A stretch of DNA of 63,265 bases from Anaerolineae bacterium (GTDB lineage: Bacteria; Chloroflexota; Anaerolineae; Aggregatilineales; Phototrophicaceae), in the NCBI GenBank assembly GCA_022843745.1, contig JALHNB010000041.1:1-63265 (forward strand), in the 5' to 3' direction. Position numbers and translations under genes: made by a program. Positions 1-63,265 of the stretch are shown in pieces (positions within the stretch are counted from its first letter, which is position 1; each line of letters opens with the position of its first letter). Below the pieces are notes generated by a model that saw only the letters and a program-made list of their open reading frames with translations, was not told the DNA's origin and did not search any database.

Positions 1-293
1 AATATTTTGAATGGGCCTATAGGCTCCAATTGGCCCTGGCTAAAAAGCTGCTGAATGAAGCTAATGCCACGCGCGAACGCCCTAACGAATGGCCTAAAGG
101 CATGGCGTGGCATCAGTTGGTAGGCTCTAGCCAGTCCGTCTTTTTCCACAAGGCCCGCGATTTGGCCGGGGTTAGCCATGTGGATTTTATAGCGGCGCTG
201 CGCTCCGGCAATTATCCGGTTATTGAGGATATATACGACGCGGCCCTAGAAAAGTCGATCATAGAATTTCAAAAGGTGTCGGATGGTGGATAA
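1..293 (+). CDS. hypothetical protein, 5' end outside window
   Basis: The reading frame is open from the left edge (first full codon at position 3), so the gene is truncated by the window. About 96 codons remain. A TTG at 30 could be read as a start, but the codons upstream look equally coding. The residues are a mix of charged and aromatic, with no membrane segment. The 3' end overlaps the next gene by 11 bases (stop TAA 291-293, next ATG 283), which suggests translational coupling with the FtsK-like ATPase and a role in the same mobile element. I do not recognise the family. Confidence 0.6.
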   Translation, partial: YFEWAYRLQLALAKKLLNEANATRERPNEWPKGMAWHQLVGSSQSVFFHKARDLAGVSHVDFIAALRSGNYPVIEDIYDAALEKSIIEFQKVSDGG

Positions 294-2247
294 AGAAATT
301 GTGGTCTCTGGTCGCGATGAAAGTTTAGGCGGCAACATACCCGGCCCTAGTGAGACCTTTACCAACAAAATAATCCATCCTAAGAACATCGCATTAGAGG
401 CCCGGCGCGATAATGCGCGTATGCTGTCAGGTCGCCAATTAAGGGCCTATGTAAAGCAAGCGCGGGCGCTCGATATGGCGCTTAATGAGGCTGGCTATTA
501 TGAGCTGCTATCTGAGGGTAAATTGCTGGCCCGGCGCTTTGAAACCTATCAGCTTGAATATGTGGGCAATCCTGATGAGCCGCCCCTTGAACGTGAGCAA
601 AAAGAGGATATTGAGCGCCGTTTAGCGGCGGTTAGCGAACGTCTCGCGGTGGTATATGCTGATCTGCGGCCCTTACGCTCTATGGCCCAGCAACATAAAA
701 CCATCAAGGAACTGATTCAGGATCACCACATGGCCGTAGAACGTCAACGGCTCCATAACAGCCTCACCAAAGGGCTATCAAAAGAGGCTCTAAAGTTCGC
801 TGAAATCATTATTGAGCGCTGGGCGCAATTGGGCCAAAAACATGAATACATGATTGGCAATAAGCGCCGGGTCGATAAGGTGCAATTTGCGGCCTGTGAG
901 GTGACTCCTGATGCTATTTTCTTAAAAATATCGGTCTCGCGCAAAGCCTATTTTGGCTTTAAATCCACGCTGCCTAATGGGGTGCGGGTGCTTGATCTGA
1001 TTAAAGATGAGACGCTGCAAGAGCTATCCTTTGCCTGCCAGCGTCAGGTTATGGCCCGCCATACCTTCACCAATGGGGCCTGGATAAAGGTCAATCGAAT
1101 TGGCACAACGGACGGCCTTTTAGATTATGTGACGCTGAATCAGGTGCTAAACAATTACCCTACGGCTGATAAGGCCCTCTTGCCTATCGGGTTCGGTGTA
1201 GAGGAAGGCCGGGTTATCTCCTGGGTGCATCTGGCGAAACATCCCCATTTCCTGATCGGTGGCACAACGGGCGCGGGTAAATCCAATATCATCAATGTGA
1301 TTATCTGCTCTCTGCTGCTCAAACATAGCCCGCAAGAGGTTCGTTTCTGCCTGATTGATCTAAAAGAGGGTCTCGAATTTCAGGACTTTGAAAACGTGCC
1401 TCACCTCTTACGGCCTGTCGTAAAAGAGGTTGAGGAAGCTGAGGCGGTTTTGCGTCAATTAGAGGCTGAACGCAAGCGCCGTGCGCTGGATTTGGCCCGC
1501 GCAGGTGTGCGCGATATTGACCAATTCAACGCGAAAAGTGAAAAGCCCATGCCGCGCATTGTGGTTATTTTTGATGAGTACGCGGCGATTAAGGCCCGGC
1601 GTGATTCTGAGCGCTCCATTCAGGATATTGTTATGCAATTAAGCGCTAAGGGCCGGGCCTGCGGGATTCATCTGGTGATATGTACCCAAAATCCCAGCGT
1701 TGAAATAGTTCCCGGCCCCTCTAAGGCTAATATGGCCTTTCGGGTCGCTGGGCCAATGCCTACCCATGCGGCCTCTAGCACCATTTTAGGCGTGGGTGAT
1801 GCTGCGAAGCTGCCCGATATTAAGGGCCGTATGCTGGCAATGTGCGGCTCTAAAATCTGGCAAATACAAACGCCCCATTGCCTTGATGAGGATAAGCATA
1901 GAGCTATTGCGACGGCGCGGGCCTATGAGATGACTGAGGCTGACAGGATTGATTTACCTGTCGCGGCTGATCTGATCGCCTTTTCAGATGATGAGCTAAT
2001 CCGCATTATGCTAAACGATTTCGGCGGCGCAACCTCGACGCGGGCTATTTACGATGTGCTGAAAGACTCGATCAACATCACCTTTAGCCAATTGTCTGAG
2101 CAAATGCAAGGCCTCGTTGCGCGTGGCACGAATGGCAATCAAATCCAGCATAAAGGGGACTATTACTATTTCGAGCGCTATAGGAACGGCCACAAGCTGA
2201 TTAAGGCTGAAATGGCTTTAGAAATCAAAAACACGCCAAAAACATAA
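283..2247 (+). CDS. FtsK/SpoIIIE-type DNA translocase of a mobile element
   Basis: This 654-residue protein has a soluble helical N-terminal half and a C-terminal RecA-like motor. The Walker A motif GTTGAGKS lies at residues 327-334 and Walker B (IVVIFDEYA) near 426-434, followed by the FtsK-like segment GIHLVICTQNPS and a short basic, winged-helix-like tail. There are no N-terminal membrane segments, unlike chromosomal FtsK. This resembles the transfer ATPases of integrative and conjugative elements (Tra/TcpA-like). AAGGTG precedes the ATG by about 8 bases. Small membrane protein genes follow, and a dead integrase lies at 4.7 kb, which fits an integrated element. Whether it moves double-stranded DNA in conjugation or in element maintenance cannot be decided here. 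Confidence 0.85.
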   Translation: MVDKEIVVSGRDESLGGNIPGPSETFTNKIIHPKNIALEARRDNARMLSGRQLRAYVKQARALDMALNEAGYYELLSEGKLLARRFETYQLEYVGNPDEPPLEREQKEDIERRLAAVSERLAVVYADLRPLRSMAQQHKTIKELIQDHHMAVERQRLHNSLTKGLSKEALKFAEIIIERWAQLGQKHEYMIGNKRRVDKVQFAACEVTPDAIFLKISVSRKAYFGFKSTLPNGVRVLDLIKDETLQELSFACQRQVMARHTFTNGAWIKVNRIGTTDGLLDYVTLNQVLNNYPTADKALLPIGFGVEEGRVISWVHLAKHPHFLIGGTTGAGKSNIINVIICSLLLKHSPQEVRFCLIDLKEGLEFQDFENVPHLLRPVVKEVEEAEAVLRQLEAERKRRALDLARAGVRDIDQFNAKSEKPMPRIVVIFDEYAAIKARRDSERSIQDIVMQLSAKGRACGIHLVICTQNPSVEIVPGPSKANMAFRVAGPMPTHAASSTILGVGDAAKLPDIKGRMLAMCGSKIWQIQTPHCLDEDKHRAIATARAYEMTEADRIDLPVAADLIAFSDDELIRIMLNDFGGATSTRAIYDVLKDSINITFSQLSEQMQGLVARGTNGNQIQHKGDYYYFERYRNGHKLIKAEMALEIKNTPKT

Positions 2248-2344
2248 AAACACAAAAACAATACCCTCCCATGTCTATGTTTTTAAGCGTGTTTTTTGCC
2301 ATTTTTTGAGTTTTTCCTGTTTTTGAGCAATGAAAGGATGAACA

Positions 2345-2635
2345 ATGAGGACTCTAATTATCGCGGTGGTGATGGTGGTGGGGCTTATTTTCGCGCTAAT
2401 CAGCGGGGCTTTTAGTGCGTCGGGGGGCCTGATGATTATGGGCTTTTGCGGCCTGCCCTTCGCTATGTTCGCGCTGGGCTGGGCCGCTAAAGGTGCGATG
2501 GCTGGCAAGCGTATCATGATCGTCTCGCCTGAACGCGCGGCCCAGCCTTCATTAAATTACACGTCTGAATCTGACATTATTGATCGGCCCCGTTCGCGGC
2601 CTCGCCCTCGGCCTACGATTGATACTCAGGTGTAG
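2345..2635 (+). CDS. small membrane protein with Arg/Pro-rich tail
   Basis: This 96-residue protein has two hydrophobic segments (about residues 3-24 and 28-50) and a cytoplasmic-looking tail that ends in alternating Arg and Pro (RPRSRPRPRPT). GAAAGGATG lies just upstream of the ATG as a ribosome binding site. It sits in the FtsK-like gene's run with close spacing to the next two genes, so it is probably an element-encoded membrane partner. I do not recognise a family. Confidence 0.6.
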   Translation: MRTLIIAVVMVVGLIFALISGAFSASGGLMIMGFCGLPFAMFALGWAAKGAMAGKRIMIVSPERAAQPSLNYTSESDIIDRPRSRPRPRPTIDTQV

Positions 2636-2637
2636 CC

Positions 2638-2754
2638 ATGTTTGATTTTGGCTTTTTGATCGGTGTTGTGATCGGGCTGGCGCTCGGATTCGGCGCGGCG
2701 ATAGGCTTTAGTCTCGCGTGGTGGACGGTTCTTAACAAGGCATATCCCGAATGA
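2638..2754 (+). CDS. 38-residue single-pass membrane peptide
   Basis: A short reading frame starts two bases after the preceding stop and ends in an ATGA overlap with the next gene. The product is almost entirely one Gly/Ala-rich transmembrane helix (residues 5-30, including LALGFGAAIGF) followed by a short polar end. Tight packing between two element genes and the shared start/stop argue that it is translated. It has no recognised function. Confidence 0.5.
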   Translation: MFDFGFLIGVVIGLALGFGAAIGFSLAWWTVLNKAYPE

Positions 2755-3269
2755 TGGGTAAAACGCATCTGGTGATTGGCGCGGCGGCTGGGCTGGGTGT
2801 CGGGGTCGCGATGGGCGCGGATTGGCGCGATATGTTGATTTTAACGGGGGTGGCGGCGCTGGCGGCCCTGCTGCCTGACATAGATCACCCCAACGGCTCT
2901 ATACGCCAAAAAATGGGCTTTTTGGGGCATATCGGTTTATTCTGGCTGTCACATCGGGGCATAACCCATACGCTCCTGGCGCTGGCCGTTGTCGAGCTTT
3001 CGGCGTTTTATTTCCTGCCCTACGCGCTGGCCCTGGCTGTTGCGCTGGGCTATTTGTCGCATCTGGTGGCTGATATGGTGACTCGTAATGGCTTGCCGAT
3101 ATTATGGCCGCTTTATCGGCGGCATCTGCACCTCTTACCACGTCCTCTGAGAATTTCAACCGGGGGCATTATCGAAACAATGATATTTTTCGCGGTGGTG
3201 TTTCTGATGGGTTTTAGCATCCTCTATAGGGTGTATGAGATTCCTGATTTGTATGCGTTGCTGCCCTAA
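2751..3269 (+). CDS. YdjM/DUF457-type membrane-bound metal-dependent hydrolase
   Basis: This 172-residue integral membrane protein has about four hydrophobic segments. The family hallmarks are present: PDIDHPNGS near residue 44, SHRGITHT near 67-74, and a later His/Asp pair in YLSHLVADMVT near 103. Together these form the His/Asp metal cluster of the LexA-binding inner-membrane hydrolase family. The start codon overlaps the previous stop (ATGATGA arrangement; a second in-frame ATG lies at 2754). Members occur widely in both chromosomes and mobile elements. The role here is unknown. Confidence 0.8.
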   Translation: MMGKTHLVIGAAAGLGVGVAMGADWRDMLILTGVAALAALLPDIDHPNGSIRQKMGFLGHIGLFWLSHRGITHTLLALAVVELSAFYFLPYALALAVALGYLSHLVADMVTRNGLPILWPLYRRHLHLLPRPLRISTGGIIETMIFFAVVFLMGFSILYRVYEIPDLYALLP

Positions 3270-3402
3270 TGAAAAGCCCCAGCAGGTGTGCTAGAGCTTT
3301 AAGAAAGCGTGGATGTTTTCACCTAATAGAAAATATATCCATTTTCCACGACATTCTTGCACGTTTCCGTGATGAGTGCATGAGCCAAGTGGCTATACTT
3401 AA

Positions 3403-3429
3403 CAAAAAGCCCCAGTATTGACCAGGGCT
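3403..3429 (-). terminator. intrinsic terminator of the zinc-ribbon/exonuclease pair
   Basis: Read on the minus strand, AGCCC pairs with GGGCT around a 12-base loop and is followed directly by a run of U (plus-strand A 3404-3408). It lies 12 bases past the stop of the minus-strand zinc-ribbon gene. A similar AGCCC/GGGCT hairpin lies at 31700-31725. Confidence 0.55.
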
Positions 3430-3440
3430 GATAACTGTTA

Positions 3441-3692
3441 TTATTTGACCTGATTTCTCGCCTCAGTTAATCCGGCTTGGAATCTGCGATAAGCCCCAAC
3501 GCTCAAATAACAGGCATTGAGGCACGTCACCACGCCATCAACAAAAGATAGATGCGCTCCACAATGCCGACAGGTCGCTTTAATAAGCGGGAATTGGGGC
3601 ATATCTGGCATGTCCGGTTGAATATTTTCCTCAGTCAGTTCAACATCGGTGCGGTTAACTCGAATATCTTTTAGCTCTCTCATTTCACTCAC
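3441..3692 (-). CDS. small zinc-ribbon protein
   Basis: This 83-residue protein has a CRHC pair and a second CLNAC cysteine pair 13 residues later, a likely zinc-binding knuckle, followed by a basic helical end. The start overlaps the stop of the upstream exonuclease gene by four bases (ATGA), so the two are translationally coupled. It may be an accessory nucleic-acid-binding partner of that exonuclease. The function is not recognised. Confidence 0.6.
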   Translation of the reverse strand: MSEMRELKDIRVNRTDVELTEENIQPDMPDMPQFPLIKATCRHCGAHLSFVDGVVTCLNACYLSVGAYRRFQAGLTEARNQVK

Positions 3693-4594
3693 CTCACAGA
3701 ATCTTCTTTATCGGCTTCGGACATTTCTTTCAGGACTGCCAGCGCTGCCCGGCAATCGCCTAATGCAGAATGATCGCCATTCAGGGGTTGCCAGCGATAA
3801 GACCTATGGTGATATGACCATTGATTGCAATAGGCGGCGTACCATTCCATAAGGCAGTCATGCTCAAATATAAGAGTTTCACAGTTGTAAAGGCGGCAGG
3901 TGCGCAAAAGGGCGTGATAATCGAAATCCGCGTTGTAAATCAGGACTAACTTAGCGCTTGCCAATAAATCCCTGATAGCGGCATATTCGCTCTCAAAAGT
4001 AGGTTCGTTTGCTAAATCTTCAGCCTTTATTCCGTGTGCTGCGGTTGCTCCGGGGTGAATCTCCAATGAGGGTTTAAAGCGTCGGTTATAAAGCGTTTCG
4101 CCCTGCAAATTGATGACAGCTAATTCAATAATCTCGCCTTCAAAGTCGGTGGTTTCGCTGTCCAGAATCAGGACACCTTCTTGTTTTAGAGTTTCCCCCG
4201 CCCATTCGATGGCCTCGGCTCGGTCACTTTTCCTGCGAATATCATCCCAGCAATTTGGGCAGTGACCGCCTTGTAGATACTGTTTCCCTCGGTAATGGCG
4301 GCTTAACTCCTGAACCCAGCCGCAGCGATGGCAGGTACGACTTTCTAAAGACTGCTGTTTCGCTTTGTCCAATGCGGCCCGCTGCTTATCCGAAATGATA
4401 TTGGGGACGCACCGATTCAGGTCGTAGAGATCATAATCGGGGGTTTTCCAATGCCAGTGGGTTTTGATGGCAACACGCTTTTGCCCTCGACGTGGGCGCA
4501 ATCCCATCTTTTTCAGGGCGCTGCGGGTTTTGAGGTGGCTGGGTACTGATTCCCAATTCGAATAAGTTGCTAATTTGGTCGCTTGATCGGTCAT
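3689..4594 (-). CDS. DEDDh 3'-5' exonuclease with N-terminal zinc ribbon
   Basis: This 301-residue protein has two parts. The N-terminal part carries a four-cysteine knuckle (CHRC ... CPNC, about residues 92-120). The C-terminal part is an RNase T/DNA polymerase III epsilon fold with ExoI (LDSETTD, about 145), ExoII (NADFDYHAL, about 220) and ExoIII (HSALGDCRA, about 275), giving the D-E-D-H-D set. It is probably a DNA proofreading or processing nuclease carried by the element. The N-terminal zinc ribbon is not part of the core epsilon fold. The start at 4594 lacks a strong ribosome binding site. Coupled downstream to the small zinc-ribbon gene. Confidence 0.8.
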   Translation of the reverse strand: MTDQATKLATYSNWESVPSHLKTRSALKKMGLRPRRGQKRVAIKTHWHWKTPDYDLYDLNRCVPNIISDKQRAALDKAKQQSLESRTCHRCGWVQELSRHYRGKQYLQGGHCPNCWDDIRRKSDRAEAIEWAGETLKQEGVLILDSETTDFEGEIIELAVINLQGETLYNRRFKPSLEIHPGATAAHGIKAEDLANEPTFESEYAAIRDLLASAKLVLIYNADFDYHALLRTCRLYNCETLIFEHDCLMEWYAAYCNQWSYHHRSYRWQPLNGDHSALGDCRAALAVLKEMSEADKEDSVR

Positions 4595-4618
4595 GATATA
4601 CTACCAAAAAGCCAAAAC

Positions 4619-4738
4619 GCGACAGAAGACCAACTTTGGAAGGCGGCTTATAGGCCGACCTGGATATTTTTTCATCATTTCTTCTCCTTCTTGTTTAACA
4701 CATTACGGCACATTGCCCGACGTTTCCGCCCGGTGTTG
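4619..4738. repeat. diverged direct repeat, copy 1 (integrase 3' end and flank)
   Basis: Starting at GCGACAGAAGACC, the first 60 bases match 16182-16241 at 53 positions, in the same orientation. Similarity continues more weakly into the end of the integrase remnant. In both copies the repeat covers the 3' flank and last codons of an integrase-like frame on the minus strand, so it marks the end of the same kind of element twice. Confidence 0.7.
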
Positions 4739-4974
4739 ACGTGGGTGTATATGAGCGTTTTTTTAATGTCCTGATGGCCTAGCAACTCCTGAACCACCTC
4801 AATTCGAACATCCTCCATCGTGAGACGGGTTGCAAAAGTGTGATGTAATATATGGGGTGCGATATTAGGCTGGCTCAAATCACAGTTTTCGACGTGGTTG
4901 TGAAAAGCCCTGGTAAAACCGTGAGTGCTCCATTTGCCGCCACCGGGTCGCTGAAAAACAAATGCGTCGGCTTC
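4675..4974 (-). pseudogene. tyrosine recombinase/integrase, C-terminal remnant
   Basis: About 99 codons of the catalytic C-terminus of a phage-type integrase remain, from an in-frame stop at 4975-4977 to the normal end. Recognisable parts are the FVFQRPGGG segment, the HILHHTFATRL helix, ELLGHQDIKKT and the tyrosine motif IYTHV. The box II arginine of the usual H-x-x-R is histidine here (HILH), and everything before the catalytic half is missing, so the enzyme is dead. It lies at the right end of the FtsK-like element and was probably that element's integrase. Confidence 0.75.
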
Positions 4975-4985
4975 TCAATCTCCTA

Positions 4986-5533
4986 TCAATTCTCTAAGCG
5001 ACTGTTTAAAAACCCCACCCTAGTTAAGAAAGATGGGCAAGGAAGGTTGCATCTTAATCGATGAAGGAGCCAATCCCAGCCTAATCGAAATAAGCTCAGA
5101 TGGCGGGTAGCTTTGCTGTCTACGTGACGGCGCTGACTGGTTTTGCACAGCCAGCGCCCCCGACACAACGACCACAGATAGGCTAAAGCTAGAACGATAA
5201 GCAAGTCCTTCTGACGGGTGGGGCTTTTCAAGCGGGAAGCGGTCACCTCCCATCCCGCCGATTTGTAGTCTCGGTAGAAGGGTTTCGTCCCCCACCGTCT
5301 TGCAAGGCGTACTCCAAGATTGGCTGGTAGACCCGTTCAGGCGTCATAAAGGCCGCCCCGAGCAAGCGTTCAATCCAGCGCACCCGGCTCTCTTGCTGGC
5401 TGTCGTGCTGCAAAACCGGGCGATGCGCGTACAACGCCACCTCGCCAGCCAACAACACCGCCACGTACAGCCATCTCCCACGGAGATTTCCTTCCGTCAT
5501 CCGAATTCGGGGAGGGAACAGACTCCCGCGCAT
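4986..5533 (-). pseudogene. IS4-type transposase with the catalytic core deleted
   Basis: Two minus-strand pieces in different frames look like the two ends of one DDE transposase. The first (5533-5243) has the N-terminal helical pattern with RWIERLLGAAFMTPERVYQP. The second (5246-4986) has the typical C-terminal block LLIVLALAYLWSLCRGRWL followed by LSLFRLGWDWL. The catalytic middle is absent. I recognise the family pattern rather than a named element, and no terminal inverted repeats were found. Confidence 0.5.
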
Positions 5534-5567
5534 TTAGCCCCCTGTCCCTTGAATTTGGGGGAGAAGG

Positions 5568-6917
5568 TCAGCCCGCCTCCAAGAAAATCGGATTGGTGAT
5601 CGCCCAGGGGATGCCGCTGGCGTCGCGGAGTTCCGCAGTACACCATTTCACGCCGTCGAGCGTCCATGAGTTTTCACCACTCTGTTGCGCTGGAAGTTCT
5701 TCGAAAACACGCCCTTCAACGATTAAGCGCACAACGCTGCCGTCATCGGGCACGCCGTTCCAACGAGCGGTGATGGTGGCGGTGCTTGCGGGCAGTCTAT
5801 CGCCCATCATGGCTTCATCCCCAGCTTGCGAACGCGCCTGAAGCAGTAATTCCGGCCCAGCAGAAATGTACGAATGACCCTGGCGGACAGCCTGTAAAAT
5901 AGCGGCTTCGCTGAATTCCTCAGCGTAAACCACATTTGCTGCTGCGCGACCCGTAGCATCGACTGGCGGACGACCATGAATATCTGTGCCGGACGTAGCC
6001 ACCAGATGGTGGCCGCGATTCAGCCAGTAATAGTAAAGCGCCAACCCCTGTTCGTTATAGTCCGCCCACCATCCATTCCATATTTCAACAGCGGGCGCAT
6101 TGCCGGGCATCATGTCTTCATGTTCCCAGTGACAGCCACAGCATTCCGGGTCGCCGGGAGCCATCGGGTGAGCGATGACGAAAAACGCGCCAGCATCAAG
6201 CACTTGTTTCGCCAACTGCGGAGCGGTCAGCCATCCGTTGATGTCTAAACGCCAGTCAAACCACTGGTGCGCGCCCAGCGCCAGCGCATGACCGCAAAAA
6301 GTCGATAGTTCCACGCCTCCGATTGTCACCAACTTGTCGGTAGACAGGCTGCGATGCTGTGCCAGTCCGGAGATCGTGTTGTGATCGCTGAGGGTAACGA
6401 AATCCAGATTGTTGCTCTTCATATATTCAACAAATTCGGGAATATCCCAACTTCCATCCGAGTGGATGGTGTGACCATGCAAATCACCGCGATACCAGCC
6501 CGCGCCACGCGGCGCAGTGCTGCCTGGTTTCCAATCTGACGCTAATTCGGTTATAGGCTCATCTGAACATTCCAGATGCACCGTGTAGCGTACCGGAATG
6601 TCTGGCTGGATGCGGTGCGATAAGATAAACACAACCCATTGACCAGCAGGAATTGGCCCAGGCATCGTGCCGGGTGTTGCTTGAGCCTCATTGACAAACC
6701 AGCCTTCAGCTTTGGGAACCGACCATTCCCCGCGCGGCCCATTTGGATCCATGAAATACACACTGATCTGCTGGGGATAGGGCTGGCCTTCTGTATGGCG
6801 TGGGGCAAAATCCAGTGTCATGCGGATCTGCGTCGTTCCCGCTGGCACATCGAACGTGTGGGGGATGGCGCGGCGATTGTCAGCAGGTGTTAGTGTACCT
6901 TCGAAATTAAAATTCAA
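5568..6917 (-). CDS. PHP-domain metallohydrolase (CehA/McbA-like)
   Basis: This 449-residue protein has an N-terminal beta-rich domain (1-135) and a PHP phosphoesterase domain. The first metal motif is DLHGHTIHSDG at residues 145-155, followed by SDHNT, GGVELST, IAHP and GTDIHG. The start is TTG at 6915-6917, chosen because AGGAGA stands seven bases upstream. It follows the double ATPase gene by 11 bases, so it is the last gene of the importer operon. The CehA/McbA family hydrolyses ester or phosphoester bonds. The substrate here is unknown but probably relates to what the importer brings in. No signal peptide, so cytoplasmic. Confidence 0.8.
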   Translation of the reverse strand: MNFNFEGTLTPADNRRAIPHTFDVPAGTTQIRMTLDFAPRHTEGQPYPQQISVYFMDPNGPRGEWSVPKAEGWFVNEAQATPGTMPGPIPAGQWVVFILSHRIQPDIPVRYTVHLECSDEPITELASDWKPGSTAPRGAGWYRGDLHGHTIHSDGSWDIPEFVEYMKSNNLDFVTLSDHNTISGLAQHRSLSTDKLVTIGGVELSTFCGHALALGAHQWFDWRLDINGWLTAPQLAKQVLDAGAFFVIAHPMAPGDPECCGCHWEHEDMMPGNAPAVEIWNGWWADYNEQGLALYYYWLNRGHHLVATSGTDIHGRPPVDATGRAAANVVYAEEFSEAAILQAVRQGHSYISAGPELLLQARSQAGDEAMMGDRLPASTATITARWNGVPDDGSVVRLIVEGRVFEELPAQQSGENSWTLDGVKWCTAELRDASGIPWAITNPIFLEAG

Positions 6918-6928
6918 GATGATATCTC

Positions 6929-9025
6929 CTATGGTGTAATGTGTTCGGGAATATGAGCGCCTGCCAGGGCTAGTTCATCGGCAAAGTGGCAGGCGGCGAG
7001 TTGACCATCACCGATGGGGCGCAGCGCGGGCGTCTCGATGCGGCAGAGATCCTTGGCATAACGGCAGCGTGGGTGAAACGCACAGCCGGGTGGTGGGTTG
7101 GCGGGGTCAGCGACATCTCCTTCGAGGTGAATGCGTTGGCTGCTGCGCCGTAGAGAAGGGTCGGGTTTGAGCACCGCTGATAGCAGCGCTTCGGTGTAAG
7201 GATGTCGTGGGCGCTCGAACAACGTCTGCGTTGGTGCAAGCTCCACAATTTTACCGACATACATGACCGCCACACGATCACTGATGTGTGATACGACGTT
7301 GAGATCGTGCGAAATGAACAGGTAAGTAAGCCCAAACTCAGTCTGAAGGTCTTTGAGCAAGTTCAAAATCTGCGCCTGTACCGACACATCAAGCGCCGAA
7401 ACAGGTTCGTCGGCGACTACCAGGCGGGGATTGGGCGCCAGGGCGCGGGCGATGCCAATACGCTGGCGTTCACCGCCGCTGAACGCATGAGGATAGCGGC
7501 GGATATATTCTGGTCGCAGCCCCACCTTGGCGAGCAGATCGCGTACGCGCGTTTCCAGTTCCCTGCCTTGCGCCAATCCGTTAACCTTCAGCGCTTCCCC
7601 AACAATTTCCAGTACGGGCAGACGCGGGTTCAGCGACGAATGAGGGTCTTGAAAAATCATTCGGATTTCGCGGTGATAGAGCTTTAATTCACGGTTGTTC
7701 AGTTTTGCCAGATCGGCGGGTTTGTCACCGTAATAATGCACCTCGCCCGCCGTAGGGGTGTAGAGGCGCATGATAGCGTGTCCGAGTGTTGTTTTTCCGC
7801 ATCCGGACTCGCCAACCAGTCCCAACGTTTCGCCTTCATGAATGGTGAAGGATACGCCGTCTACGGCTTTGACGTGACCGACGACCCGGTTGAAAAAGCC
7901 ACTTGTAATGGGGAAATGCATTTTCAGATCATGCACATCGAGCAGCGGTTGGCGATTCTGTGCTGTCTCACGGGTAAGGTCACCTGACGTGTCAGGCGGA
8001 GTTTCAATGACTTGCGACTTGATCGGATGCTCGGAATCGTAGAGGAAGCAGCGCACGAAACGGGTGCGATCAATCGGAGTCCAAGGCGGCACAAAACTGT
8101 CGCAGACGCCCGCAACGGCATAATTGCAGCGTGTATGAAACGAACACCCGCCAGGACGGTTAAGTGGATGAGGAACCATGCCGCGAATGGCAGCCAAACG
8201 TGTTTTGCGACGTGGGTTCAGGTGCGGGATTGAGCGCAGGAGGGCACGTGTATAAGGATGTTTGGGGTCGCTAAAAATAGTCTCGACAGGGCCGTACTCG
8301 ACAATTGTCCCGAGGTACATGACTGCTACCTCATGGGCGACCTCAGCGACAACACCCAGATCATGCGTGATAAACATGACCGACATGCCCATGTCGCGTT
8401 GTAAGTTGGCAATGAGGTCAAGAATGTTGGCCTGAGTCGTCACATCAAGGGCTGTGGTCGGCTCATCGGCGATGAGGAGTTTCGGTTCGCAAACAAGGGC
8501 CATCGCGATCATCGCACGCTGGCGCATCCCTCCCGAAAGCTCAAATGTGTAAGCATCGATCAATTCGTGTGGGCGCGGGATTCCCACGACCCCTAATGCC
8601 TCAATCGCGCGTTCGCGGGCTTCCTGTTTCGTCAACGGGAGATGCCAGCGAACAGCTTCAATGATCTGATTGCCAATCGTATATAGCGGTGAGAGCGCTG
8701 TCATTGGCTCCTGAAAGATCATGGTGATGTCTTTGCCACGAATATCGCGGATTTCAGCACCACGCGGGTTCAACTGCGCCAGATTGATCTCCCGATCTGG
8801 CGTGGGATGAAACAAAATGTCACCACCTACAATTCGCCCCGGCGGATCAACGATTTGCAAAATGGAACGCGCTGTGACTGATTTTCCACAGCCCGATTCA
8901 CCCACAACGCACAACGTCTTTCCGCGTGGAATGTTGAAGTCTACACCGTCAATGGCTTTGATTACCCCTTCATTCGTGAAGAAGTGTGTCTGTAGATTTT
9001 TGACTTCGATCAGGTTATCAGACAT
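6929..9025 (-). CDS. fused double ATPase of a peptide/opine ABC importer (DppD-DppF)
   Basis: One 698-residue polypeptide carries two complete Opp/Dpp-type ATPase domains. Domain 1 has Walker A GESGCGKS at 42-49, signature LSGGMRQR, and a C-terminal oligopeptide-transporter tail with a cysteine cluster ([10 protein letters not shown]). Domain 2 has Walker A near 403, signature FSGGERQR, Walker B VVADEP and its own cysteine tail ([10 protein letters not shown]). These subunits are usually separate genes. The ATG at 9025 was chosen over an upstream in-frame ATG at 9061 because the latter overlaps the permease gene. It lies 13 bases after the permease stop. It powers import by the two permeases just upstream. 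Confidence 0.92.
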
Positions 9026-9038
9026 CTTTTCGCTCAAC

Positions 9039-10178
9039 TTACGTGTAAGGATCGGCGGCATCGCGCAGGCCGTCGCCCAGAAAATTTAAGGCCAGTACCG
9101 AAATGACTACTGCTATGCCGGGTACGAACAGCAGCCAGGGCGCTGTTGAGATGGATCGGATATTCTGCGCTTCCTGAAGCAGTACGCCCCAGCTATTGAT
9201 CGGTGGACGCAGACCGATACCGAGAAAGCTGAGGGATGTTTCGGCGATAATCATGCCTGGGATCGCCAGGGTGACGACGGCAATAATATGACTCGTGAAT
9301 GAGGGCACCATGTGGTGGAAAATGATCCGCAGGCTGCTGCATCCATCCAATCGCGCGGCCTTGACGAAATCTTCGGTTTTGAGCGCGTAGAACTTGCCAC
9401 GTACCACCCGGGCCAACCCGGTCCAGCCGATGACCGATAAAATGACCGTAATCAGAAAGTAAACATACAGTGGTGGTACATCTACTGGAATCGCGGCGGC
9501 CAGTCCGATCCAGAGTGGAATGGATGGGATCGATTGCAGGAACTCGATCAACCGTTGGATTACATTGTCAATCCAGCCGCCGAAGTAACCAGAAATGCCA
9601 CCTAGCAGTATCCCGAAGAACAGGCTGAACGTCACACCAACCAGACCAATTGTCATCGAAATGCGCGAACCGTAGATCGTACGCGACAGGACATCCTGGC
9701 CGAGTCTGTCTGCACCCATCAAATACATGGGGTCACCCTCGTTGATCGGGCCGAGCAGTCGGATGTTGGTTTCAATCAATCCCAGGATTTTGTAAGGGCT
9801 GCCTTTGACAAAGAAGCCAACCGGATGCTGAATTTCAGGGTCAACGACGAAGTTACGCCGACCTGCATTGTAGTCGATCTCGATGGTATAGCCGTTAACA
9901 TAGGGGCTGAACTTGCCATCGTTAAACAGGTGCAGCGTTTGTGGCGGGGCGTAGGTGTAGTTTGATGCGTATTGATCGGGCGCAGAGGGAGCAAAGAACT
10001 CGGCGAACAGTGCGACAAAGTAGAACATAAACGTCACGATGCCACCGAGCATCGCCAGGCGGTGTTTGCGAAACTTCCACCAGATGAGCTTCCGCTGGCT
10101 GGCTGCAACATAGCCATGATCGACCTTGATCGCCCCCACTGCTTCCGGGGTATTGATCGGAAATTGTGCCTCTGTCAT
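9039..10178 (-). CDS. ABC permease, DppC/OppC family
   Basis: This 379-residue inner-membrane protein has a cytoplasmic N-terminus, one early helix (about 43-63), a long loop, then the five-helix BPD_transp_1 core with the EAA-type loop [19 protein letters not shown]. It carries the OppC hallmark [18 protein letters not shown]. The loop of about 100 residues after the first helix is longer than in standard DppC. AAAGGAC lies seven bases before the ATG. Partner of the DppB-like permease 12 bases upstream. Confidence 0.92.
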
Positions 10179-10190
10179 CAGATTTGTCCT

Positions 10191-11177
10191 TTAAGGGAAC
10201 CGGATTCGCGGATCAAGCCAGGCTAGCAGCAGGTCAGAAAACAAGGTGCCGATCACTGCCAGCAAACTCAGCAGCAGGATGAAGCTGCCCGCTAGATACA
10301 TATCCTGGGTGCGCAGTGCATCCAGCAGCAGCGGTCCAGTGGTCTGCAAACTGAGGACAATAGCAACAATCGTTTCGCCAGATACCAGACCAACGAACAC
10401 ATCGTTCAGGCTGCTGACAAACGGATTGAGGGCATGCCGTAGTGGGTATTTGATGAGAAGCCAGTATTCCGGCAGCCCTTTGGTGCGGGCAGTCGTGACA
10501 TAGGGTCGGCGCAGCTCATCAAGCAGGTTCGCCCGCAGTGTGCGGATGAGTCCGGCAGTGCCTGCCGTGCCCAATATGACTATCGGTATCCATAAATGAC
10601 TGAGCAAGTCGAGAAATTTATCGATACTCCATGGAGCGTCCACATATTCCGGTGAAAACAGGCCGCCAACGCTCTGCCCGAAGTATTTGAACGAGATATA
10701 CAGTAAGACCAGTGCGATCAAGAAGCTCGGCGTCGCCAGGCCAATGAAGCCGAGAAATGTCACAAAGTAATCGCCCAGGGAATATTTGCGTACTGCTGAG
10801 TAAACACCGATGGGGATCGCAACCGCCCATATAAACGCGAGCGTTGAGAGTGATAGGAAGAAAGTCAACAAGAGGCGCTGCCAGATCAGTTCTTCAACCG
10901 GGCGATTCCACCGAAACGAATAGCCAAATTCGCCACGCAGCACAACATCCGAAATCCAGTCGACATATTGGATTGGCAGCGGTTTGTCCAGCCCATAAAT
11001 TTCGCGGAAACCCTCTTCTTCTTCCTCCGTAATGACTTCTCCCGACTGCTGCCGTTCTACAACCAATCGGTCAACAAAATCACCAGGCGGTAAGTTGATA
11101 ATGATGAAAGAGACGATTGAGATGGCAATCACAGTGGGAATCATATACAAAAAGCGTTTGATAATGTACTGCGCCAT
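10191..11177 (-). CDS. ABC permease, DppB/OppB family
   Basis: This 328-residue permease has the typical N-terminal helix YIIKRFLYMIPTVIAISIV, a periplasmic segment and the six-helix core. The EAA-type loop reads RTKGLPEYWLLIKYPLRHA and the C-terminus is LDPRIRF. It forms the channel with the DppC-like protein. Between its start and the binding-protein gene lies a strong hairpin (11210-11249) that probably reduces permease expression relative to the binding protein. Confidence 0.92.
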   Translation of the reverse strand: MAQYIIKRFLYMIPTVIAISIVSFIIINLPPGDFVDRLVVERQQSGEVITEEEEEGFREIYGLDKPLPIQYVDWISDVVLRGEFGYSFRWNRPVEELIWQRLLLTFFLSLSTLAFIWAVAIPIGVYSAVRKYSLGDYFVTFLGFIGLATPSFLIALVLLYISFKYFGQSVGGLFSPEYVDAPWSIDKFLDLLSHLWIPIVILGTAGTAGLIRTLRANLLDELRRPYVTTARTKGLPEYWLLIKYPLRHALNPFVSSLNDVFVGLVSGETIVAIVLSLQTTGPLLLDALRTQDMYLAGSFILLLSLLAVIGTLFSDLLLAWLDPRIRFP

Positions 11178-11209
11178 AGCACATGCTTCCAGATAATAGC
11201 CTATACAGG

Positions 11210-11249
11210 ACCAGCAGGGGCAGCAAATTGTGGCTGTTACCCTGCTGGT
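11210..11249 (-). promoter_or_regulatory. hairpin between binding-protein and permease genes
   Basis: ACCAGCAGGG at 11210-11219 is perfectly complementary to CCCTGCTGGT at 11240-11249, with a further CAGC/GCTG pair inside. There is no U tract, so it is more likely an mRNA-stabilising or partial-termination structure than a full terminator. A smaller GATCAG/CTGATC hairpin follows at 11275-11293. Confidence 0.6.
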
Positions 11250-11315
11250 GAATTCTGTGAAATCAGACCCTAAAGATCAGTATTTTCCTGATCTCTGGAG
11301 TTGTCGCGCGATCTG

Positions 11316-13271
11316 TTAGTTGGCGCTGCTGTCAACGTAGAACGTTTCAAAGTTGACCGGAGCTGGTCCGGGGTAGAGCCAACCACGCATCAGTGTGTCC
11401 GGCACGTTACGCAGGCTGTTATTAACCACGAAGTATTCGCCTGAAGGCAGGCTCAGACCGATCGAGTAGAACTCGTCCGCAGCGATTTGCAACAGTTCTT
11501 GGAACAGAGCAATTTGCGCTTCGGGGTCAACAGTGCGGCGAACTTCATTATAGATTTCGTACTGACGTTGTAAACCTGCCGGTGGTTCGGCTGCTTCGGC
11601 AGTCGCGAGATCGCCATAACCGAGACCGAACTCCTCATTGGCCCAGGTGCGCCAGCCATTGGCAAATTCCGGCGTGAAGGTGTTGTTATCCAACATCGGC
11701 TGTAAACCGAGGGCATTTTCACCGACCCAGACAAAGGCATCAATGTCATCTTCGTGTTTACGTTCACGCCAGATGTCATTTGAAGCCGGGAAAATCATCG
11801 TTTCAATGCCAACCTCTTCCCAATAGCGTTCGTAGAACTGGAGGATGTCAATCCATTCCGGGCGGAAATCCTGGTTCGCCAGTACGGTGAAACTGAAGCG
11901 CTCACCATCGGGGCGCAGGCGGAAGCCGTCGGCATCTTTTTCCGGCATCACCTTGTCCAGATGTTCGTTGGCAAGGTTCACACTGTACTCAAGGTACTGG
12001 GTTGAGAGCTGTTCATTGTAGAGCGGTGATTCTGGACGAGGCCCGTCTTGGAACGGAATACCCTGACCGATGTAGACAGTGTCCAGGATTGTCTGGCGAT
12101 CCAGCGCGTGCGAGAGACCAATGCGGAAATCCTTATTCTGGATGATTTCAGCCTGAACAGGATCGGGATGATTGAACTTCATGTGCAACCGCATCGTCTC
12201 GAAGTTGCTGCTTACCGCATCCACGAAGCGATAGTTGCCAGTTTCCATGTTGTCAAAGAACACAGCACGGTTGGGTGGCGTGCTAATTTCATCATTGGAG
12301 AGGCTGTCTTCACCATCAATCGTCTTCAGCAGGGCAACCTCAGGGTCGGTCACGAGAGTGAAGACACGTTCGTCAATGTAGGGCAGTTGGTTGCACGATG
12401 GATCTATTTTGAAGTAGTAAGGATTACGGACAAAGGTGAAGCGCTCTTTACCTCCCAGGAATGGTTCGGTTGGCATCCAGGGCTGGAGGGTCGGGCGGGC
12501 CGGATCATTGTATTCAGCGTCCTGACCATACGAACCGACACGGCCAATCCACCAGGGGCCATATTCGGAAGCACTCGCTTCAGCCATCATTTCGGCGACA
12601 CCGTCCGGATTCAGTTCCATGCTGAACTGGCTCAGGTAGTGTTCCGGGAACTGGGTGATGCGGACACCGTAGGATGCGGACAGATTTTGCAGGAACAGAC
12701 CATTCGGTTCGGTGAAACTGAATTCGACAGTCAGGTCGTCAATCTTGGTAACAGTTGCAGGTTCACCACCGGTCACAAAATAGGGGTACGGGCCGTTGGG
12801 ATAAATGTCGGTGTTGGTTTCAACCTGTTCCCACCAGAAAAGGATGTCATCTGCGGTGAAAAGTTCACCGTCCGACCACTTCAGGCCTTCGCGCAGGGAG
12901 AAAGTATAGGTTGTGCCGTCTTCGTTGACTTCCCAACCTTCGGCAATGTTCGGGATCACTTCACTGCCCTCAGCGTTCCAGCGCACCAGGTTTTCATACC
13001 CGAATTGGCGGAATTCAGCCAGCCGTCCCCCATTATAAAAGTCAAACATCTGACCGCCGTACTCACCAATTTGTTCGTAGGGTTCAACGACACGAGGGTT
13101 GACAGGCAAGCGCTCGGCAACGGGTGGCAACTCGCCGCTGGCGACCCGTTCCGCCAGCATTGGTGCTTCGTTATATGCCTCGCATGTCACTGCATCCTGG
13201 ACCGCCAGCGTCGGGACGACGACCAGCATCAGGGCAGCGACGACTAAAGAAACACGACTCAATAGTTTCAT
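11316..13271 (-). CDS. extracellular solute-binding protein, family 5 (peptide/opine type)
   Basis: This 651-residue secreted receptor has a signal peptide MKLLSRVSLVVAALMLVVV ending near AVQ. The mature part has the SBP_bac_5 layout with the signature GWEVNEDGTTYTFSLREGLKWSDG near the N-terminus and a repeated-lobe body. It is longer than classical DppA (about 535), like the large binding proteins common in sugar-using Chloroflexota. The ATG at 13271 was chosen because AAAGGT lies nine bases before it; an in-frame ATG at 13295 has no site. First gene of the importer operon. An inverted repeat about 100 bases upstream may be its operator. Confidence 0.9.
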   Translation of the reverse strand: MKLLSRVSLVVAALMLVVVPTLAVQDAVTCEAYNEAPMLAERVASGELPPVAERLPVNPRVVEPYEQIGEYGGQMFDFYNGGRLAEFRQFGYENLVRWNAEGSEVIPNIAEGWEVNEDGTTYTFSLREGLKWSDGELFTADDILFWWEQVETNTDIYPNGPYPYFVTGGEPATVTKIDDLTVEFSFTEPNGLFLQNLSASYGVRITQFPEHYLSQFSMELNPDGVAEMMAEASASEYGPWWIGRVGSYGQDAEYNDPARPTLQPWMPTEPFLGGKERFTFVRNPYYFKIDPSCNQLPYIDERVFTLVTDPEVALLKTIDGEDSLSNDEISTPPNRAVFFDNMETGNYRFVDAVSSNFETMRLHMKFNHPDPVQAEIIQNKDFRIGLSHALDRQTILDTVYIGQGIPFQDGPRPESPLYNEQLSTQYLEYSVNLANEHLDKVMPEKDADGFRLRPDGERFSFTVLANQDFRPEWIDILQFYERYWEEVGIETMIFPASNDIWRERKHEDDIDAFVWVGENALGLQPMLDNNTFTPEFANGWRTWANEEFGLGYGDLATAEAAEPPAGLQRQYEIYNEVRRTVDPEAQIALFQELLQIAADEFYSIGLSLPSGEYFVVNNSLRNVPDTLMRGWLYPGPAPVNFETFYVDSSAN

Positions 13272-13372
13272 TCGTAACATACCTTTCATGAGCACTAATT
13301 AATAGGGAAAGTGAGAAGTGAGGCTGGTACAAGCTGTACAGCCGGCAAACGTAAGTAACTCGTCCTGTGTAT

Positions 13373-13389
13373 TGGTGACTTTCACCAAC
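13373..13389. promoter_or_regulatory. candidate operator upstream of the importer operon
   Basis: TTGGTGA-CTT-TCACCAA is a perfect 7-base inverted repeat about 100 bases upstream of the binding-protein start at 13271. No regulator gene lies next to it. The symmetry suggests a dimeric repressor or activator site. Confidence 0.35.
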
Positions 13390-13510
13390 GCTGGGCTATT
13401 TTAAAGGTATGAATTAAAGAGCGAGGTTAAGTTGATTTAAGTTTGATTTAACGTTATGTTGAGGAAGGAATATCAAATCACTGTTAATCGCGACCAGAAA
13501 AATTAAGGAA

Positions 13511-15562
13511 CTACAGAATTCGCAGCAGCAATGACCCTTCTTCCGGTAGCGTATTAAAATGAACGCCGGTCTCCATCAGATCACTCCCACGTTGCGCGCC
13601 CAAATCCTCGCCTTCAAACCCTACGATGCGATAGAGGCGACCCGACTGCAAATCAGATAATCGAATCGTCCGTGATTCTTCGCCCCCTGGCAGGCGGAAT
13701 ACAAACAACAGGCTTTCGGTTTCGTCAGGCAGGCGATATTGAAAAGCACTCCAGCGATCACCGCTCCCGTCACGCCTCGGTTGATCAGTCAATCGATAAA
13801 GCTCGGCATCCTTTACAAAACGGCGAACGTGCTGTTTATAAATTCGCGCATGGTCGCTCAAGCGGCTTTCCACCCAGGCGGGCAGTTCTGGGAGCTTTTG
13901 CGAGAATCCGAACACGTTGAGCATGGAGATGCGTGTGTAATAATCGAGTTGATGCGGCTTGAGCTTGGGATCACGCGGGTTGAAATTCTGCGGTGGTGGC
14001 GGATTCTTATTGATCCACTCGCCAAAACTCCAATGTAAACAAGCATTGGGGGCTAACATGGTTGTCGCGCCCCAGAACAACTGTAAATCGTGTACCGGAT
14101 AATCAGGGTCGCTTAAAAATGTTATATCGGTACGGCGCATCAGGCCTAAATCGATTCTCAGGCCACCCGATGAGCAGCTTTCCAGCACGACTTCTGGAAA
14201 ATCACGCCGAACACGATCCAGCGTGTGATAGTAGCCCATATAATGCGTGTAGAGGCCATCACCAGCACCATGACCATGATCGGTGCGGTTGCAGCCAGCG
14301 CCGGGATCGAGATTGAAATCAAGCTTGATCCAATCGAGATTATTTTCGCGTATCAGGCGCGCGAGTGTTTGGTAGGCATGTTCCTGGGTTTCCGGGCTGC
14401 CGAAACAAATGTATCCCAACCGTTTGCTGTCGCGCAGCGCCACCAGTTCGGGACGGGTTTCAGCCAATCGCGCCTTGACACCCAACGCTTCAATTTCACA
14501 CCACATGCCAAATTTCATGCCGCGTGCGTGGCAATCATCTGAGAGGGGACGGGCGCCTCGCGGGAAACGTTCGCTGTTCACCAAATCCCAATCGCCACGA
14601 TAATCGTACCAGAATGTGTCCGCATCACTGGGGCCGAACCAGCCGGCATCCAGCACGCAAACCTCAACGCCCATCCTCTGGGCAACAGCGACATTTTCAA
14701 GGAATCGTGCTTCGTTGATGTGGTCATCCTCATAAGACCACCAATGATTCCATTCTACAGGCACCTTTGCGGATAATGATGTGCGTGGATACCAATAGCG
14801 CCGCCCGATGCGCGCGTACTGCTGCGAAACTGCGTTGAGGTCTTTACCCAGTCCCAGCACAACGATGGGCGTTTCCATCGTGCCGTTGGGCGCTAAATCT
14901 CTTGAAAATTCCCAATCATGCAGTCCGCCGCTGAGACGATAGCCGCCTTTAATCGGTTCAAAACGAAAGACCCAATTCCCCGACCAGGCTACGGACCCGG
15001 AAAGCACCGCGCCACTGCTGTGTGTCAGCGCAAACCAGGGATGCTGCCCTTTCGAGGAGCGCCCAAAACGAGTTTCGAGGATTTTCTCTCCTGCGAGACG
15101 CTCTCGAACAGGATTAAATTCATCTCCCCAGTCGCTCGTGTAGTAGAGCAGTTCGTACTCTGATGCGGGAATATCCAGCGTGAATGAATCAGCCCGTGAC
15201 ACTTGAATAGAGTGGCTGCTTGTGCAGCGAATCACCTGCCAGGCTTCGGTCAGCGCCGTATCCTGATACACCTTAAGGTGATGCTCGACTTCAAAACCGT
15301 TTCCATCGAAGCACGCGATCATGTGTTGTACGCCAGCCACCGAGAAATCCATTTCAATTCCAGCTAATTCCAAGATGCGACTGGTATAGCGCTGACCGTC
15401 AATTGTCAGGGCAAACAACTCGCTCTCTGTGCCCGAATGCAGCCATGACTGCCTCTCCCCAGCATAGCGAGTCAGTGAGAGAAGCTGTTCATCGCGGCTA
15501 AAAACGAGATCAAGCATGGCAGTTGACAGGGTAATGTGTGATGGTGTCGCGGCTGTATTCAT
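13511..15562 (-). CDS. alpha-galactosidase, GH36 (melibiase)
   Basis: This 683-residue enzyme of the usual GH36 length has an N-terminal beta-sandwich, a TIM barrel starting around WNHWWSYEDD, and a C-terminal sheet. The catalytic nucleophile is Asp415 in WIKLDFN and the likely acid/base is Asp485 in FLSDPD. The substrate motif ESCSSGGLRID lies between them. No signal peptide, so it probably acts in the cytoplasm on imported raffinose- or melibiose-type oligosaccharides, releasing galactose. It lies just upstream of the peptide-type importer in the same direction and downstream of a broken sugar permease. Confidence 0.92.
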   Translation of the reverse strand: MNTAATPSHITLSTAMLDLVFSRDEQLLSLTRYAGERQSWLHSGTESELFALTIDGQRYTSRILELAGIEMDFSVAGVQHMIACFDGNGFEVEHHLKVYQDTALTEAWQVIRCTSSHSIQVSRADSFTLDIPASEYELLYYTSDWGDEFNPVRERLAGEKILETRFGRSSKGQHPWFALTHSSGAVLSGSVAWSGNWVFRFEPIKGGYRLSGGLHDWEFSRDLAPNGTMETPIVVLGLGKDLNAVSQQYARIGRRYWYPRTSLSAKVPVEWNHWWSYEDDHINEARFLENVAVAQRMGVEVCVLDAGWFGPSDADTFWYDYRGDWDLVNSERFPRGARPLSDDCHARGMKFGMWCEIEALGVKARLAETRPELVALRDSKRLGYICFGSPETQEHAYQTLARLIRENNLDWIKLDFNLDPGAGCNRTDHGHGAGDGLYTHYMGYYHTLDRVRRDFPEVVLESCSSGGLRIDLGLMRRTDITFLSDPDYPVHDLQLFWGATTMLAPNACLHWSFGEWINKNPPPPQNFNPRDPKLKPHQLDYYTRISMLNVFGFSQKLPELPAWVESRLSDHARIYKQHVRRFVKDAELYRLTDQPRRDGSGDRWSAFQYRLPDETESLLFVFRLPGGEESRTIRLSDLQSGRLYRIVGFEGEDLGAQRGSDLMETGVHFNTLPEEGSLLLRIL

Positions 15563-15598
15563 AATCGGAGGCTCCCCCAGATGAAGCAGGCTATAGAA

Positions 15599-15924
15599 TT
15601 ATTTGCCAATGCCCGCCGAAATTCCCTTAACAATATACCTTGAGAACACGATCTGCACGATAAGAGTTGGTAGTGAGGACATGAGTAAACCGATCATCAG
15701 CAGCGGTTGATTAGTGGTGAAGCGCCCAACGACCATCGACACCGTTGAAGTGATCGTGCGTTTGCTTTCATCGGGTAGCATCAACGCCAGGATCGGTTTA
15801 TTTCACATACTAAGGAAATTCAGGATGCCTAACGTTAAAATCGCAGGACTGCCGATTGGCAGGATAATCGATTGATAAATCTGTCGGAGGGCAGACTTCC
15901 GACGGTGTACATCAGAATGACTGA
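15599..15924 (-). pseudogene. sugar ABC permease (MalG-like), C-terminal remnant
   Basis: On the minus strand IYQSIILPIGSPAILTLGIL, the permease segment after the EAA loop, is followed by an in-frame TGA at 15803-15805 where the family has Trp (FLSM-stop-NKPILAL). The frame then continues through DESKRTITSTVS to the family's usual C-terminus (FSRYIVKGISAGIGK). Everything upstream is gone, cut by the IS5-type relic. This is probably the end of an importer operon that once accompanied the neighbouring alpha-galactosidase gene. Confidence 0.7.
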
Positions 15925-16084
15925 GATGTCGAAGGCTTTCAGATCTTGCCGCGTCGTTGGGTGGTTGAGCGCACTTTCGCTTGGTTAGGCGGCTACCAGC
16001 GGTTGAGTAAAGACTACGAAGTCTTACCACGAGTCAGTCAGGGTCGCTATGACCCATCTCATGCTCCGCCGCCTCGCTCATTGA
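15925..16084 (+). pseudogene. IS5-type transposase, C-terminal remnant
   Basis: The plus strand reads [20 protein letters not shown] followed by LSKDYE, the highly conserved last block of IS5-group DDE transposases, including the catalytic Glu region. Upstream a stop occurs at 15922-15924. Downstream the expected ending ([13 protein letters not shown], stop at 16082-16084) lies in another frame, so there is a frameshift near 16035. It abuts the permease remnant and probably caused that deletion. No inverted repeats were found. Confidence 0.7.
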
Positions 16085-16181
16085 CCTTTTTAGACAGTCT
16101 CTCAGACAAGGAAACACCCTTAAGTCTCAGCCATGAGCATCTGTCCGATCTGGCAGAGCAGGTTGCTGCCAGCCCCGACAG

Positions 16182-16300
16182 GCGACAGAAGACCAGCTTT
16201 AGAAGAAGGCTTTTAGGCCGACCTGGATATTTTCTCATTATCCTTTCTCCTTTTTTAAGATGTGGCGTGACATTGTGCGCCGTTTTTGCTTCGAGTTAAC
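16182..16300. repeat. diverged direct repeat, copy 2 (integrase 3' end and flank)
   Basis: Partner of 4619-4738. 16182-16241 matches copy 1 at 53 of 60 bases. On the minus strand, 16300 back to about 16250 reads [17 protein letters not shown], which aligns with the last residues of the integrase remnant at 4675. No more of that integrase is present, so this is the scar of a second element of the same type. Confidence 0.7.
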
Positions 16301-16401
16301 GCTTATCATCAGCTCAATAAAGTTGAAAGCAATCAGTCCATTTCATCTCAACCTTCCAGGGTTGTCATGATATGATGAGGTGATTATCAAAGGGGAGGCA
16401 A

Positions 16402-17910
16402 ATGGCATTTTACTACGATCAGCCGTCTCGCACCTTCAGCGAGTACCTATTGGTTCCAGGCTATTCATCAGCGGAGTGCATACCGGCGAATGTCTCGCTG
16501 AAAACGCCGCTCGTCCGGTTCAAAAAGGGCGAAACGCCGGCGCTGTCGCTCAATACGCCGCTTGTTTCGGCGATCATGCAGTCCGTCTCGGACGATGGCA
16601 TGGCGATTGCTCTGGCGCGTGAGGGCGGTGTCTCGTTCATTTACTGCTCGCAGCCCATCGAGAAGCAGGCGGAGATGGTGCGCCGCGTAAAGAACTACAA
16701 GGCGGGGTTCGTCGTCACGGACTCGGCTGTCCACTCTGATCATACGCTGGGTGACATTCTGCGCCTGAAAGAAAAAACGGGTCATTCCACAGTCGCCGTC
16801 ACCGAAGACGGTACACCGAGTGGCAGGTTTATCGGCATCATCACCAGCCGCGACTATCGCGTCAGCCGGATGGAACGCGACACGAAAGTGTCCAGCTTTA
16901 TGACTCCCCTAGACAAGATCATCTATGGGCATGACGGCATCAGCCTGAAGGAAGCCAATGACATCATCTGGGAGCATAAAATCAATGTGCTGCCGATCAT
17001 TGACGACAATCAGCGCCTCATCTCGTTCGTGTTCCGCAAGGATTACGACTCGGACAAGGAGCATGTCCACGCGCTGCAAGACGAATCGAAACGGTATATC
17101 GTCGGTGCAGGTGTCAATACGCGGGATTACGAAAAGCGGATTCCGGCGCTGGTCGAGGCTGGTGTAGACGTGCTGTGCATCGACTCTTCGGAGGGATTTT
17201 CCGAGTGGCAGAAGCGCACGCTGGCGTTCGTGCGCGAGAAATATGGCGATACGGTGAAAATCGGCGCGGGCAACATTGTAGACCGTGCAGGTTTCCGCTT
17301 TTTGGCCGATTCCGGCGCGGATTTCGTTAAGGTGGGGATTGGTGGCGGTGCGATCTGTATCACGCGCGAGGCAAAGGGTATTGGTCGCGGTCAGGCTACT
17401 GCCGTGATTGAGGTCGCCAAAGCCCGCGATGAATATTTCGAGGAGACGGGCATTTACGTCCCCATCTGCTCCGACGGTGGTATCGTCCACGACTATCATA
17501 TTACGCTGGCGCTGGCGATGGGCAGCGATTTCTGTATGTTGGGTCGCTACTTCGCCCGCTTCGATGAAAGCCCGTCCAACAAGGTCGTCGTCAACGGCAA
17601 TTACATGAAGGAATACTGGGGCGAGGGCAGCGCCCGCGCCCGCAACTGGCAGCGCTATGATTCCGGTGGGGATGCCAAGCTCTCGTTTGAAGAAGGCGTG
17701 GACTCCTACGTGCCGTATGCTGGCAACCTGCACGACAATCTCGCCATCAGCCTGAGCAAGGTCAAGTCGGCGATGTGCAACTGCGGCAGCCTGAATATCC
17801 AGCACTTCCAGCAAAATGCGTGTCTGACGCTGGTCTCGTCGGTCAGCATTGTTGAAGGCGGTGCGCACGATGTGCTTGTGAAAGACCGTGAGGTCAGCGC
17901 GACAACATAG
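16402..17910 (+). CDS. guaB: IMP dehydrogenase
   Basis: This 502-residue enzyme oxidises IMP to XMP in guanine nucleotide synthesis, in the cytoplasm. It has a TIM barrel interrupted by a CBS-domain pair (about residues 105-220). The catalytic loop [10 protein letters not shown] has Cys319, and the active-site flap region follows (RARNWQRY). AGGGGAGG at 16391-16398 is a strong ribosome binding site for the ATG at 16402. The gene stands alone between a mobile-element scar and a broken glycosidase and is followed by a hairpin. Its evenly GC-rich codons and the conserved Firmicutes-like motif style may reflect transfer, but I cannot test that here. Confidence 0.92.
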
Positions 17911-17929
17911 ATCACCCCAATATTTTGGA

Positions 17930-17958
17930 AACGGGAACATTTTTTAGGTGTTCCCGTT
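17930..17958 (+). terminator. hairpin downstream of guaB
   Basis: AACGGGAACA (17930-17939) and TGTTCCCGTT (17949-17958) form a perfect 10-base stem with a 9-base loop, 20 bases after the guaB stop. The U tract is displaced (TTTTT at 17970-17974), so termination strength is uncertain. Confidence 0.55.
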
Positions 17959-17996
17959 CCGTCAGATAATTTTTCCTCGAATGTCTTCGATTCAGC

Positions 17997-18665
17997 TTAT
18001 CTGTATGAGTAGATTTCCATACCCATTATCATGGCAAGCCCAGTCACGCCCACCAAATTCACAGTGAGCTGGCTGTCGTTAACGGTCACGGTGTATGGGC
18101 CATAACGTTGCCACGCGCTCAGGGCGAGATCGCCCACTCCTGAGGCGGCTTGCGACCCTTCAAGAACCAGATTTCAGGGCCGTCGGTTTGATACCCAATT
18201 TTCCATCGTCCGGAAGTACAAACGATTGTCCTGTTAGGAATGACCTGATTCAAATTGATGACCCCAGGCTCGTTGGTGGCATATAACAACGTATTGAGCA
18301 TCTGCCAGAATAACCAACCTGCGCAATTGGTATTGCCATGAATTGTATCTAATCTCATGCTGCACACTGCTGCCGGCGCGACCATCGACAAAGCCTTCAT
18401 TGCCAGAAGCAACCATGTGATTGGGATCACTAGACTTCACATAGGCAGACATTTCCGAAATCCAGGCCTGACCGATCCCTGTTCCAGCCATTTCCGGCTC
18501 GTTCATCAAGTCCCAGGCGAAGATGGTCGGGTCGTCTTTGTACTTGATGCCGGTCAGAGTGTTGGTGCGGTTCAAAATGTGCGAAACCCAGTTTTTGTAG
18601 AACTGCTTGGTACGCGCGTCGGTGAAAAGAAAGTGTTTTGTTGGTGACGAAAAATAAGCAAACAA
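17997..18665 (-). pseudogene. GH5 endo-beta-mannanase-like glycosidase, broken
   Basis: Minus-strand pieces in several frames make up the remains of an extracellular glycosidase. The first, 18665-18234, contains FYKNWVSHILNRTNTLTG, DDPTIFAWDLMNEPE (the GH5 acid/base Glu in NEP) and AYVKSSDPNHMV. A second frame carries CAGWLFWQMLNTLLYATNEPG, the end of the barrel. A third ends in a beta-rich segment (YGPYTVTVNDSQLTV, then GMEIYSY, stop 17997-17999), possibly a malectin-like binding module. The N-terminus and signal peptide are lost. It lies downstream of a sugar importer, which may once have served mannan oligosaccharides. Confidence 0.65.
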
Positions 18666-18728
18666 TTTGAAGTGGAAATATCGGGATCAAACGCTTCTGG
18701 CGTAGTCAGAAGCGCTTGAAGATGCAAT

Positions 18729-18768
18729 AAAAAACGAGAGTGTAGTCTTTCCTAGCTACACGCTCGTT
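18729..18768 (-). terminator. intrinsic terminator of the fused sugar permease gene
   Basis: On the minus strand AACGAGCGTGTAG pairs with CTACACTCTCGTT (13 bases, one mismatch) around a 10-base loop, followed by TTTTTTATTG. It lies about 30 bases past the permease stop. A second stem (CGCTTCTG/CAGAAGCG) follows at about 18694-18717. Confidence 0.75.
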
Positions 18769-18798
18769 GTAATATTGAATTTGTTGGCTTTTTCTGTA

Positions 18799-20757
18799 TT
18801 AGCCTTTTAGGCTGCCTGCGGTCAAACCTTCGACCAGATAACGCTGTGCGTAGATGTAGATAATCACGACTGGGACTGCCATCAGGATCGACGCGGCCAT
18901 GAGCTGACCCCAGGGGAGAATATCGCCCACGACCAATGATTGAAGTCCGATAGGCAAGGTTCTGAGTGATTCGCTGGTGATAAATACAAACGCGAACAGG
19001 AACTCATTCCAGGCGTTGGTGAAAGCAAAGAGCGTCACTGATAGCAGCGCAGGGGCGGCTAACGGCAGCGTGATCTTCCAGAAAGCAACGATCCGGCTGG
19101 CTCCATCGATCATGGCGGCTTCTTCCAGATCAACTGGAATCGACCTGAAATAACCGAGCATTACCCACGTCGCAAAGGGCAGGAGGAATGTGGGATAGGT
19201 CGCAATCAATGCCCCATAACTGTTAATGAGGTTCAGGCTGGTCAGAGTTTGGTAAAGCGGGATGAATAACAACGTTCCTGGCAATAGATACGTGATGAGC
19301 AGGAATGTTGTGAGTAAACCAGACCCCAGGAATTTGAGACGAGCCAGCGCGTAAGCCGATAGTGCCGCTAATGAAACGGATACGACGGTGCTGGACAAGG
19401 CAACAATGACCGTATTACGGAACCAGGTCAGAAATGGAGTAGCCTGTAGCAGGGATGTATATTGTTCGGCTGTCCAGGGATCAGGCCAGAAAATGGATAC
19501 ACGTTGGCTGATCTGTGGCGTGGTTTTAAACGACGTTATGATGACCCAATAGAATGGAAAAACCACAAATATCAGGATTGGCAATAGAATCAGTAGGCGC
19601 ATAACCAGACTCATGCGTTCGCGTTCTGCTTGCTTAAAGAGTCCCCTACCATCTGTTTTGACCCTTTTAGCGATTGCTTTAGACAGCGCTTCGAAGCCTT
19701 TCAGAACCAGTTCGAACGGCAGGAAGAACAAATCCATTGCCCACGCGATGAAACGTCCGGCTAGCTCCAAAATCCGATCACTGATGCTGGCTTTTCGGCT
19801 TTCAGCGGCATTGCTATCGTCCCGTCGCATGAATTTTGATAGCAACCAGATTAACACCGCCATGAGTGGCGCAACACTGAGTGCAATAGCTACGCCTGGG
19901 CCATATTGCAGAGATCGAACGGCTTTTTCGTAGGCCAGAATCGAGTAGACACGGGTCGCACCGCCTGGGCCACCACCTGTCATCAAGAAGATCAGGCCAA
20001 ACGAGTTGAATGTTGAGATAAATGACAGCAGGAGCGTCACCACAATCACATAGCGAAGTCCGGGCAGGGTAATGTGCTGAAAGCGTTTGATCACATTCGC
20101 GCCATCCACCTCTGCGGCTTCCAGTTGCTCACGGTCAATCGCCTTAAGCCCGGACAGCAGGAGTATGGTATAGAAAGGAATGCCTTTCCAAACATTGACC
20201 GTGATGACACTAGACATCGCTAGATAGGGATCAGAAAGCCATCCAAGCGGCTTATCAATGAGTCCGAGTCCCATCAGGATGGGGTTCAAACCGCCGAAAA
20301 TGGGATCATAAATGCTTTTCCAGGCCAGTGCAGTCACAATTTCCGGGACAATCCAGGGCAGCAGCATGATGCCAGTCAGAATATTGCGCATCGGCAGGCG
20401 GCTGTTCAGCACGAGGGCGATAATCATCCCGACGGCAAACTTGACCGCGAGCGATATAAGCGTGAACTGAATAGTATTCTGCATCGACAACAGGTAATCA
20501 CTGTTGGTAAACAGTTTTTCATAGTTCCTCATGCCGACGTACACTGTCTCGCCTGTTAGAAAATTCAGCGAGGTTGTGCTGAGGGTGATGGCGTTGATGA
20601 ACGGGTAGACGATTAGCCCCCCCATTATCACCACCATTGGTAGCACGAATAACAGCGCCACTTTCCAATCCCGCCCCAAAATCTTTGCCAGCCGCCTGGA
20701 AAAATTAACAGGTGTGGGTTGGATGGCTGGTCTACTCAACAAAACTCGATTAGCCAT
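18799..20757 (-). CDS. single-chain sugar ABC permease (MalF-MalG fusion)
   Basis: This 652-residue membrane protein has two complete BPD_transp_1 permeases in one chain. The MalF-like half (about 1-320) has the EAA loop EAAEVDGANVIKRFQHITLP and the segment TGGGPGGAT. A linker of about 65 residues with amphipathic helices follows. The MalG-like half (about 385-652) has EEAAMIDGASRIVAFWKITLP and the usual ending YLVEGLTAGSLKG. There is no stop or frameshift between them. Such permeases are normally separate genes. It follows its binding-protein gene after a hairpin. No ATPase gene is nearby, so it may share the MalK-like proteins at 44-46 kb. Confidence 0.92.
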   Translation of the reverse strand: MANRVLLSRPAIQPTPVNFSRRLAKILGRDWKVALLFVLPMVVIMGGLIVYPFINAITLSTTSLNFLTGETVYVGMRNYEKLFTNSDYLLSMQNTIQFTLISLAVKFAVGMIIALVLNSRLPMRNILTGIMLLPWIVPEIVTALAWKSIYDPIFGGLNPILMGLGLIDKPLGWLSDPYLAMSSVITVNVWKGIPFYTILLLSGLKAIDREQLEAAEVDGANVIKRFQHITLPGLRYVIVVTLLLSFISTFNSFGLIFLMTGGGPGGATRVYSILAYEKAVRSLQYGPGVAIALSVAPLMAVLIWLLSKFMRRDDSNAAESRKASISDRILELAGRFIAWAMDLFFLPFELVLKGFEALSKAIAKRVKTDGRGLFKQAERERMSLVMRLLILLPILIFVVFPFYWVIITSFKTTPQISQRVSIFWPDPWTAEQYTSLLQATPFLTWFRNTVIVALSSTVVSVSLAALSAYALARLKFLGSGLLTTFLLITYLLPGTLLFIPLYQTLTSLNLINSYGALIATYPTFLLPFATWVMLGYFRSIPVDLEEAAMIDGASRIVAFWKITLPLAAPALLSVTLFAFTNAWNEFLFAFVFITSESLRTLPIGLQSLVVGDILPWGQLMAASILMAVPVVIIYIYAQRYLVEGLTAGSLKG

Positions 20758-20945
20758 GAACGATCTCTTTCAAACTATACACAAAAGATTTGTATCACAT
20801 GCCCCACCTGGATAATCGCTTTCCGAGAGGGACAACTCACTAAAACGGTTTAAATTAAAAGAATTGGCGAAACATCGCCCAAATTTCGTGAATAATAATT
20901 TGTCTTCTACCGTAAAATGCCACGCTTCGATTAATGGAGAGGGCA

Positions 20946-20969
20946 AGAGGGCAACTCGTGTTACCCTCT
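20946..20969 (-). promoter_or_regulatory. hairpin between binding-protein and fused-permease genes
   Basis: AGAGGG.AAC pairs with GTT.CCCTCT around a four-base loop (one internal mismatch), just after the binding-protein stop. It has no U tract. Equivalent hairpins occupy the same operon position at 11210-11249 and 48275-48302, which suggests they set binding-protein excess. Confidence 0.5.
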
Positions 20970-20987
20970 CGTAGATTCAGCCTTGAA

Positions 20988-22397
20988 TTAGGGCTGGGCA
21001 ATACCACCTTCTTCAAAGATGTCCACGATTTTCTGATGAGCATCTTTTACGGCATCGGCAGGGTTCATGCGGCCAGAGGTAATATTCGCAACCATCTGCT
21101 CGACAATACCCTGTGCGCGAATGGCATCAATCGCGGCATTCGGATTGGCAGGCCATGAAGAGCCAATAAATGGATTTTCAATGCTGACCTGTTCCTTAAT
21201 GATCGCAAAGTTGGGATCGGCTGCCAGCAGTTCTTCAGTCCACAGATTCTCGTAGGCAGGCATGAACAAACCTCCTGCTACAGCAGACATTGGAGTGAAG
21301 TTCACTGGATCGAGGAGGTTCAGGCTCAATTCTTTCGCTAGGTCGGCGTTTGGCGCACCTTTAAAGACAGTCAACCAACCACCAATACCACCGCCGCGTT
21401 GATCAATGTTGGCAGGGCCGAACGGCGCGACCAGCAGTAATGTATTGGCAAAGAGTTCGGGGTCATTGAGCTTGGATGCCGCATACACGCTGAAGGCGTT
21501 ATGGGTATAACCAATGGTACTGGCAAGGTAGGCTTCATTGTTGCTGATGTCTGTCCAACTGAGGACACCGGGAGGGATCATAGGTGCATACATTTCACTG
21601 GTGTAGGTTTCTGCCAGCCACTCAACCGCCGCAAGCGTTTCCGGCGAATCGAATTGGACAATCTGCCCGGTTTCATCGGTGAAGTGACCTCCAAATGAGT
21701 TGATAACGCTCATCAGGAAACCAAAGCCATCGCCACTTTGGTTAGGCGTGAGACCCCAGCCCCAGAATTCATTATCCGGGTCGGACATGGCGAGAGCTGC
21801 ATCACGGCGTTGATCGTAGGTTACGAGGTCAGTGGCAGGATCGACGCCGATTTCTGCAAGCTTATCACCACGAACAAAATATCCGGTGGTGTTGGCGATA
21901 AGCGGAACCGCTTCCCATGCGCCATCGAATTGGGCAACTTTCGCTGCGTTTGTGCCCGGCATGATCTGACCATAACTGCTGACGGCTTCATCAACAACAT
22001 CCGTGACATCTTCCAGCAAGCCCAGCACGTGCATCTGCGAGATACTGACGTTACTGGTGTAGGCGAGGTCGGGAGGATTACCGGCAGCAACAGCAGCCTG
22101 AAGTTTCCCCATAAAATCACCAAACGATTCAGGATTGGTTGTAGAAATGTCGAGATCGACCCCTTTATCCGCTGCAAACCGGGTAACAGTCTCGCGGAAC
22201 AGAGTCTGAGCCTCTTCAAAGTACTCGGTGCGGTGGATGACCGTGAGCGTACCAGCAGCGCCTTCGGGTAGAGGCAGCGGTGTCGGGGTGGGGGCATCTT
22301 GCGCTAGCGCGAGTCCGCTGGTTGCTGCCAGCATTGCTGCGCTTGTACCAGCCGCAGCCCGCAGGAAATCTCTACGGGTCATTGTCTTTTTGTTCAT
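20988..22397 (-). CDS. extracellular sugar-binding protein, family 1, Tat-exported
   Basis: This 469-residue secreted receptor begins with a twin-arginine signal (TRRDFLRAAAG, Arg8-Arg9) and a hydrophobic stretch ending in ALAQ, then a Pro/Thr-rich spacer before the mature domain. The body fits SBP_bac_1 (carbohydrate importers). The ATG at 22397 was chosen because TTAGGA and AGGAGA lie just upstream; the in-frame extension to 22469 is not coding-like. The hairpin downstream separates it from the fused permease. The ligand is not predictable, perhaps mannan oligosaccharides given the broken GH5 gene. Confidence 0.88.
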   Translation of the reverse strand: MNKKTMTRRDFLRAAAGTSAAMLAATSGLALAQDAPTPTPLPLPEGAAGTLTVIHRTEYFEEAQTLFRETVTRFAADKGVDLDISTTNPESFGDFMGKLQAAVAAGNPPDLAYTSNVSISQMHVLGLLEDVTDVVDEAVSSYGQIMPGTNAAKVAQFDGAWEAVPLIANTTGYFVRGDKLAEIGVDPATDLVTYDQRRDAALAMSDPDNEFWGWGLTPNQSGDGFGFLMSVINSFGGHFTDETGQIVQFDSPETLAAVEWLAETYTSEMYAPMIPPGVLSWTDISNNEAYLASTIGYTHNAFSVYAASKLNDPELFANTLLLVAPFGPANIDQRGGGIGGWLTVFKGAPNADLAKELSLNLLDPVNFTPMSAVAGGLFMPAYENLWTEELLAADPNFAIIKEQVSIENPFIGSSWPANPNAAIDAIRAQGIVEQMVANITSGRMNPADAVKDAHQKIVDIFEEGGIAQP

Positions 22398-23247
22398 AAT
22401 TCCTAATCTCCTGAATAGAATTTTCTTTAAATAACATTTGGAAAGCGAAACGAACAGCGCTTTTTCCAAATTCCCTGTTTCTATAAGCGTTCAACGGCGT
22501 TTTAGGAATACAAACTCCTTTACTTCTTATTGAGGGCGTTGGCTTGAGATCAGCGTATAGTCCATTGATAACCTAACCAGATCCCTAATCTGCTCAGGTC
22601 TAATTATTGAAGGAAGTACAAGCTATTGTGTGTGGACGGGAAACTCATCGAGAGACAAATATCGACTCTTTTTCTCTATCAGAAATGCAGAAGCAGACGC
22701 TCTATCTAGGATGAGGGATCAATGAATGCGATGAAGGCAGCAGCGTTGCTAGTCGCTCATGTCAACAGAGTTGTGTAAAGGTTTAAAATCAAAGCAATAT
22801 TTAAAATCAATATTATTGTACACTACATCCTTCAATATTCTGGGAGCGATCCCAAGACTGAAGCAAATCATAACAAAAACATCATCTGTTTGTCAAACAG
22901 GATGCCCACGCAGATGCTTTTTGCAATTGTATACGGTTTTTGCGTTAAACGGTGAAATTTGGTGAATATTGCATAAATAAACATAACTTAGAAATACGAA
23001 AATGCGGAAAATCTCAATAGAATTGGGAAATGAAAAATCAAAATTCGAAAGGATATTTTTTAGCCCTCACCATATCCCCATTAGTCTTGACTGATTCTAT
23101 CATCCCATCACCCTTGACTTGAATCCATTTTCGCATCAGTATGAATCGCGAAACCTTATCATAGGGCGAGCGTAGGATGTCCGTCTAATCTCGCCTATCC
23201 CATTTATGATTTAATATATTAAAATCACTTCTGTAAGGAGAATTGAA
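22398..23247. other. AT-rich intergenic region between divergent genes
   Basis: The 850 bases between the binding-protein start (minus) and the surface-protein start (plus) hold no convincing gene. A 68-codon frame at 22759-22965 lacks a ribosome binding site. Promoters for both neighbours must lie here. The only symmetric element seen is GATTTAATATATTAAAATC at 23208-23226, a near-perfect inverted repeat 22 bases before the surface-protein start and overlapping its likely -10 region. Confidence 0.5.
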
Positions 23248-26070
23248 ATGCTTAAGCGCTATATCATCCTATTGATTGCGCTCTTTTGGGTGTCACTTGT
23301 CGGGCTACCGGCTGGCGCTCAGGAAGGCGCAGCAATTACGATTACCAATCCAGCAGCCAATCAGGAACTGGATACCAGCACGGTTATAACCGTCGCCGGA
23401 ACAGGATCAGCCCTGTTTGAAAACAGCCTGGTTGTCCAACTTCTGAATTCGGGCGGTGGAGTTCTCGCCGGACAGCCGACCACCACGAACGCACCGGAAG
23501 TGGGTGGCACAGGAAACTGGCAGGTCACGTTTACGCTCGATGGTATTCTGACTCCCACCGAGGGGCAGGTTTATGCCTTCGCGACTTCGCCCGAAGATGG
23601 TCGTGTGGTTGCCGAAGCCAGAATAAACGTGGTTTTTATGCCACCTGTTATTGTCGAGTCTCGTGTGGACATTCTGACACCCGCAGATGGTGTGGTGCTG
23701 CCCATAGATTCATCGTTTACCGTGACGGGCAGCGGCCTCTCAATCTTTGAAAACCGCATCATTGTTCAGGCATTGGACTTGAGTACCCGCGTGTTGAATG
23801 AGCAGACCGTTTTTCTGGATGAATCGGGCAATTGGACTGCGCAATTGACCGTGACGGGTGTGGAGTTTGGCTTGCGGGGATACATTTATGCTTATTCTGC
23901 CACTTCCAGAACACAGGTCACGTCCGATCAGATTAGTGTGACTTATGGCGATGTGAACAACGCGCCGCAGATCATTATCGTTAACCCACAGCCAAACCAG
24001 GTACTCGATACACGGACTCCGGTGCGTGTCAGCGGGTCGAGCCGGAGCTTATTTCAGGGTAATGTGACTGTCGCCGCTTATGATGCGAATGGTAACGTTT
24101 TGGCGCAGCAATCAACAACGGCCTCGGATATAAGCGCGAACGGCGCAGGTGGCTGGCAGGTTGATCTGAATCTGCAAAATGTACCACGCGGTACATCGGG
24201 ACGTATCAGCGCCTATTCAAATAACGCGAATGGGAGCGTAGAGATAATATCGCACGTTAACGTGATTTTTGGTCAGGGTGGGCCGATTCTGCAAATCAAC
24301 AGCCCATTGAATAATTCGATTGTCTACACAGATCGCGGCATTCGCGTGAACGGTATCGGCATCAACTTGCTGGAAAATCGGATTTTCGTGCGTGCGCTAG
24401 ATGCTAATGGCAATATTCTGGCCGAACAGATGACACGTGCATCCGCGCCCAATGCACAGGCGATCAGCGGTTGGCAGGTCGATCTCCCGGCCTTGAATGT
24501 CGCGCCAAATACACGCGGAACGATCTACGCCTTTATCACACGCTCGCTGGATGGCGCTTTGGAAGCTGAAACGCGCATCAGCGTCACTTACGGTGGCCCA
24601 TGTGTGCTGCGTAACGATTGGCCGACTTATGTCGTCGTTCGTGGCGACACCCTTTCGGGAATTGCCCGACGCACCAACAGCACCGTCGCTGAACTGACGG
24701 CGGCGAACTGCCTGAGCGATGCCAATCTTTTATTCGCGGGGCAGGTTCTGCGGATACCGCGTCTCCCCGGTACGCCACCGGTGGGCAGCCCAGCGATCAC
24801 GATTGCCGCGCCCCAATCCGGCACCGTGCTGGGTCTTAACAGCCCTGTCGCGGTCAGCGGCACTGCCAGCGGCCTTCCACAAGGGAATGTGACAGTACGG
24901 GCGCTGGATTTGAATGGCGTTGTATTGGCGCAGCAGTCGGCAGTCGTAAATGCGCCGAATATTGGCGGCGCGGGTAGCTGGCAGGCTAGTCTGATGGTGA
25001 CGACGACTCCCGGCACAATCGGCAGCATCTACGTTTTCGCGACTTCACCGAATGATAACTCTGTTGTGGCGGATGCGGTTGTGGACGTGGTTTATGGACA
25101 GGTGACGGGAGAATCGTCGATCACGATTATCAACCCGACGGCGAATTCAACGCTGAATCTCGGAAATGCGATCAATATTTCCGGCACGAGCGCGGGCTTG
25201 TACGAGAACATGATCGTCATCCGCATACTCGATAATAACGGTAATGTGCTGGCCGAAGCGGTCACGACAGCCGATGCCAACGGAAATTGGCTGCTGGATA
25301 TGCCGCTGGCGGTTGCGCCCGGTACGCGTGGCATGATCTTCGCTTATTCGACATCGCCGCTGGATGGCAGCATTGATGTATCTGATGGGGTGAACGTGAT
25401 TTTCGGTCAGGCCGTTGCAGGGCCTTTCGTGACGATCACGGATCCGCTGCCCTATGCGACGCTGGATATTGAAGAAGACATTCTCGTATCCGGGCGTGGT
25501 GGCGGCTTGTTCGAAGGCGCACTCGTCGTCCGCGCGCTAGATAATCAAGGCAACATCCTGGACGAAGAACCTGTGACCATCAACGCGACAGAAGTCGGCG
25601 GTGAAGGCGACTGGCAGGCGACTCTGCAAGTGAGCGTGAAGCCCGGCACACGCGGCGTGATCTATGCTTTCGCGACCTCAGCAGCGGATGGCAGCGTGAA
25701 TGCCTCAGCCCATACCCAGGTTGTCTTTGGCGACCCGGCTGCAAATGATCGTTTTGTCAGCATCAGCACACCGCTGCCAAACACCCCGGTTATGCTCGAA
25801 AATGGCCTGATTATCGCGGGTCGTGCAGCAGGCGCATTTGATGGAGAAATCACCATTCAAATTCGCGATCTGCAAGGTAATGTGCTGGTGTCGCAGCCGT
25901 CGGCAATCAATGCTGCGGATGCTGACGGAATCGGAGTATGGCAGGCTGCGCTGACCGTGCCTACACTCGGTACGCAAGCCGAAGTCGAAATTTACGTCTT
26001 TGTGGCATCACCCAGCGACGGCAGTGTTCTGGCTTCTGACCGCATCACGATTGTCGTCAATCAGCCGTAA
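23248..26070 (+). CDS. secreted protein: four Gmad2-like Ig repeats, LysM, four more repeats
   Basis: This 940-residue protein has a signal peptide (cleavage near GAQEG, about residue 26). Eight repeats of about 100 residues follow, each with an opening I-x-I-x-x-P, an LxxSGTA-like strand, VxVRALDxxGNVLA, GxWQAxL and a closing IYAFATSPxDGSV. They resemble the Gmad2 immunoglobulin-like fold. Between repeats 4 and 5 lies one LysM domain (VVRGDTLSGIARRTNSTVAE to LRIPRLP, about 455-505), which binds peptidoglycan-type glycans. AAGGAG stands seven bases before the ATG. Probably an envelope-bound surface protein. A terminator follows. Confidence 0.85.
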   Translation: MLKRYIILLIALFWVSLVGLPAGAQEGAAITITNPAANQELDTSTVITVAGTGSALFENSLVVQLLNSGGGVLAGQPTTTNAPEVGGTGNWQVTFTLDGILTPTEGQVYAFATSPEDGRVVAEARINVVFMPPVIVESRVDILTPADGVVLPIDSSFTVTGSGLSIFENRIIVQALDLSTRVLNEQTVFLDESGNWTAQLTVTGVEFGLRGYIYAYSATSRTQVTSDQISVTYGDVNNAPQIIIVNPQPNQVLDTRTPVRVSGSSRSLFQGNVTVAAYDANGNVLAQQSTTASDISANGAGGWQVDLNLQNVPRGTSGRISAYSNNANGSVEIISHVNVIFGQGGPILQINSPLNNSIVYTDRGIRVNGIGINLLENRIFVRALDANGNILAEQMTRASAPNAQAISGWQVDLPALNVAPNTRGTIYAFITRSLDGALEAETRISVTYGGPCVLRNDWPTYVVVRGDTLSGIARRTNSTVAELTAANCLSDANLLFAGQVLRIPRLPGTPPVGSPAITIAAPQSGTVLGLNSPVAVSGTASGLPQGNVTVRALDLNGVVLAQQSAVVNAPNIGGAGSWQASLMVTTTPGTIGSIYVFATSPNDNSVVADAVVDVVYGQVTGESSITIINPTANSTLNLGNAINISGTSAGLYENMIVIRILDNNGNVLAEAVTTADANGNWLLDMPLAVAPGTRGMIFAYSTSPLDGSIDVSDGVNVIFGQAVAGPFVTITDPLPYATLDIEEDILVSGRGGGLFEGALVVRALDNQGNILDEEPVTINATEVGGEGDWQATLQVSVKPGTRGVIYAFATSAADGSVNASAHTQVVFGDPAANDRFVSISTPLPNTPVMLENGLIIAGRAAGAFDGEITIQIRDLQGNVLVSQPSAINAADADGIGVWQAALTVPTLGTQAEVEIYVFVASPSDGSVLASDRITIVVNQP

Positions 26071-26115
26071 ACGTTAGCAGCAGCGCGTGACCCATAATTG
26101 ATGAATGTGTGAAAG

Positions 26116-26146
26116 CATCGCCGAGAGACCTGTTCTTCCGGCGATG
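26116..26146 (+). terminator. intrinsic terminator after the LysM surface protein
   Basis: CATCGCCG (26116-26123) pairs with CGGCGATG (26139-26146) around a 15-base loop and is followed by TTTGTTTCT. It lies about 45 bases after the stop. Confidence 0.6.
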
Positions 26147-26354
26147 TTTGTTTCTGGTCGATGTTTTTCTTGGCTGCCGGATCAACTTTTCGACATCTGT
26201 GCAGGCCGGACAGTGAAAACTGAGTAGTTCAAACATAATACGATCACGGGTGGAGCTTGTGTTTTTTGTAATGTCGCTGGATAACGTTTGGTACGCGGAA
26301 AGTTACTGGAAAACTGTTACGCTAAACTTCGAAACTTATTCTATAGAGGCAATC

Positions 26355-27167
26355 ATGGTTGACGCTCTAGCCAACTTATCACCTGTGCATCAAGCGTTTT
26401 TAGCAACACTGTTTACCTGGGGGGTGACAGCGCTTGGAGCGACCTCTGTCTTTTTGGTCAAAGGATTGAATCAAAAACTGCTGGACTGGATGCTGGGATT
26501 TGCCGGAGGCGTTATGATCGCGGCAAGTTTTTGGTCGCTTCTCTCACCAGCGATTGAAATGGCTCAGGCTCAAGGTGCTATACCTTGGCTTCCCCCTGCT
26601 GTGGGGTTTTTGCTGGGTGGTTTGTGCTTGCGGGGGATAGATTTGATATTACCCCATCTTCATATTGGCGCACCTATCCAGGAATCGGAGGGTATCAAGA
26701 CCACCTGGCAGCGCTCAATTCTGTTGGTGCTTGCGATTACGCTTCATAACATCCCCGAAGGGTTGGCTGTTGGTGTGGCCTTTGGTGCGGCGGCAATCGG
26801 CCTGGAATCTGCCAGCCTTGCCGGGGCGGTATCCCTAGCAATTGGCATCGGTTTGCAAAATTTCCCCGAAGGTGTTGCTGTCGCCATGCCGCTGCGCCGT
26901 GAGGGGATGTCGCGCTTAAAAAGCTTCTGGTATGGGCAGCTCTCGGCATTGGTCGAGCCAGTAGCGGGGGTAATCGGCGCTGCTGCGGTGCTGGTCGCGC
27001 GACCTCTTTTGCCTTATGCCTTGAGTTTTGCCGCTGGTGCTATGATTTTTGTCGTCGTTGAAGAAGTAATCCCGGAATCTCACCGTGAAGGTAACACAGA
27101 TTTGGCAACGATGGGTGTGCTGCTAGGCTTCACGGTGATGATGGTGCTGGATGTAGCATTGGGATGA
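26355..27167 (+). CDS. ZIP-family metal transporter (ZupT-like)
   Basis: This 270-residue inner-membrane protein has eight predicted helices. The two metal-binding helix motifs are HNIPEG (about residue 131) and QNFPEG (about 173), and [11 protein letters not shown] forms the third cluster. The cytoplasmic loop is short, with one HLHIG. It imports zinc or other divalent metals. The ATG at 26355 is preferred over an upstream in-frame ATG at 26250 because the extra 35 residues are not part of the family and GAGGC lies before 26355. Single gene, no metal regulator nearby. Confidence 0.88.
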
Positions 27168-27229
27168 TGAACTCATGTATTGATAGAGAAAAGTCCCAAT
27201 CGTTTGACATCCAGATTACGAAAAATTAA

Positions 27230-27922
27230 CTATTTCGCGTAAGCATAGTATTTCGGATAATCGCCGACCAGTAAATGCAGCGGCGGCTCATCTTCTTCGA
27301 TCTCGGAAAAACGTTCCAGCGTTTCCAGGAAGCAGTTGTCGGTGTAGTCGTCGTTCACCAACGATACCTCACCGCACAGCACTTTCTCGCCTTCTGCCCA
27401 GAAGTTGTGATAGATGCCAGTGGTCAGGGTGATGCTCTCGCCAGGCTTGAGCGCCACAATATGCCCTGACGGAAAAGTGTGCTGAACCCCATCCAGGCTC
27501 ACCGTCACGTCGGTGTCGGCTAATTTTTCGTCCTCGTTGGAGTTATAAATCTGAATCATCAGTGTGCCGCCGCCGCGATTGATGATGTCCTCAGTTTTGA
27601 TCCAGTGAAAATGCAGTGGATTCATTTGGTTGATGCCGACGAGCAGCAGTTTTTCGCAGTAAACCTTGCCACGCGCTGTTTTCAGATTTTCGGCGCTGCC
27701 GTTACGGATGGTGAATAGCGATAAACCATAGCTGACATAATCGCCCCGACCAAAATCGGTAACGTCCCAGCCGAGATGATTCAGGGCAATTTCAGCAGCC
27801 TCTGGCCCTTTTTTCGCCCAATCATCCGGTGTCCAATGGGCAAATGGTGGTAAATAAAAGTGATGTTTTTTGATGAAAGCATCGCCTTCACGGATAATGG
27901 CGTTAATTTGTGAGCGTTTCAA
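27230..27922 (-). CDS. D-lyxose ketol-isomerase family (lyxose/mannose isomerase)
   Basis: This 230-residue cupin enzyme interconverts D-lyxose and D-xylulose, and often D-mannose and D-fructose. The metal site is in PLHFHWIKTEDI (two His and a Glu, about 101-111), with a further His in GIYHNFW (about 172). The TTG at 27920-27922 is chosen as start because it yields the family's usual beginning MKRSQINAII and GAGAGG lies 10 bases upstream. A 22-base tandem repeat lies in the upstream region. Cytoplasmic. Confidence 0.85.
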   Translation of the reverse strand: MKRSQINAIIREGDAFIKKHHFYLPPFAHWTPDDWAKKGPEAAEIALNHLGWDVTDFGRGDYVSYGLSLFTIRNGSAENLKTARGKVYCEKLLLVGINQMNPLHFHWIKTEDIINRGGGTLMIQIYNSNEDEKLADTDVTVSLDGVQHTFPSGHIVALKPGESITLTTGIYHNFWAEGEKVLCGEVSLVNDDYTDNCFLETLERFSEIEEDEPPLHLLVGDYPKYYAYAK

Positions 27923-27946
27923 GTTTAGATAGCCTCTCAAAATTTT

Positions 27947-28001
27947 AAAGGTGCGTTTACCAAGTCACAAAGGTGCGTTTACCAAGTCACAAAGGTGCGT
28001 T
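27947..28001. repeat. 22-base tandem repeat upstream of the isomerase
   Basis: Two exact 22-base units at 27947-27968 and 27969-27990, each starting AAAGGTGCGTTTACCAAGTC, plus an 11-base partial third unit to 28001. It lies between the isomerase start and the kinase gene's end, in the likely isomerase promoter region. Confidence 0.85.
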
Positions 28002-28077
28002 TTCTAACCCTGATAATAACGCACTCGTCTTGCGTGGAAAATAAACATGGTATGGATGGTCACAAGAAATGCTGCGA

Positions 28078-31000
28078 CTAAAGCATATCATCCAGCAGCA
28101 CATGGACACGCTCCAGATCATATTTTGCCTGCAATTGGTCGAATATTTGCCGTGCCTGAGTCAGGTGGTCGCGTCGCGCAGGATCACCATCGGGCAGGTG
28201 GCGACCCCATTCGTAATGGGTGAGTGCCTGCTCGTAAATCATATTGAATTTTTGCGCTTCGGCAAGGCTGCATGACCACGCTCTTTGGGCAGCGTCCGGC
28301 TTGCCACTCATCCAATCATAGACACCCTGATACAACCATGCGCGTGGACGGGCGTGAAAAAACACACGGGAATACCGGGTGAGTGCGCGGCAGGCGCGTT
28401 GTGCGTGTTGGGCTAGTTCACGATTCTGCGGCGACTCTTCCCACAGTGTCAGATAAATTTCGGCAGTACAGGCATAACCTTCCATCGCGTAACATAGAGC
28501 AGGGCGGGATTTCTGTGTGCGTTCCAACGCTTTATCTGCAAATTCGCGCGTTTGCTGGCGATCTCCTGCGCGTAAAGCCGTGAGCGCGGTTAGCCCATAA
28601 GTCTGAATTTCGATTTCAATGCCTGTCGTATCTTTCAGCAGCGAACGTACTTCCTTGAGCAGTTCGCCAGCTTCCGAGATATGGCCGTCGTCACCTAATC
28701 GCAGTACACCCTCGGTTTTGCGCAAAAGCGTTGTCGTGCGAATGTAATCATCGCCACGTGCCAGTGCCGAAGCGTAAATAATATCGCTGGTTTCGCGGTC
28801 TTTCTGAAAGCGCCCCATATGGTGGTCGATGACGGTGCGCAGCCCCCGGCATTCGTCGCGCTTCCGCAAATCGCCAATCTGCTCGGTGATTTCCATGCCG
28901 CGCGTCAGTGATTCGTAGGCCTCGTCCCATCGACAGACTCCGATGCGGTACATACTGCGGATTTCCAGCACCCAGGCCAACGCGGAGGGATCCTGAACCT
29001 GCTGCGCCACTTCCCATGCACACTGGTGATAAGCATCTGCCCATTTGCGCTGTGGAATCACACCCATGATGAAGCCCACATTGACGTAAGCACGTGCAAG
29101 TTCCGGCGATGGCTCCGCGTGCTGCGCCATATTGAGCATACTCAAAGATGTAAAAACGCTCATGATGCTCTTGTTGGTCAGCACGTAAATCTGCGCTGAA
29201 CGCTCATAGGCCAGCGCTAGATTAGACAGCCGTTCATCGCGGGGCCGATCGGGGACAGGGGCTTTTACCCAATGTCCGATCTGGCGAAAGACCTGCCCCA
29301 GAAGGCCTCGAACGGCTGCGCCTGTTGTCGATGGCAAGGGCTGCCCTAATAAGGCCGGGACGTGCGTGAGATGCTCTAAACTTTGATGAAAATCGCCTAC
29401 CGCGTAATAAACTTCGCCGATCTGAAGCTCGATGGCGGCTAATCGCTCCGAGGAAAACTGCTTGGGATTGGCGAGCGTTTCCCGCAGATAATTCAGCGCC
29501 TCGCGATACGCGCCGCTACGCAGGGCCTGTTCGCCTGCCAGCGCCGTGTAGTGAATGCGTTTGTTAGAATCGCCCGCTTCACCCCAATGGTGGGCTAATG
29601 CCGCCACGTGTTCCTTGTCATCGGGATAAATCGATTCGATAGTGCTGGCGACCTGCTTGTGAAATGCTCGTCGTGTATCGGCCTGCATATCGTTCAAAAT
29701 CACTTCACGCAGTTTGTCGTGCGTAAAGCGCCAATGGCCGTCCTGCACTTCCAATACCGCCGCGTTTGCGCAGGCAGCTAACCAGTTATCCACATTGATT
29801 CCCGGCGCAAGGGCTTGCATGAGGGTTAAATCAAGCTGTCGTCCGGCGATGGCAGCCAGACCCAGCAAAGGCCGCGCGGTTTGCGTTACCCGGTCTAATC
29901 GCCGTCGGATCACCCGTTCGATTCCGCCCGCGAAAACCTGTTTGGGCAGAGTCGTTTTGCCGATCTGGTCAAGCTGACCGGCTTCTTCCGCCAGCGCCCG
30001 TACTACCTCGACCATGAAAAAAACATTACCTTCCGTTTCGCGCTGCAATAAATCCACGACTTCTTTTTGACGGCCCGCCGCGCCAAGCATCGACTCGCTG
30101 AGAGCTGCGATGTGGTCTGCGCTCAGGCGTTCCAGTTTGAGCGTGTTCATGCCGGGTAGCTGTTGTGCCATTTGCGGATATTCGTCATCGCGGTAGCTGG
30201 CGATGATGAGCAGGGGCAGTGAAGGCACGTAACGCTGAAGTCGCCGCAGCAGGGTGAGGCTTTCATCACCTGCCCAGTGAATATCTTCTAAAAGCACGAC
30301 GATGGGCTGGCGCTGACGACGGAAAATCTGCTCGATAACCGTCATCAAACGATCTTGAGTCGCCTGTGGATCGAGATTGAGCGCGTCAATGACCGGATAA
30401 CCGACTAAATCCTGAATATCCGGCACGAGTGTTTTCAAAACACGCACTTCTAACGGGCTGAGAAGTGTCTGTAAAGCCAACCAGTGAATGGCTTCCGACC
30501 AGATTTGATACGGGCTGCTGCCTTCGCTCACAGCCTGTCCACGTACAACCTGTGCACCATTGACCAGCGCCAGTGTTCGCAGTTCGTCCATCAAGCGCGA
30601 TTTGCCCACGCCGCTTTCACCCGCTACCAACCATGCGCTGCCCTCACGATCCAGCGTAAGGTCTGTTCGGGAGCGCGGTGCGGTGATGCAGTTTAAGGCT
30701 TCGGTGAGACGTTGTAATTCGTTTTCGCGTCCGATGAATCGCGCCGATTGCAAAAAACTTTCGCGGGTCGCGGCAGTTTCCGCCGGAATATCCTGACCTA
30801 CTGATTGGCTGTAGAGGACAATGATTTCGTTGGCGCTGCTAAAACGCTCAGACGGTTTTTTCGCCAGCATCCGCCCCAGTGCGCTTGCCAATCGCTCATC
30901 AATATCGAGCGACTGAATATCCGGCGCTGCATTCAACGTGTCGTCAATAAACCGCGAAACATCGCTGATCTGGAAGGGGTGGGCGCCGCCAAATAGCTCA

Positions 31001-31623
31001 TAAGCGATCACACCTGCCGCATAAAGGTCTGTGGATTCGCTCGGCGGATCGCTCTTAAGCAGTTCGGGCGCGAGGTAAAAAAGCGTACCAGCGACCTCAT
31101 GATACTCGTTGTCCATGTTGATCTGGTCGCGCACCAGTGACAGGCCAAAATCGACGAGTTTCACCTGACCGTTGACGACCTGCACATTATCCGGCTTGAG
31201 GTCACGGTGCAGAATGCCACGACGATGCAGATAGGCGAGAGCCTGGATCATCTGTATCAGCAAGCCCAACTGGAAACGGGGTGGCTTGCCTTGCCCGGCC
31301 TCTAAAATCGTCTGGCTGTTTTCCAGCAAATCCATCGTGAAAAAGGGCTGCTGGTCGTCGTCAAAGCCGTAATCCAGCACGCTGATGATATTGGGGTGGC
31401 GGAGCGATGCGAGAGTCTTAAATTCCAGCGCCAGCGCCAGCCTGAAGCTGGATTGCGAGTCTGTCGATGCGAACGTCACTGGCTCGACATTGACCCGCTT
31501 GAGCGCGACCATTTTCCCGGTGAGCCGATCCAGGGCGCGATAAACCGAACCCATGCCGCCCTCACCGATGAGGCCGGAGAGTTGGTAACGCTTACCGATG
31601 ATCTGAGAAGCCTCGGTCTGCAT
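28078..31623 (-). CDS. Ser/Thr protein kinase fused to AAA ATPase and TPR domains
   Basis: This 1181-residue signalling protein starts with a Hanks-type kinase (about 10-280): Gly loop GEGGMGSVY, Lys (VALKRV, about 42), HRDLKPDN (catalytic Asp about 141) and DFGLS. An AAA_16 ATPase follows (about 295-560) with FIGRENEL, Walker A GESGVGKS and Walker B VVLLEDIHW. The C-terminal half is helical and TPR-like (about 650-1150). No membrane segment and no DNA-binding domain is evident. Similar kinase-ATPase-TPR proteins sense and regulate in large-genome bacteria. ATG at 31623 is used, although a GTG directly before it is possible. Targets unknown. Confidence 0.9.
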   Translation of the reverse strand: MQTEASQIIGKRYQLSGLIGEGGMGSVYRALDRLTGKMVALKRVNVEPVTFASTDSQSSFRLALALEFKTLASLRHPNIISVLDYGFDDDQQPFFTMDLLENSQTILEAGQGKPPRFQLGLLIQMIQALAYLHRRGILHRDLKPDNVQVVNGQVKLVDFGLSLVRDQINMDNEYHEVAGTLFYLAPELLKSDPPSESTDLYAAGVIAYELFGGAHPFQISDVSRFIDDTLNAAPDIQSLDIDERLASALGRMLAKKPSERFSSANEIIVLYSQSVGQDIPAETAATRESFLQSARFIGRENELQRLTEALNCITAPRSRTDLTLDREGSAWLVAGESGVGKSRLMDELRTLALVNGAQVVRGQAVSEGSSPYQIWSEAIHWLALQTLLSPLEVRVLKTLVPDIQDLVGYPVIDALNLDPQATQDRLMTVIEQIFRRQRQPIVVLLEDIHWAGDESLTLLRRLQRYVPSLPLLIIASYRDDEYPQMAQQLPGMNTLKLERLSADHIAALSESMLGAAGRQKEVVDLLQRETEGNVFFMVEVVRALAEEAGQLDQIGKTTLPKQVFAGGIERVIRRRLDRVTQTARPLLGLAAIAGRQLDLTLMQALAPGINVDNWLAACANAAVLEVQDGHWRFTHDKLREVILNDMQADTRRAFHKQVASTIESIYPDDKEHVAALAHHWGEAGDSNKRIHYTALAGEQALRSGAYREALNYLRETLANPKQFSSERLAAIELQIGEVYYAVGDFHQSLEHLTHVPALLGQPLPSTTGAAVRGLLGQVFRQIGHWVKAPVPDRPRDERLSNLALAYERSAQIYVLTNKSIMSVFTSLSMLNMAQHAEPSPELARAYVNVGFIMGVIPQRKWADAYHQCAWEVAQQVQDPSALAWVLEIRSMYRIGVCRWDEAYESLTRGMEITEQIGDLRKRDECRGLRTVIDHHMGRFQKDRETSDIIYASALARGDDYIRTTTLLRKTEGVLRLGDDGHISEAGELLKEVRSLLKDTTGIEIEIQTYGLTALTALRAGDRQQTREFADKALERTQKSRPALCYAMEGYACTAEIYLTLWEESPQNRELAQHAQRACRALTRYSRVFFHARPRAWLYQGVYDWMSGKPDAAQRAWSCSLAEAQKFNMIYEQALTHYEWGRHLPDGDPARRDHLTQARQIFDQLQAKYDLERVHVLLDDML

Positions 31624-31699
31624 CACATCTGCTCAAAATAGTTGCTGATAGTATTCTGCAACAATGAAAATGGTTGTTGGTACCACTCATTATTGCACA

Positions 31700-31725
31700 G
31701 AAGCCCCAGCAATAGCCAGGGCTTC
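31700..31725 (-). terminator. hairpin downstream of a Gfo/Idh/MocA gene
   Basis: GAAGCCC (31700-31706) pairs with GGGCTTC (31719-31725), 22 bases after the stop of the minus-strand oxidoreductase gene. There is no U tract. Its sequence resembles the terminator at 3403-3429. Confidence 0.45.
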
Positions 31726-31746
31726 AGAGTGGTGTTAAACGAGGTC

Positions 31747-32805
31747 TTAAACCAGGCGGACTTCTCTGCCGCTTTCCTGGCTGCGGTAAATACCGTCGAG
31801 AATCATCTGCACTTGCAGCGATTGTTCGGCGGGGACAGGCGATGGCGCACCTTTGGCAACGGCCTGCGCGAACTCGATGCACTCCTGTGCATGGGCTTCA
31901 GCCGCGTCTTTGGTGATTTGCAGTGTGCGGTTGTAGTGCTGCTGGGTTTCATAATTGGTGCTGTAAATTTCGCATTTCGGCCAATGGCTGCCGCCGTTGG
32001 TGCCGTACAGCCACATCTGCATATCTTCAGTCGGCGTGTCGTGGTGCAAAATCCAACTGACCTCAAGGATCAGGGTTGCGCCATTATCGAAGCGCACAAA
32101 TGCCGCCGCGAATTCTTCGACATCCATATCCGCTGGGATCGGGTCGGCTGACCAAATGCTGAATCCGCCCTTGTGATAGGCCAACTCGCTGCGTGAGACA
32201 CCGCTGACCGCGATGGGATTCGGGTTGCCCATGAACCACAGCGTCAGATCGAGGATATGCACACCGATGTCGATGCAAGCGCCGCCGCCAGCGTGCCGCT
32301 TATAGACAAAGCCGGGGCGTGGCAGTAAAGCGGAACGCCGAAGCATCCAACCACGTGCGTGATAGACATCACCCAGCGCACCCGCATTGATTTCGGCCTT
32401 CATCGCCTTGGAGATACCGCGAAAACGCTGATGTTGCGCGGTCATCAGCAGCTTGCCGGATTCGTCCCGCGCGGCGATCATATCGCGGATCGCTTGTGGA
32501 TTGGGAGCCAGCGGTTTTTCGCAGATGACGTTTTTTCCAGCTTTCATCGCGGCGATTGCCAGTGGCGCGTGGTAATTATTGGGTGTGCAAATGTCGATAA
32601 TGTCGATGTCGGGGTCATTGATGATGTCCTCGGCTTTGGTCGAAAGCTTGGTGACACCGTAACGCTCACCCCATTTCAGCATCGCCTCTTCGCTGACATC
32701 ACTCCCGGCGACGACCTCGGTGATTCCCGACGCTGCCCAACCGGGCATATGCGTGTTGACAATGCCGCCGGTGCCGATGACACCGATCTTGAGTGTTTTT
32801 GACAT
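31747..32805 (-). CDS. Gfo/Idh/MocA-family oxidoreductase, tandem copy 1
   Basis: This 352-residue NAD(P)-dependent sugar or cyclitol dehydrogenase has an N-terminal Rossmann fold with GVIGTGGIVNTH, the family motif VICEKPLAPN (Lys of EKP, about 96) and the C-terminal substrate domain with DIGVHILDL (His about 184). It is closely similar along its length to the next gene upstream, so the pair is a tandem duplication. Both have AGGAG about 12 bases before AACATG. Member of the minus-strand run starting with the sugar kinase fusion. The exact sugar is unknown. Confidence 0.88.
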   Translation of the reverse strand: MSKTLKIGVIGTGGIVNTHMPGWAASGITEVVAGSDVSEEAMLKWGERYGVTKLSTKAEDIINDPDIDIIDICTPNNYHAPLAIAAMKAGKNVICEKPLAPNPQAIRDMIAARDESGKLLMTAQHQRFRGISKAMKAEINAGALGDVYHARGWMLRRSALLPRPGFVYKRHAGGGACIDIGVHILDLTLWFMGNPNPIAVSGVSRSELAYHKGGFSIWSADPIPADMDVEEFAAAFVRFDNGATLILEVSWILHHDTPTEDMQMWLYGTNGGSHWPKCEIYSTNYETQQHYNRTLQITKDAAEAHAQECIEFAQAVAKGAPSPVPAEQSLQVQMILDGIYRSQESGREVRLV

Positions 32806-32891
32806 GTTAATTTTGACTCCTGTTAAAAATAATAATCAGCCAGCTTCTTTTGCTGAAAAGCTGACATGGGTAAGCTCAGTAGCTCGGTAAG

Positions 32892-33947
32892 CTAATCCAG
32901 CAAAACTTCCGCGCCGGTATCCTGGCTGCGATATACGCCGTCAAGGATGGTCAGCACTTGCAGCGATTGCTCGGCGGGGACGGGCGAGGGCGCACCATCA
33001 ATGATGGCCTGGGCGAACTCGACACATTCCTGCGCGTGTGGTTCGCGGATGTCCTTCGCGATCTGGAGCGTTGTGTTGTAGTGCTGTTGTGTGGCATAGT
33101 TGGTGCTGTAGACTTCGCATTTCGGCCAATGGCTGCCACCATTTTTGCCATACAACCACATCTGCATATCTTCGCTGTTTGTGTCATGGTGCAGCATCCA
33201 ACTGACTTCGAGAATCAGGGTTGCACCGTTTTCAAAGCGGACAAACGCGGCTGCAAAATCTTCGACATCAAATTCCTTCGGGATCGGCCCGCCCCAGACA
33301 CTGAACGCGCCTTTTTGGTGGGCAAGCTCCGCACGTGACACGCCTGTGACAGCAACGGGCTTCGGATTGCCCATGAACCACAGCGTCAGGTCGAGGATAT
33401 GCACGCCGATGTCAATGCAAGGGCCACCTGTCGCATGGGATTTGAGGATAAAGCCGGGGCGTGTCGGTGCGCCCGAACGCCGGAGCATCCAGCTTCTCGC
33501 ATGATAAATTTCGCCCAAAGAGCCTGTATCAATTTCGGCTTTCATCGCTTTGGCCTGCCCGCTAAAGCGGAAATGCTGTGCGGTCATCAGCGTTTTTCCG
33601 GTTTCGTCGCGTGCTTCAATCATCTGACGAATGGATTCGGGATTTGGGCCAAGCGGTTTTTCGCAGATGACGTGCTTTCCGGCTTTCATCGCGGCGATTG
33701 CCAGCGGCGCATGGTAATTATTGGGTGTGCAGATGTCGATAATGTCGATGTCAGGATCGTTAATCAGGTCATCGGGTTTGTTGGAGAGCTGTGGGACGCT
33801 CCACTGTGTTCCCCATTTGTGCAGCGCGGCATCGCTGATGTCGCTCCCGGCTACGACTTCTGTGTAGGGTGAGTCCTTCCAGCCGGGCATGTGTGTATTG
33901 GCGATCCCGCCCACGCCAATAACCCCAACCTTTAATGTTTTTGCCAT
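32892..33947 (-). CDS. Gfo/Idh/MocA-family oxidoreductase, tandem copy 2
   Basis: This 351-residue paralogue of the following gene shares the same layout: GVIGVGGIANTH at the start, VICEKPLGPN, DIGVHILDL and the tail YRSQ near the end. Long stretches are identical (for example DIIDICTPNNYHAPLAIA). Its leader AGGAGATCAATAATAACATG also mirrors the partner's. Likely an NAD(P)-dependent sugar dehydrogenase; duplication may give two substrate ranges or a heteromer. Confidence 0.88.
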   Translation of the reverse strand: MAKTLKVGVIGVGGIANTHMPGWKDSPYTEVVAGSDISDAALHKWGTQWSVPQLSNKPDDLINDPDIDIIDICTPNNYHAPLAIAAMKAGKHVICEKPLGPNPESIRQMIEARDETGKTLMTAQHFRFSGQAKAMKAEIDTGSLGEIYHARSWMLRRSGAPTRPGFILKSHATGGPCIDIGVHILDLTLWFMGNPKPVAVTGVSRAELAHQKGAFSVWGGPIPKEFDVEDFAAAFVRFENGATLILEVSWMLHHDTNSEDMQMWLYGKNGGSHWPKCEVYSTNYATQQHYNTTLQIAKDIREPHAQECVEFAQAIIDGAPSPVPAEQSLQVLTILDGVYRSQDTGAEVLLD

Positions 33948-33983
33948 GTTATTATTGATCTCCTATTAGGTTTAACGAAATTT

Positions 33984-34988
33984 TTAAGGTTTGGCAGGCT
34001 CAGCCCAGCCTTGCTGCCTGGCACTCTGGTAAAACGCTTCCATAACGGCGCTGCGGGCGGCGGCTTCATGAGCGCTGACCAGCGGCACATTGGGCTTGCC
34101 TGTAACGGCATCAAAAAATAAGTCAAAAGCATGTGGCAGTTCTGCCGGGAGTGCTGTCCAGGGTTCGTTACCGTCCGCGCCTTCAACAAGGCTGCTCTTG
34201 AAGTACAGCTTGCCGTTGGCGACATAAGCGTGACCCATCGTTCCGCTTAAAATGGTGCTTATGGGGTGGGCGACATCGACCCATCCTGCTGCCAGACTGC
34301 CGATAACGCCGTTCGCGAATTTGAGTAAACCTTCGCCTGTTTCGTCACAGTCTCCATAGCGTCCGGTGACGACGGCAATATCCGCCGTGACCCATTCGAC
34401 ATCGCCCATCAGCCACATCAGAATATCGAGCGAGTGAGTTCCCAGGTCGCCAAATGCGCCAACGCCTGATTGCTTGACATCGGTCATCCAGCGCCATTCG
34501 GTATCGAACCAGCCGCCGAGCGAACCGGAATGGCAGTTGGTGTGGCGAATACGTGTAATTTTGCCGAAACTGCCTTTTTGAATTTGCTCGCGCAAAAACA
34601 GATGAAGCGGGTTGCCACGCATGAAATAACCCGTCTGGAACAGCACACCAGCCTGGTCGATCTCCCGCGCCATCGCGTAAGCATCTTTCGCGCCCATTCC
34701 CAATGGTTTTTCGACAAACAGGTGCTTTTTAGCGGCGGCGGCATCCAATACCAGCTTTTCATGCCCATCCGTTTCCGAGCAGACAATCACGGAATCGATT
34801 TCCGGATCTGACCAGATGGCATTCAGGTCGCTGGTTGTCGGCGCGTTGATGTCGGCGGCGTATTTAGCAGCGCGTTCGGCATCATGATCCCAGACGAGCT
34901 TGACTTTGACATCGGAACGTGCGTTGAGCCGCTTAATAAAACCGGGCGTGTGGATGTGAGCGCAGCCCACCAACGCCGTGTATTTCAT
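33984..34988 (-). CDS. Gfo/Idh/MocA-family oxidoreductase
   Basis: This 334-residue oxidoreductase is only distantly related to the two next to it. The N-terminus reads YTALVGCAHIHTPGF rather than the usual GxGxxG loop. It retains LFVEKPLGM (Lys-Pro motif) and DLGTHSLDIL (His). The ATG at 34988 was chosen because AGGAGG lies six bases upstream; an in-frame ATG at 35024 has no site. The altered nucleotide-binding loop may change cofactor use. Part of the same minus-strand run. Confidence 0.85.
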   Translation of the reverse strand: MKYTALVGCAHIHTPGFIKRLNARSDVKVKLVWDHDAERAAKYAADINAPTTSDLNAIWSDPEIDSVIVCSETDGHEKLVLDAAAAKKHLFVEKPLGMGAKDAYAMAREIDQAGVLFQTGYFMRGNPLHLFLREQIQKGSFGKITRIRHTNCHSGSLGGWFDTEWRWMTDVKQSGVGAFGDLGTHSLDILMWLMGDVEWVTADIAVVTGRYGDCDETGEGLLKFANGVIGSLAAGWVDVAHPISTILSGTMGHAYVANGKLYFKSSLVEGADGNEPWTALPAELPHAFDLFFDAVTGKPNVPLVSAHEAAARSAVMEAFYQSARQQGWAEPAKP

Positions 34989-35070
34989 ATGATTCCTCCT
35001 GTATTTGGGCGAATAAGTTCGCAATTATAACGCTACTATATCATGCCATAACAGACCATGATTTTATGAG

Positions 35071-35140
35071 AACCACAGAGACACAAAGAACACAAAGATT
35101 ATTTGAATAATTTCTCTGTGTCCTCTGTGTCTCTGTGGTT
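35071..35140. repeat. dispersed ACCACAGAG hairpin, copy A
   Basis: A 70-base imperfect palindrome: AACCACAGAGACACAAAGAA on the left and a complementary CTCTGTGTCTCTGTGGTT on the right around a short AT-rich loop. Closely related copies lie at 41315-41379 and 55227-55286, all intergenic. It folds into a long RNA hairpin whichever strand is transcribed. Confidence 0.8.
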
Positions 35141-35149
35141 TAATTTTCT

Positions 35150-37069
35150 TTAGCCCTGGCGGAAGGCTTGCAGCGTTTCCAGATAATAATCCGGCAGGCC
35201 GATGTCGAAGCGCTGCCCGTCGATCATCAGGCCCATAAAGCCATCTTCTCGCCGCAGACGATCCAGCGCGGACGTTAATTGAAATTCACCACGCTCCCGA
35301 ACATTATTATTGATATGTTCTTCGAGATAGCTGAACAACTGGGGCTTAATAATGTATTGGCCGAAGACGGTCAGATATTCGCCATCCGGTATATTCGATA
35401 CCCGCAGATTGGCGCGCGCATAGTCTACCGTCGGTTTTTCGGCAAATTCGGTGATATTCAGCAGCGTGTCTTCCAGCCATACGCCTGTGACCGTTCCAAA
35501 ATTTGCCAGCATATTCTCCGGCGTACTGCGGAGGCCAATCACGCTTGTGCCGTGCTGGTTGTAAGCATCGACTAATTGACGTGCGCACGAGCGTTCACTG
35601 TCTGAACGATAGAGATGATCGCCGAGCATCAGCAAAAATGGCTCGTTGCCGATCAGATCACGTGCCGAATAAATCGCGTGTCCCAGCCCTTCCTGTGTTC
35701 GCTGGATCGCGAATTTGACGCGCTGTCCCATTTCCAGCAGGCGCAGCGAATACTCCTGAAAATGGCGTGGCAGTTTGTTGAAATTTTCAATCGACACCTG
35801 CGTATTGAAGAAATGCTTAAACTCGTCCAGGTCGTCTTCCTGGACAATGATAATCACTTCGTCCATTCCGGCATCCAGGGCTTCTTCAACGATCAGCAAA
35901 ATGGCGGGCTTGGCGATCCCATCGCGATCCACCACCGGGAAAAGCTCTTTCTTGGTGGCTTTGGTGGCTGGGAAAAGCCGTGTGCCAAAACCCGCTGCGG
36001 GGATGACTGCTTTGCGCACCTGCGTACCAGCGTGCAGCGTTAACTTGAGGGTGCTCATTTTTAAATCTCGCTCGATGATCTCAATGACCGCTTGCTGGTC
36101 GGCTTCGCTGCGGACGATAAACTGCGCTGTGCCGTCACCTTGTGAGCCAACGCCTTTTCCGCCATATATGTGAGGCTTGAGAGGCTCATAATTTAAAACC
36201 TGATGCAGCACAGGCGCGGTTAATTCTTCGGGACAGGCGGGCGTGGCGTAGAGATCAAAATAGGTTTGCGCTTCGGTCATCAATTCACCGAGGCGCTTCG
36301 CATCAGAATTTTGCAGGGCTTCCAGTGCTTCATGGGTGATGCGTTTGTTGATCGGGCCAAGCAATTCCTGTACCCCGCGCTCGATCTCGTTTTCGGCAAA
36401 AGGATAGGCTTTATTCAATCGAGCCAGGATTTCCATCGTGTCTTTGCGGGCGTGCAGATCGACAATCACGAAGTGCAAATCCTGATTCACGCGCAGTTCA
36501 GTCGTATCCAGGCGATCCCCGTCAAAAGTCATCAAAACCGGGCGATCCCCAAACGCGCAGCCCTGATCCATACGTCCGCAGCGCGAGGGTGTGACGATTT
36601 CGCCCTGATAGGCCATTTCCATCTCGCCGCGAACCGTCATTTTGAGATCGTAGGCGCGATTGAAAGCCCGTGCCGTCAACACACAAATCGCCGCGCTGGA
36701 TGAAAGACCTTTTTTGACCGGCATATCCGTGTGGTAATTGTGGATGGTCAAGCCGCGCACACGGTAATGCGTCAAAACCTGATAAGCGGTTCCGGCAATA
36801 TAGCTCCAGAAGCCGCCGCGCTGGGCTTCCGCCAGTAGTGCTTTGGGTTCCATCGGAATTTCGTAGGGGCCGTGCGTGATTCCATCTGGCGTTGTAGAAC
36901 TCAATATAAGCGCAGTAGGGTGCTGCTCGATTTCGGCATGGATGCCTTGATTCGTGCCTGCAATCAGGGCATAACCCTGTTCAATTTCCGCGTTAATGCG
37001 GCGATAACCACCTGCCCAATCCGAGTGTTCACCAAAGAGGCAGATGCGCCCTGGGACAAAGATTTTCAA
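35150..37069 (-). CDS. GHMP sugar kinase fused to UTP-sugar-1-phosphate uridylyltransferase
   Basis: This 639-residue protein joins two enzymes. Residues 1-345 are a GHMP kinase: galactokinase-like opening PGRICLFGEHSDW, ATP motif KKGLSSSAA (about 118-126) and a C-terminal GGKGVGSQGDG motif. Residues 355-639 are a GalU-type nucleotidyltransferase: AVIPAAGFGTRLFPATKA, KELFPVVD and AEKPTVDYA. Start is TTG at 37067-37069, with AAAGGAG seven bases upstream. Taken together it could convert a free sugar to its 1-phosphate and then to a UDP-sugar. Galactose (from the GH36 enzyme) is a plausible substrate but glucuronate or arabinose are possible. Confidence 0.88.
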   Translation of the reverse strand: MKIFVPGRICLFGEHSDWAGGYRRINAEIEQGYALIAGTNQGIHAEIEQHPTALILSSTTPDGITHGPYEIPMEPKALLAEAQRGGFWSYIAGTAYQVLTHYRVRGLTIHNYHTDMPVKKGLSSSAAICVLTARAFNRAYDLKMTVRGEMEMAYQGEIVTPSRCGRMDQGCAFGDRPVLMTFDGDRLDTTELRVNQDLHFVIVDLHARKDTMEILARLNKAYPFAENEIERGVQELLGPINKRITHEALEALQNSDAKRLGELMTEAQTYFDLYATPACPEELTAPVLHQVLNYEPLKPHIYGGKGVGSQGDGTAQFIVRSEADQQAVIEIIERDLKMSTLKLTLHAGTQVRKAVIPAAGFGTRLFPATKATKKELFPVVDRDGIAKPAILLIVEEALDAGMDEVIIIVQEDDLDEFKHFFNTQVSIENFNKLPRHFQEYSLRLLEMGQRVKFAIQRTQEGLGHAIYSARDLIGNEPFLLMLGDHLYRSDSERSCARQLVDAYNQHGTSVIGLRSTPENMLANFGTVTGVWLEDTLLNITEFAEKPTVDYARANLRVSNIPDGEYLTVFGQYIIKPQLFSYLEEHINNNVRERGEFQLTSALDRLRREDGFMGLMIDGQRFDIGLPDYYLETLQAFRQG

Positions 37070-37238
37070 CTAAAAGCTCCTTTCAACGGAGAAAACATAG
37101 GAGTAACTATAACATGCGAAATCATATGTTGCTTTTCACGATGGATAGCTCTGGATCGTTCTTGTAAGCCAGAAGCATGTGTCGAGTGATGCTTGATTCT
37201 AAGATACTCTGCACAAAAAAGTTCGTATAAGTTGGCTC

Positions 37239-37268
37239 TTGGCCTGGGGATACCTTAGCGGGTATGAT
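37239..37268 (+). promoter_or_regulatory. candidate promoter of the lysine operon
   Basis: TTGGCC (37239-37244) and TATGAT (37263-37268) are separated by 18 bases, placing transcription start near 37275, 20 bases before the first leader peptide. A palindrome GGGTA-TGA-TACCC (37260-37272) overlaps the -10 box. Sequence only, no consensus for this organism is known. Confidence 0.4.
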
Positions 37269-37294
37269 ACCCTCAGTAATTTTGAGTGAGAATT

Positions 37295-37351
37295 ATGGTC
37301 ATTTCAATTAACCTGTTCAGCAAAAAGGATAAGAAGAACAAACCTGACTGA
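37295..37351 (+). CDS. lysine leader peptide 1 (18 residues)
   Basis: The short frame MVISINLFSKKDKKNKPD has five Lys in 18 residues, clustered at codons 10-16 (AAA AAG GAT AAG AAG AAC AAA). It stops at TGA 37349-37351, three bases before the antiterminator strand. A weak GAGTGAG site precedes it. The downstream operon makes lysine, so stalling at these codons when charged tRNA-Lys is scarce would favour readthrough. Translation is inferred from the context, not proven. Confidence 0.65.
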   Translation: MVISINLFSKKDKKNKPD

Positions 37352-37353
37352 TA

Positions 37354-37430
37354 GTCCGGGCTTTTTTGCTGCAACAGATCATGCGCCAACGAAACCTGCC
37401 CGGACAACCGGAGCAGGTTTTTTTAATTTT
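37354..37430 (+). promoter_or_regulatory. attenuator 1: antiterminator and intrinsic terminator
   Basis: Terminator: AAACCTGC (37392-37399) pairs with GCAGGTTT (37413-37420) and CCGG (37400-37403) with CCGG (37408-37411), loop ACAA, then seven T (37418-37424). Antiterminator: GTCCGGGC (37354-37361) is the exact reverse complement of GCCCGGAC (37398-37405), which contains part of the terminator's left arm, so the two structures exclude each other. A ribosome at the leader stop codon covers 37354-37361 and lets the terminator form. Confidence 0.75.
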
Positions 37431-37464
37431 GTTTACAGTTTTTAAATTTTGTTTAGGGAAAGCA

Positions 37465-37533
37465 ATGCAAGTTTTTGAAGATAAGCAGAAGCAGATCAAG
37501 CAGACCAAGCAGACGGAACACACGTCTGGATAG
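37465..37533 (+). CDS. lysine leader peptide 2 (22 residues)
   Basis: A second short frame starts at ATG 37465 with AGGGA five bases upstream, and ends at TAG 37531-37533. Its middle is KQKQIKQTKQ: four Lys (all AAG, codons 7, 9, 12, 15) alternating with Gln. The last two sense codons (TCT GGA) form the antiterminator strand of the following hairpin. A ribosome stalled at the last Lys codon would leave that strand free; one at the stop would hide it. Confidence 0.6.
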   Translation: MQVFEDKQKQIKQTKQTEHTSG

Positions 37534-37594
37534 CTGCCCTGCGTCGAGAAAAAATCGCGCTGCGCCGTCCAGATACGATTGGACGGCGTTTTTT
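37525..37594 (+). promoter_or_regulatory. attenuator 2: antiterminator and intrinsic terminator
   Basis: Terminator: CGCCGTCCA (37563-37571) pairs perfectly with TGGACGGCG (37580-37588), 8-base loop, then six T (37589-37594), only 19 bases before the homocitrate synthase start. Antiterminator: TCTGGA (37525-37530) complements TCCAGA (37568-37573), extendable by one G-U pair. This alternative is weaker than in attenuator 1, but its position relative to the leader stop follows the same logic. Confidence 0.65.
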
Positions 37595-37613
37595 ATTTTG
37601 ATAACCAAGAGGC

Positions 37614-38768
37614 ATGATGCACAGACAACAACACCCGATTCACGATTTCCACATTATTGAATCTACTTTGCGCGAAGGGGAGCAGTTTCAGGGCGCACAT
37701 TTTTCGACTGCGGATAAAATTGAAATCGCTCAGGCGCTTGATGCCTTTGGCGTGGAATATCTCGAGTTATCGACCCCGATTGCGAGTAAACAAAGCGAAG
37801 CTGATCTGCGCACGGTAGCTGCCATGCCGCGCCGCTTTCGCGTACTGACGCACATCCGCGCCCGCATGGAAGAAGCAAAATTAGCCGTTGACTGCGGCGT
37901 TGATGGTGTCGATATTTACATCGGCACATCCGCCTATATGCGTGCCTACAGTCACGGCAAAAGTTTGCAGGAAATCATCGAAGTCAGTCGGGAGGTTGTG
38001 CGCTACCTCAAAGATCACGGAATAGAGACGCGCTTCAGTACCGAGGATACCTTCCGTAGTAATCTGGCGGATACCTTTACTGTCTACCGCGCGATGGACT
38101 TGGAAGGGGTTCATCGTGTCGGTGTGGCGGATACCGTTGGTGTAGCTGACCCGATGCGAACCTACAGCCTGATTAGCAGTTTGCGGCAGGCAGTTCACTG
38201 CGACATCGAATTTCATGGTCATAACGACAGTGGCTGCGCGATTGCCAATGCGCTGTGTGCGCTGCAAGCGGGCGCGACTCATATCGACACCACTGTTCTC
38301 GGCATCGGTGAGCGTAACGGCATCACGGCACTCGGCGGTCTGATCGCGCGTTTGTACACGATGGATCCTGAACTGGTCAAAAAATATGACCTGCCGCTGT
38401 TGCGCGAGATCGAAGAATTGGTCGCTTCTAAAGTTGGAATTGAGGTGCCTTTCAACACGCCGATCACAGGCCGGACAGCGTTTCATCACAAAGCAGGCGT
38501 ACACACCAACGCGGTTCTGCAAAATCCGACCAGCTATGAGGCCATCAATCCGCTGGATTTCGGCATCGGGCGCTCGATTGATCTGGCGCATCGCCTGGTC
38601 GGCTGGAACGCCGTTCGTGATCGCGCCGCAACGTTGGGTTTGGCGCTTTCTGAGGCTGACCTGCGCAGCGCGACGACTCAGATTAAAACGCTGGCTGATG
38701 CCGGACGTATCACGCTCGATGATGTGGATGCCGTGCTTCGTGGAATGGTGACGCAGGAGGTTGGCTGA
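37614..38768 (+). CDS. lys20: homocitrate synthase (lysine biosynthesis, AAA pathway)
   Basis: This 384-residue enzyme condenses acetyl-CoA with 2-oxoglutarate, the first step of the alpha-aminoadipate lysine route. It has the HMGL-like TIM barrel with [11 protein letters not shown] (metal Asp/Glu region and Arg), [15 protein letters not shown] (two metal His) and [13 protein letters not shown], which marks the Lys20/Thermus-type homocitrate synthase rather than LeuA (GERAGN). [12 protein letters not shown] lies near the C-terminus. A second ATG at 37617 is better spaced from AGAGG. The stop overlaps the next start (TGATG). First structural gene after two attenuators. Confidence 0.85.
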
Positions 38769-40060
38769 TGGGCGCAACCTTCACCGAAAAAATTTTAGCT
38801 CGCAGCGCAGGTCGTCAATCAGTTCAGCCGGGGGATGTGCTGGATATTGAGCCGGATGTTGTCCTGAGCCACGATAACAGCGCCGCGATTGCCAAAACAT
38901 TCGCGCAGCTTCCACACGGGCGCGTCAAATATCCCGAACGGCTGGCAATCACGCTCGACCACGCCGCGCCACCACCCACGCCCAAACACGCGCAAAATCA
39001 CGCCGATGTGCGGGCGTTCGTGAAAGCGCAGGGTGTGAAGAATTTTTTTGAAGTCGGGCGCGGCATCTGCCATCAGGTCTTTAGCGAAGAAGGCGTGATC
39101 GGCCCTGGCATGATTTTGCTCGGCGCGGACAGCCACAGCACTCATCCCGGCTGGCTTGGTGCATTCGGTGCGGGTGTAGGGCGAACCGAAATTGCCGCGA
39201 TCTGGGCGACAGGACAGTTGTGGCTGCGTGTGCCGGAGACGGTGCGCGTGACGCTCACCGGACGGCTGAACCCTGGCGTGATGTCCAAAGACTTTACGAT
39301 TGCGCTCATCGGTCAGCTTTCCGCCGAGGGCGCGAATTACATGGCTGTCGAGTTCGATGGCCCTGGAATCGCGACCATGACACCGGAATCGCGCATGGTG
39401 CTGCCGAATATGATGGCCGAAATGGGCGCGAAAAATGCCTATATCGCGCCGGACGATGTGACGTGGGCATGGATTGAGATGCAGCTTCGTCGCAGTCGAC
39501 CAGAAACGGTTGATGAACGAATCGCCTATTTCCGCGAACGTGTACTCTATCCCGATGCTGATGCGAACTACGCTGAACAGCACACCGTCGATTTGAGTAC
39601 GATTGAGCCAATGGTTGCCCGCCCACACAGCGTCGATAACACGGCAAAAATTTCCGAAATCGCCGGGACGCATGTCGATTTTGCGTTTCTCGGAACATGC
39701 ACCAACGGGCGCTTAGAAGACATCGCCGCCGCTGCCGAAGTCGTGCGTGGGAAACATTTGCAAGCGCGTTTGCTGGTCATTCCGGCATCGGCGCAGGTGT
39801 TACAGGACGCTCTCGCGCAGGGCTACATACTCGATCTGGTTACTGCGGGCGCGACGATTGGCACACCGGGGTGCGGCCCGTGTATGGGCAATCATATGGG
39901 AGTTCTCGCGCCGGGTGAAGTCTGCATCAGCAGTGCGAATCGCAATTTCCAGGGGCGCATGGGCGAACGCAACGCCGAAATTTATCTGGCGAATCCAGCC
40001 GTTGTCGCGGCTAGCGCAGTTGCGGGCTACATCGTTCACCCCGCCGATATAATCACATAG
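38768..40060 (+). CDS. lysT: homoaconitase large subunit (LysT/LeuC-like)
   Basis: This 430-residue subunit of the 3-isopropylmalate dehydratase/homoaconitase family carries the 4Fe-4S ligands in FLGTCTNGR (Cys) and [12 protein letters not shown] (two Cys). [11 protein letters not shown] and the [13 protein letters not shown] region form the substrate site. It isomerises homocitrate to homoisocitrate with the small subunit. Start overlaps the homocitrate synthase stop by one base, so coupled. Assignment to lysine rather than leucine rests mainly on the upstream homocitrate synthase. Confidence 0.85.
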
Positions 40061-40165
40061 CCCGAAAGATGAGGTTGATCCTATGCTTTTGGGTGGGTTT
40101 TTGTGAGCCTCAAATTGATATAGTTGAATCGAAATTCTCAACACATCAATTTGGGGAAACGACAC

Positions 40166-40822
40166 ATGAGCGCGAATGAGATCAAAACGGAAGCGAAGGA
40201 AACAGGGCGGCTCGAAGCCTTCAGCGATGGTGTGATCGCGATTGCCATTACGCTGCTGGTGCTGGAAATCCACGTGCCACCCGTAGATGAAGGCGGTGCA
40301 TTGTTAGCCAGCTTGCTTGAACAGTGGCCGATTTATCTGGCATTTTTGTTGAGCTTCGCCACCATCGGCATTATGTGGATTAACCACCATCGCCTGTTCA
40401 CGGTCATCAAACGAGTCGATCATAATTTTTTAATTTTGAATACGTTATTGCTTTTGGGAATTACGCTCGTGCCGTTTACCAGTGCGCTTTTGGGGGAATA
40501 TATTGGTCATGAGGGTGAACAGGTTGCCGCGATGGTCTACAGCGGCGTGTTCGTGGTCATCGCCATCTTTTTCAATCTGATGTGGTGGTATGCGGCGCGG
40601 CACAACTGGCTAGATATGACCGGAGAAAGTTTGCGGATTGTGCAGATCACCAGCCGCCAATATCGGTACGGCCCATTGTATTATCTCGCGGCGTTGCTTT
40701 TAGCGCTCGTCAGTGTGCCGTTGAGCATCGGCCTGAATATTTTACTGGCTCTCTACTTCGCGCTGCCCGCAAACGTGGTGAGCCATCTGATTTTTCGAGA
40801 GGAAATGGAAGCGAATGTCTGA
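40166..40822 (+). CDS. TMEM175-family potassium channel (DUF1211)
   Basis: This 218-residue membrane protein has six helices. The family filter helix is [20 protein letters not shown] (residues about 16-35), followed by WINHHRLF in the next segments. Bacterial TMEM175 proteins are tetrameric potassium channels. The ATG at 40166 was chosen because GGGGA lies nine bases upstream; an in-frame ATG at 40124 lacks one. The gene lies between the two homoaconitase subunit genes and overlaps the small subunit by eight bases, an unexpected position with no obvious metabolic link. Confidence 0.85.
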
Positions 40823-41309
40823 ACATCGAGTCTGGAAATACAGCGATAACGTCAACACCGATGTGATTTTCCCCGGCAGATACACCTATACGGTCAGCCA
40901 TGATCCGTTGGAATTGGCGAAACATGCGCTGGAAGACCTCGACCCGCAGTTTGCCGGACAGGTGCAGCGTGGGGACGTGATTCTCGCTGGACGCAATTGG
41001 GGCAATGGCAGCAGTCGTGAACAGGCTGTCACGTGTTTGATTGCATCCGGCGTTCGTGCGGTGATCGCCTCGTCATTCGCGCGTATTTATTATCGCAACG
41101 CCATCAACAGTGGTCTTTTGTTGATCGAATGTCCGGCAATTGTGCCGCATCTGCAAACGGGCGATGTCATTACGCTTGACATTGAAAATGCGACGCTGAC
41201 ATGTGCGGCGGGGACGTTCGAATTTCCACGTTTGCCGGAATCGGTGCAGGGGATTGTCGAAGCTGGCGGCCTGATCGAATATCTGAAGGCGAGTTACAAG
41301 GCAGAATGA
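40815..41309 (+). CDS. lysU: homoaconitase small subunit (LysU/LeuD-like)
   Basis: This 164-residue swivel-domain subunit has [13 protein letters not shown] near the start, the family motif [14 protein letters not shown] (about 58-71) and [21 protein letters not shown]. In LeuD the corresponding block is NFGCGSSREHA. It completes homoaconitase with the large subunit. The start lies inside the end of the TMEM175 gene, indicating translational coupling. The operon ends here, followed by a dispersed hairpin repeat. Confidence 0.85.
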
Positions 41310-41314
41310 ATATG

Positions 41315-41379
41315 AACCACATAGGCACAGAGAACACAGAGATTTAAGAATTGCTCAGTGACCTCTGTGACTCTGTGGT
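41315..41379. repeat. dispersed ACCACAGAG hairpin, copy B
   Basis: A 65-base imperfect palindrome: AACCACATAGGCACAGAG on the left and CTCTGTGACTCTGTGGT on the right. It is related to 35071-35140 and 55227-55286. It begins five bases after the lysU stop and may act as that operon's 3' end structure. Confidence 0.75.
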
Positions 41380-41387
41380 GAGAAAAT

Positions 41388-41570
41388 TTAACTCTCGGTT
41401 TCGCGTACCGGCCAGTGCGAAATGACGATAAAGGCCAGCGTGCCGAACAGCACCATATGGAAGCCCCAGGTATAAAATTCAATCTGCCAGGGTTGGAACA
41501 TTGCCACAATGCCCAAAAGCATCACAGCAATGACAATCCGTTCGATGATCTGGTGGATACGCTGGGGCAT
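41388..41570 (-). CDS. small two-helix membrane protein
   Basis: This 60-residue protein has two hydrophobic helices (about 11-25 and 37-52) with a charged N-terminus (MPQRIHQIIERI) and a short hydrophilic end. GGAG lies five bases before the ATG, which supports translation. It follows the oxidoreductase gene on the same strand but is separated by a repeat. Family not recognised. Confidence 0.55.
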   Translation of the reverse strand: MPQRIHQIIERIVIAVMLLGIVAMFQPWQIEFYTWGFHMVLFGTLAFIVISHWPVRETES

Positions 41571-41639
41571 GATTGTCTCCGTTAATAGGTCGTCCGATTA
41601 TTCGTTTTCACCTCATTGCACGAGAAATAAATCTTTATT

Positions 41640-41667
41640 CCCCCTCTCCAACGCATTGGAGAGGGGG
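41640..41667. repeat. CCCCTCTCC hairpin repeat
   Basis: A perfect 12-base stem (CCCCCTCTCCAA and its complement) around CGCA, followed by TGGGGGGTGAGG. A shorter relative with the same TGGGG-type tail lies at 53056-53081. It lies just past the stop of the minus-strand oxidoreductase gene. Confidence 0.7.
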
Positions 41668-41702
41668 TGGGGGGTGAGGTTGAGCGAATTTTCAGAGCGT
41701 TT

Positions 41703-42893
41703 TTAATACTTGATGTCTACGATACGGCCTGTCTGCGCGGACTGCATAATCGCGTCGCAGATGACGGCATTCTTGTAACCATCCACAAAATCCGCGCCGT
41801 AGGGGGCAACGTCTTTGTTGTTGACGATGGCATCAAAGAAATGGTGGAATTCGTGGACGAACGAATGCTCCCAGCCGATTATATGACCCTGCGGCCACCA
41901 ATTTTCCCAATACGGGTGATAACTTTCGCTGACGAGAACGTTGTGGAAACCGCGTGTTTCCTTCGGCTCCTCGTGCGCCCAGTAGACCTGAAGTTCGTTA
42001 AGGCGTTCCAGGTTGAAGCTAATGCTGCCATTTTCGCCGTTGATCTCCCAAGTCTGGCCGTTTTTGCGTCCATGCGCATAGCGTGTCGCCTCGACAGTGC
42101 CGAGCGCGCCATTTTCGAATTCCAGCAGCGAGACAACGGCATCATCGACATCGACTTTGCCCATGCCGCCTTTGCCGTCAGGACGTTCTTCGATAAATGT
42201 TTTGGTCATACCCATGACTTTTTTCGGTTCGCCGACCAGGAAGCGTGCCAGGTCGAGAATGTGCGAACCCAGATCGCCTAATGAGCCGCTGCCTGCGACT
42301 TTCTTATCAAAGCGCCAGGTCATCGGGAAATTCGGGTCAATAATCCATTCTTGCAGATAGGTCGCGCGGAAGTGGAAAATGCGTCCGAGCGCACCACTCT
42401 CAATAATTTTGCGTGCCTGCACGATGGCAGGAACGAAGCGATAGTTATAGGCGACCATGTGCTTAACGCCTGCCTTTTGCACGGCATCGAGCATCGCCTT
42501 TGATTCTTCAGCGGTACGCGCCAGTGGCTTCTCGCAGAAAACGTGCTTCCCGGCCTCGGCTGCCGCGATGCAGGGTTCAGCATGGGCATCGTTGGGGCCG
42601 CCGTTATCGAAAACCTGAATATCAGGATCGGCAATCATCTCGCGCCAATCCGTATAGGCCTTTTCGTAGCCATAGCGTTTAGCTGCTTCTTTGACTGCTT
42701 CGACATTACGTCCGGCGATGCCCACCAAACGCGGGATCGCGACAGGGGGATACATCATGTAGGGCAGTTTCTTGAAAGCGTTGGAGTGCGCTTTTCCCAT
42801 AAAGGCATAACCGAGAATCCCGATGCCGAGGGTAGGTGCGTCTCCGCTGGCTTTCGCGCCAGCCATCGTAACAAAACCGACTTGATCGCTCAT
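41703..42893 (-). CDS. Gfo/Idh/MocA-family oxidoreductase of the sugar import operon
   Basis: This 396-residue NAD(P)-dependent dehydrogenase has a Rossmann motif GILGYAFMGKAH, the motif FCEKPLARTAEE (Lys-Pro) and GSLGDLGSHILDLARF with the catalytic-region His. AAGGAG stands about nine bases before the ATG. It follows a sugar-phosphate isomerase gene in the importer operon, so the two probably act on the imported compound, a sugar acid or cyclitol such as inositol. The exact substrate is not predictable. Confidence 0.88.
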   Translation of the reverse strand: MSDQVGFVTMAGAKASGDAPTLGIGILGYAFMGKAHSNAFKKLPYMMYPPVAIPRLVGIAGRNVEAVKEAAKRYGYEKAYTDWREMIADPDIQVFDNGGPNDAHAEPCIAAAEAGKHVFCEKPLARTAEESKAMLDAVQKAGVKHMVAYNYRFVPAIVQARKIIESGALGRIFHFRATYLQEWIIDPNFPMTWRFDKKVAGSGSLGDLGSHILDLARFLVGEPKKVMGMTKTFIEERPDGKGGMGKVDVDDAVVSLLEFENGALGTVEATRYAHGRKNGQTWEINGENGSISFNLERLNELQVYWAHEEPKETRGFHNVLVSESYHPYWENWWPQGHIIGWEHSFVHEFHHFFDAIVNNKDVAPYGADFVDGYKNAVICDAIMQSAQTGRIVDIKY

Positions 42894-42921
42894 TTAAATT
42901 TTTCTCCTTAAATGTGGGGTT

Positions 42922-42974
42922 GTACAGGGCGAAGCGACCAACGGAAATCCCTTTGGGATGCGCCTCGCCCCTAC
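42922..42974. repeat. GTAGGGGCGA-type hairpin, diverged
   Basis: Left arm GTACAGGGCGAAGCG (42922-42936) and right arm CGCCTCGCCCCTAC (42961-42974) are complementary except for one insertion and one mismatch. Its outer arm resembles the perfect palindrome at 48275-48302. It fills the gap between the isomerase and oxidoreductase genes. Confidence 0.6.
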
Positions 42975-42984
42975 CATTGAATAT

Positions 42985-43989
42985 TTAATCTTTCGATGCG
43001 AAGGCCGCGTCAAATGCCAACGACGACGACTTGAAATCGGTCTTTTTGATGATTTGAACAGCTTCTGTCGCGCCATGTTCGCGATCCATGCCGCTGTCTT
43101 CCCATTCCACTGACAACGGGCCAGTATAAAGAATACGGTTCAACGCGCGAATGATTCTTTCGAGGTTGATATCACCATGACCGGGCGAGATGAAATCCCA
43201 ACCACGACGATGATCGCCGAAGGAAAGGTGCGAACCCAGAATGCTGCTGTGTCCATCCAGGTTCACTTTCGAGTCCTTGACGTGGACGTGATAAATGCGC
43301 TCTGGGAAAGCGTTGATGAAATTAACCGGATCGAACAACTGGTGAACGAAGTGGCTGGGATCGAAGTTAAAACCGAATGTTGTACGATTGTTGAGAGCTT
43401 CCAACGTTCGCTGCGCGGTATAGATGTCATAGGCAATTTCGGCTGGATGAGCTTCCAGAGCGAAGCGGATGCCGCTTTGGTCGAAAACATCGAGAATCGG
43501 ATTCCAGCGATCCGCGAATTCGCGGAAACCCGCGTCAATCATATCCTGTGAGGTCGGGGGGAAGGGGTACAGCATGTGCCAGACCGGGCTGCCCGTGAAG
43601 CCATTGACGACATTCACACCGAACAATTTGGCCGCCCGTGCCGTGTTTGCGATTTCCTCAGCAGCGCGTTTTCTCACACCTTCGGGATCGCCATCGTCCC
43701 AGAGTCGCGCTGGCAGAATAGCCTTGTGCCGTCCGTCGATGATGGCATCGGCGACGCATTGACCAACAAGGTGGTTGCTGATCGCGAAGCACTTCAGGCC
43801 ATGTTTTTCCAGAATATCCCAACGACTTTTGACATAGCCATCCTGCGATAGGGCTTTGTCAACTTCAAAATGATCGCCCCAGCAGGCCAGTTCCAGGCCG
43901 TCATAGCCAAAGCTTTTGGCTTTCTCGGCCAATTTTTCCAGTGGAAGATCCGCCCATTGTCCGGTAAAGAGCGTAACAGGTCTCGACAT
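42985..43989 (-). CDS. sugar phosphate isomerase/epimerase (xylose-isomerase-like barrel)
   Basis: This 334-residue AP-endonuclease-2/xylose-isomerase-like TIM barrel carries [13 protein letters not shown], the metal-ligand Glu in [21 protein letters not shown] (Asp and His) and [10 protein letters not shown] (His and Asp), ending with [13 protein letters not shown] (Glu). AAAGGAG lies about 12 bases before the ATG. Related enzymes epimerise or isomerise inositol or keto-sugar intermediates. It pairs with the oxidoreductase gene immediately downstream. Confidence 0.85.
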
Positions 43990-44169
43990 GATGGAAATTT
44001 CTCCTTTGAAATAAGCATTTTGCTTCAGCGGTTATCAGGCCGCTTGTAATGGTTAATCAGTAAGAATAAGAATTTAACGCAAACACGCAAAGTAACGCAA
44101 TGAATTTTCTATAATTTGGCTATCCTCATAATAAAATTTATTTTCTCTCTTCTGCGGTAGCGGTGACGC

Positions 44170-45261
44170 TTAAATAATAATCTCGCCAGACGACTTATCA
44201 AACACATGGAATCGCTCAGAGTCGAATTGCATTCCGAGTGAATCTCCACTGGCAGCCTCAAAATTTGGCGCGACTTTGACTTTGATAATTTCGCTGCCCA
44301 GGCGCATATCGACAATTGTGCGATCCCCTAACGGCTCGACCACGTAAACTTCAGCACGAATCATATCCGTTTCAGCTTCGTTTGATAGCTCGACATCTTC
44401 GGGGCGAATGCCGAATACCGCTTCTCCGCCGCCTTTGTGCTGTGCTACCTTTTCAAACAGGCTGCGTGTCAGCGAAATGCGCCACAAATCGTCTTTGCCA
44501 ACGATGACGCGGGCGTTTTTGTCGATGCGGCAGTCCAGAAAATTCATACGTGGGTTGCCGACGAATCCCGCTACGAACAGATTCGCCGGGTGGTTATAGA
44601 CATTTTCCGGCGTATCGACCTGCTGCAAAACCCCGTGATCGAGGATGGCGATCCGGTCTGCCATCGACATCGCTTCAACCTGATCGTTGGTGACATAAAA
44701 AAATGTTGCGGCAAGCTCGTTTTGCAGCCGTTTGAGTTCGGCGCGCATTTCGACTCGTAGGGTAAAATCCAGATTGGTCAGCGGCTCGTCCATCAAAAAC
44801 AGACGCGGCTGCCGCACCATCGCCCGACCCAAAGCGACACGCTGCTGCTGGCCGCCGGAAAGCTGCGCCGGACGGCGGTTAAGCAGACCGTCGATTGCCA
44901 GCTTTCGCGCGATTTCGTTGACACGCTGTTCGATTTCTGTCTGCGAGAGCTTGCGGGCTTCCAGCGGAAAGGACATATTTTGAAAAACCGTTTTGCGCGG
45001 GTAGAGCGCGTAACTCTGGAACACAAACGCCACATCGCGCTCTGCCGGAGAAAGCTTAGTAATCAGTCTGCCATCCATCTCAATCGTACCCTGATTGGGC
45101 TTTTCCAGGCCCGCTACGCAGCGCAGAGTCGTTGTTTTTCCCGCGCCCGTTGGCCCAAGCAAGATCAAAAATTCGCTGTCCTTAATCGTCAGCGAGACGT
45201 TTGAGAGGGCGGCGGTCTTGCCAAAATTTTTCGAAAGTTTCTCGATAACTAAACCCGCCAT
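44170..45261 (-). CDS. MalK/UgpC-type importer ATPase with Asn in the H-loop
   Basis: This 363-residue ATPase of a sugar importer has Walker A GPTGAGKTT (36-44), Q-loop FVFQSYALYP, signature LSGGQQQRVALGRA and Walker B FLMDEPLTNLD. The H-loop reads YVTNDQVEAM: the switch His is Asn (codon AAC). The C-terminal OB-fold regulatory domain is complete. It starts one base after the stop of its partner. Alone it should be a poor ATPase; paired with the next gene's product it may form one working and one degenerate site. Confidence 0.9.
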   Translation of the reverse strand: MAGLVIEKLSKNFGKTAALSNVSLTIKDSEFLILLGPTGAGKTTTLRCVAGLEKPNQGTIEMDGRLITKLSPAERDVAFVFQSYALYPRKTVFQNMSFPLEARKLSQTEIEQRVNEIARKLAIDGLLNRRPAQLSGGQQQRVALGRAMVRQPRLFLMDEPLTNLDFTLRVEMRAELKRLQNELAATFFYVTNDQVEAMSMADRIAILDHGVLQQVDTPENVYNHPANLFVAGFVGNPRMNFLDCRIDKNARVIVGKDDLWRISLTRSLFEKVAQHKGGGEAVFGIRPEDVELSNEAETDMIRAEVYVVEPLGDRTIVDMRLGSEIIKVKVAPNFEAASGDSLGMQFDSERFHVFDKSSGEIII

Positions 45262-45262
45262 A

Positions 45263-46354
45263 TTACACCGCCTGTCCAGTCACCCGGTCAAACAGGTGGA
45301 TGCGATTGAGGTTGATGGCGACTCCGACAGGCTCACCGGGACGGAAAATCTGGCGCGGTGGAGTCTTGACTGCCATGCGATATTGTCCCATATCCATATC
45401 ATAGATGGTTTCATCGCCCAGCGGTTCGCGGACGGCGACTGTTCCGCGTAGTTGGGCGCTGTCGTCATTGACTAGCCGCGCATCTTCTGACCGGATGCCG
45501 AAAACGACTTCTTTGGTATTTGCGAGACGGTTCGCGTAGGACGGATCGAGTGTCAGCCGAAAAGTGTTCTCGATTCCCTGTAAGTGATGCCCATCGACAA
45601 CTTTGCAAGCGACAGTGTTCATCGGCGGGCTGCCGATAAAGGTCGCGACAAACAGCGTTTTGGGATGATTGTAAATTTCCAGCGGCGTATCGACCTGTTG
45701 TAAAACGCCCATGCTCATCACGGCGATACGGTGGCTCATGGACATCGCCTCGACCTGATCGTGCGTGACATAGAGCATGGTCGTGCCAAGCTCCTGCTGA
45801 AGATGCTTGAGTTCGACCCGCATTTCTGAGCGCAGGCTTGCATCAAGATTGGTCAACGGCTCATCCATCAGAAAGACCTGTGGTTGGCGCACGATCGCGC
45901 GTCCCAGCGCCACACGCTGCTGCTCACCACTTGGCAGGCGGTTCGGGCGACGGTTGAGAACATGCTCAATTTTCAGACGGCTGGCGACCCGCCGAACCTG
46001 CTCATCGACTTCCGATTTGGACATATTTTGCGCACGCAGCGGAAATGAGATGTTATCGTACACGCTCAGGTGTGGATAAAGCGCGTAAAACTGGAACACG
46101 AAGGCGATGTCCCGATCTCCCGGCGGCAGGTCATTGACGGATCGATCTCCGATGAATATTTCGCCGGAGGTGGCGCGTTCTAACCCCGCGACCATGCGCA
46201 GAGTCGTCGTTTTGCCGCACCCGCTGGGGCCAAGCAGCACCAGAAACTCGCCGTCGGCTACGTCCAGATCAAGGTCTTTGACCGCCATAACCGCGTCATT
46301 TTTTTTGCTTTCGCCAAAGCGTTTGCTGACATTTTTTAAACGAACATCAGCCAT
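45263..46354 (-). CDS. MalK/UgpC-type importer ATPase with altered signature
   Basis: This 363-residue ATPase has canonical Walker A GPSGCGKTT, Q-loop FVFQFYALYP, Walker B FLMDEPLTNLD and H-loop YVTHDQVEAM, but the signature is LPSGEQQRVALGRA: the LSGGQ Ser and first Gly are replaced. The C-terminal regulatory domain is complete. In an ABC dimer its signature would face the Walker A site of the partner whose H-loop is Asn, so both defects fall on the same composite site. It lies downstream of the MalG-like permease. Confidence 0.9.
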   Translation of the reverse strand: MADVRLKNVSKRFGESKKNDAVMAVKDLDLDVADGEFLVLLGPSGCGKTTTLRMVAGLERATSGEIFIGDRSVNDLPPGDRDIAFVFQFYALYPHLSVYDNISFPLRAQNMSKSEVDEQVRRVASRLKIEHVLNRRPNRLPSGEQQRVALGRAIVRQPQVFLMDEPLTNLDASLRSEMRVELKHLQQELGTTMLYVTHDQVEAMSMSHRIAVMSMGVLQQVDTPLEIYNHPKTLFVATFIGSPPMNTVACKVVDGHHLQGIENTFRLTLDPSYANRLANTKEVVFGIRSEDARLVNDDSAQLRGTVAVREPLGDETIYDMDMGQYRMAVKTPPRQIFRPGEPVGVAINLNRIHLFDRVTGQAV

Positions 46355-46397
46355 AAATAACGTCTCTAATCATAATGATGTCTCTAATCTTGTCTCT

Positions 46398-47288
46398 TTA
46401 GCGCCGGACTGCGCCGAAAGTCACGCCGCGCAGTAAATAATTGCGAACTAAAAACGTGAAAATAACGATGGGTAACACAAAGATCACCGAAGCCGCCGCC
46501 AGCCGCCCCCATTCCACCGCGCCCACGCCGATGATGCTGTTGAGCCAGGGCGGGACCGTTGCGCCATAGGTACGGTTGAGCAGATTGGCAAAAACGAACT
46601 CGTTCCAGGCGACGATAGCCGAAAAAACAGCCGTTGCCGCCATCGCCGGGATTGCTTCGGGGATGACGATTTTCCAGATGGCTTGCAGGCGTGAGTAGCC
46701 ATCAATCATCGCCGCTTCTTCGTACTCCACCGGGATTTCGTCAAAAAAGCCTTTCATCATCCACACCACAAACGGTAAATTGACCGTCGTGTAGAGCAGG
46801 ATGATGCCGGGGTAGCTGTCGCGTAAATTCAAATTGCTGAACAACAGGAAAATCGGGATCAGCACGACAATCGGCGGTAACATGCGCGTACTGAGTATGA
46901 AAAACATGAGGTCGCTTTCGCCGCGAATATGGAAACGCGACACGGCATAGGCCGCCAGCGTTCCCAGAATAACCGCCAGCAGGGTCGATAAGCCCGCGAT
47001 AATCACGCTGTTCGTCAGGCGATCACGGAATACACTCAGATCGGCGGAGGCACGGACACCCGTGTCGCTCTCTATTGTCGTCCCCAGCAGAATCGACGTG
47101 TAATTGTCGAGCGTTGGCTGAAATTGTGTGTAGGGGATATAGGACGGCACACGGCTAATGACATCGGTGCGCGTTTTAATCGAGGATACGGCGATCCAGT
47201 AAAGCGGGAACATAAAGAAGAAGAACACGATTCCCAGTACAACCCAGAAGCCGATGCGATTTGCTAATGATTTTTTTTCGTAATTCAT
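46398..47288 (-). CDS. sugar ABC permease, MalG family
   Basis: This 296-residue inner-membrane permease has six helices: an N-terminal helix (WVVLGIVFFFFMFPLYWIAV), a periplasmic loop, and the EAA loop EEAAMIDGYSRLQAIWKIVI. The C-terminal segment is typical (RNYLLRGVTFGAVRR). It forms the channel with the MalF-like protein 15 bases upstream and works with the two ATPases downstream. Confidence 0.9.
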   Translation of the reverse strand: MNYEKKSLANRIGFWVVLGIVFFFFMFPLYWIAVSSIKTRTDVISRVPSYIPYTQFQPTLDNYTSILLGTTIESDTGVRASADLSVFRDRLTNSVIIAGLSTLLAVILGTLAAYAVSRFHIRGESDLMFFILSTRMLPPIVVLIPIFLLFSNLNLRDSYPGIILLYTTVNLPFVVWMMKGFFDEIPVEYEEAAMIDGYSRLQAIWKIVIPEAIPAMAATAVFSAIVAWNEFVFANLLNRTYGATVPPWLNSIIGVGAVEWGRLAAASVIFVLPIVIFTFLVRNYLLRGVTFGAVRR

Positions 47289-47303
47289 ATCAATTTTCTG
47301 CCA

Positions 47304-48251
47304 TCACGTGGATTTTGTGGCATTCAACGCGCGAATGAGAAGGTTCGCCAGAGCCGTAATCACGATGAGCATGATGTAGCCAAGCGCGGAACCTTCGCCC
47401 GTATTGAATTGGCCGAAAGCAACATCGTAAAGATACATCGAGGCTGTTTGCGTGAAGCGTCCCGGTCCACCACCTGTCAGCACGACTGCCTGATCGAACA
47501 ATTTATATGCGTCCATCGTGCGGAAGATGATCGCAATGAGCAAAAGCGGCATCACCATTGGCAGGGTAATGTGCCGGAAGCGGAACCATGTCCCGGCGCG
47601 GTCAACTGCCGCTGCTTCGTACAGATAATTGGGTACAGCCGACAGTCCCGCCAGCGAAATGAGCATCATAAACGGTGTCCACATCCACACATCCACGATC
47701 ACCAGCGACCAGGGTGCGACATAGCGATCTGAAAGCCATAAGATCGGCTCAAGCCCAAAGAGATTAACCACATAATAATTCAGCACACCATCGCCCTGCA
47801 TCATAAAGCGCCAGAACAGCGCAACGACAATGGGCGATAGCATCATCGGAATCAGCAGCAGCGTCATAATCGCGCCGCGCCCGGTGAATTTACGGTTCAG
47901 GAGCAGCGCGATGCCGAATCCCAGCAAAAGCTCAATCACGACTGCGGGAACGACAAACTGCCCGGTGACGACAAAACGCTGCCAGGTGCGGTTATCGGTC
48001 AGGAGTTCTAGATAATTGGCTGTGCCGATCCACTGCGGTGCTGTGTTTGCGTCCTTAATCACCGACCAATCAGTGAAGCTGAGATAGAGTGACCACACCA
48101 GCGGAAAAATCGAAATGAACAGCAGCAAAAGCATGGTTGGTGTCAGAAACGAAATCGCGATCCAGCGATCCGTAAACCAGCTAAAGCGTGGGCGAATTTG
48201 ACCTTCGAATTGTGCGGTGCGTGTACGCTGCGCCAATTGGGTATCAGCCAT
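47304..48251 (-). CDS. sugar ABC permease, MalF family
   Basis: This 315-residue permease has a first helix ISFLTPTMLLLLFISIFPLV, an EAA-like loop (YEAAAVDRAGTWFRFRHITL) and TGGGPGRFT near the end. The ATG at 48251 was chosen because AGGAG lies six bases upstream; an in-frame ATG at 48287 falls inside a palindromic repeat. The gap to the binding-protein gene contains that palindrome. Confidence 0.9.
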   Translation of the reverse strand: MADTQLAQRTRTAQFEGQIRPRFSWFTDRWIAISFLTPTMLLLLFISIFPLVWSLYLSFTDWSVIKDANTAPQWIGTANYLELLTDNRTWQRFVVTGQFVVPAVVIELLLGFGIALLLNRKFTGRGAIMTLLLIPMMLSPIVVALFWRFMMQGDGVLNYYVVNLFGLEPILWLSDRYVAPWSLVIVDVWMWTPFMMLISLAGLSAVPNYLYEAAAVDRAGTWFRFRHITLPMVMPLLLIAIIFRTMDAYKLFDQAVVLTGGGPGRFTQTASMYLYDVAFGQFNTGEGSALGYIMLIVITALANLLIRALNATKST

Positions 48252-48274
48252 GACGAACTCCTGATGAGGCATCC

Positions 48275-48302
48275 GTAGGGGCGACACATGTGTCGCCCCT
48301 AC
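48275..48302. repeat. 28-base perfect palindrome between binding protein and permease
   Basis: GTAGGGGCGACACA is followed directly by its exact reverse complement. The arms resemble the diverged hairpin at 42922-42974, so this is probably a dispersed element. It lies between the binding-protein stop (48326) and the MalF start (48251), so the mRNA would form a stable hairpin there. Confidence 0.8.
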
Positions 48303-48325
48303 AAAGGATTCTTGCTTTTATTTAT

Positions 48326-49651
48326 TTACGACGCTGGCGGCCCATCAGGATAGGCATCGTCCAACACTTCTTGCTGTTCGGCGGCAATTGCGTCCAGCGC
48401 TTCTTTGGCATCCATCTGGCCTGATACTGCCAGATTCAGGTATTCGCCCTGAATTTCGAGCAGTTCGTTGTATTCAGGGATGTTCCAGAAGTCCTTGACA
48501 TATTGGAATGCGTCAGCGAATGTCGGGTTATAGGGTGCGGCGTTCAGGAAGGCATCGCTGGCGAGGATCGAGTTACGACCAGGGAAACCGCCGCCTTCAA
48601 CCCACTTGGTCTGGGTTTCATCCGATTGCAGCCACGCGACAAAAGCTTGGGCAGCTTCTGGATTCTGCGAGTAGGCGCTGATGCTCATGCCTTGACCACC
48701 CAGGCTGATGAAGTGTTTGGTTTCGCCGGGGACAACCGCAAAGCCGAGGTTGGGTGCTTCAGCGCAGGTTTCGGCATTGGTGAACGCGCCACCGAAGCCG
48801 TACCAGATTTCGATCATGGCAGTTGTGCCGTTGCAAATCGTGCCGACGGTTTCGTCAAAGCCGAAGCTGCCGACACCGGTTGGGCCAGCATTGACCAAAC
48901 CCTGTGCGAGTTCGATGGCCTGTAGACCAATCTCGTTGTTCAGCACACCTTCGACCTGATAGGTCGCGGGATCCCACAATTCGCCGCCGAATGACCACAG
49001 AATATGATTCCAGGCTGTCGCTACGAGGTCGCCGCTGTTAATCCAGTGCGAAGCATAGCCGGAGTCGATGAAATCGGTATCTTTGAAGAATTGGGCAATT
49101 TGCAGAAGTTCCGTCCAGGTGGCAGGCACAGCCAGATCAGCACTCGTCGCTGCGGTGTAGGCTGCCATCACATCGGCATTCTCAAACAGGTCTTTGCGGT
49201 AGACGAGCATCCGCGTGTCGGTGATGACCGGAACTGAGAAATAATTGCCGCTTCCACCGGGGATTTCGGCATAGTAGCTCAATGCGGTCTGGTTGTAGTC
49301 GTCGAACGGTAGGGTTTCCTGCATCCAGGCGGTGAGATCAACCAGATGGCCACCTGCGACGGCTTCACCCATAAACTGGCTGTCGAGGATGGGTAGATCA
49401 GCGCCACCTTGTGCCGCGAAATCCGCGAAAATCTGATCGTGCCATTGATCGAGAGGGACGCAGCTTACGGTGACATTGGCATCGGGATATTCCGCGACCA
49501 GCGAGGTCAGCAGATCGCACGGCGGCCAGGCGAACCAGACGATTGACAGGTTGGGCTTGTCCTGCGCGGTGACGGGCATCAGCGAGAGCGTCAGCATTCC
49601 GATGGCGAGAAGAACGATGAGGGCTTTTGAGAGCGATTTGGTTTTAAACAT
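48326..49651 (-). CDS. extracellular sugar-binding protein, family 1
   Basis: This 441-residue secreted receptor has a Sec signal peptide (SKALIVLLAIGMLTLSLMPV, cleavage near TAQD). The body fits SBP_bac_1 with WFAWPPCDLL at the start of the mature part and the usual lobe motifs (ISLGGQGMSISAYSQNPEAA). Single-domain, typical length. It is the first gene of the importer and sugar-processing operon that runs down to 41703. The imported sugar is unknown, possibly a sugar acid or cyclitol judging from the downstream enzymes. Confidence 0.9.
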   Translation of the reverse strand: MFKTKSLSKALIVLLAIGMLTLSLMPVTAQDKPNLSIVWFAWPPCDLLTSLVAEYPDANVTVSCVPLDQWHDQIFADFAAQGGADLPILDSQFMGEAVAGGHLVDLTAWMQETLPFDDYNQTALSYYAEIPGGSGNYFSVPVITDTRMLVYRKDLFENADVMAAYTAATSADLAVPATWTELLQIAQFFKDTDFIDSGYASHWINSGDLVATAWNHILWSFGGELWDPATYQVEGVLNNEIGLQAIELAQGLVNAGPTGVGSFGFDETVGTICNGTTAMIEIWYGFGGAFTNAETCAEAPNLGFAVVPGETKHFISLGGQGMSISAYSQNPEAAQAFVAWLQSDETQTKWVEGGGFPGRNSILASDAFLNAAPYNPTFADAFQYVKDFWNIPEYNELLEIQGEYLNLAVSGQMDAKEALDAIAAEQQEVLDDAYPDGPPAS

Positions 49652-49808
49652 TGTTCGTAAAACCTTTCAAAAATAATAATCAAAATGTGGTCATTAAATG
49701 CCAGGCGTTTAGGTTGGTTTCACCCCTTTCGTCTGTAAGTTATAGTTTTTTTGCTTGTTCGTTTGGATAGTGTAGCAAAAGACAGGCTGTGACGCCAGAA
49801 GAAAGTCC

Positions 49809-50951
49809 TCACGACCTATATATCACACGCCCACCAATGATGGTCATTCGCACGTTCAGATTCTCATCGAGCAGAATTATGTCGGCATCTGCTCCTGCTA
49901 CGAGTCGGCCTTTCGATGTCAAACCCATCGCTTCAGCGGGGGTTGCCGTTCCCATCGCCAATGCTTCCGGCAGCGAAATCCCCGCAAATTGAATCACATT
50001 CCGTAAAACCGCGTCCAGTGTGGCGGTGCTGCCTGCTAATGCGCCTGAAGCAGTCCGGGCAACGCCTTCAGTAACCGTGATCGGCTGCGCACCGAGCGTA
50101 TATAAACCGTCTTGTAACCCGGCTGCTCGCATCGAATCAGTGATGAGAATCGTGCGTTTTGCGCCTTTCGCCCGCACGAGCAGCTTAACCATCGCCGGGT
50201 GAACGTGGATTCCATCGCCAATGATTTGCGCGTAGATTTGGTCATCGGTTAATACGCCGCCGAGCGTACCGGGATTGCGGTGATGCAGGCCGAGCATGGC
50301 GTTAAAGGTGTGTGTTGCCTGCCGTACACCATGATCGGCAGCCTCAGTAATTTCTTCATAACTCGCGCCTGTATGCCCTGCCGCAAATTCGATTCCCTGG
50401 CTGACTGCGAGTTCAATCAATTCGGCAGCGCCTTTGATTTCCGGCGCGACGGTGATGAGCTTCACGACACCGCTTTCCAGCCAGCGTCTATATTCCGCCG
50501 GATCGGGCAAGCGAATATCGGACGAGGGCTGCGCACCTGGAAACGCCGTGTTGATATACGGGCCTTCGACATGCACTCCAAGATGCTGTGCGCCGTCGGC
50601 GGGCTGCGGACAGCGGGCGACATTCTCAATTGCATTGATAATGGCATCTGGCGGCGCGGTCATCGTGGTTGGGAAATAGCTGGTCACGCCATGCTCGGCA
50701 AAAAAACGCGCCATGCCGTGAATCGCTTCCGGCGTGGCATCCATCGTGTCATGACCACTGCCGCCGTGAACGTGAACATCAATCAGGCCGGGGGCGACCC
50801 ACATACCCCGCGCATCAATCACCGTATCTGCGGACATCGTGCTTGAATCAGGCTCAATCGCGCTGATTTTGCCATTTTCGAAGACTAATGTTTGACCCGT
50901 AATGATCTCCTGCGGCGTGACCAATTGACCGCCTGTGATTCGTGTTCGCAT
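49809..50951 (-). CDS. nagA: N-acetylglucosamine-6-phosphate deacetylase
   Basis: This 380-residue amidohydrolase removes acetate from GlcNAc-6-phosphate in amino-sugar catabolism, cytoplasm. It has PGLIDVHVHGG (metal His pair), VHVEGPYIN (metal Glu), GHTGA and THTFNAM (metal His), GDGIHVHP and ITDSMRAAGL (catalytic Asp). The ATG at 50951 was chosen because GGGGAG lies eight bases before it; an in-frame extension to 51107 is not family-like. It is divergent from the 644-residue gene with only 79 bases between, so they may share control. No nagB is in the window. Confidence 0.92.
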   Translation of the reverse strand: MRTRITGGQLVTPQEIITGQTLVFENGKISAIEPDSSTMSADTVIDARGMWVAPGLIDVHVHGGSGHDTMDATPEAIHGMARFFAEHGVTSYFPTTMTAPPDAIINAIENVARCPQPADGAQHLGVHVEGPYINTAFPGAQPSSDIRLPDPAEYRRWLESGVVKLITVAPEIKGAAELIELAVSQGIEFAAGHTGASYEEITEAADHGVRQATHTFNAMLGLHHRNPGTLGGVLTDDQIYAQIIGDGIHVHPAMVKLLVRAKGAKRTILITDSMRAAGLQDGLYTLGAQPITVTEGVARTASGALAGSTATLDAVLRNVIQFAGISLPEALAMGTATPAEAMGLTSKGRLVAGADADIILLDENLNVRMTIIGGRVIYRS

Positions 50952-51030
50952 AATTGGACTCCCCTCGGTCATTTCAAATCGAATATAGTATAGACAGTAT
51001 TTTTGTAATCGCTTCATGTTAAGGACAATC

Positions 51031-52965
51031 ATGATTACTATCAAGGCTTCGATTCCCTGCGCTTCGCCTCCCGCCTGGGCTGTGCTGGAGCGCAAACTCA
51101 TCGACATTATGAACGAGTCGGTGTATCCCTATCTCGAAAAATATACTCGAAAGGACGGCACACTCATCTGGCGCGATACCTACCCGGACACGCGCGATGG
51201 GGCAGACGATTTTTACGAAAGCTTCTATAACTGGCCGCTGTTCTATCTGCTTGGTGGCGGCGATCATTTGCTTTTGCTGGCGCATCGGCAATGGGATGCG
51301 GTCACACGTCAGTTGACCGAATACGGCCTCGTTCATAAAGAATATGAGCGCGGCTATGATCAGTTCCATCAAAGTGAAAGTTATATTTATTTTTATTTTT
51401 TATGTCTCGCTGATCCGACCAATCCCAAGTTGATCGAACGCGCACGGCGTTTCGCAGGCTTCTACCTCAACGAAGACCCTGAAGCGCCCAACTACGATCC
51501 CGAACACAAAATCATTCGCGCGCCACACAATGGCAGCGCTGGGCCGCGACTGGGCTTCAGCGATGGCGACGAAGAAGCGTCCTATGGCTGGTCAGCCGGG
51601 ATGCGTCCGTATGGGCTGCCTTTCGAGGACGTGCCGGGTGTGAATACCTACGACGATCTCAAAGACCCGGAACTGGCGCTGCGGATGGGACAGGCCATGC
51701 AGAAACGGATGCGCGAGGGCGATGTCGCCAATAACCTATTCGCAATAAGCCTCGTCACCAACGCCTATATGCTCACAGGCGATGAGAAATACAAAGAATG
51801 GGTGCTGGAATATCTCGGTGCGTGGATTGAACGTACCCGCCAGAATGATGGTTTGGTGCCGGATAACATTGGCTTGTCCGGCAAGGTAGGCGAGTATATT
51901 GACGGCAAATGGTATGGTGGGCTGTACGGTTGGACGTGGCCGCATGGCTTTTACAACATCGGTTACGCTGCATTGGTCGCCGCCCAGGATGCCTATCTGA
52001 TGACGAAAGACCCGTCCTATCTCGATCTGCCGCGCATCCAAATGGACAAAATCATTGGGCTGGGCAAGGTTCTCGACCTGGACAGCCTCGAAGACATGAG
52101 CCTCTATCATCACTATATTGGGCTTTTCGCTTCATTAGGTGAAGATCGTAAGCTGTTCGTTGTTCCGAATCGCTATGCCGATTCCGGTTGGTTCGATTAC
52201 CAGCCTGTGCCGATGCCCCAGCCAGCAGCGCTCTGGAATATCTCGATGGCTGATGCGGACTGGACACGCATCAAGGAAATTCGCGAAAAAAGTGGCTACG
52301 ATTGGCGCACAGTGACCCCCTTCCGCGATAAAGGCGATCAAGGCCACGAAGAACCCTGGCTTGCCTACCTGATGGGCGAAAATCCGACCTATCCCGAAAC
52401 GATGCTGGCCGGGACTTATGGGCAGGTGTGCCGCCGTCTGGAACTTATTCGCGTCGATCAAGCCGATTTGACGCAGGTCAATATTCACCACTGGCAGCAG
52501 CTGAACCCGGTTATCACGGAAGCGTTGGTACAGTTGATATTGGGTGCGCCGCAGGTGATTTACTACGGCGGGATGCTCATTTCGCGCCTGCGCTATTTCG
52601 ACGCCGAGCGTCAACGTCCCGGCTTGCCGCAGGATGTCGCCGCGCTTGTGGAAAAACTGGAAGCGGATCGTGTCGTGGTACGGCTGGTCAATCTCAGCCC
52701 GTTCCATGCGCGAAATGTCATCATTCAGGCAGGCGGTCTGGGCGAACATCAATTTGTTTCCGCCACCTATCAGGAACGCGCCAGTGATTATCCCGGCGAC
52801 CTCAGCCGCTATGCCGCGCCTGCTCTCCAAACAAAAACGCGCGAGGTCGCGATCAATGATCGTTATCTGCGCATTCATATGCCACCAGCGATGGAGATTA
52901 CATTGGATTTGAAGGTGGAACGGTTTGTGAATTCGCCGTCCTACACCGCCGCGCCGAAATTCTAA
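51031..52965 (+). CDS. 644-residue protein, probable alpha/alpha-barrel carbohydrate enzyme
   Basis: I do not recognise a named family. Residues 30-430 look like an alpha-helical barrel of the six-hairpin glycosidase type, with recurrent aromatic patches (DDFYESFYNWPLFYLLGG, WTWPHGFYNIG) and an acidic-rich segment GFSDGDEEASYGW. The C-terminal 200 residues are beta-rich. No signal peptide. AAGG lies six bases before the ATG at 51031. Divergent from nagA, so a role with amino-sugar or complex glycan breakdown is a guess. Fold prediction would decide whether it is a lyase or a hydrolase. Confidence 0.6.
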   Translation: MITIKASIPCASPPAWAVLERKLIDIMNESVYPYLEKYTRKDGTLIWRDTYPDTRDGADDFYESFYNWPLFYLLGGGDHLLLLAHRQWDAVTRQLTEYGLVHKEYERGYDQFHQSESYIYFYFLCLADPTNPKLIERARRFAGFYLNEDPEAPNYDPEHKIIRAPHNGSAGPRLGFSDGDEEASYGWSAGMRPYGLPFEDVPGVNTYDDLKDPELALRMGQAMQKRMREGDVANNLFAISLVTNAYMLTGDEKYKEWVLEYLGAWIERTRQNDGLVPDNIGLSGKVGEYIDGKWYGGLYGWTWPHGFYNIGYAALVAAQDAYLMTKDPSYLDLPRIQMDKIIGLGKVLDLDSLEDMSLYHHYIGLFASLGEDRKLFVVPNRYADSGWFDYQPVPMPQPAALWNISMADADWTRIKEIREKSGYDWRTVTPFRDKGDQGHEEPWLAYLMGENPTYPETMLAGTYGQVCRRLELIRVDQADLTQVNIHHWQQLNPVITEALVQLILGAPQVIYYGGMLISRLRYFDAERQRPGLPQDVAALVEKLEADRVVVRLVNLSPFHARNVIIQAGGLGEHQFVSATYQERASDYPGDLSRYAAPALQTKTREVAINDRYLRIHMPPAMEITLDLKVERFVNSPSYTAAPKF

Positions 52966-53055
52966 GGGCTGGAATTCTAACCTCCTTGCCCCTCTGCTAC
53001 AGGCATTTCCGTTGGTCAACCAATGACTTGGAGAGGGAGTTAGACTGATCTGAAG

Positions 53056-53081
53056 CCCCTCCCTATTGCTATGGGGAGGGG
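53056..53081. repeat. CCCCTCCC hairpin repeat
   Basis: CCCCTCCC (53056-53063) pairs with GGGAGGGG (53074-53081), followed by TTTGGGGCGGGG. It is a relative of the 41640-41667 element, lying between the unknown gene's stop and the aldo/keto reductase's 3' end. Confidence 0.6.
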
Positions 53082-53103
53082 TTTGGGGCGGGGACTGAAT
53101 TTT

Positions 53104-54072
53104 TTAACGGCTCTCGCTTTTCAAATCGAGCCAGGCGAGTTCAGCGGGTGTCAGCTTGACCTCGGACGCTTCGACATTGAGGCGCACTTCTTCCGGCGTT
53201 TGCGGGGCAAGCAGCGCGAAAATGTTCAACGGTTGGCTGGTGACAAAGGCGACGGCGATCTGTGCCAGCGTCAGGCCTTTTTCTTTTGCCAATTCCTCTG
53301 CACGATCCAGCCGTCGGAAGTTGTCCTCGGAAATGTACGAATTGACGACGACTTTATCGAAATAAGCCTCAAACGTATCGAGATTGTCGCGCCGGAAGCG
53401 TCCAGAGAAAAATCCACCCGCCAGACTTGACCAGGTAAACAGCGCCATATTTTGTTGACCGTACCAGGCGCGGTCTGCCTCATGTGCTGGCCCGCTGACG
53501 CTGACGCAGCCCGACCATGGTTCGTGAATCATTTCCGCGAGACTCAGATTTGGACTGCTGGCGGCGAATGGGATGAGGCCGTGTGCGGCGGCATATTCAT
53601 TGGCTTCACGGACGCGCTCATAACTCCAGTTTGAGCCACCAAATGGCCCAATTTTCCCGGCTTTATGATGCTCATTCAGGATTTCGACAATCGGCCCCAC
53701 CGGAACGCTCGGATCGTCACGGTGCAGCAGGTAAATGTCGATATAATCGGTTTGAAAACGCGCCAGTGAGTCGTGAATATCTGCAGTGATGTCAAAAGGT
53801 GTCACGCGTTTACGATCCTGGTTGAGGTGCGCCCCTTTTCCGACAATGACGACCTGATCGCGCAGGCGATTTTCACGAATCCACTTACCAACGGTGCGCT
53901 CGTTATCACCACCACCATAAACGTGGGCGGTGTCGAATGTTGTGATGCCCAGTTCCAAAACCGCATCGAGCAGTTCAAAACTTTTTTGCTCTTCTTTCGA
54001 ACTCGCCAGAATTGTGCCATGCACAATGCGCGAAATCGGCTTATCAACGCCTGCTAATTTTCCGTATTGCAT
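53104..54072 (-). CDS. aldo/keto reductase
   Basis: This 322-residue NADPH-dependent TIM-barrel oxidoreductase has the catalytic tetrad: Asp in TTFDTAHVYGGG, Tyr in the same segment, Lys in VGKGAH, His in YLLHRDDP. GPFGGSNW follows and the cofactor phosphate loop lies near the C-terminus. It interconverts sugar aldehydes or ketones and alcohols. It lies next to an oxidoreductase in the same direction and probably serves sugar metabolism. Substrate unknown. Confidence 0.88.
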   Translation of the reverse strand: MQYGKLAGVDKPISRIVHGTILASSKEEQKSFELLDAVLELGITTFDTAHVYGGGDNERTVGKWIRENRLRDQVVIVGKGAHLNQDRKRVTPFDITADIHDSLARFQTDYIDIYLLHRDDPSVPVGPIVEILNEHHKAGKIGPFGGSNWSYERVREANEYAAAHGLIPFAASSPNLSLAEMIHEPWSGCVSVSGPAHEADRAWYGQQNMALFTWSSLAGGFFSGRFRRDNLDTFEAYFDKVVVNSYISEDNFRRLDRAEELAKEKGLTLAQIAVAFVTSQPLNIFALLAPQTPEEVRLNVEASEVKLTPAELAWLDLKSESR

Positions 54073-54128
54073 AATTTTTTATTCCTGTTGTCTTCTAGTA
54101 TTGCTATTCAATTTGCGTTTTATTGTCG

Positions 54129-55112
54129 CTATTCCATCGGATATTTAAGGCCCCATTGGGCGCGGATTTCGTCCATCGTTTTCATGATCGCTAGTGTTTC
54201 GTCCAGCGGCATCACATCGCTTTCGAGCTTTCCGGCACGCAGGCAGTTCCCAACTTCAATCGCTTCGTAGTTGTAACCGTTGCCTTCATGCGGAACGTCG
54301 ATGTCGGTTTCTTCTTTCCCGTAAACGGTCAGCGTGAGCTTGGTGGGTTTCCAGAACAGGGAGTGAATCTTGATGCGGCCTTCTGTGCCGAGGATAAAGG
54401 CTTCCATTGGTGTATTGGTGCGAACAGCCGTCGAAAACAGGGAAAGTTTTCCTTTGTCGTAACCGAGGATTACCGCTGCCTGCTCATCGACATTGGTTTC
54501 GCCCAGGTGCGCCATCCCGGTAACACGTGATGCGTTGCCGAAAATCATCGACGACAGCGAGAGGCAGTAAATGCCCACGTCGAGCATCCCGCCACCGCCC
54601 AGCGCAGGGTCAAAAGCGCGGCTTTTTGGGTCGAATCCGGCGCGAAAGCCGAAATCGGATGTAATCATGCGCACTTCGCCAATTGCACCCTGCGCGATCA
54701 GTTCGCGTACTTTCACCATCGCCGGGATGTAGCGCGTCCACATCGCTTCCACCAGAAGGATGCCTTTTTCACGGGCGAAATTGACAACTTCGGTGGCTTC
54801 TTTCAGGTTGATGGTAAACGGCTTTTCGCACAGTACGGCTTTACCGTTTTTCAAACACAGCAGCGTATTTTCTTTGTGGAAGGGGTGGGGAGTTGCGACA
54901 TAGACCGCATCGACTTCGGGGTCTTCTGCCAGTTGCTCGTAGGACGCATATCGGCGCGGTATGTTAAATTCGTCGCCAAATTTATCGGCGTTTGCCTGCG
55001 TGCGCGACCCCACCGCGACCAGTTCGGCATCCGGCACAACTGTCAGGCCAGTCGCAAATTTTTTCGCGATTCCACCGGGGCCGATGATTCCCCATCGAAT
55101 TTTTTCTTGCAT
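54129..55112 (-). CDS. Gfo/Idh/MocA-family oxidoreductase
   Basis: This 327-residue dehydrogenase has the Rossmann motif GIIGPGGIAKKFA, LCEKPFTINL (Lys-Pro) and the mid-protein segment GGGMLDVGIYCLSLS, where the usual His of the DxGxH motif is Tyr. That suggests a 1,5-anhydro-fructose reductase or trans-dihydrodiol type rather than an inositol dehydrogenase. GAGG lies seven bases before the ATG. Followed by the aldo/keto reductase with a 56-base gap. Confidence 0.87.
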   Translation of the reverse strand: MQEKIRWGIIGPGGIAKKFATGLTVVPDAELVAVGSRTQANADKFGDEFNIPRRYASYEQLAEDPEVDAVYVATPHPFHKENTLLCLKNGKAVLCEKPFTINLKEATEVVNFAREKGILLVEAMWTRYIPAMVKVRELIAQGAIGEVRMITSDFGFRAGFDPKSRAFDPALGGGGMLDVGIYCLSLSSMIFGNASRVTGMAHLGETNVDEQAAVILGYDKGKLSLFSTAVRTNTPMEAFILGTEGRIKIHSLFWKPTKLTLTVYGKEETDIDVPHEGNGYNYEAIEVGNCLRAGKLESDVMPLDETLAIMKTMDEIRAQWGLKYPME

Positions 55113-55226
55113 GTTGAGTCCTCTAAAATATTGAGAAGGTGAAAAATTTCGCTAAAGTATAACCTGTTGAGAGGGAGTATGCACGAGGAGAAAAACAAAC
55201 TTCAGTCTCGCTGGGAGGCTTGGTTC

Positions 55227-55286
55227 AGGCACAAAGAACACAGAGATTTTTGAAAATTCCTCTGTGTTCTCTGTGCCTCTGTGGTT
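55227..55286. repeat. dispersed ACCACAGAG hairpin, copy C
   Basis: AGGCACAAAGAACACAGAG pairs with CTCTGTGTTCTCTGTGCCT with one mismatch over 19 bases, loop AT-rich; ends CTGTGGTT. Related to 35071-35140 and 41315-41379. It lies just past the exporter's stop, suggesting a 3' end structure. Confidence 0.8.
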
Positions 55287-55303
55287 AATATTGGATTCCA
55301 GGC

Positions 55304-57151
55304 TTAGGCGACAGGTTCGTTTTCCATCGTCTTGAATGGATCGTATTCCTGTTCTCGCTGTTCACGGAACTGCTTGGTATACAGGCGGTAGTAATGGCCT
55401 TTCGCCCGCATCAGTTCGGCGTGAGAACCCATTTCTTCGATGCGTCCGGCGTTGATGACGAAGATGCGATCCGCGCGTTTGATGGTCGAAAGTCGATGCG
55501 CGATGACGAAGCTGGTGCGGCCTTGCATCAGATTTTCCATACCGCGTTGGATCAGCGCTTCTGTCAATGTATCGACGGAACTGGTCGCCTCGTCCATGAT
55601 GAAAATTTCAGGCTTTGCCAGCACCGCACGTGCCAGACTGATGAGCTGTTTCTGGCCTACCGAGAGCAGATTCCCGCCTTCGCCGACCTGCGCCTCATAG
55701 CCACCCTCAAGCGTAATGATGAAGTCATGAGCGCCTGCCAGTTTCGCGCCTTCTTCCACTTCGGCATCCGTTGCCTCCAGCCGACCATAGCGTAGATTTT
55801 CGCGAATCGTACCGGAGAAGAGATGCGGTGTTTGCAGCACCATGCCGATATGCGATTGAATCGTGTGCATCGTCAGGTCGGTGTAGTCGCGCCCATTGAT
55901 GCGGATCACGCCGCTTTTCGGTTCATAGAAGCGGCAGATCAGATTCACGATGGTCGATTTACCCGCGCCCGTTGGCCCGACCAGCGCAATCGTCTCACCC
56001 TGTTTGACTGTCACGGAAAAATCGCGCAGAACGGGTTTTTCCGGGTCATAATGAAATTCTACATGGTCGAACTCGATGTCACCTGCAATCGACGGCGCTT
56101 CAATCGCGCCCGGTTTATCGACCACTTCCGGCACAGCATCGATCAGCGAGAAGGTGCGCTCTGCAGAAGCAATCGCCTGCTGCATCGAGGCGTATATACG
56201 CGCGATGTCCTGGATCGGCCACAGCATGAATGTCACGTAGGAGATAAACGCCTGAATACCGCCGATGGTGATCGCGCCGACCTGCGCCTGAATACCGCCG
56301 TTGACGATAATCGCGCCCAAAGCGAATGCGCTGATTAACTGCACGACAGGCAAAAACAGCGCCGAAAGCCAGGATGCGCGGTACGAAGCCCTATACATAT
56401 CACTGGTCAGAACGCCAAATTCTTCCAGATTTTTATCTTCGCGTCCCAGCCCCTTGACCACACGTACACCCGTGATGTTTTCGTTATACGAACCCGTGAT
56501 TTTCGAGTTGATCTTACGCACCAGACGGTACTGAATGATGATCTTCTGCTTGAACCAGTAGGCGACACCGATCAAAATCGGAATCAGGACGAAAACGATC
56601 AGCCCTAACTGCCAGTTGATCGACAGCATGAAAACCAGCGAAGTCGTGATGTTCATGACCGCCCAGGCGCTGTCGAGCATACCCCACGTCACCAACTCGG
56701 CGATACGCTCGGTATCGGAGGTAAGGCGCGACATGATCCAGCCCACAGGTGTCCGGTCATAATACGAGAACGAGAGCTTTTGCAGGTGGTTAAACAATTT
56801 CTGGCGCAGGTCATATTGAACGCGATGCCCCAGGATGCCTGCCAGATAGATGAACGAAAACACCATGATGGCGAAGATCACCACGATCACGCCATAGACC
56901 GCGATAATGCTCCACAAAGCGTCGGCATTGCGGGGAATGATGGCCTCGTCGATGATGCGCTTGGTCAAAAATGTGAGATAAGACTCCATAATTGACACAA
57001 CGCCAATCGCGGCCAGGAAGCTCGCGACCCATTTCCAGTGCGGCCTCACCAGACCCAGGATGCGCATGAGCGTCCTGCCGTCAAATTTACTGTCAAACTC
57101 TTCTTCGTCGTGATACGTTTCAGACAAGGGTCGTTTCCCTTTCCAGCTCAT
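55304..57151 (-). CDS. ABC exporter half-transporter (signature LSVGQ)
   Basis: This 615-residue half-exporter has six membrane helices (about 40-310) fused to an ATPase. Walker A GPTGAGKST, Q-loop MVLQTPHLF, signature LLSVGQKQL (not LSGGQ), Walker B IFIMDEATSSVD with the catalytic Glu, H-loop FVIAHR. The start at 57151 overlaps the upstream partner by 32 bases; an in-frame start at 57202 would overlap by 83. It forms a heterodimer with the upstream gene product. The substrate is unknown (lipid, drug or peptide). Confidence 0.9.
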   Translation of the reverse strand: MSWKGKRPLSETYHDEEEFDSKFDGRTLMRILGLVRPHWKWVASFLAAIGVVSIMESYLTFLTKRIIDEAIIPRNADALWSIIAVYGVIVVIFAIMVFSFIYLAGILGHRVQYDLRQKLFNHLQKLSFSYYDRTPVGWIMSRLTSDTERIAELVTWGMLDSAWAVMNITTSLVFMLSINWQLGLIVFVLIPILIGVAYWFKQKIIIQYRLVRKINSKITGSYNENITGVRVVKGLGREDKNLEEFGVLTSDMYRASYRASWLSALFLPVVQLISAFALGAIIVNGGIQAQVGAITIGGIQAFISYVTFMLWPIQDIARIYASMQQAIASAERTFSLIDAVPEVVDKPGAIEAPSIAGDIEFDHVEFHYDPEKPVLRDFSVTVKQGETIALVGPTGAGKSTIVNLICRFYEPKSGVIRINGRDYTDLTMHTIQSHIGMVLQTPHLFSGTIRENLRYGRLEATDAEVEEGAKLAGAHDFIITLEGGYEAQVGEGGNLLSVGQKQLISLARAVLAKPEIFIMDEATSSVDTLTEALIQRGMENLMQGRTSFVIAHRLSTIKRADRIFVINAGRIEEMGSHAELMRAKGHYYRLYTKQFREQREQEYDPFKTMENEPVA

Positions 57152-58991
57152 CTTCAATGCGAGCTTGTACGTCGTAAACCTGGCGGTAGATGCCCGGTTC
57201 ATACATCAATTCGTCGTGTGTGCCGCGCTGTACGATGCGGCCTTTGTCCATCACCAGAATCAGATCGGCGTTCATCAGGCTCTGGATACGATGCGCGATG
57301 ATAAACGTCGTTCGATTGCGCATCATTTTCTGAAGCGCCGCGCGGATGTCCGCCTCGGTTTCGGTGTCTACGGATGAAGTCGAGTCATCCAAAATCAGAA
57401 TGCGCGGATTTTTCAGCAGCGTTCGCGCCAGGGCGACACGCTGTTTTTGACCGCCGGAAAGCGTCACACCACGTTCGCCGACCAGCGTCTTGTAGCCTTC
57501 GGGAAACGATAGAATGACCTCATGCACCGCCGCCGCGCGGGCAGCCACTTCGACTTCCTCATCCGTCACCTCGCGGCTCACGCCATAGGTGATATTCTCG
57601 CGAATGCTCCGCGAAAACAGGAATGGTTCCTGCTCGACCATGCCGATTTCTTCGCGCAGGTAGCGCCGTGCGATGGTGTTGAGTTCCACGCCATCCAGCT
57701 TAATACTGCCGCTGGTATATTCATAGTAGCGGGGTAGCAAGTTGATGAGCGATGTTTTGCCCGAACCTGTAGACCCCAGGAGCGCGATGGATTGACCTGG
57801 CTCACAGCGGAAGCTGATGTCTTGCAGTACAGGTTCGCCATCTTTGTACTCGAACGAAACATCATCAAAGACGATTTCGCCGCGTGTCTGCTGTGGGAGG
57901 CGTTGACCTTCGTCCAGTGGTTCGCGAATCTCGCGCAGCATTTCCATTACACGCCCGTAAGAGACCAGCGCGGTAGACATCTGCGTGATGAGGCGACCCA
58001 ATTCACGCATCGGCCAGATAATGCGCGTCACCATACCTGCATAGGCAATGTAGACACCAACGCTGATCTCGCCGTTAATCGCCATGACCGCGCCGAGTGT
58101 CAGGCCGCCCAACATCTGGACAAAGCCGATGCTATCGGAAACCGGCCAGTAGATCGCCATCATTTTGAGCATGTTGCGCCCCAATGTGAAGCGTTTCCAG
58201 TTTTCCTGGTCGAATTTCTCGATTTCGAATTCCTGGCGGGCGAACGCCTTGACCACGCGCACACCTGTCAGGTTTTCTTGCAGCCGTGTCGAAAGCACCG
58301 CGTCCTGCACCTGGAACGACTCATAAACTTTTTCGATCTTTTTGAAGAAAACGAACGACATGATGAGCATGATCGGAATCGCGATGACCGACAGCAGAGC
58401 AAGCTTCACATTTAACAGCAAAATCGCCGTGAAATTGATGACAAAAAGCGTCAGAATTCGCGCCGCGCCGATGATCTGCTCGGCATAAAAGCGCCGGATG
58501 GCATCAACGTCCGAGGTGGAGCGCTGAATCAATTCACCCGTTTGTGTTTTGTCGTGATAGGTGAAGTGAAGCCGTTGTAAATGATCGTAAATGTAGTTAC
58601 GGAGCCGGAGCGATACCCCTTCGGATGACTTCGCAGACAGCTTGCCGCTTTGAAACGTGAATGCGCCTTCCAGCAGCGCCAGCACAATAAAGAGCAGGGC
58701 AATCGTCAGCAGAATATCCATCGGCGCGGTGTCGCCACCCAGGACGGTATCGACAAAATATGCCAATAGTAAAAATGACGCTGTTTTTGCGATGGTCGCG
58801 AGTACCAACGAAAAAATAGCGCCGACATATGGCACCCGAAATCCAGTTAATAACCGCCACAAGCCCTGTAAACGGTTATCCGATATGGCATTTTTCAAAT
58901 CGTATGTTGGTGTTTGTTGCAAAGGAAATGACCTCCCCCTTTGTGCTATCGGCGTGAAAAAAAAGCCGGGGTTTTCCAGGCCATAGGTCAT
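57120..58991 (-). CDS. ABC exporter half-transporter with Asp for catalytic Glu
   Basis: This 623-residue partner has a membrane domain (about 35-310) and an ATPase with Walker A GSTGSGKTS, signature TLSGGQKQR, Walker B ILILDDSTSSVD (Asp in place of the catalytic Glu, codon GAC) and H-loop FIIAHR. The ATG at 58991 is used because the region before it is not family-like. Its degenerate Walker B faces the partner's LSVGQ signature, so one ATP site is non-catalytic, as in known heterodimeric exporters. Confidence 0.9.
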   Translation of the reverse strand: MTYGLENPGFFFTPIAQRGRSFPLQQTPTYDLKNAISDNRLQGLWRLLTGFRVPYVGAIFSLVLATIAKTASFLLLAYFVDTVLGGDTAPMDILLTIALLFIVLALLEGAFTFQSGKLSAKSSEGVSLRLRNYIYDHLQRLHFTYHDKTQTGELIQRSTSDVDAIRRFYAEQIIGAARILTLFVINFTAILLLNVKLALLSVIAIPIMLIMSFVFFKKIEKVYESFQVQDAVLSTRLQENLTGVRVVKAFARQEFEIEKFDQENWKRFTLGRNMLKMMAIYWPVSDSIGFVQMLGGLTLGAVMAINGEISVGVYIAYAGMVTRIIWPMRELGRLITQMSTALVSYGRVMEMLREIREPLDEGQRLPQQTRGEIVFDDVSFEYKDGEPVLQDISFRCEPGQSIALLGSTGSGKTSLINLLPRYYEYTSGSIKLDGVELNTIARRYLREEIGMVEQEPFLFSRSIRENITYGVSREVTDEEVEVAARAAAVHEVILSFPEGYKTLVGERGVTLSGGQKQRVALARTLLKNPRILILDDSTSSVDTETEADIRAALQKMMRNRTTFIIAHRIQSLMNADLILVMDKGRIVQRGTHDELMYEPGIYRQVYDVQARIEDELERETTLV

Positions 58992-59127
58992 TATACTTGA
59001 CCTAGATGAACCATTATATACCCATTTCGATCCAATAGAAATGGTCAATAACGATATTTATGAGCCTTTAGGGTTATTAAAGGGTCAAAATAAATGATGG
59101 AGAATAAAGACAATAAACTTGACCTTA

Positions 59128-59808
59128 TCACAAGGCTGTAATGTGGTAGGGTGGCCCGACGATCCGAAAATTTGCCCCTCCACGTGTCGAAAATTTCACT
59201 TCCAACCGTGCGTCAATTGCGGGCATCGTGTTATCGGGATACCAGCCGCGCCCTTTCTTAACGAGGATAAATAAGCCATGTTCATCGCCCATCGACATAA
59301 ACATTTCGTTGAATGTGATGTGATACAGAGGACAGCCAATCTGCTTCTGAAGCATCTTCGCGAAACCCGGCACATCGTCCAGTGCCAGCCCGATCTCGCT
59401 GATACTCAGTAAACTTGCGCTGTTAAACGGTGTAGACTGCCGATTGGGAATGTCGTGTCGGGCGATAAATTCGTCGATATTACCTTCAGGGTCGGCAAAA
59501 TAAACGGCGTGGGCATTCCACGACTCAAACGAAAATTCAGTTTGCCCGTCCGGTGATGCCAGCAAATCGACTCGCGATTCCAGCCATGCTTTGGCCTCGG
59601 CGAAAAGATGCTCAGGCACATTAAAGGCGAAATGGTGATAGGCGGGAGCAGGCTCGGCAAGTGCGGTAAATGTGAGTTTTGATTCGCCAATATTCAGCGT
59701 GAACCAATCGTTTCCTGCGTCGTGAAGCGGAATTTCGAGGATCCGCGTGTAAAAATCGCGCTGTTTCTCCAGTTTATTGGTGAATAGGCGTAGTTCGTTA
59801 ATGTACAT
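59128..59808 (-). CDS. glyoxalase/VOC-fold protein, two half domains
   Basis: This 226-residue protein has two VOC beta-alpha-beta-beta-beta modules (about 1-115 and 132-226). The first begins NELRLFTNKLEKQRDFYTRI and includes HHFAFNV and VYFADPEGNIDEFI. Metal-binding His and Glu are visible in the first module (HHFAF, DEFI). GGGAGAG lies about six bases before the ATG. It could be a lyase, dioxygenase or antibiotic-binding protein; the reaction is not predictable. Confidence 0.8.
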   Translation of the reverse strand: MYINELRLFTNKLEKQRDFYTRILEIPLHDAGNDWFTLNIGESKLTFTALAEPAPAYHHFAFNVPEHLFAEAKAWLESRVDLLASPDGQTEFSFESWNAHAVYFADPEGNIDEFIARHDIPNRQSTPFNSASLLSISEIGLALDDVPGFAKMLQKQIGCPLYHITFNEMFMSMGDEHGLFILVKKGRGWYPDNTMPAIDARLEVKFSTRGGANFRIVGPPYHITAL

Positions 59809-59906
59809 CGGCTGCTCTCCCTTCGATCACCTCTACTATGACATAAAGATGCTCGTTCGGAAATGAACCAAAGTGGGAGATACAGCCTGTACTAAAGGGT
59901 AGAAAT

Positions 59907-60929
59907 CTAAGTCTGGTAATGTTGCCGAATCATTGGGATCAGGTATTCGTTAAATGCGCGGTTCACGTCGTATTCCGCTGACCAGTTCCAATCGCGGCGG
60001 GCGGCGCTGTCGTCAATGTCCGCAGGCCAGCTATCGACAATATTTTGCCGTCCACTGCTTGGCTCATAGGTGATCTCCGTTCCCGGAAATGATTTTTGAA
60101 CCAGTTCAGCGACTTCGGCAGCCGATAAACTGAAGCTGCTGACGTTATAGACCGCCTGCGTCAGTTTTTCGCGCGGGGCATCCGCCAGCATCAGCAGTGC
60201 TTTGATCGCGTCTGGCATCGCCATAAACGGAATAGTCGTGTCCGGGCGCACGAATGATGTGTAAGGCAAACCCTGCGCGGCGGCATGGAGCATTTCTGGC
60301 GCGTAATCGCTCGTCCCACCGCTGGGCATGGTGATGGCACTGATGAGACCGGGGAAGCGCACACTGCGGAAATCTACACCGTGCGGCTCTGGTGTTACGG
60401 CAAGCTGGCGATAATGGCTGGTGTAGTAGCGACCCAGGTGTTCACAATACAGCTTGTTGCAGCCGTACATCGTGGTCGGCATGGTGTATTGGTCTTCTGT
60501 AACGGGCGCGAGTATGGCTTTCGTTTCTAAGTCCGGTACGCCATAGACGGCAATCGAACTTGGGAAAATGAATTTCACGGGTTTTGCACGCCAGCGGGCT
60601 TGCTCAATCGCCAGTTGCAGCAAATTGACCGTCCCTTGCACATTGACGCGGTGGGCTGCCTCTGGTCTGAACTCGGAGTGAGTCGAAAGCAGCGCGGCGA
60701 GGTGATAAATCGTGTCGATCTCGTACTCGCTCATCAGGTTGTCGAGCAGATCGGTATCAAGTATATCGCCGACGATGCAGGTGTCGATCAGCTTCGATTT
60801 TTCTTCATCCATGCCGCGAATATCCAGCACGACGACGTTGGGCTTATCTTCCAGCGCGTGCATCTGCTCGATCAGACCGTGACCGACTTCACCGTTCGCA
60901 CCAGTGATGAGAATGACTTTTTTACGCAT
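59907..60929 (-). CDS. L-threonine 3-dehydrogenase, SDR type
   Basis: This 340-residue extended short-chain dehydrogenase has ITGANGEVGHGL (NAD-binding), the active-site Tyr-x-x-x-Lys in TMYGCNKLY, and the family's FRSVRFPGLIS, GGTSDYA and VRPDTTIPFM. These match SDR-type (GalE-like) threonine dehydrogenases, which oxidise threonine to 2-amino-3-oxobutyrate. It is four bases downstream of the zinc alcohol dehydrogenase. A UDP-sugar epimerase is the main alternative. Confidence 0.82.
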   Translation of the reverse strand: MRKKVILITGANGEVGHGLIEQMHALEDKPNVVVLDIRGMDEEKSKLIDTCIVGDILDTDLLDNLMSEYEIDTIYHLAALLSTHSEFRPEAAHRVNVQGTVNLLQLAIEQARWRAKPVKFIFPSSIAVYGVPDLETKAILAPVTEDQYTMPTTMYGCNKLYCEHLGRYYTSHYRQLAVTPEPHGVDFRSVRFPGLISAITMPSGGTSDYAPEMLHAAAQGLPYTSFVRPDTTIPFMAMPDAIKALLMLADAPREKLTQAVYNVSSFSLSAAEVAELVQKSFPGTEITYEPSSGRQNIVDSWPADIDDSAARRDWNWSAEYDVNRAFNEYLIPMIRQHYQT

Positions 60930-60933
60930 AAAT

Positions 60934-61962
60934 TCAGGACAATCCTTCCCAGGGTTTTAAAATGACTTTGGCACAGTTGCCGGAAACCTGTGTTTCCCAC
61001 GCCTGTTGAATCTGTTCCAGCGGAAATTTGTGGCTGATGAGTTGATCCAGGCTGTCGCGGGTATCGCGGACAATCCGCATCAGTTTCGGCGTGTCCTTCA
61101 GATTATAATGCCACGAGCCGAGCAATGTCAGCCCTTTGCGGATCATATCGGGGCTAATGCGAAGGGGTGTATCCGCACCGGACTCGCCGACAAACGCGAC
61201 CATTCCACGCCGCCGCGCCGCATCAATGCACAGGCGATGTGCCGCCACTACGCCGGAGCAATCAACCGCTTTATCAATGCCCAGACCGTTTGTGAGGCTC
61301 ATAATTTGTTCCAGCGCATCGGGATCGTTCGGGTTGATGACGGCTTCCGCGCCCAGATCAAGCGCCCGCTGTGTGCGCCAGGGGTGCGATTCGATGCCGA
61401 TCACCCGCGCACCGCGATAACGCGCATTGATAACCCCGCCCAGGCCGACTGGCCCTAAACCCGCGATCAGCACCGTATCAAAGGCATCGACTTTCATACT
61501 TTCGAACGCGCCAAAAGTCGGCCCCAGTCCACAGCACAGCATCGAGGCGTGGTCGTAAGAAATATCATCGGGGATTGGGACGAGCAGCCAGTCATTTTTG
61601 AGCAGATACTGCGCCATTGTTGCACGGCCTTCCTGCCCACCTGTAAATTCGACAAAATCAGGGCCATTCTGGCAGTGAATATAATCTCCAGCGAGGCACA
61701 ACGCGCATTTTCCGCAAGGATAAGTTGGCATCACGACCACGCGATCCCCAACTTTCACACGCCCCGCCGATGCGATTTCAACCACTTCGCCCGCCGCTTC
61801 GTGACCGAGAAATTCCGACGGCTTCCCGGCTAAAAATCCTTTGTACTCTGTACACATCGGCGTGGAATGCACTTTTACCAACGCCCAATTCTCAACGGGT
61901 TTTGGTGTCGGAACTTCGATTACTCCACCCTGGCGTTCGCCGAGGATAACCGCTTTTTTCAT
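60934..61962 (-). CDS. zinc-dependent alcohol dehydrogenase (MDR family)
   Basis: This 342-residue medium-chain dehydrogenase has the catalytic-zinc region TPMCTEYKG with EFLGHEAAGEV, a structural zinc loop (CGKCALCLAGDYIHC, four Cys), and the Rossmann motif AGLGPVGLGG. The ATG at 61962 was chosen because AAAGGA lies about six bases before it. Sits between the methyltransferase and the SDR threonine dehydrogenase with 4- and 10-base gaps, so one operon. It could act on threonine or a sugar alcohol; the substrate is not known. Confidence 0.85.
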   Translation of the reverse strand: MKKAVILGERQGGVIEVPTPKPVENWALVKVHSTPMCTEYKGFLAGKPSEFLGHEAAGEVVEIASAGRVKVGDRVVVMPTYPCGKCALCLAGDYIHCQNGPDFVEFTGGQEGRATMAQYLLKNDWLLVPIPDDISYDHASMLCCGLGPTFGAFESMKVDAFDTVLIAGLGPVGLGGVINARYRGARVIGIESHPWRTQRALDLGAEAVINPNDPDALEQIMSLTNGLGIDKAVDCSGVVAAHRLCIDAARRRGMVAFVGESGADTPLRISPDMIRKGLTLLGSWHYNLKDTPKLMRIVRDTRDSLDQLISHKFPLEQIQQAWETQVSGNCAKVILKPWEGLS

Positions 61963-61972
61963 GATGTTCCTT

Positions 61973-62773
61973 TTAGTCGGTAAGTGCGATCTGCGCTGTA
62001 TGTAAGGCTTCGTCAAATGTGATGCGTTTGGTATAGGCTGGATTTTGGGCAGATTTATAACCGCCGAAAATGGCGTGTCCGGCCTGCATCCAGAAGCAAT
62101 CGACACTGGCGAAACCAGCCTCGCGCAGCCACAAAAGCTGGTCAATCAGCGATGAAGGTTTATCAAAATCGTCAGGGAATTTATAGTAATTCCAGCCCGT
62201 TGCGACGAATTGAGTGTCAAAAAATTCCTGACCTGCGCCAATGTCAATCGACTGTTGCAGCGCGGCACGATCCCAGGTGGCAGCGAATAATTCGTTCGCT
62301 TCCTGGCGCTGTGGCAGAACCAGATCGGCGATCAAAAACGCGCCGCGCTCTGAAAGCTGCTGGTTGACGGCTTTAAATAACGCTGCTTTTCCATTTCCGG
62401 TGAGATGGTGGATACACAGCGATGAAATCACGCAGTCAGCGCCCTGCATAAGGGGATGCCAGTCATCCGATTGCATATCAAATGGCGCGACTGTGGCCCG
62501 TTCACCGAATGCACTTAATCGCTGTGCCGTTTGCGTTCGCATATCTTCCGAAATATCGAGCGCCAGAAGGGTCGATTGGGGAAAGCTTTGCAAAATTGCC
62601 GCCGCTAATCTGCCTTCGCCGGATGCCAACTCGACCACGCGAAACGCCTGATCCTGATCGAAGGGCAGCAGCGTGAGCAGGGTCGCGATTTGCTCGGTAC
62701 GCTGCGGGACGGCAATCTGCGCGAGCAGGCGATAAGTTTTTGAATTGTCCTCTGTCCAGCGATTACCCGTCAT
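61973..62773 (-). CDS. SAM-dependent methyltransferase, class I
   Basis: This 266-residue protein has motif I VELASGEGRLAAA (SAM binding), the acidic end of strand 2 (LALDISEDM), motif II region GADCVISSLCIHHLTG and a post-motif helix. Methyl acceptor unknown. The ATG at 62773 has GGAGG 12 bases upstream; an in-frame TTG at 62800 precedes it. First complete gene of the run with the alcohol dehydrogenase (10-base gap). Related to small-molecule methyltransferases rather than rRNA enzymes. Confidence 0.8.
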   Translation of the reverse strand: MTGNRWTEDNSKTYRLLAQIAVPQRTEQIATLLTLLPFDQDQAFRVVELASGEGRLAAAILQSFPQSTLLALDISEDMRTQTAQRLSAFGERATVAPFDMQSDDWHPLMQGADCVISSLCIHHLTGNGKAALFKAVNQQLSERGAFLIADLVLPQRQEANELFAATWDRAALQQSIDIGAGQEFFDTQFVATGWNYYKFPDDFDKPSSLIDQLLWLREAGFASVDCFWMQAGHAIFGGYKSAQNPAYTKRITFDEALHTAQIALTD

Positions 62774-62800
62774 CGGCTGTGTTTTCCTCCACTTAAACAA

Positions 62801-62850
62801 TCACACACTTACCCAGATAATCGCACGCTTACCCAGATAATCACACGTTA
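62801..62850. repeat. 20-base tandem repeat
   Basis: Two units of 20 bases, 62801-62820 and 62821-62840, differ at two positions (TCACACACTTACCCAGATAA and its neighbour), followed by a 10-base partial third. It lies between the methyltransferase start and the phosphohexomutase stop. Confidence 0.7.
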
Positions 62851-62868
62851 TTGCATAGGGGCTTTCGC

Positions 62869-63265
62869 CTAAGCAATGGCGTGTTCGCCCATTTCGCTGC
62901 CCGCTTTCAAAAGCGCGTTCATGGCTTCTGGCGTGTGTGCTTCGGCATAAATACGTAAAAGTGGCTCTGTACCACTCGGACGGATCAACAACCAACTATG
63001 ATCGGTCATATAAAATTTTACGCCGTCCAGCGTATCAACGCGGCTGACCGTTTCACCGTTCAGCTGAGTGGGCGCGGAGTCTACAAGCATGGCAACGATT
63101 TGCTTTTTAGGGACTTGCCGCGTCAGGTGAGTATCAATGCGGCCATAATGCGCTGGGCCAAAATTCGCCTGCAAATCGGCGATGATTTCGTGGAGTGGGG
63201 CGCGAGTTTCCGCCATAATTTCCAGCAGCATCAACCCCATCAAAATCCCATCACCGGCGGGGCTC
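62869..63265 (-). CDS. phosphoglucomutase/phosphomannomutase, C-terminal part
   Basis: The frame runs off the right edge. The visible last ~132 residues begin SPAGDGILMGLMLLEIMAET (end of domain 3) and contain the phosphate-binding loop RPSGTEPLLRIYAE of domain 4, diagnostic for alpha-D-phosphohexomutases. It interconverts hexose 1- and 6-phosphates and would link the sugar pathways here to UDP-sugar synthesis. The start and the active-site Ser are outside the window. Confidence 0.88.
   Translation of the reverse strand, partial: SPAGDGILMGLMLLEIMAETRAPLHEIIADLQANFGPAHYGRIDTHLTRQVPKKQIVAMLVDSAPTQLNGETVSRVDTLDGVKFYMTDHSWLLIRPSGTEPLLRIYAEAHTPEAMNALLKAGSEMGEHAIA

Follow-up and report, generated by a model that had tools for sequence, protein, structure and literature searches.

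The window analysed here, a stretch of 63,265 nucleotides from an Anaerolineae bacterium of the family Phototrophicaceae, carries on its plus strand a group of lysine genes: homocitrate synthase (37614-38768; TIGR02146 above cut-off), a homoaconitase-type large subunit (38768-40060; TIGR01343 above cut-off), and a homoaconitase-type small subunit (40815-41309; TIGR02087 above cut-off), with a TMEM175-type channel-like protein (40124-40822) inside the operon between both homoaconitase genes. These matches support the gene assignments of a preliminary description, made from the letters alone, which had described a serial pair of Lys-rich attenuators before homocitrate synthase and homoaconitase genes. 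The upstream gene (35150-37069), a fused GHMP (galactokinase-like) kinase and nucleotidyl transferase, lies on the opposite strand, so that both terminators described below sit in the lysine operon's leader rather than behind another gene.

As read from its sequence, the plus-strand segment 37295-37594 is a set of two complete predicted leader-peptide attenuators in front of the homocitrate synthase gene. A weak promoter-like site (TTGGCC-18-TATGAT, 37239-37268, plus strand; 9 of 12 consensus matches) lies 26 nt upstream of leader 1; the scan that found it returned six such sites over both strands, with 2.7 expected by chance. The first module opens with the predicted leader peptide MVISINLFSKKDKKNKPD (37295-37351; 18 aa, five Lys), whose KKxKK motif is common to the first leaders of relatives. 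Its Lys codons make up segment 1 (37318-37328), which pairs with 37361-37371, and an antiterminator of 8 bp, all exact, joins segment 2 (GTCCGGGC, 37354-37361), starting 2 nt past the leader stop codon, to segment 3 (GCCCGGAC, 37398-37405), within the left arm of the terminator. Intrinsic terminator 1 with its U tract spans 37391-37424 (hairpin 37391-37421, 9+4 bp with one bulged A). Beyond an AT-rich stretch (37425-37460), the second module begins with a Shine-Dalgarno-like site, AGGGAAAG, upstream of the predicted leader peptide MQVFEDKQKQIKQTKQTEHTSG (37465-37533; 22 aa, four Lys and five Gln). Here segment 2 (GTCTGGAT, 37524-37531) runs from the final codons into the first base of the stop codon and forms eight pairs, six Watson-Crick and two G-U, with segment 3 (GTCCAGAT, 37567-37574); intrinsic terminator 2 with its U tract follows at 37562-37594 (hairpin 37562-37589, 10 bp and a loop of 8 nt). 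In the window fold of module 2, CTGC beyond the stop codon also pairs with two GCAG triplets from the Lys/Gln codons, and CGTCTG with CAGACG.

The attenuator features found at this locus are a Lys-rich short ORF, an intrinsic terminator, a predicted antiterminator that excludes it, and lysine genes downstream. Two frames, two terminators, and two complementary segments all lie where the preliminary description had put them, with the antiterminator strands at the leader stops (just beyond the stop in module 1, overlapping it in module 2), and the exact 8-bp antiterminator claimed for the first module was borne out. Two details had to be amended: the word "perfect" does not suit the first terminator, with its bulged A, and the six Watson-Crick pairs of the second antiterminator are joined by two G-U pairs instead of one.

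Chance expectation, covariation, and pairing specificity

Against a background of 16,824 codons from long ORFs in the window, Lys is enriched in leader 1 (5 of 17 codons, p = 0.0002) and in leader 2 (4 of 21, p = 0.005). To count as a module, a sequence had to combine a U-tract terminator folding at -12 kcal/mol or below, an ATG frame 10-40 codons long that contains four or more Lys, and six or more exact complementary bases between the stop-codon region and the left arm of the terminator. Under this definition, the real sequence of 37270-37613 holds two modules and its dinucleotide-preserving shuffles hold none (0/400); fold z-scores are -3.4 and -3.6. A simple terminator scan detected terminator 2 and missed the bulged terminator 1, and since it returned six terminator-like sites against 4.7 expected, that scan is by itself no evidence. 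No Rfam family, T-box included, reached the gathering threshold within the window. A lysine riboswitch (RF00168) was considered and rejected, having no match in the window or the genome; 4 of 14 control genomes do match.

We then asked the alignments of homologous modules for compensatory change. Alignment A1 comprises 21 of 24 modules found by a terminator-and-frame script and by eye, leaving out L036 (a near-copy of L037) and two second modules that have no U tract (L070_2 and L077_2). On A1, RNAalifold chose the antiterminator (2:3) helix unprompted, plus three further pairs. This helix is paired in 93.1% of cells, with 16 double-change cells against 5.8 in shuffled alignments (0/500 shuffles); the terminator (3:4) helix is paired in 82.5%, with 11 double-change cells against 4.0, and the inner 1:2 helix is 88.9% paired with no covariation. 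For the 38 first modules (A2) and the 38 second modules (A3), with the tandem locus L208 left out, the antiterminator is paired in 88.9% and 90.1% of cells, with 20 double-change cells in each (shuffled, 5.7 and 5.9), and the terminator in 85.7% and 97.4%, with 13 in each (shuffled, 3.8 and 2.7). All four counts were reached in 0/500 shuffles, and the covariation score of all four helices drops on sliding by 1-3 columns; RNAalifold chose 2:3 on A2 and 3:4 on A3. Members of A2 and A3 were gathered with a model holding their consensus sequence and the 3:4 pairs, and because models R1-R3 contain the terminator pairs, the 3:4 counts are biased in favour of those pairs. No search model held the 2:3 pairs, although the consensus sequence was included; the E-values of R1-R3 are rough. 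Alignment of homologous loci, the check named at the outset, thus gives an antiterminator and a terminator that are mutually exclusive and that covary in both modules over 38 pairs.

A permutation of own against cross-species duplexes, in fixed alignment columns, gave 0/2000 for 2:3 and for 3:4 in both modules. The inner 1:2 pairing gave 4/2000 in module 1 and 72/2000 in module 2, and the outer 1:2 pairing, between the Lys codons and the strand after segment 2, gave 0/2000 in module 1 and 185/2000 (not significant) in module 2. The 2:3 energies are -14.4 and -10.9 kcal/mol for own partners and -6.8 and -6.7 kcal/mol when crossed between the modules; segment 2 thus pairs poorly with the segment 3 of the other module, and each module has its own pairing address.

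Distribution in Phototrophicaceae

Model R1 was built from 21 modules, the window's own two among them. In the 7.96-Mb genome, at E of 10 or below and with 150 of the 1633 first-pass candidates scored, it returned the window pair, a second pair, and a fifth match that is an antisense echo of the second pair (E 0.75). This second tandem pair lies on another contig of the same genome (C31 of G000, 66154-66464, minus strand; locus L117) and is followed by lysW, lysX, an argC-type frame in the place of lysY, and a [LysW]-aminoadipate kinase, as well as an argD/LysJ-type transaminase (under the LysJ cut-off and over the argD cut-off) and a [LysW]-lysine hydrolase. With the second pair standing before lysW/lysX genes, both lysine operons found in the genome have a tandem leader.

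A homocitrate synthase search over 101 genomes matched 73 at E 1e-80. The nearest relatives (L004/L033, L005/L035, and L006/L034) have the tandem pair, and genus g20 has a single module ahead of homocitrate synthase. Over 200 relatives, R1 gave 121 matches in 78 genomes, including 31 close pairs in 26 genomes; when the 90 clusters were rescored at a looser threshold, 38 family clusters proved to be pairs. All 65 family clusters of the first model precede lysine genes (55 lysW, 10 homocitrate synthase). The claim of two Lys-rich attenuators in series before lysine genes is therefore supported by conservation, by covariation, and by gene context. Separate first-module and second-module models, run on all 98 family genomes at E 1e-5, found the tandem arrangement at 39 loci, spread over 34 genomes that represent 15 of 24 genera, with gaps of 10-69 nt (median 30) between the module matches; 48 genomes have the first module only, including 33 of the 34 genomes of genus g18, and 16 have neither at this threshold. 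The pair is accordingly kept in about a third of the family, in position, Lys codons, and covarying helices; the outcome that would have counted against the preliminary description, absence from close relatives, was not observed. At the same time, 48 genomes with the first module alone and 16 with neither imply that two modules are not indispensable.

This last point bears on whether both modules of a pair are in use. The genomes that have the first module alone, like the single modules of other families, manage with one, as one would expect if a pair consisted of a single working attenuator and a relic of duplication or replacement. Against this, Lys codons, terminators, and covarying antiterminators are kept in both modules of 38 pairs, the window's genome has a pair at both its lysine operons, and the tandem state is scattered over a quick LysX tree. 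That tree has 52 rows (49 family rows, from the 65 clusters, and three outgroups), with state scored per genome and not per locus, and its 32 tandem and 17 single rows call for at least eight tandem/single changes, five of them forced by well-supported branches; such a pattern would fit an old pair that was repeatedly lost or regained. We consider a relic very improbable, and prefer two working modules.

A parallel rather than serial arrangement would follow if one promoter lay before leader 1 and a second lay between the modules, where the AT-rich stretch might accommodate it. The simple scan by which promoters were examined has no plus-strand site between the modules, and the gap at the 39 loci leaves little room for a promoter together with a leader start, which makes an internal promoter unlikely, though not impossible; we give parallel modules scarcely any weight compared with modules in series.

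Several other elements were seen in the course of this survey. At L070 and L077, within the 250 nt before homocitrate synthase, a second Lys leader is accompanied by a strong hairpin that has no U tract, perhaps with a different output. Between the terminator and homocitrate synthase, L068, L070, and L077-L080 share a recurrent element resembling GGCCGAYGAYGGC..CTGCA..GACGCAG, and at L085 a T-box-like GGTGGTACCACGG with a terminator lies some 100 nt upstream of the homocitrate synthase match; both were recognised by eye, and neither has an Rfam match at the gathering threshold. Among viral contigs, no relative turned up.

Sensed codons and the proposed series response

First leaders average 4.0 Lys (n = 37) and second leaders 4.5 (n = 38), or 26% and 22% of residues compared with 3.4% in the window's ORFs; the first-leader figure leaves out L189a and counts L176a, in a wrong frame, with zero Lys, and both read KKAKKQN by eye. 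Lys codons are kept in both leaders of the 38 family pairs, in line with the conservation that had been proposed as a check. It had also been suggested that the second leader, in which Lys and Gln alternate, may sense glutamine. A second module that read glutamine or general nitrogen supply would turn the pair into a two-input gate, and the window's leader 2, with five Gln in 21 codons (p = 0.0008), looks the part; one Gln is also frequent in second leaders (KKQSKK). Five Gln is, however, the maximum among the 38 second leaders and belongs to the window's species; the mean is 1.5 Gln per second leader (0.4 per first leader) against 4.5 Lys. Structure may moreover explain some of the Gln codons, two GCAG triplets pairing with the CTGC past the stop. 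The suggestion of glutamine sensing is thus not supported by comparison with the other second leaders, and a two-input gate seems to us highly improbable: judging from codon content, Lys codons dominate both leaders and a glutamine sensor is not needed. Separately, we set aside the idea that the Gln run is itself a pairing constraint, which agrees with the two GCAG:CTGC helices of the window fold yet finds no support in codon bias; the choice of CAG over CAA (41:17 in leaders, 407:186 in genes) is not special and favours neither side.

The Lys codons themselves are strongly skewed. Across the 38 family pairs, leaders use AAG and AAA 267:51, compared with 138:203 in the downstream genes (odds 7.7, p = 1e-31), which would be understandable if the leaders sensed AAG-reading tRNA-Lys specifically and not lysine generally. 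This would be a refinement of the main reading, and we think it rather unlikely, since AAG may be favoured through pairing with the CUUGCU strands and the window's leader 1 has three AAG and two AAA. Either base pairing to CUU strands or the sensing of a single tRNA-Lys could lie behind the excess.

Alongside the anatomy, conservation, covariation, and gene context observed above, we infer that the leaders are translated, that transcription terminates in vivo, what the signal is, and how the series works. Very probably, the locus is the leader of a lysine operon of the AAA pathway and holds two complete transcription attenuators of the ribosome-mediated kind, placed in series, each of which reads charged tRNA-Lys. 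In each module, a ribosome reaching the leader stop codon would cover segment 2, leaving segment 3 free, and the terminator would form; a ribosome waiting at the Lys codons would instead cover segment 1, whereupon segment 2 would pair with segment 3 and open the terminator arm. Polymerase would get to homocitrate synthase only after passing both modules, so that output would be the product of two read-through probabilities; repression would then be multiplicative and tighter, and the response steeper, than with a single attenuator.

The pairing geometry was probed by a fold simulation in which the transcript is cut after segment 3 and the ribosome footprint extends 12 nt from the A site. Averaged over Lys-codon stalls, the simulated probability of 2:3 pairing was 0.67 for first modules and 0.71 for second modules; with the ribosome at the stop codon it was 0.11 and 0.00, and with no ribosome the family means were 0.18 and 0.39. 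The probability was higher for Lys stalls than for the stop codon in 29 first modules and 33 second modules, out of 38 each, and so not in all. The sign of the simulated effect is as expected, in a model sensitive to geometry and position and not to codon identity. The window's own modules, folded with no ribosome, are open (0.99 and 0.75), which makes closure without translation doubtful.

Other families and relation to known systems

At E 0.001, R1 matched 133 of 395 class genomes and 27 of 400 phylum genomes, with the window's own genome counted; 20 of these match sites were examined. By eye, tandem pairs are present in families f42 (G489, G469), f58 (G467), f40 (G242, G278, G261), and f23 (G317, with a long gap), and further pairs outside Phototrophicaceae were found at L214 (f3) and L216 (f10). 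The 25 clusters outside the family precede lysW (7), homocitrate synthase (6), argG (3), and proS (2), with seven unplaced by the motif test. Two one-contig genomes of 5,258,541 and 5,801,598 bp, which we take to be Chloroflexus aurantiacus J-10-fl and Roseiflexus sp. RS-1, have a single module each, the first (with a weak U tract) before homocitrate synthase and the second before a homoaconitase-type large subunit. At L243 (G629), a single Lys attenuator precedes a LysE-type translocator (PF01810), an odd target for a starvation-induced switch.

Weak R1 matches also stand before argG (L215, L220, L223, and L235) and proS (L218 and L236), genes confirmed by family models. Of the four argG leaders, three are rich in Arg (e.g., RRRTDERSDPASG and RRRADERSDPASG, each up to its stop codon), L220 having only two Arg, and the proS leaders contain four and five Pro. 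Five of these six leaders (not L236) end in SG and stop, TCTGG-TAG, with CCAG in the terminator arm. A scaffold pattern matches in 35 of 200 genomes, chance matches included, and a reversed control pattern gave 2 matches. Among ten scaffold-pattern loci that were read, two have Arg-rich leaders, before argC (L283) and argG (L286), two (L281 and L282) precede a lysX-like frame and contain few Lys, and the remaining six appear to be matches by chance. A scaffold of the same kind at L217 has an Arg-rich or Pro-rich leader. Codon content and gene context point to one putative attenuator scaffold with exchangeable sensor codons (Lys, Arg, Pro). On balance we lean towards a wider picture for the Chloroflexota, in which a scaffold with swappable sensor codons (Lys codons ahead of lys genes, Arg codons ahead of argG and argC, and Pro codons ahead of proS) would coexist with serial Lys modules in several families, the strands being orthogonal in Phototrophicaceae and the cascade squaring the response to one aminoacyl-tRNA.

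The classic leader-peptide attenuators are those of E. coli trp, his, leu, and thr, which likewise combine regulatory codons with a mutually exclusive terminator and antiterminator, but are single, belong to Proteobacteria, and read other amino acids. Closer in pathway is the lysine gene cluster of Thermus thermophilus, which is reportedly controlled by leader-peptide attenuation; Lys codons in a leader peptide are reported to precede homocitrate synthase-pathway genes of the AAA pathway there as well, with one attenuator where there are two here.

According to the available text of PMC3766115, the Rfam attenuators at the time were His, Leu, Thr, and Trp only. A 2010 survey (PMC2965389) was aware, in the part available, of no leader-peptide attenuators outside Proteobacteria and Actinobacteria, before itself reporting one in Firmicutes; its main text has no mention of Chloroflexi, lysine, or Thermus, and the word "tandem" refers there to a rimP terminator or to transcription starts and to nothing else. 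Our literature search, which covered few subscription articles, found neither a leader-peptide attenuator in Chloroflexota nor a tandem one for lysine. The modules described here would thus extend leader-peptide attenuation to a phylum absent from that survey, as far as its main text goes.

Other leaders double one or another of these parts. The rimP-leader of several Gammaproteobacteria has a second, tandem terminator, the upstream one having an antiterminator; two terminators in tandem are thus found there as well, in an element that the same text (PMC2965389) does not describe as leader-peptide based. The tandem riboswitches of B. clausii metE place two sensors and two expected intrinsic terminator sites in one leader, as described in the portion available of PMC3641672, and differ in being metabolite-binding RNA, without a leader peptide and with two ligands. 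The nearest parallel in the same source is Salmonella mgtCBR, with tandem leader-peptide attenuators for ATP and proline that act independently and additively, and with hairpins that its authors consider unlike intrinsic terminators; the abstract calls it a "singular example" (PMC3641672). Because of mgtCBR, the initial remark that a tandem pair was not known cannot stand in general, although for lysine it agrees with what our literature search returned. As far as the available text goes, the likeness is that a single leader RNA contains a pair of short leader ORFs, each of them tied to alternative stem-loops; mgtCBR responds to two signals, whereas here codon content indicates one signal, and there are two intrinsic terminators. 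A conserved cascade of attenuators for the same signal would be a natural test of how responses can be tightened and steepened without a repressor protein, and the family offers natural one-module and two-module versions of it.
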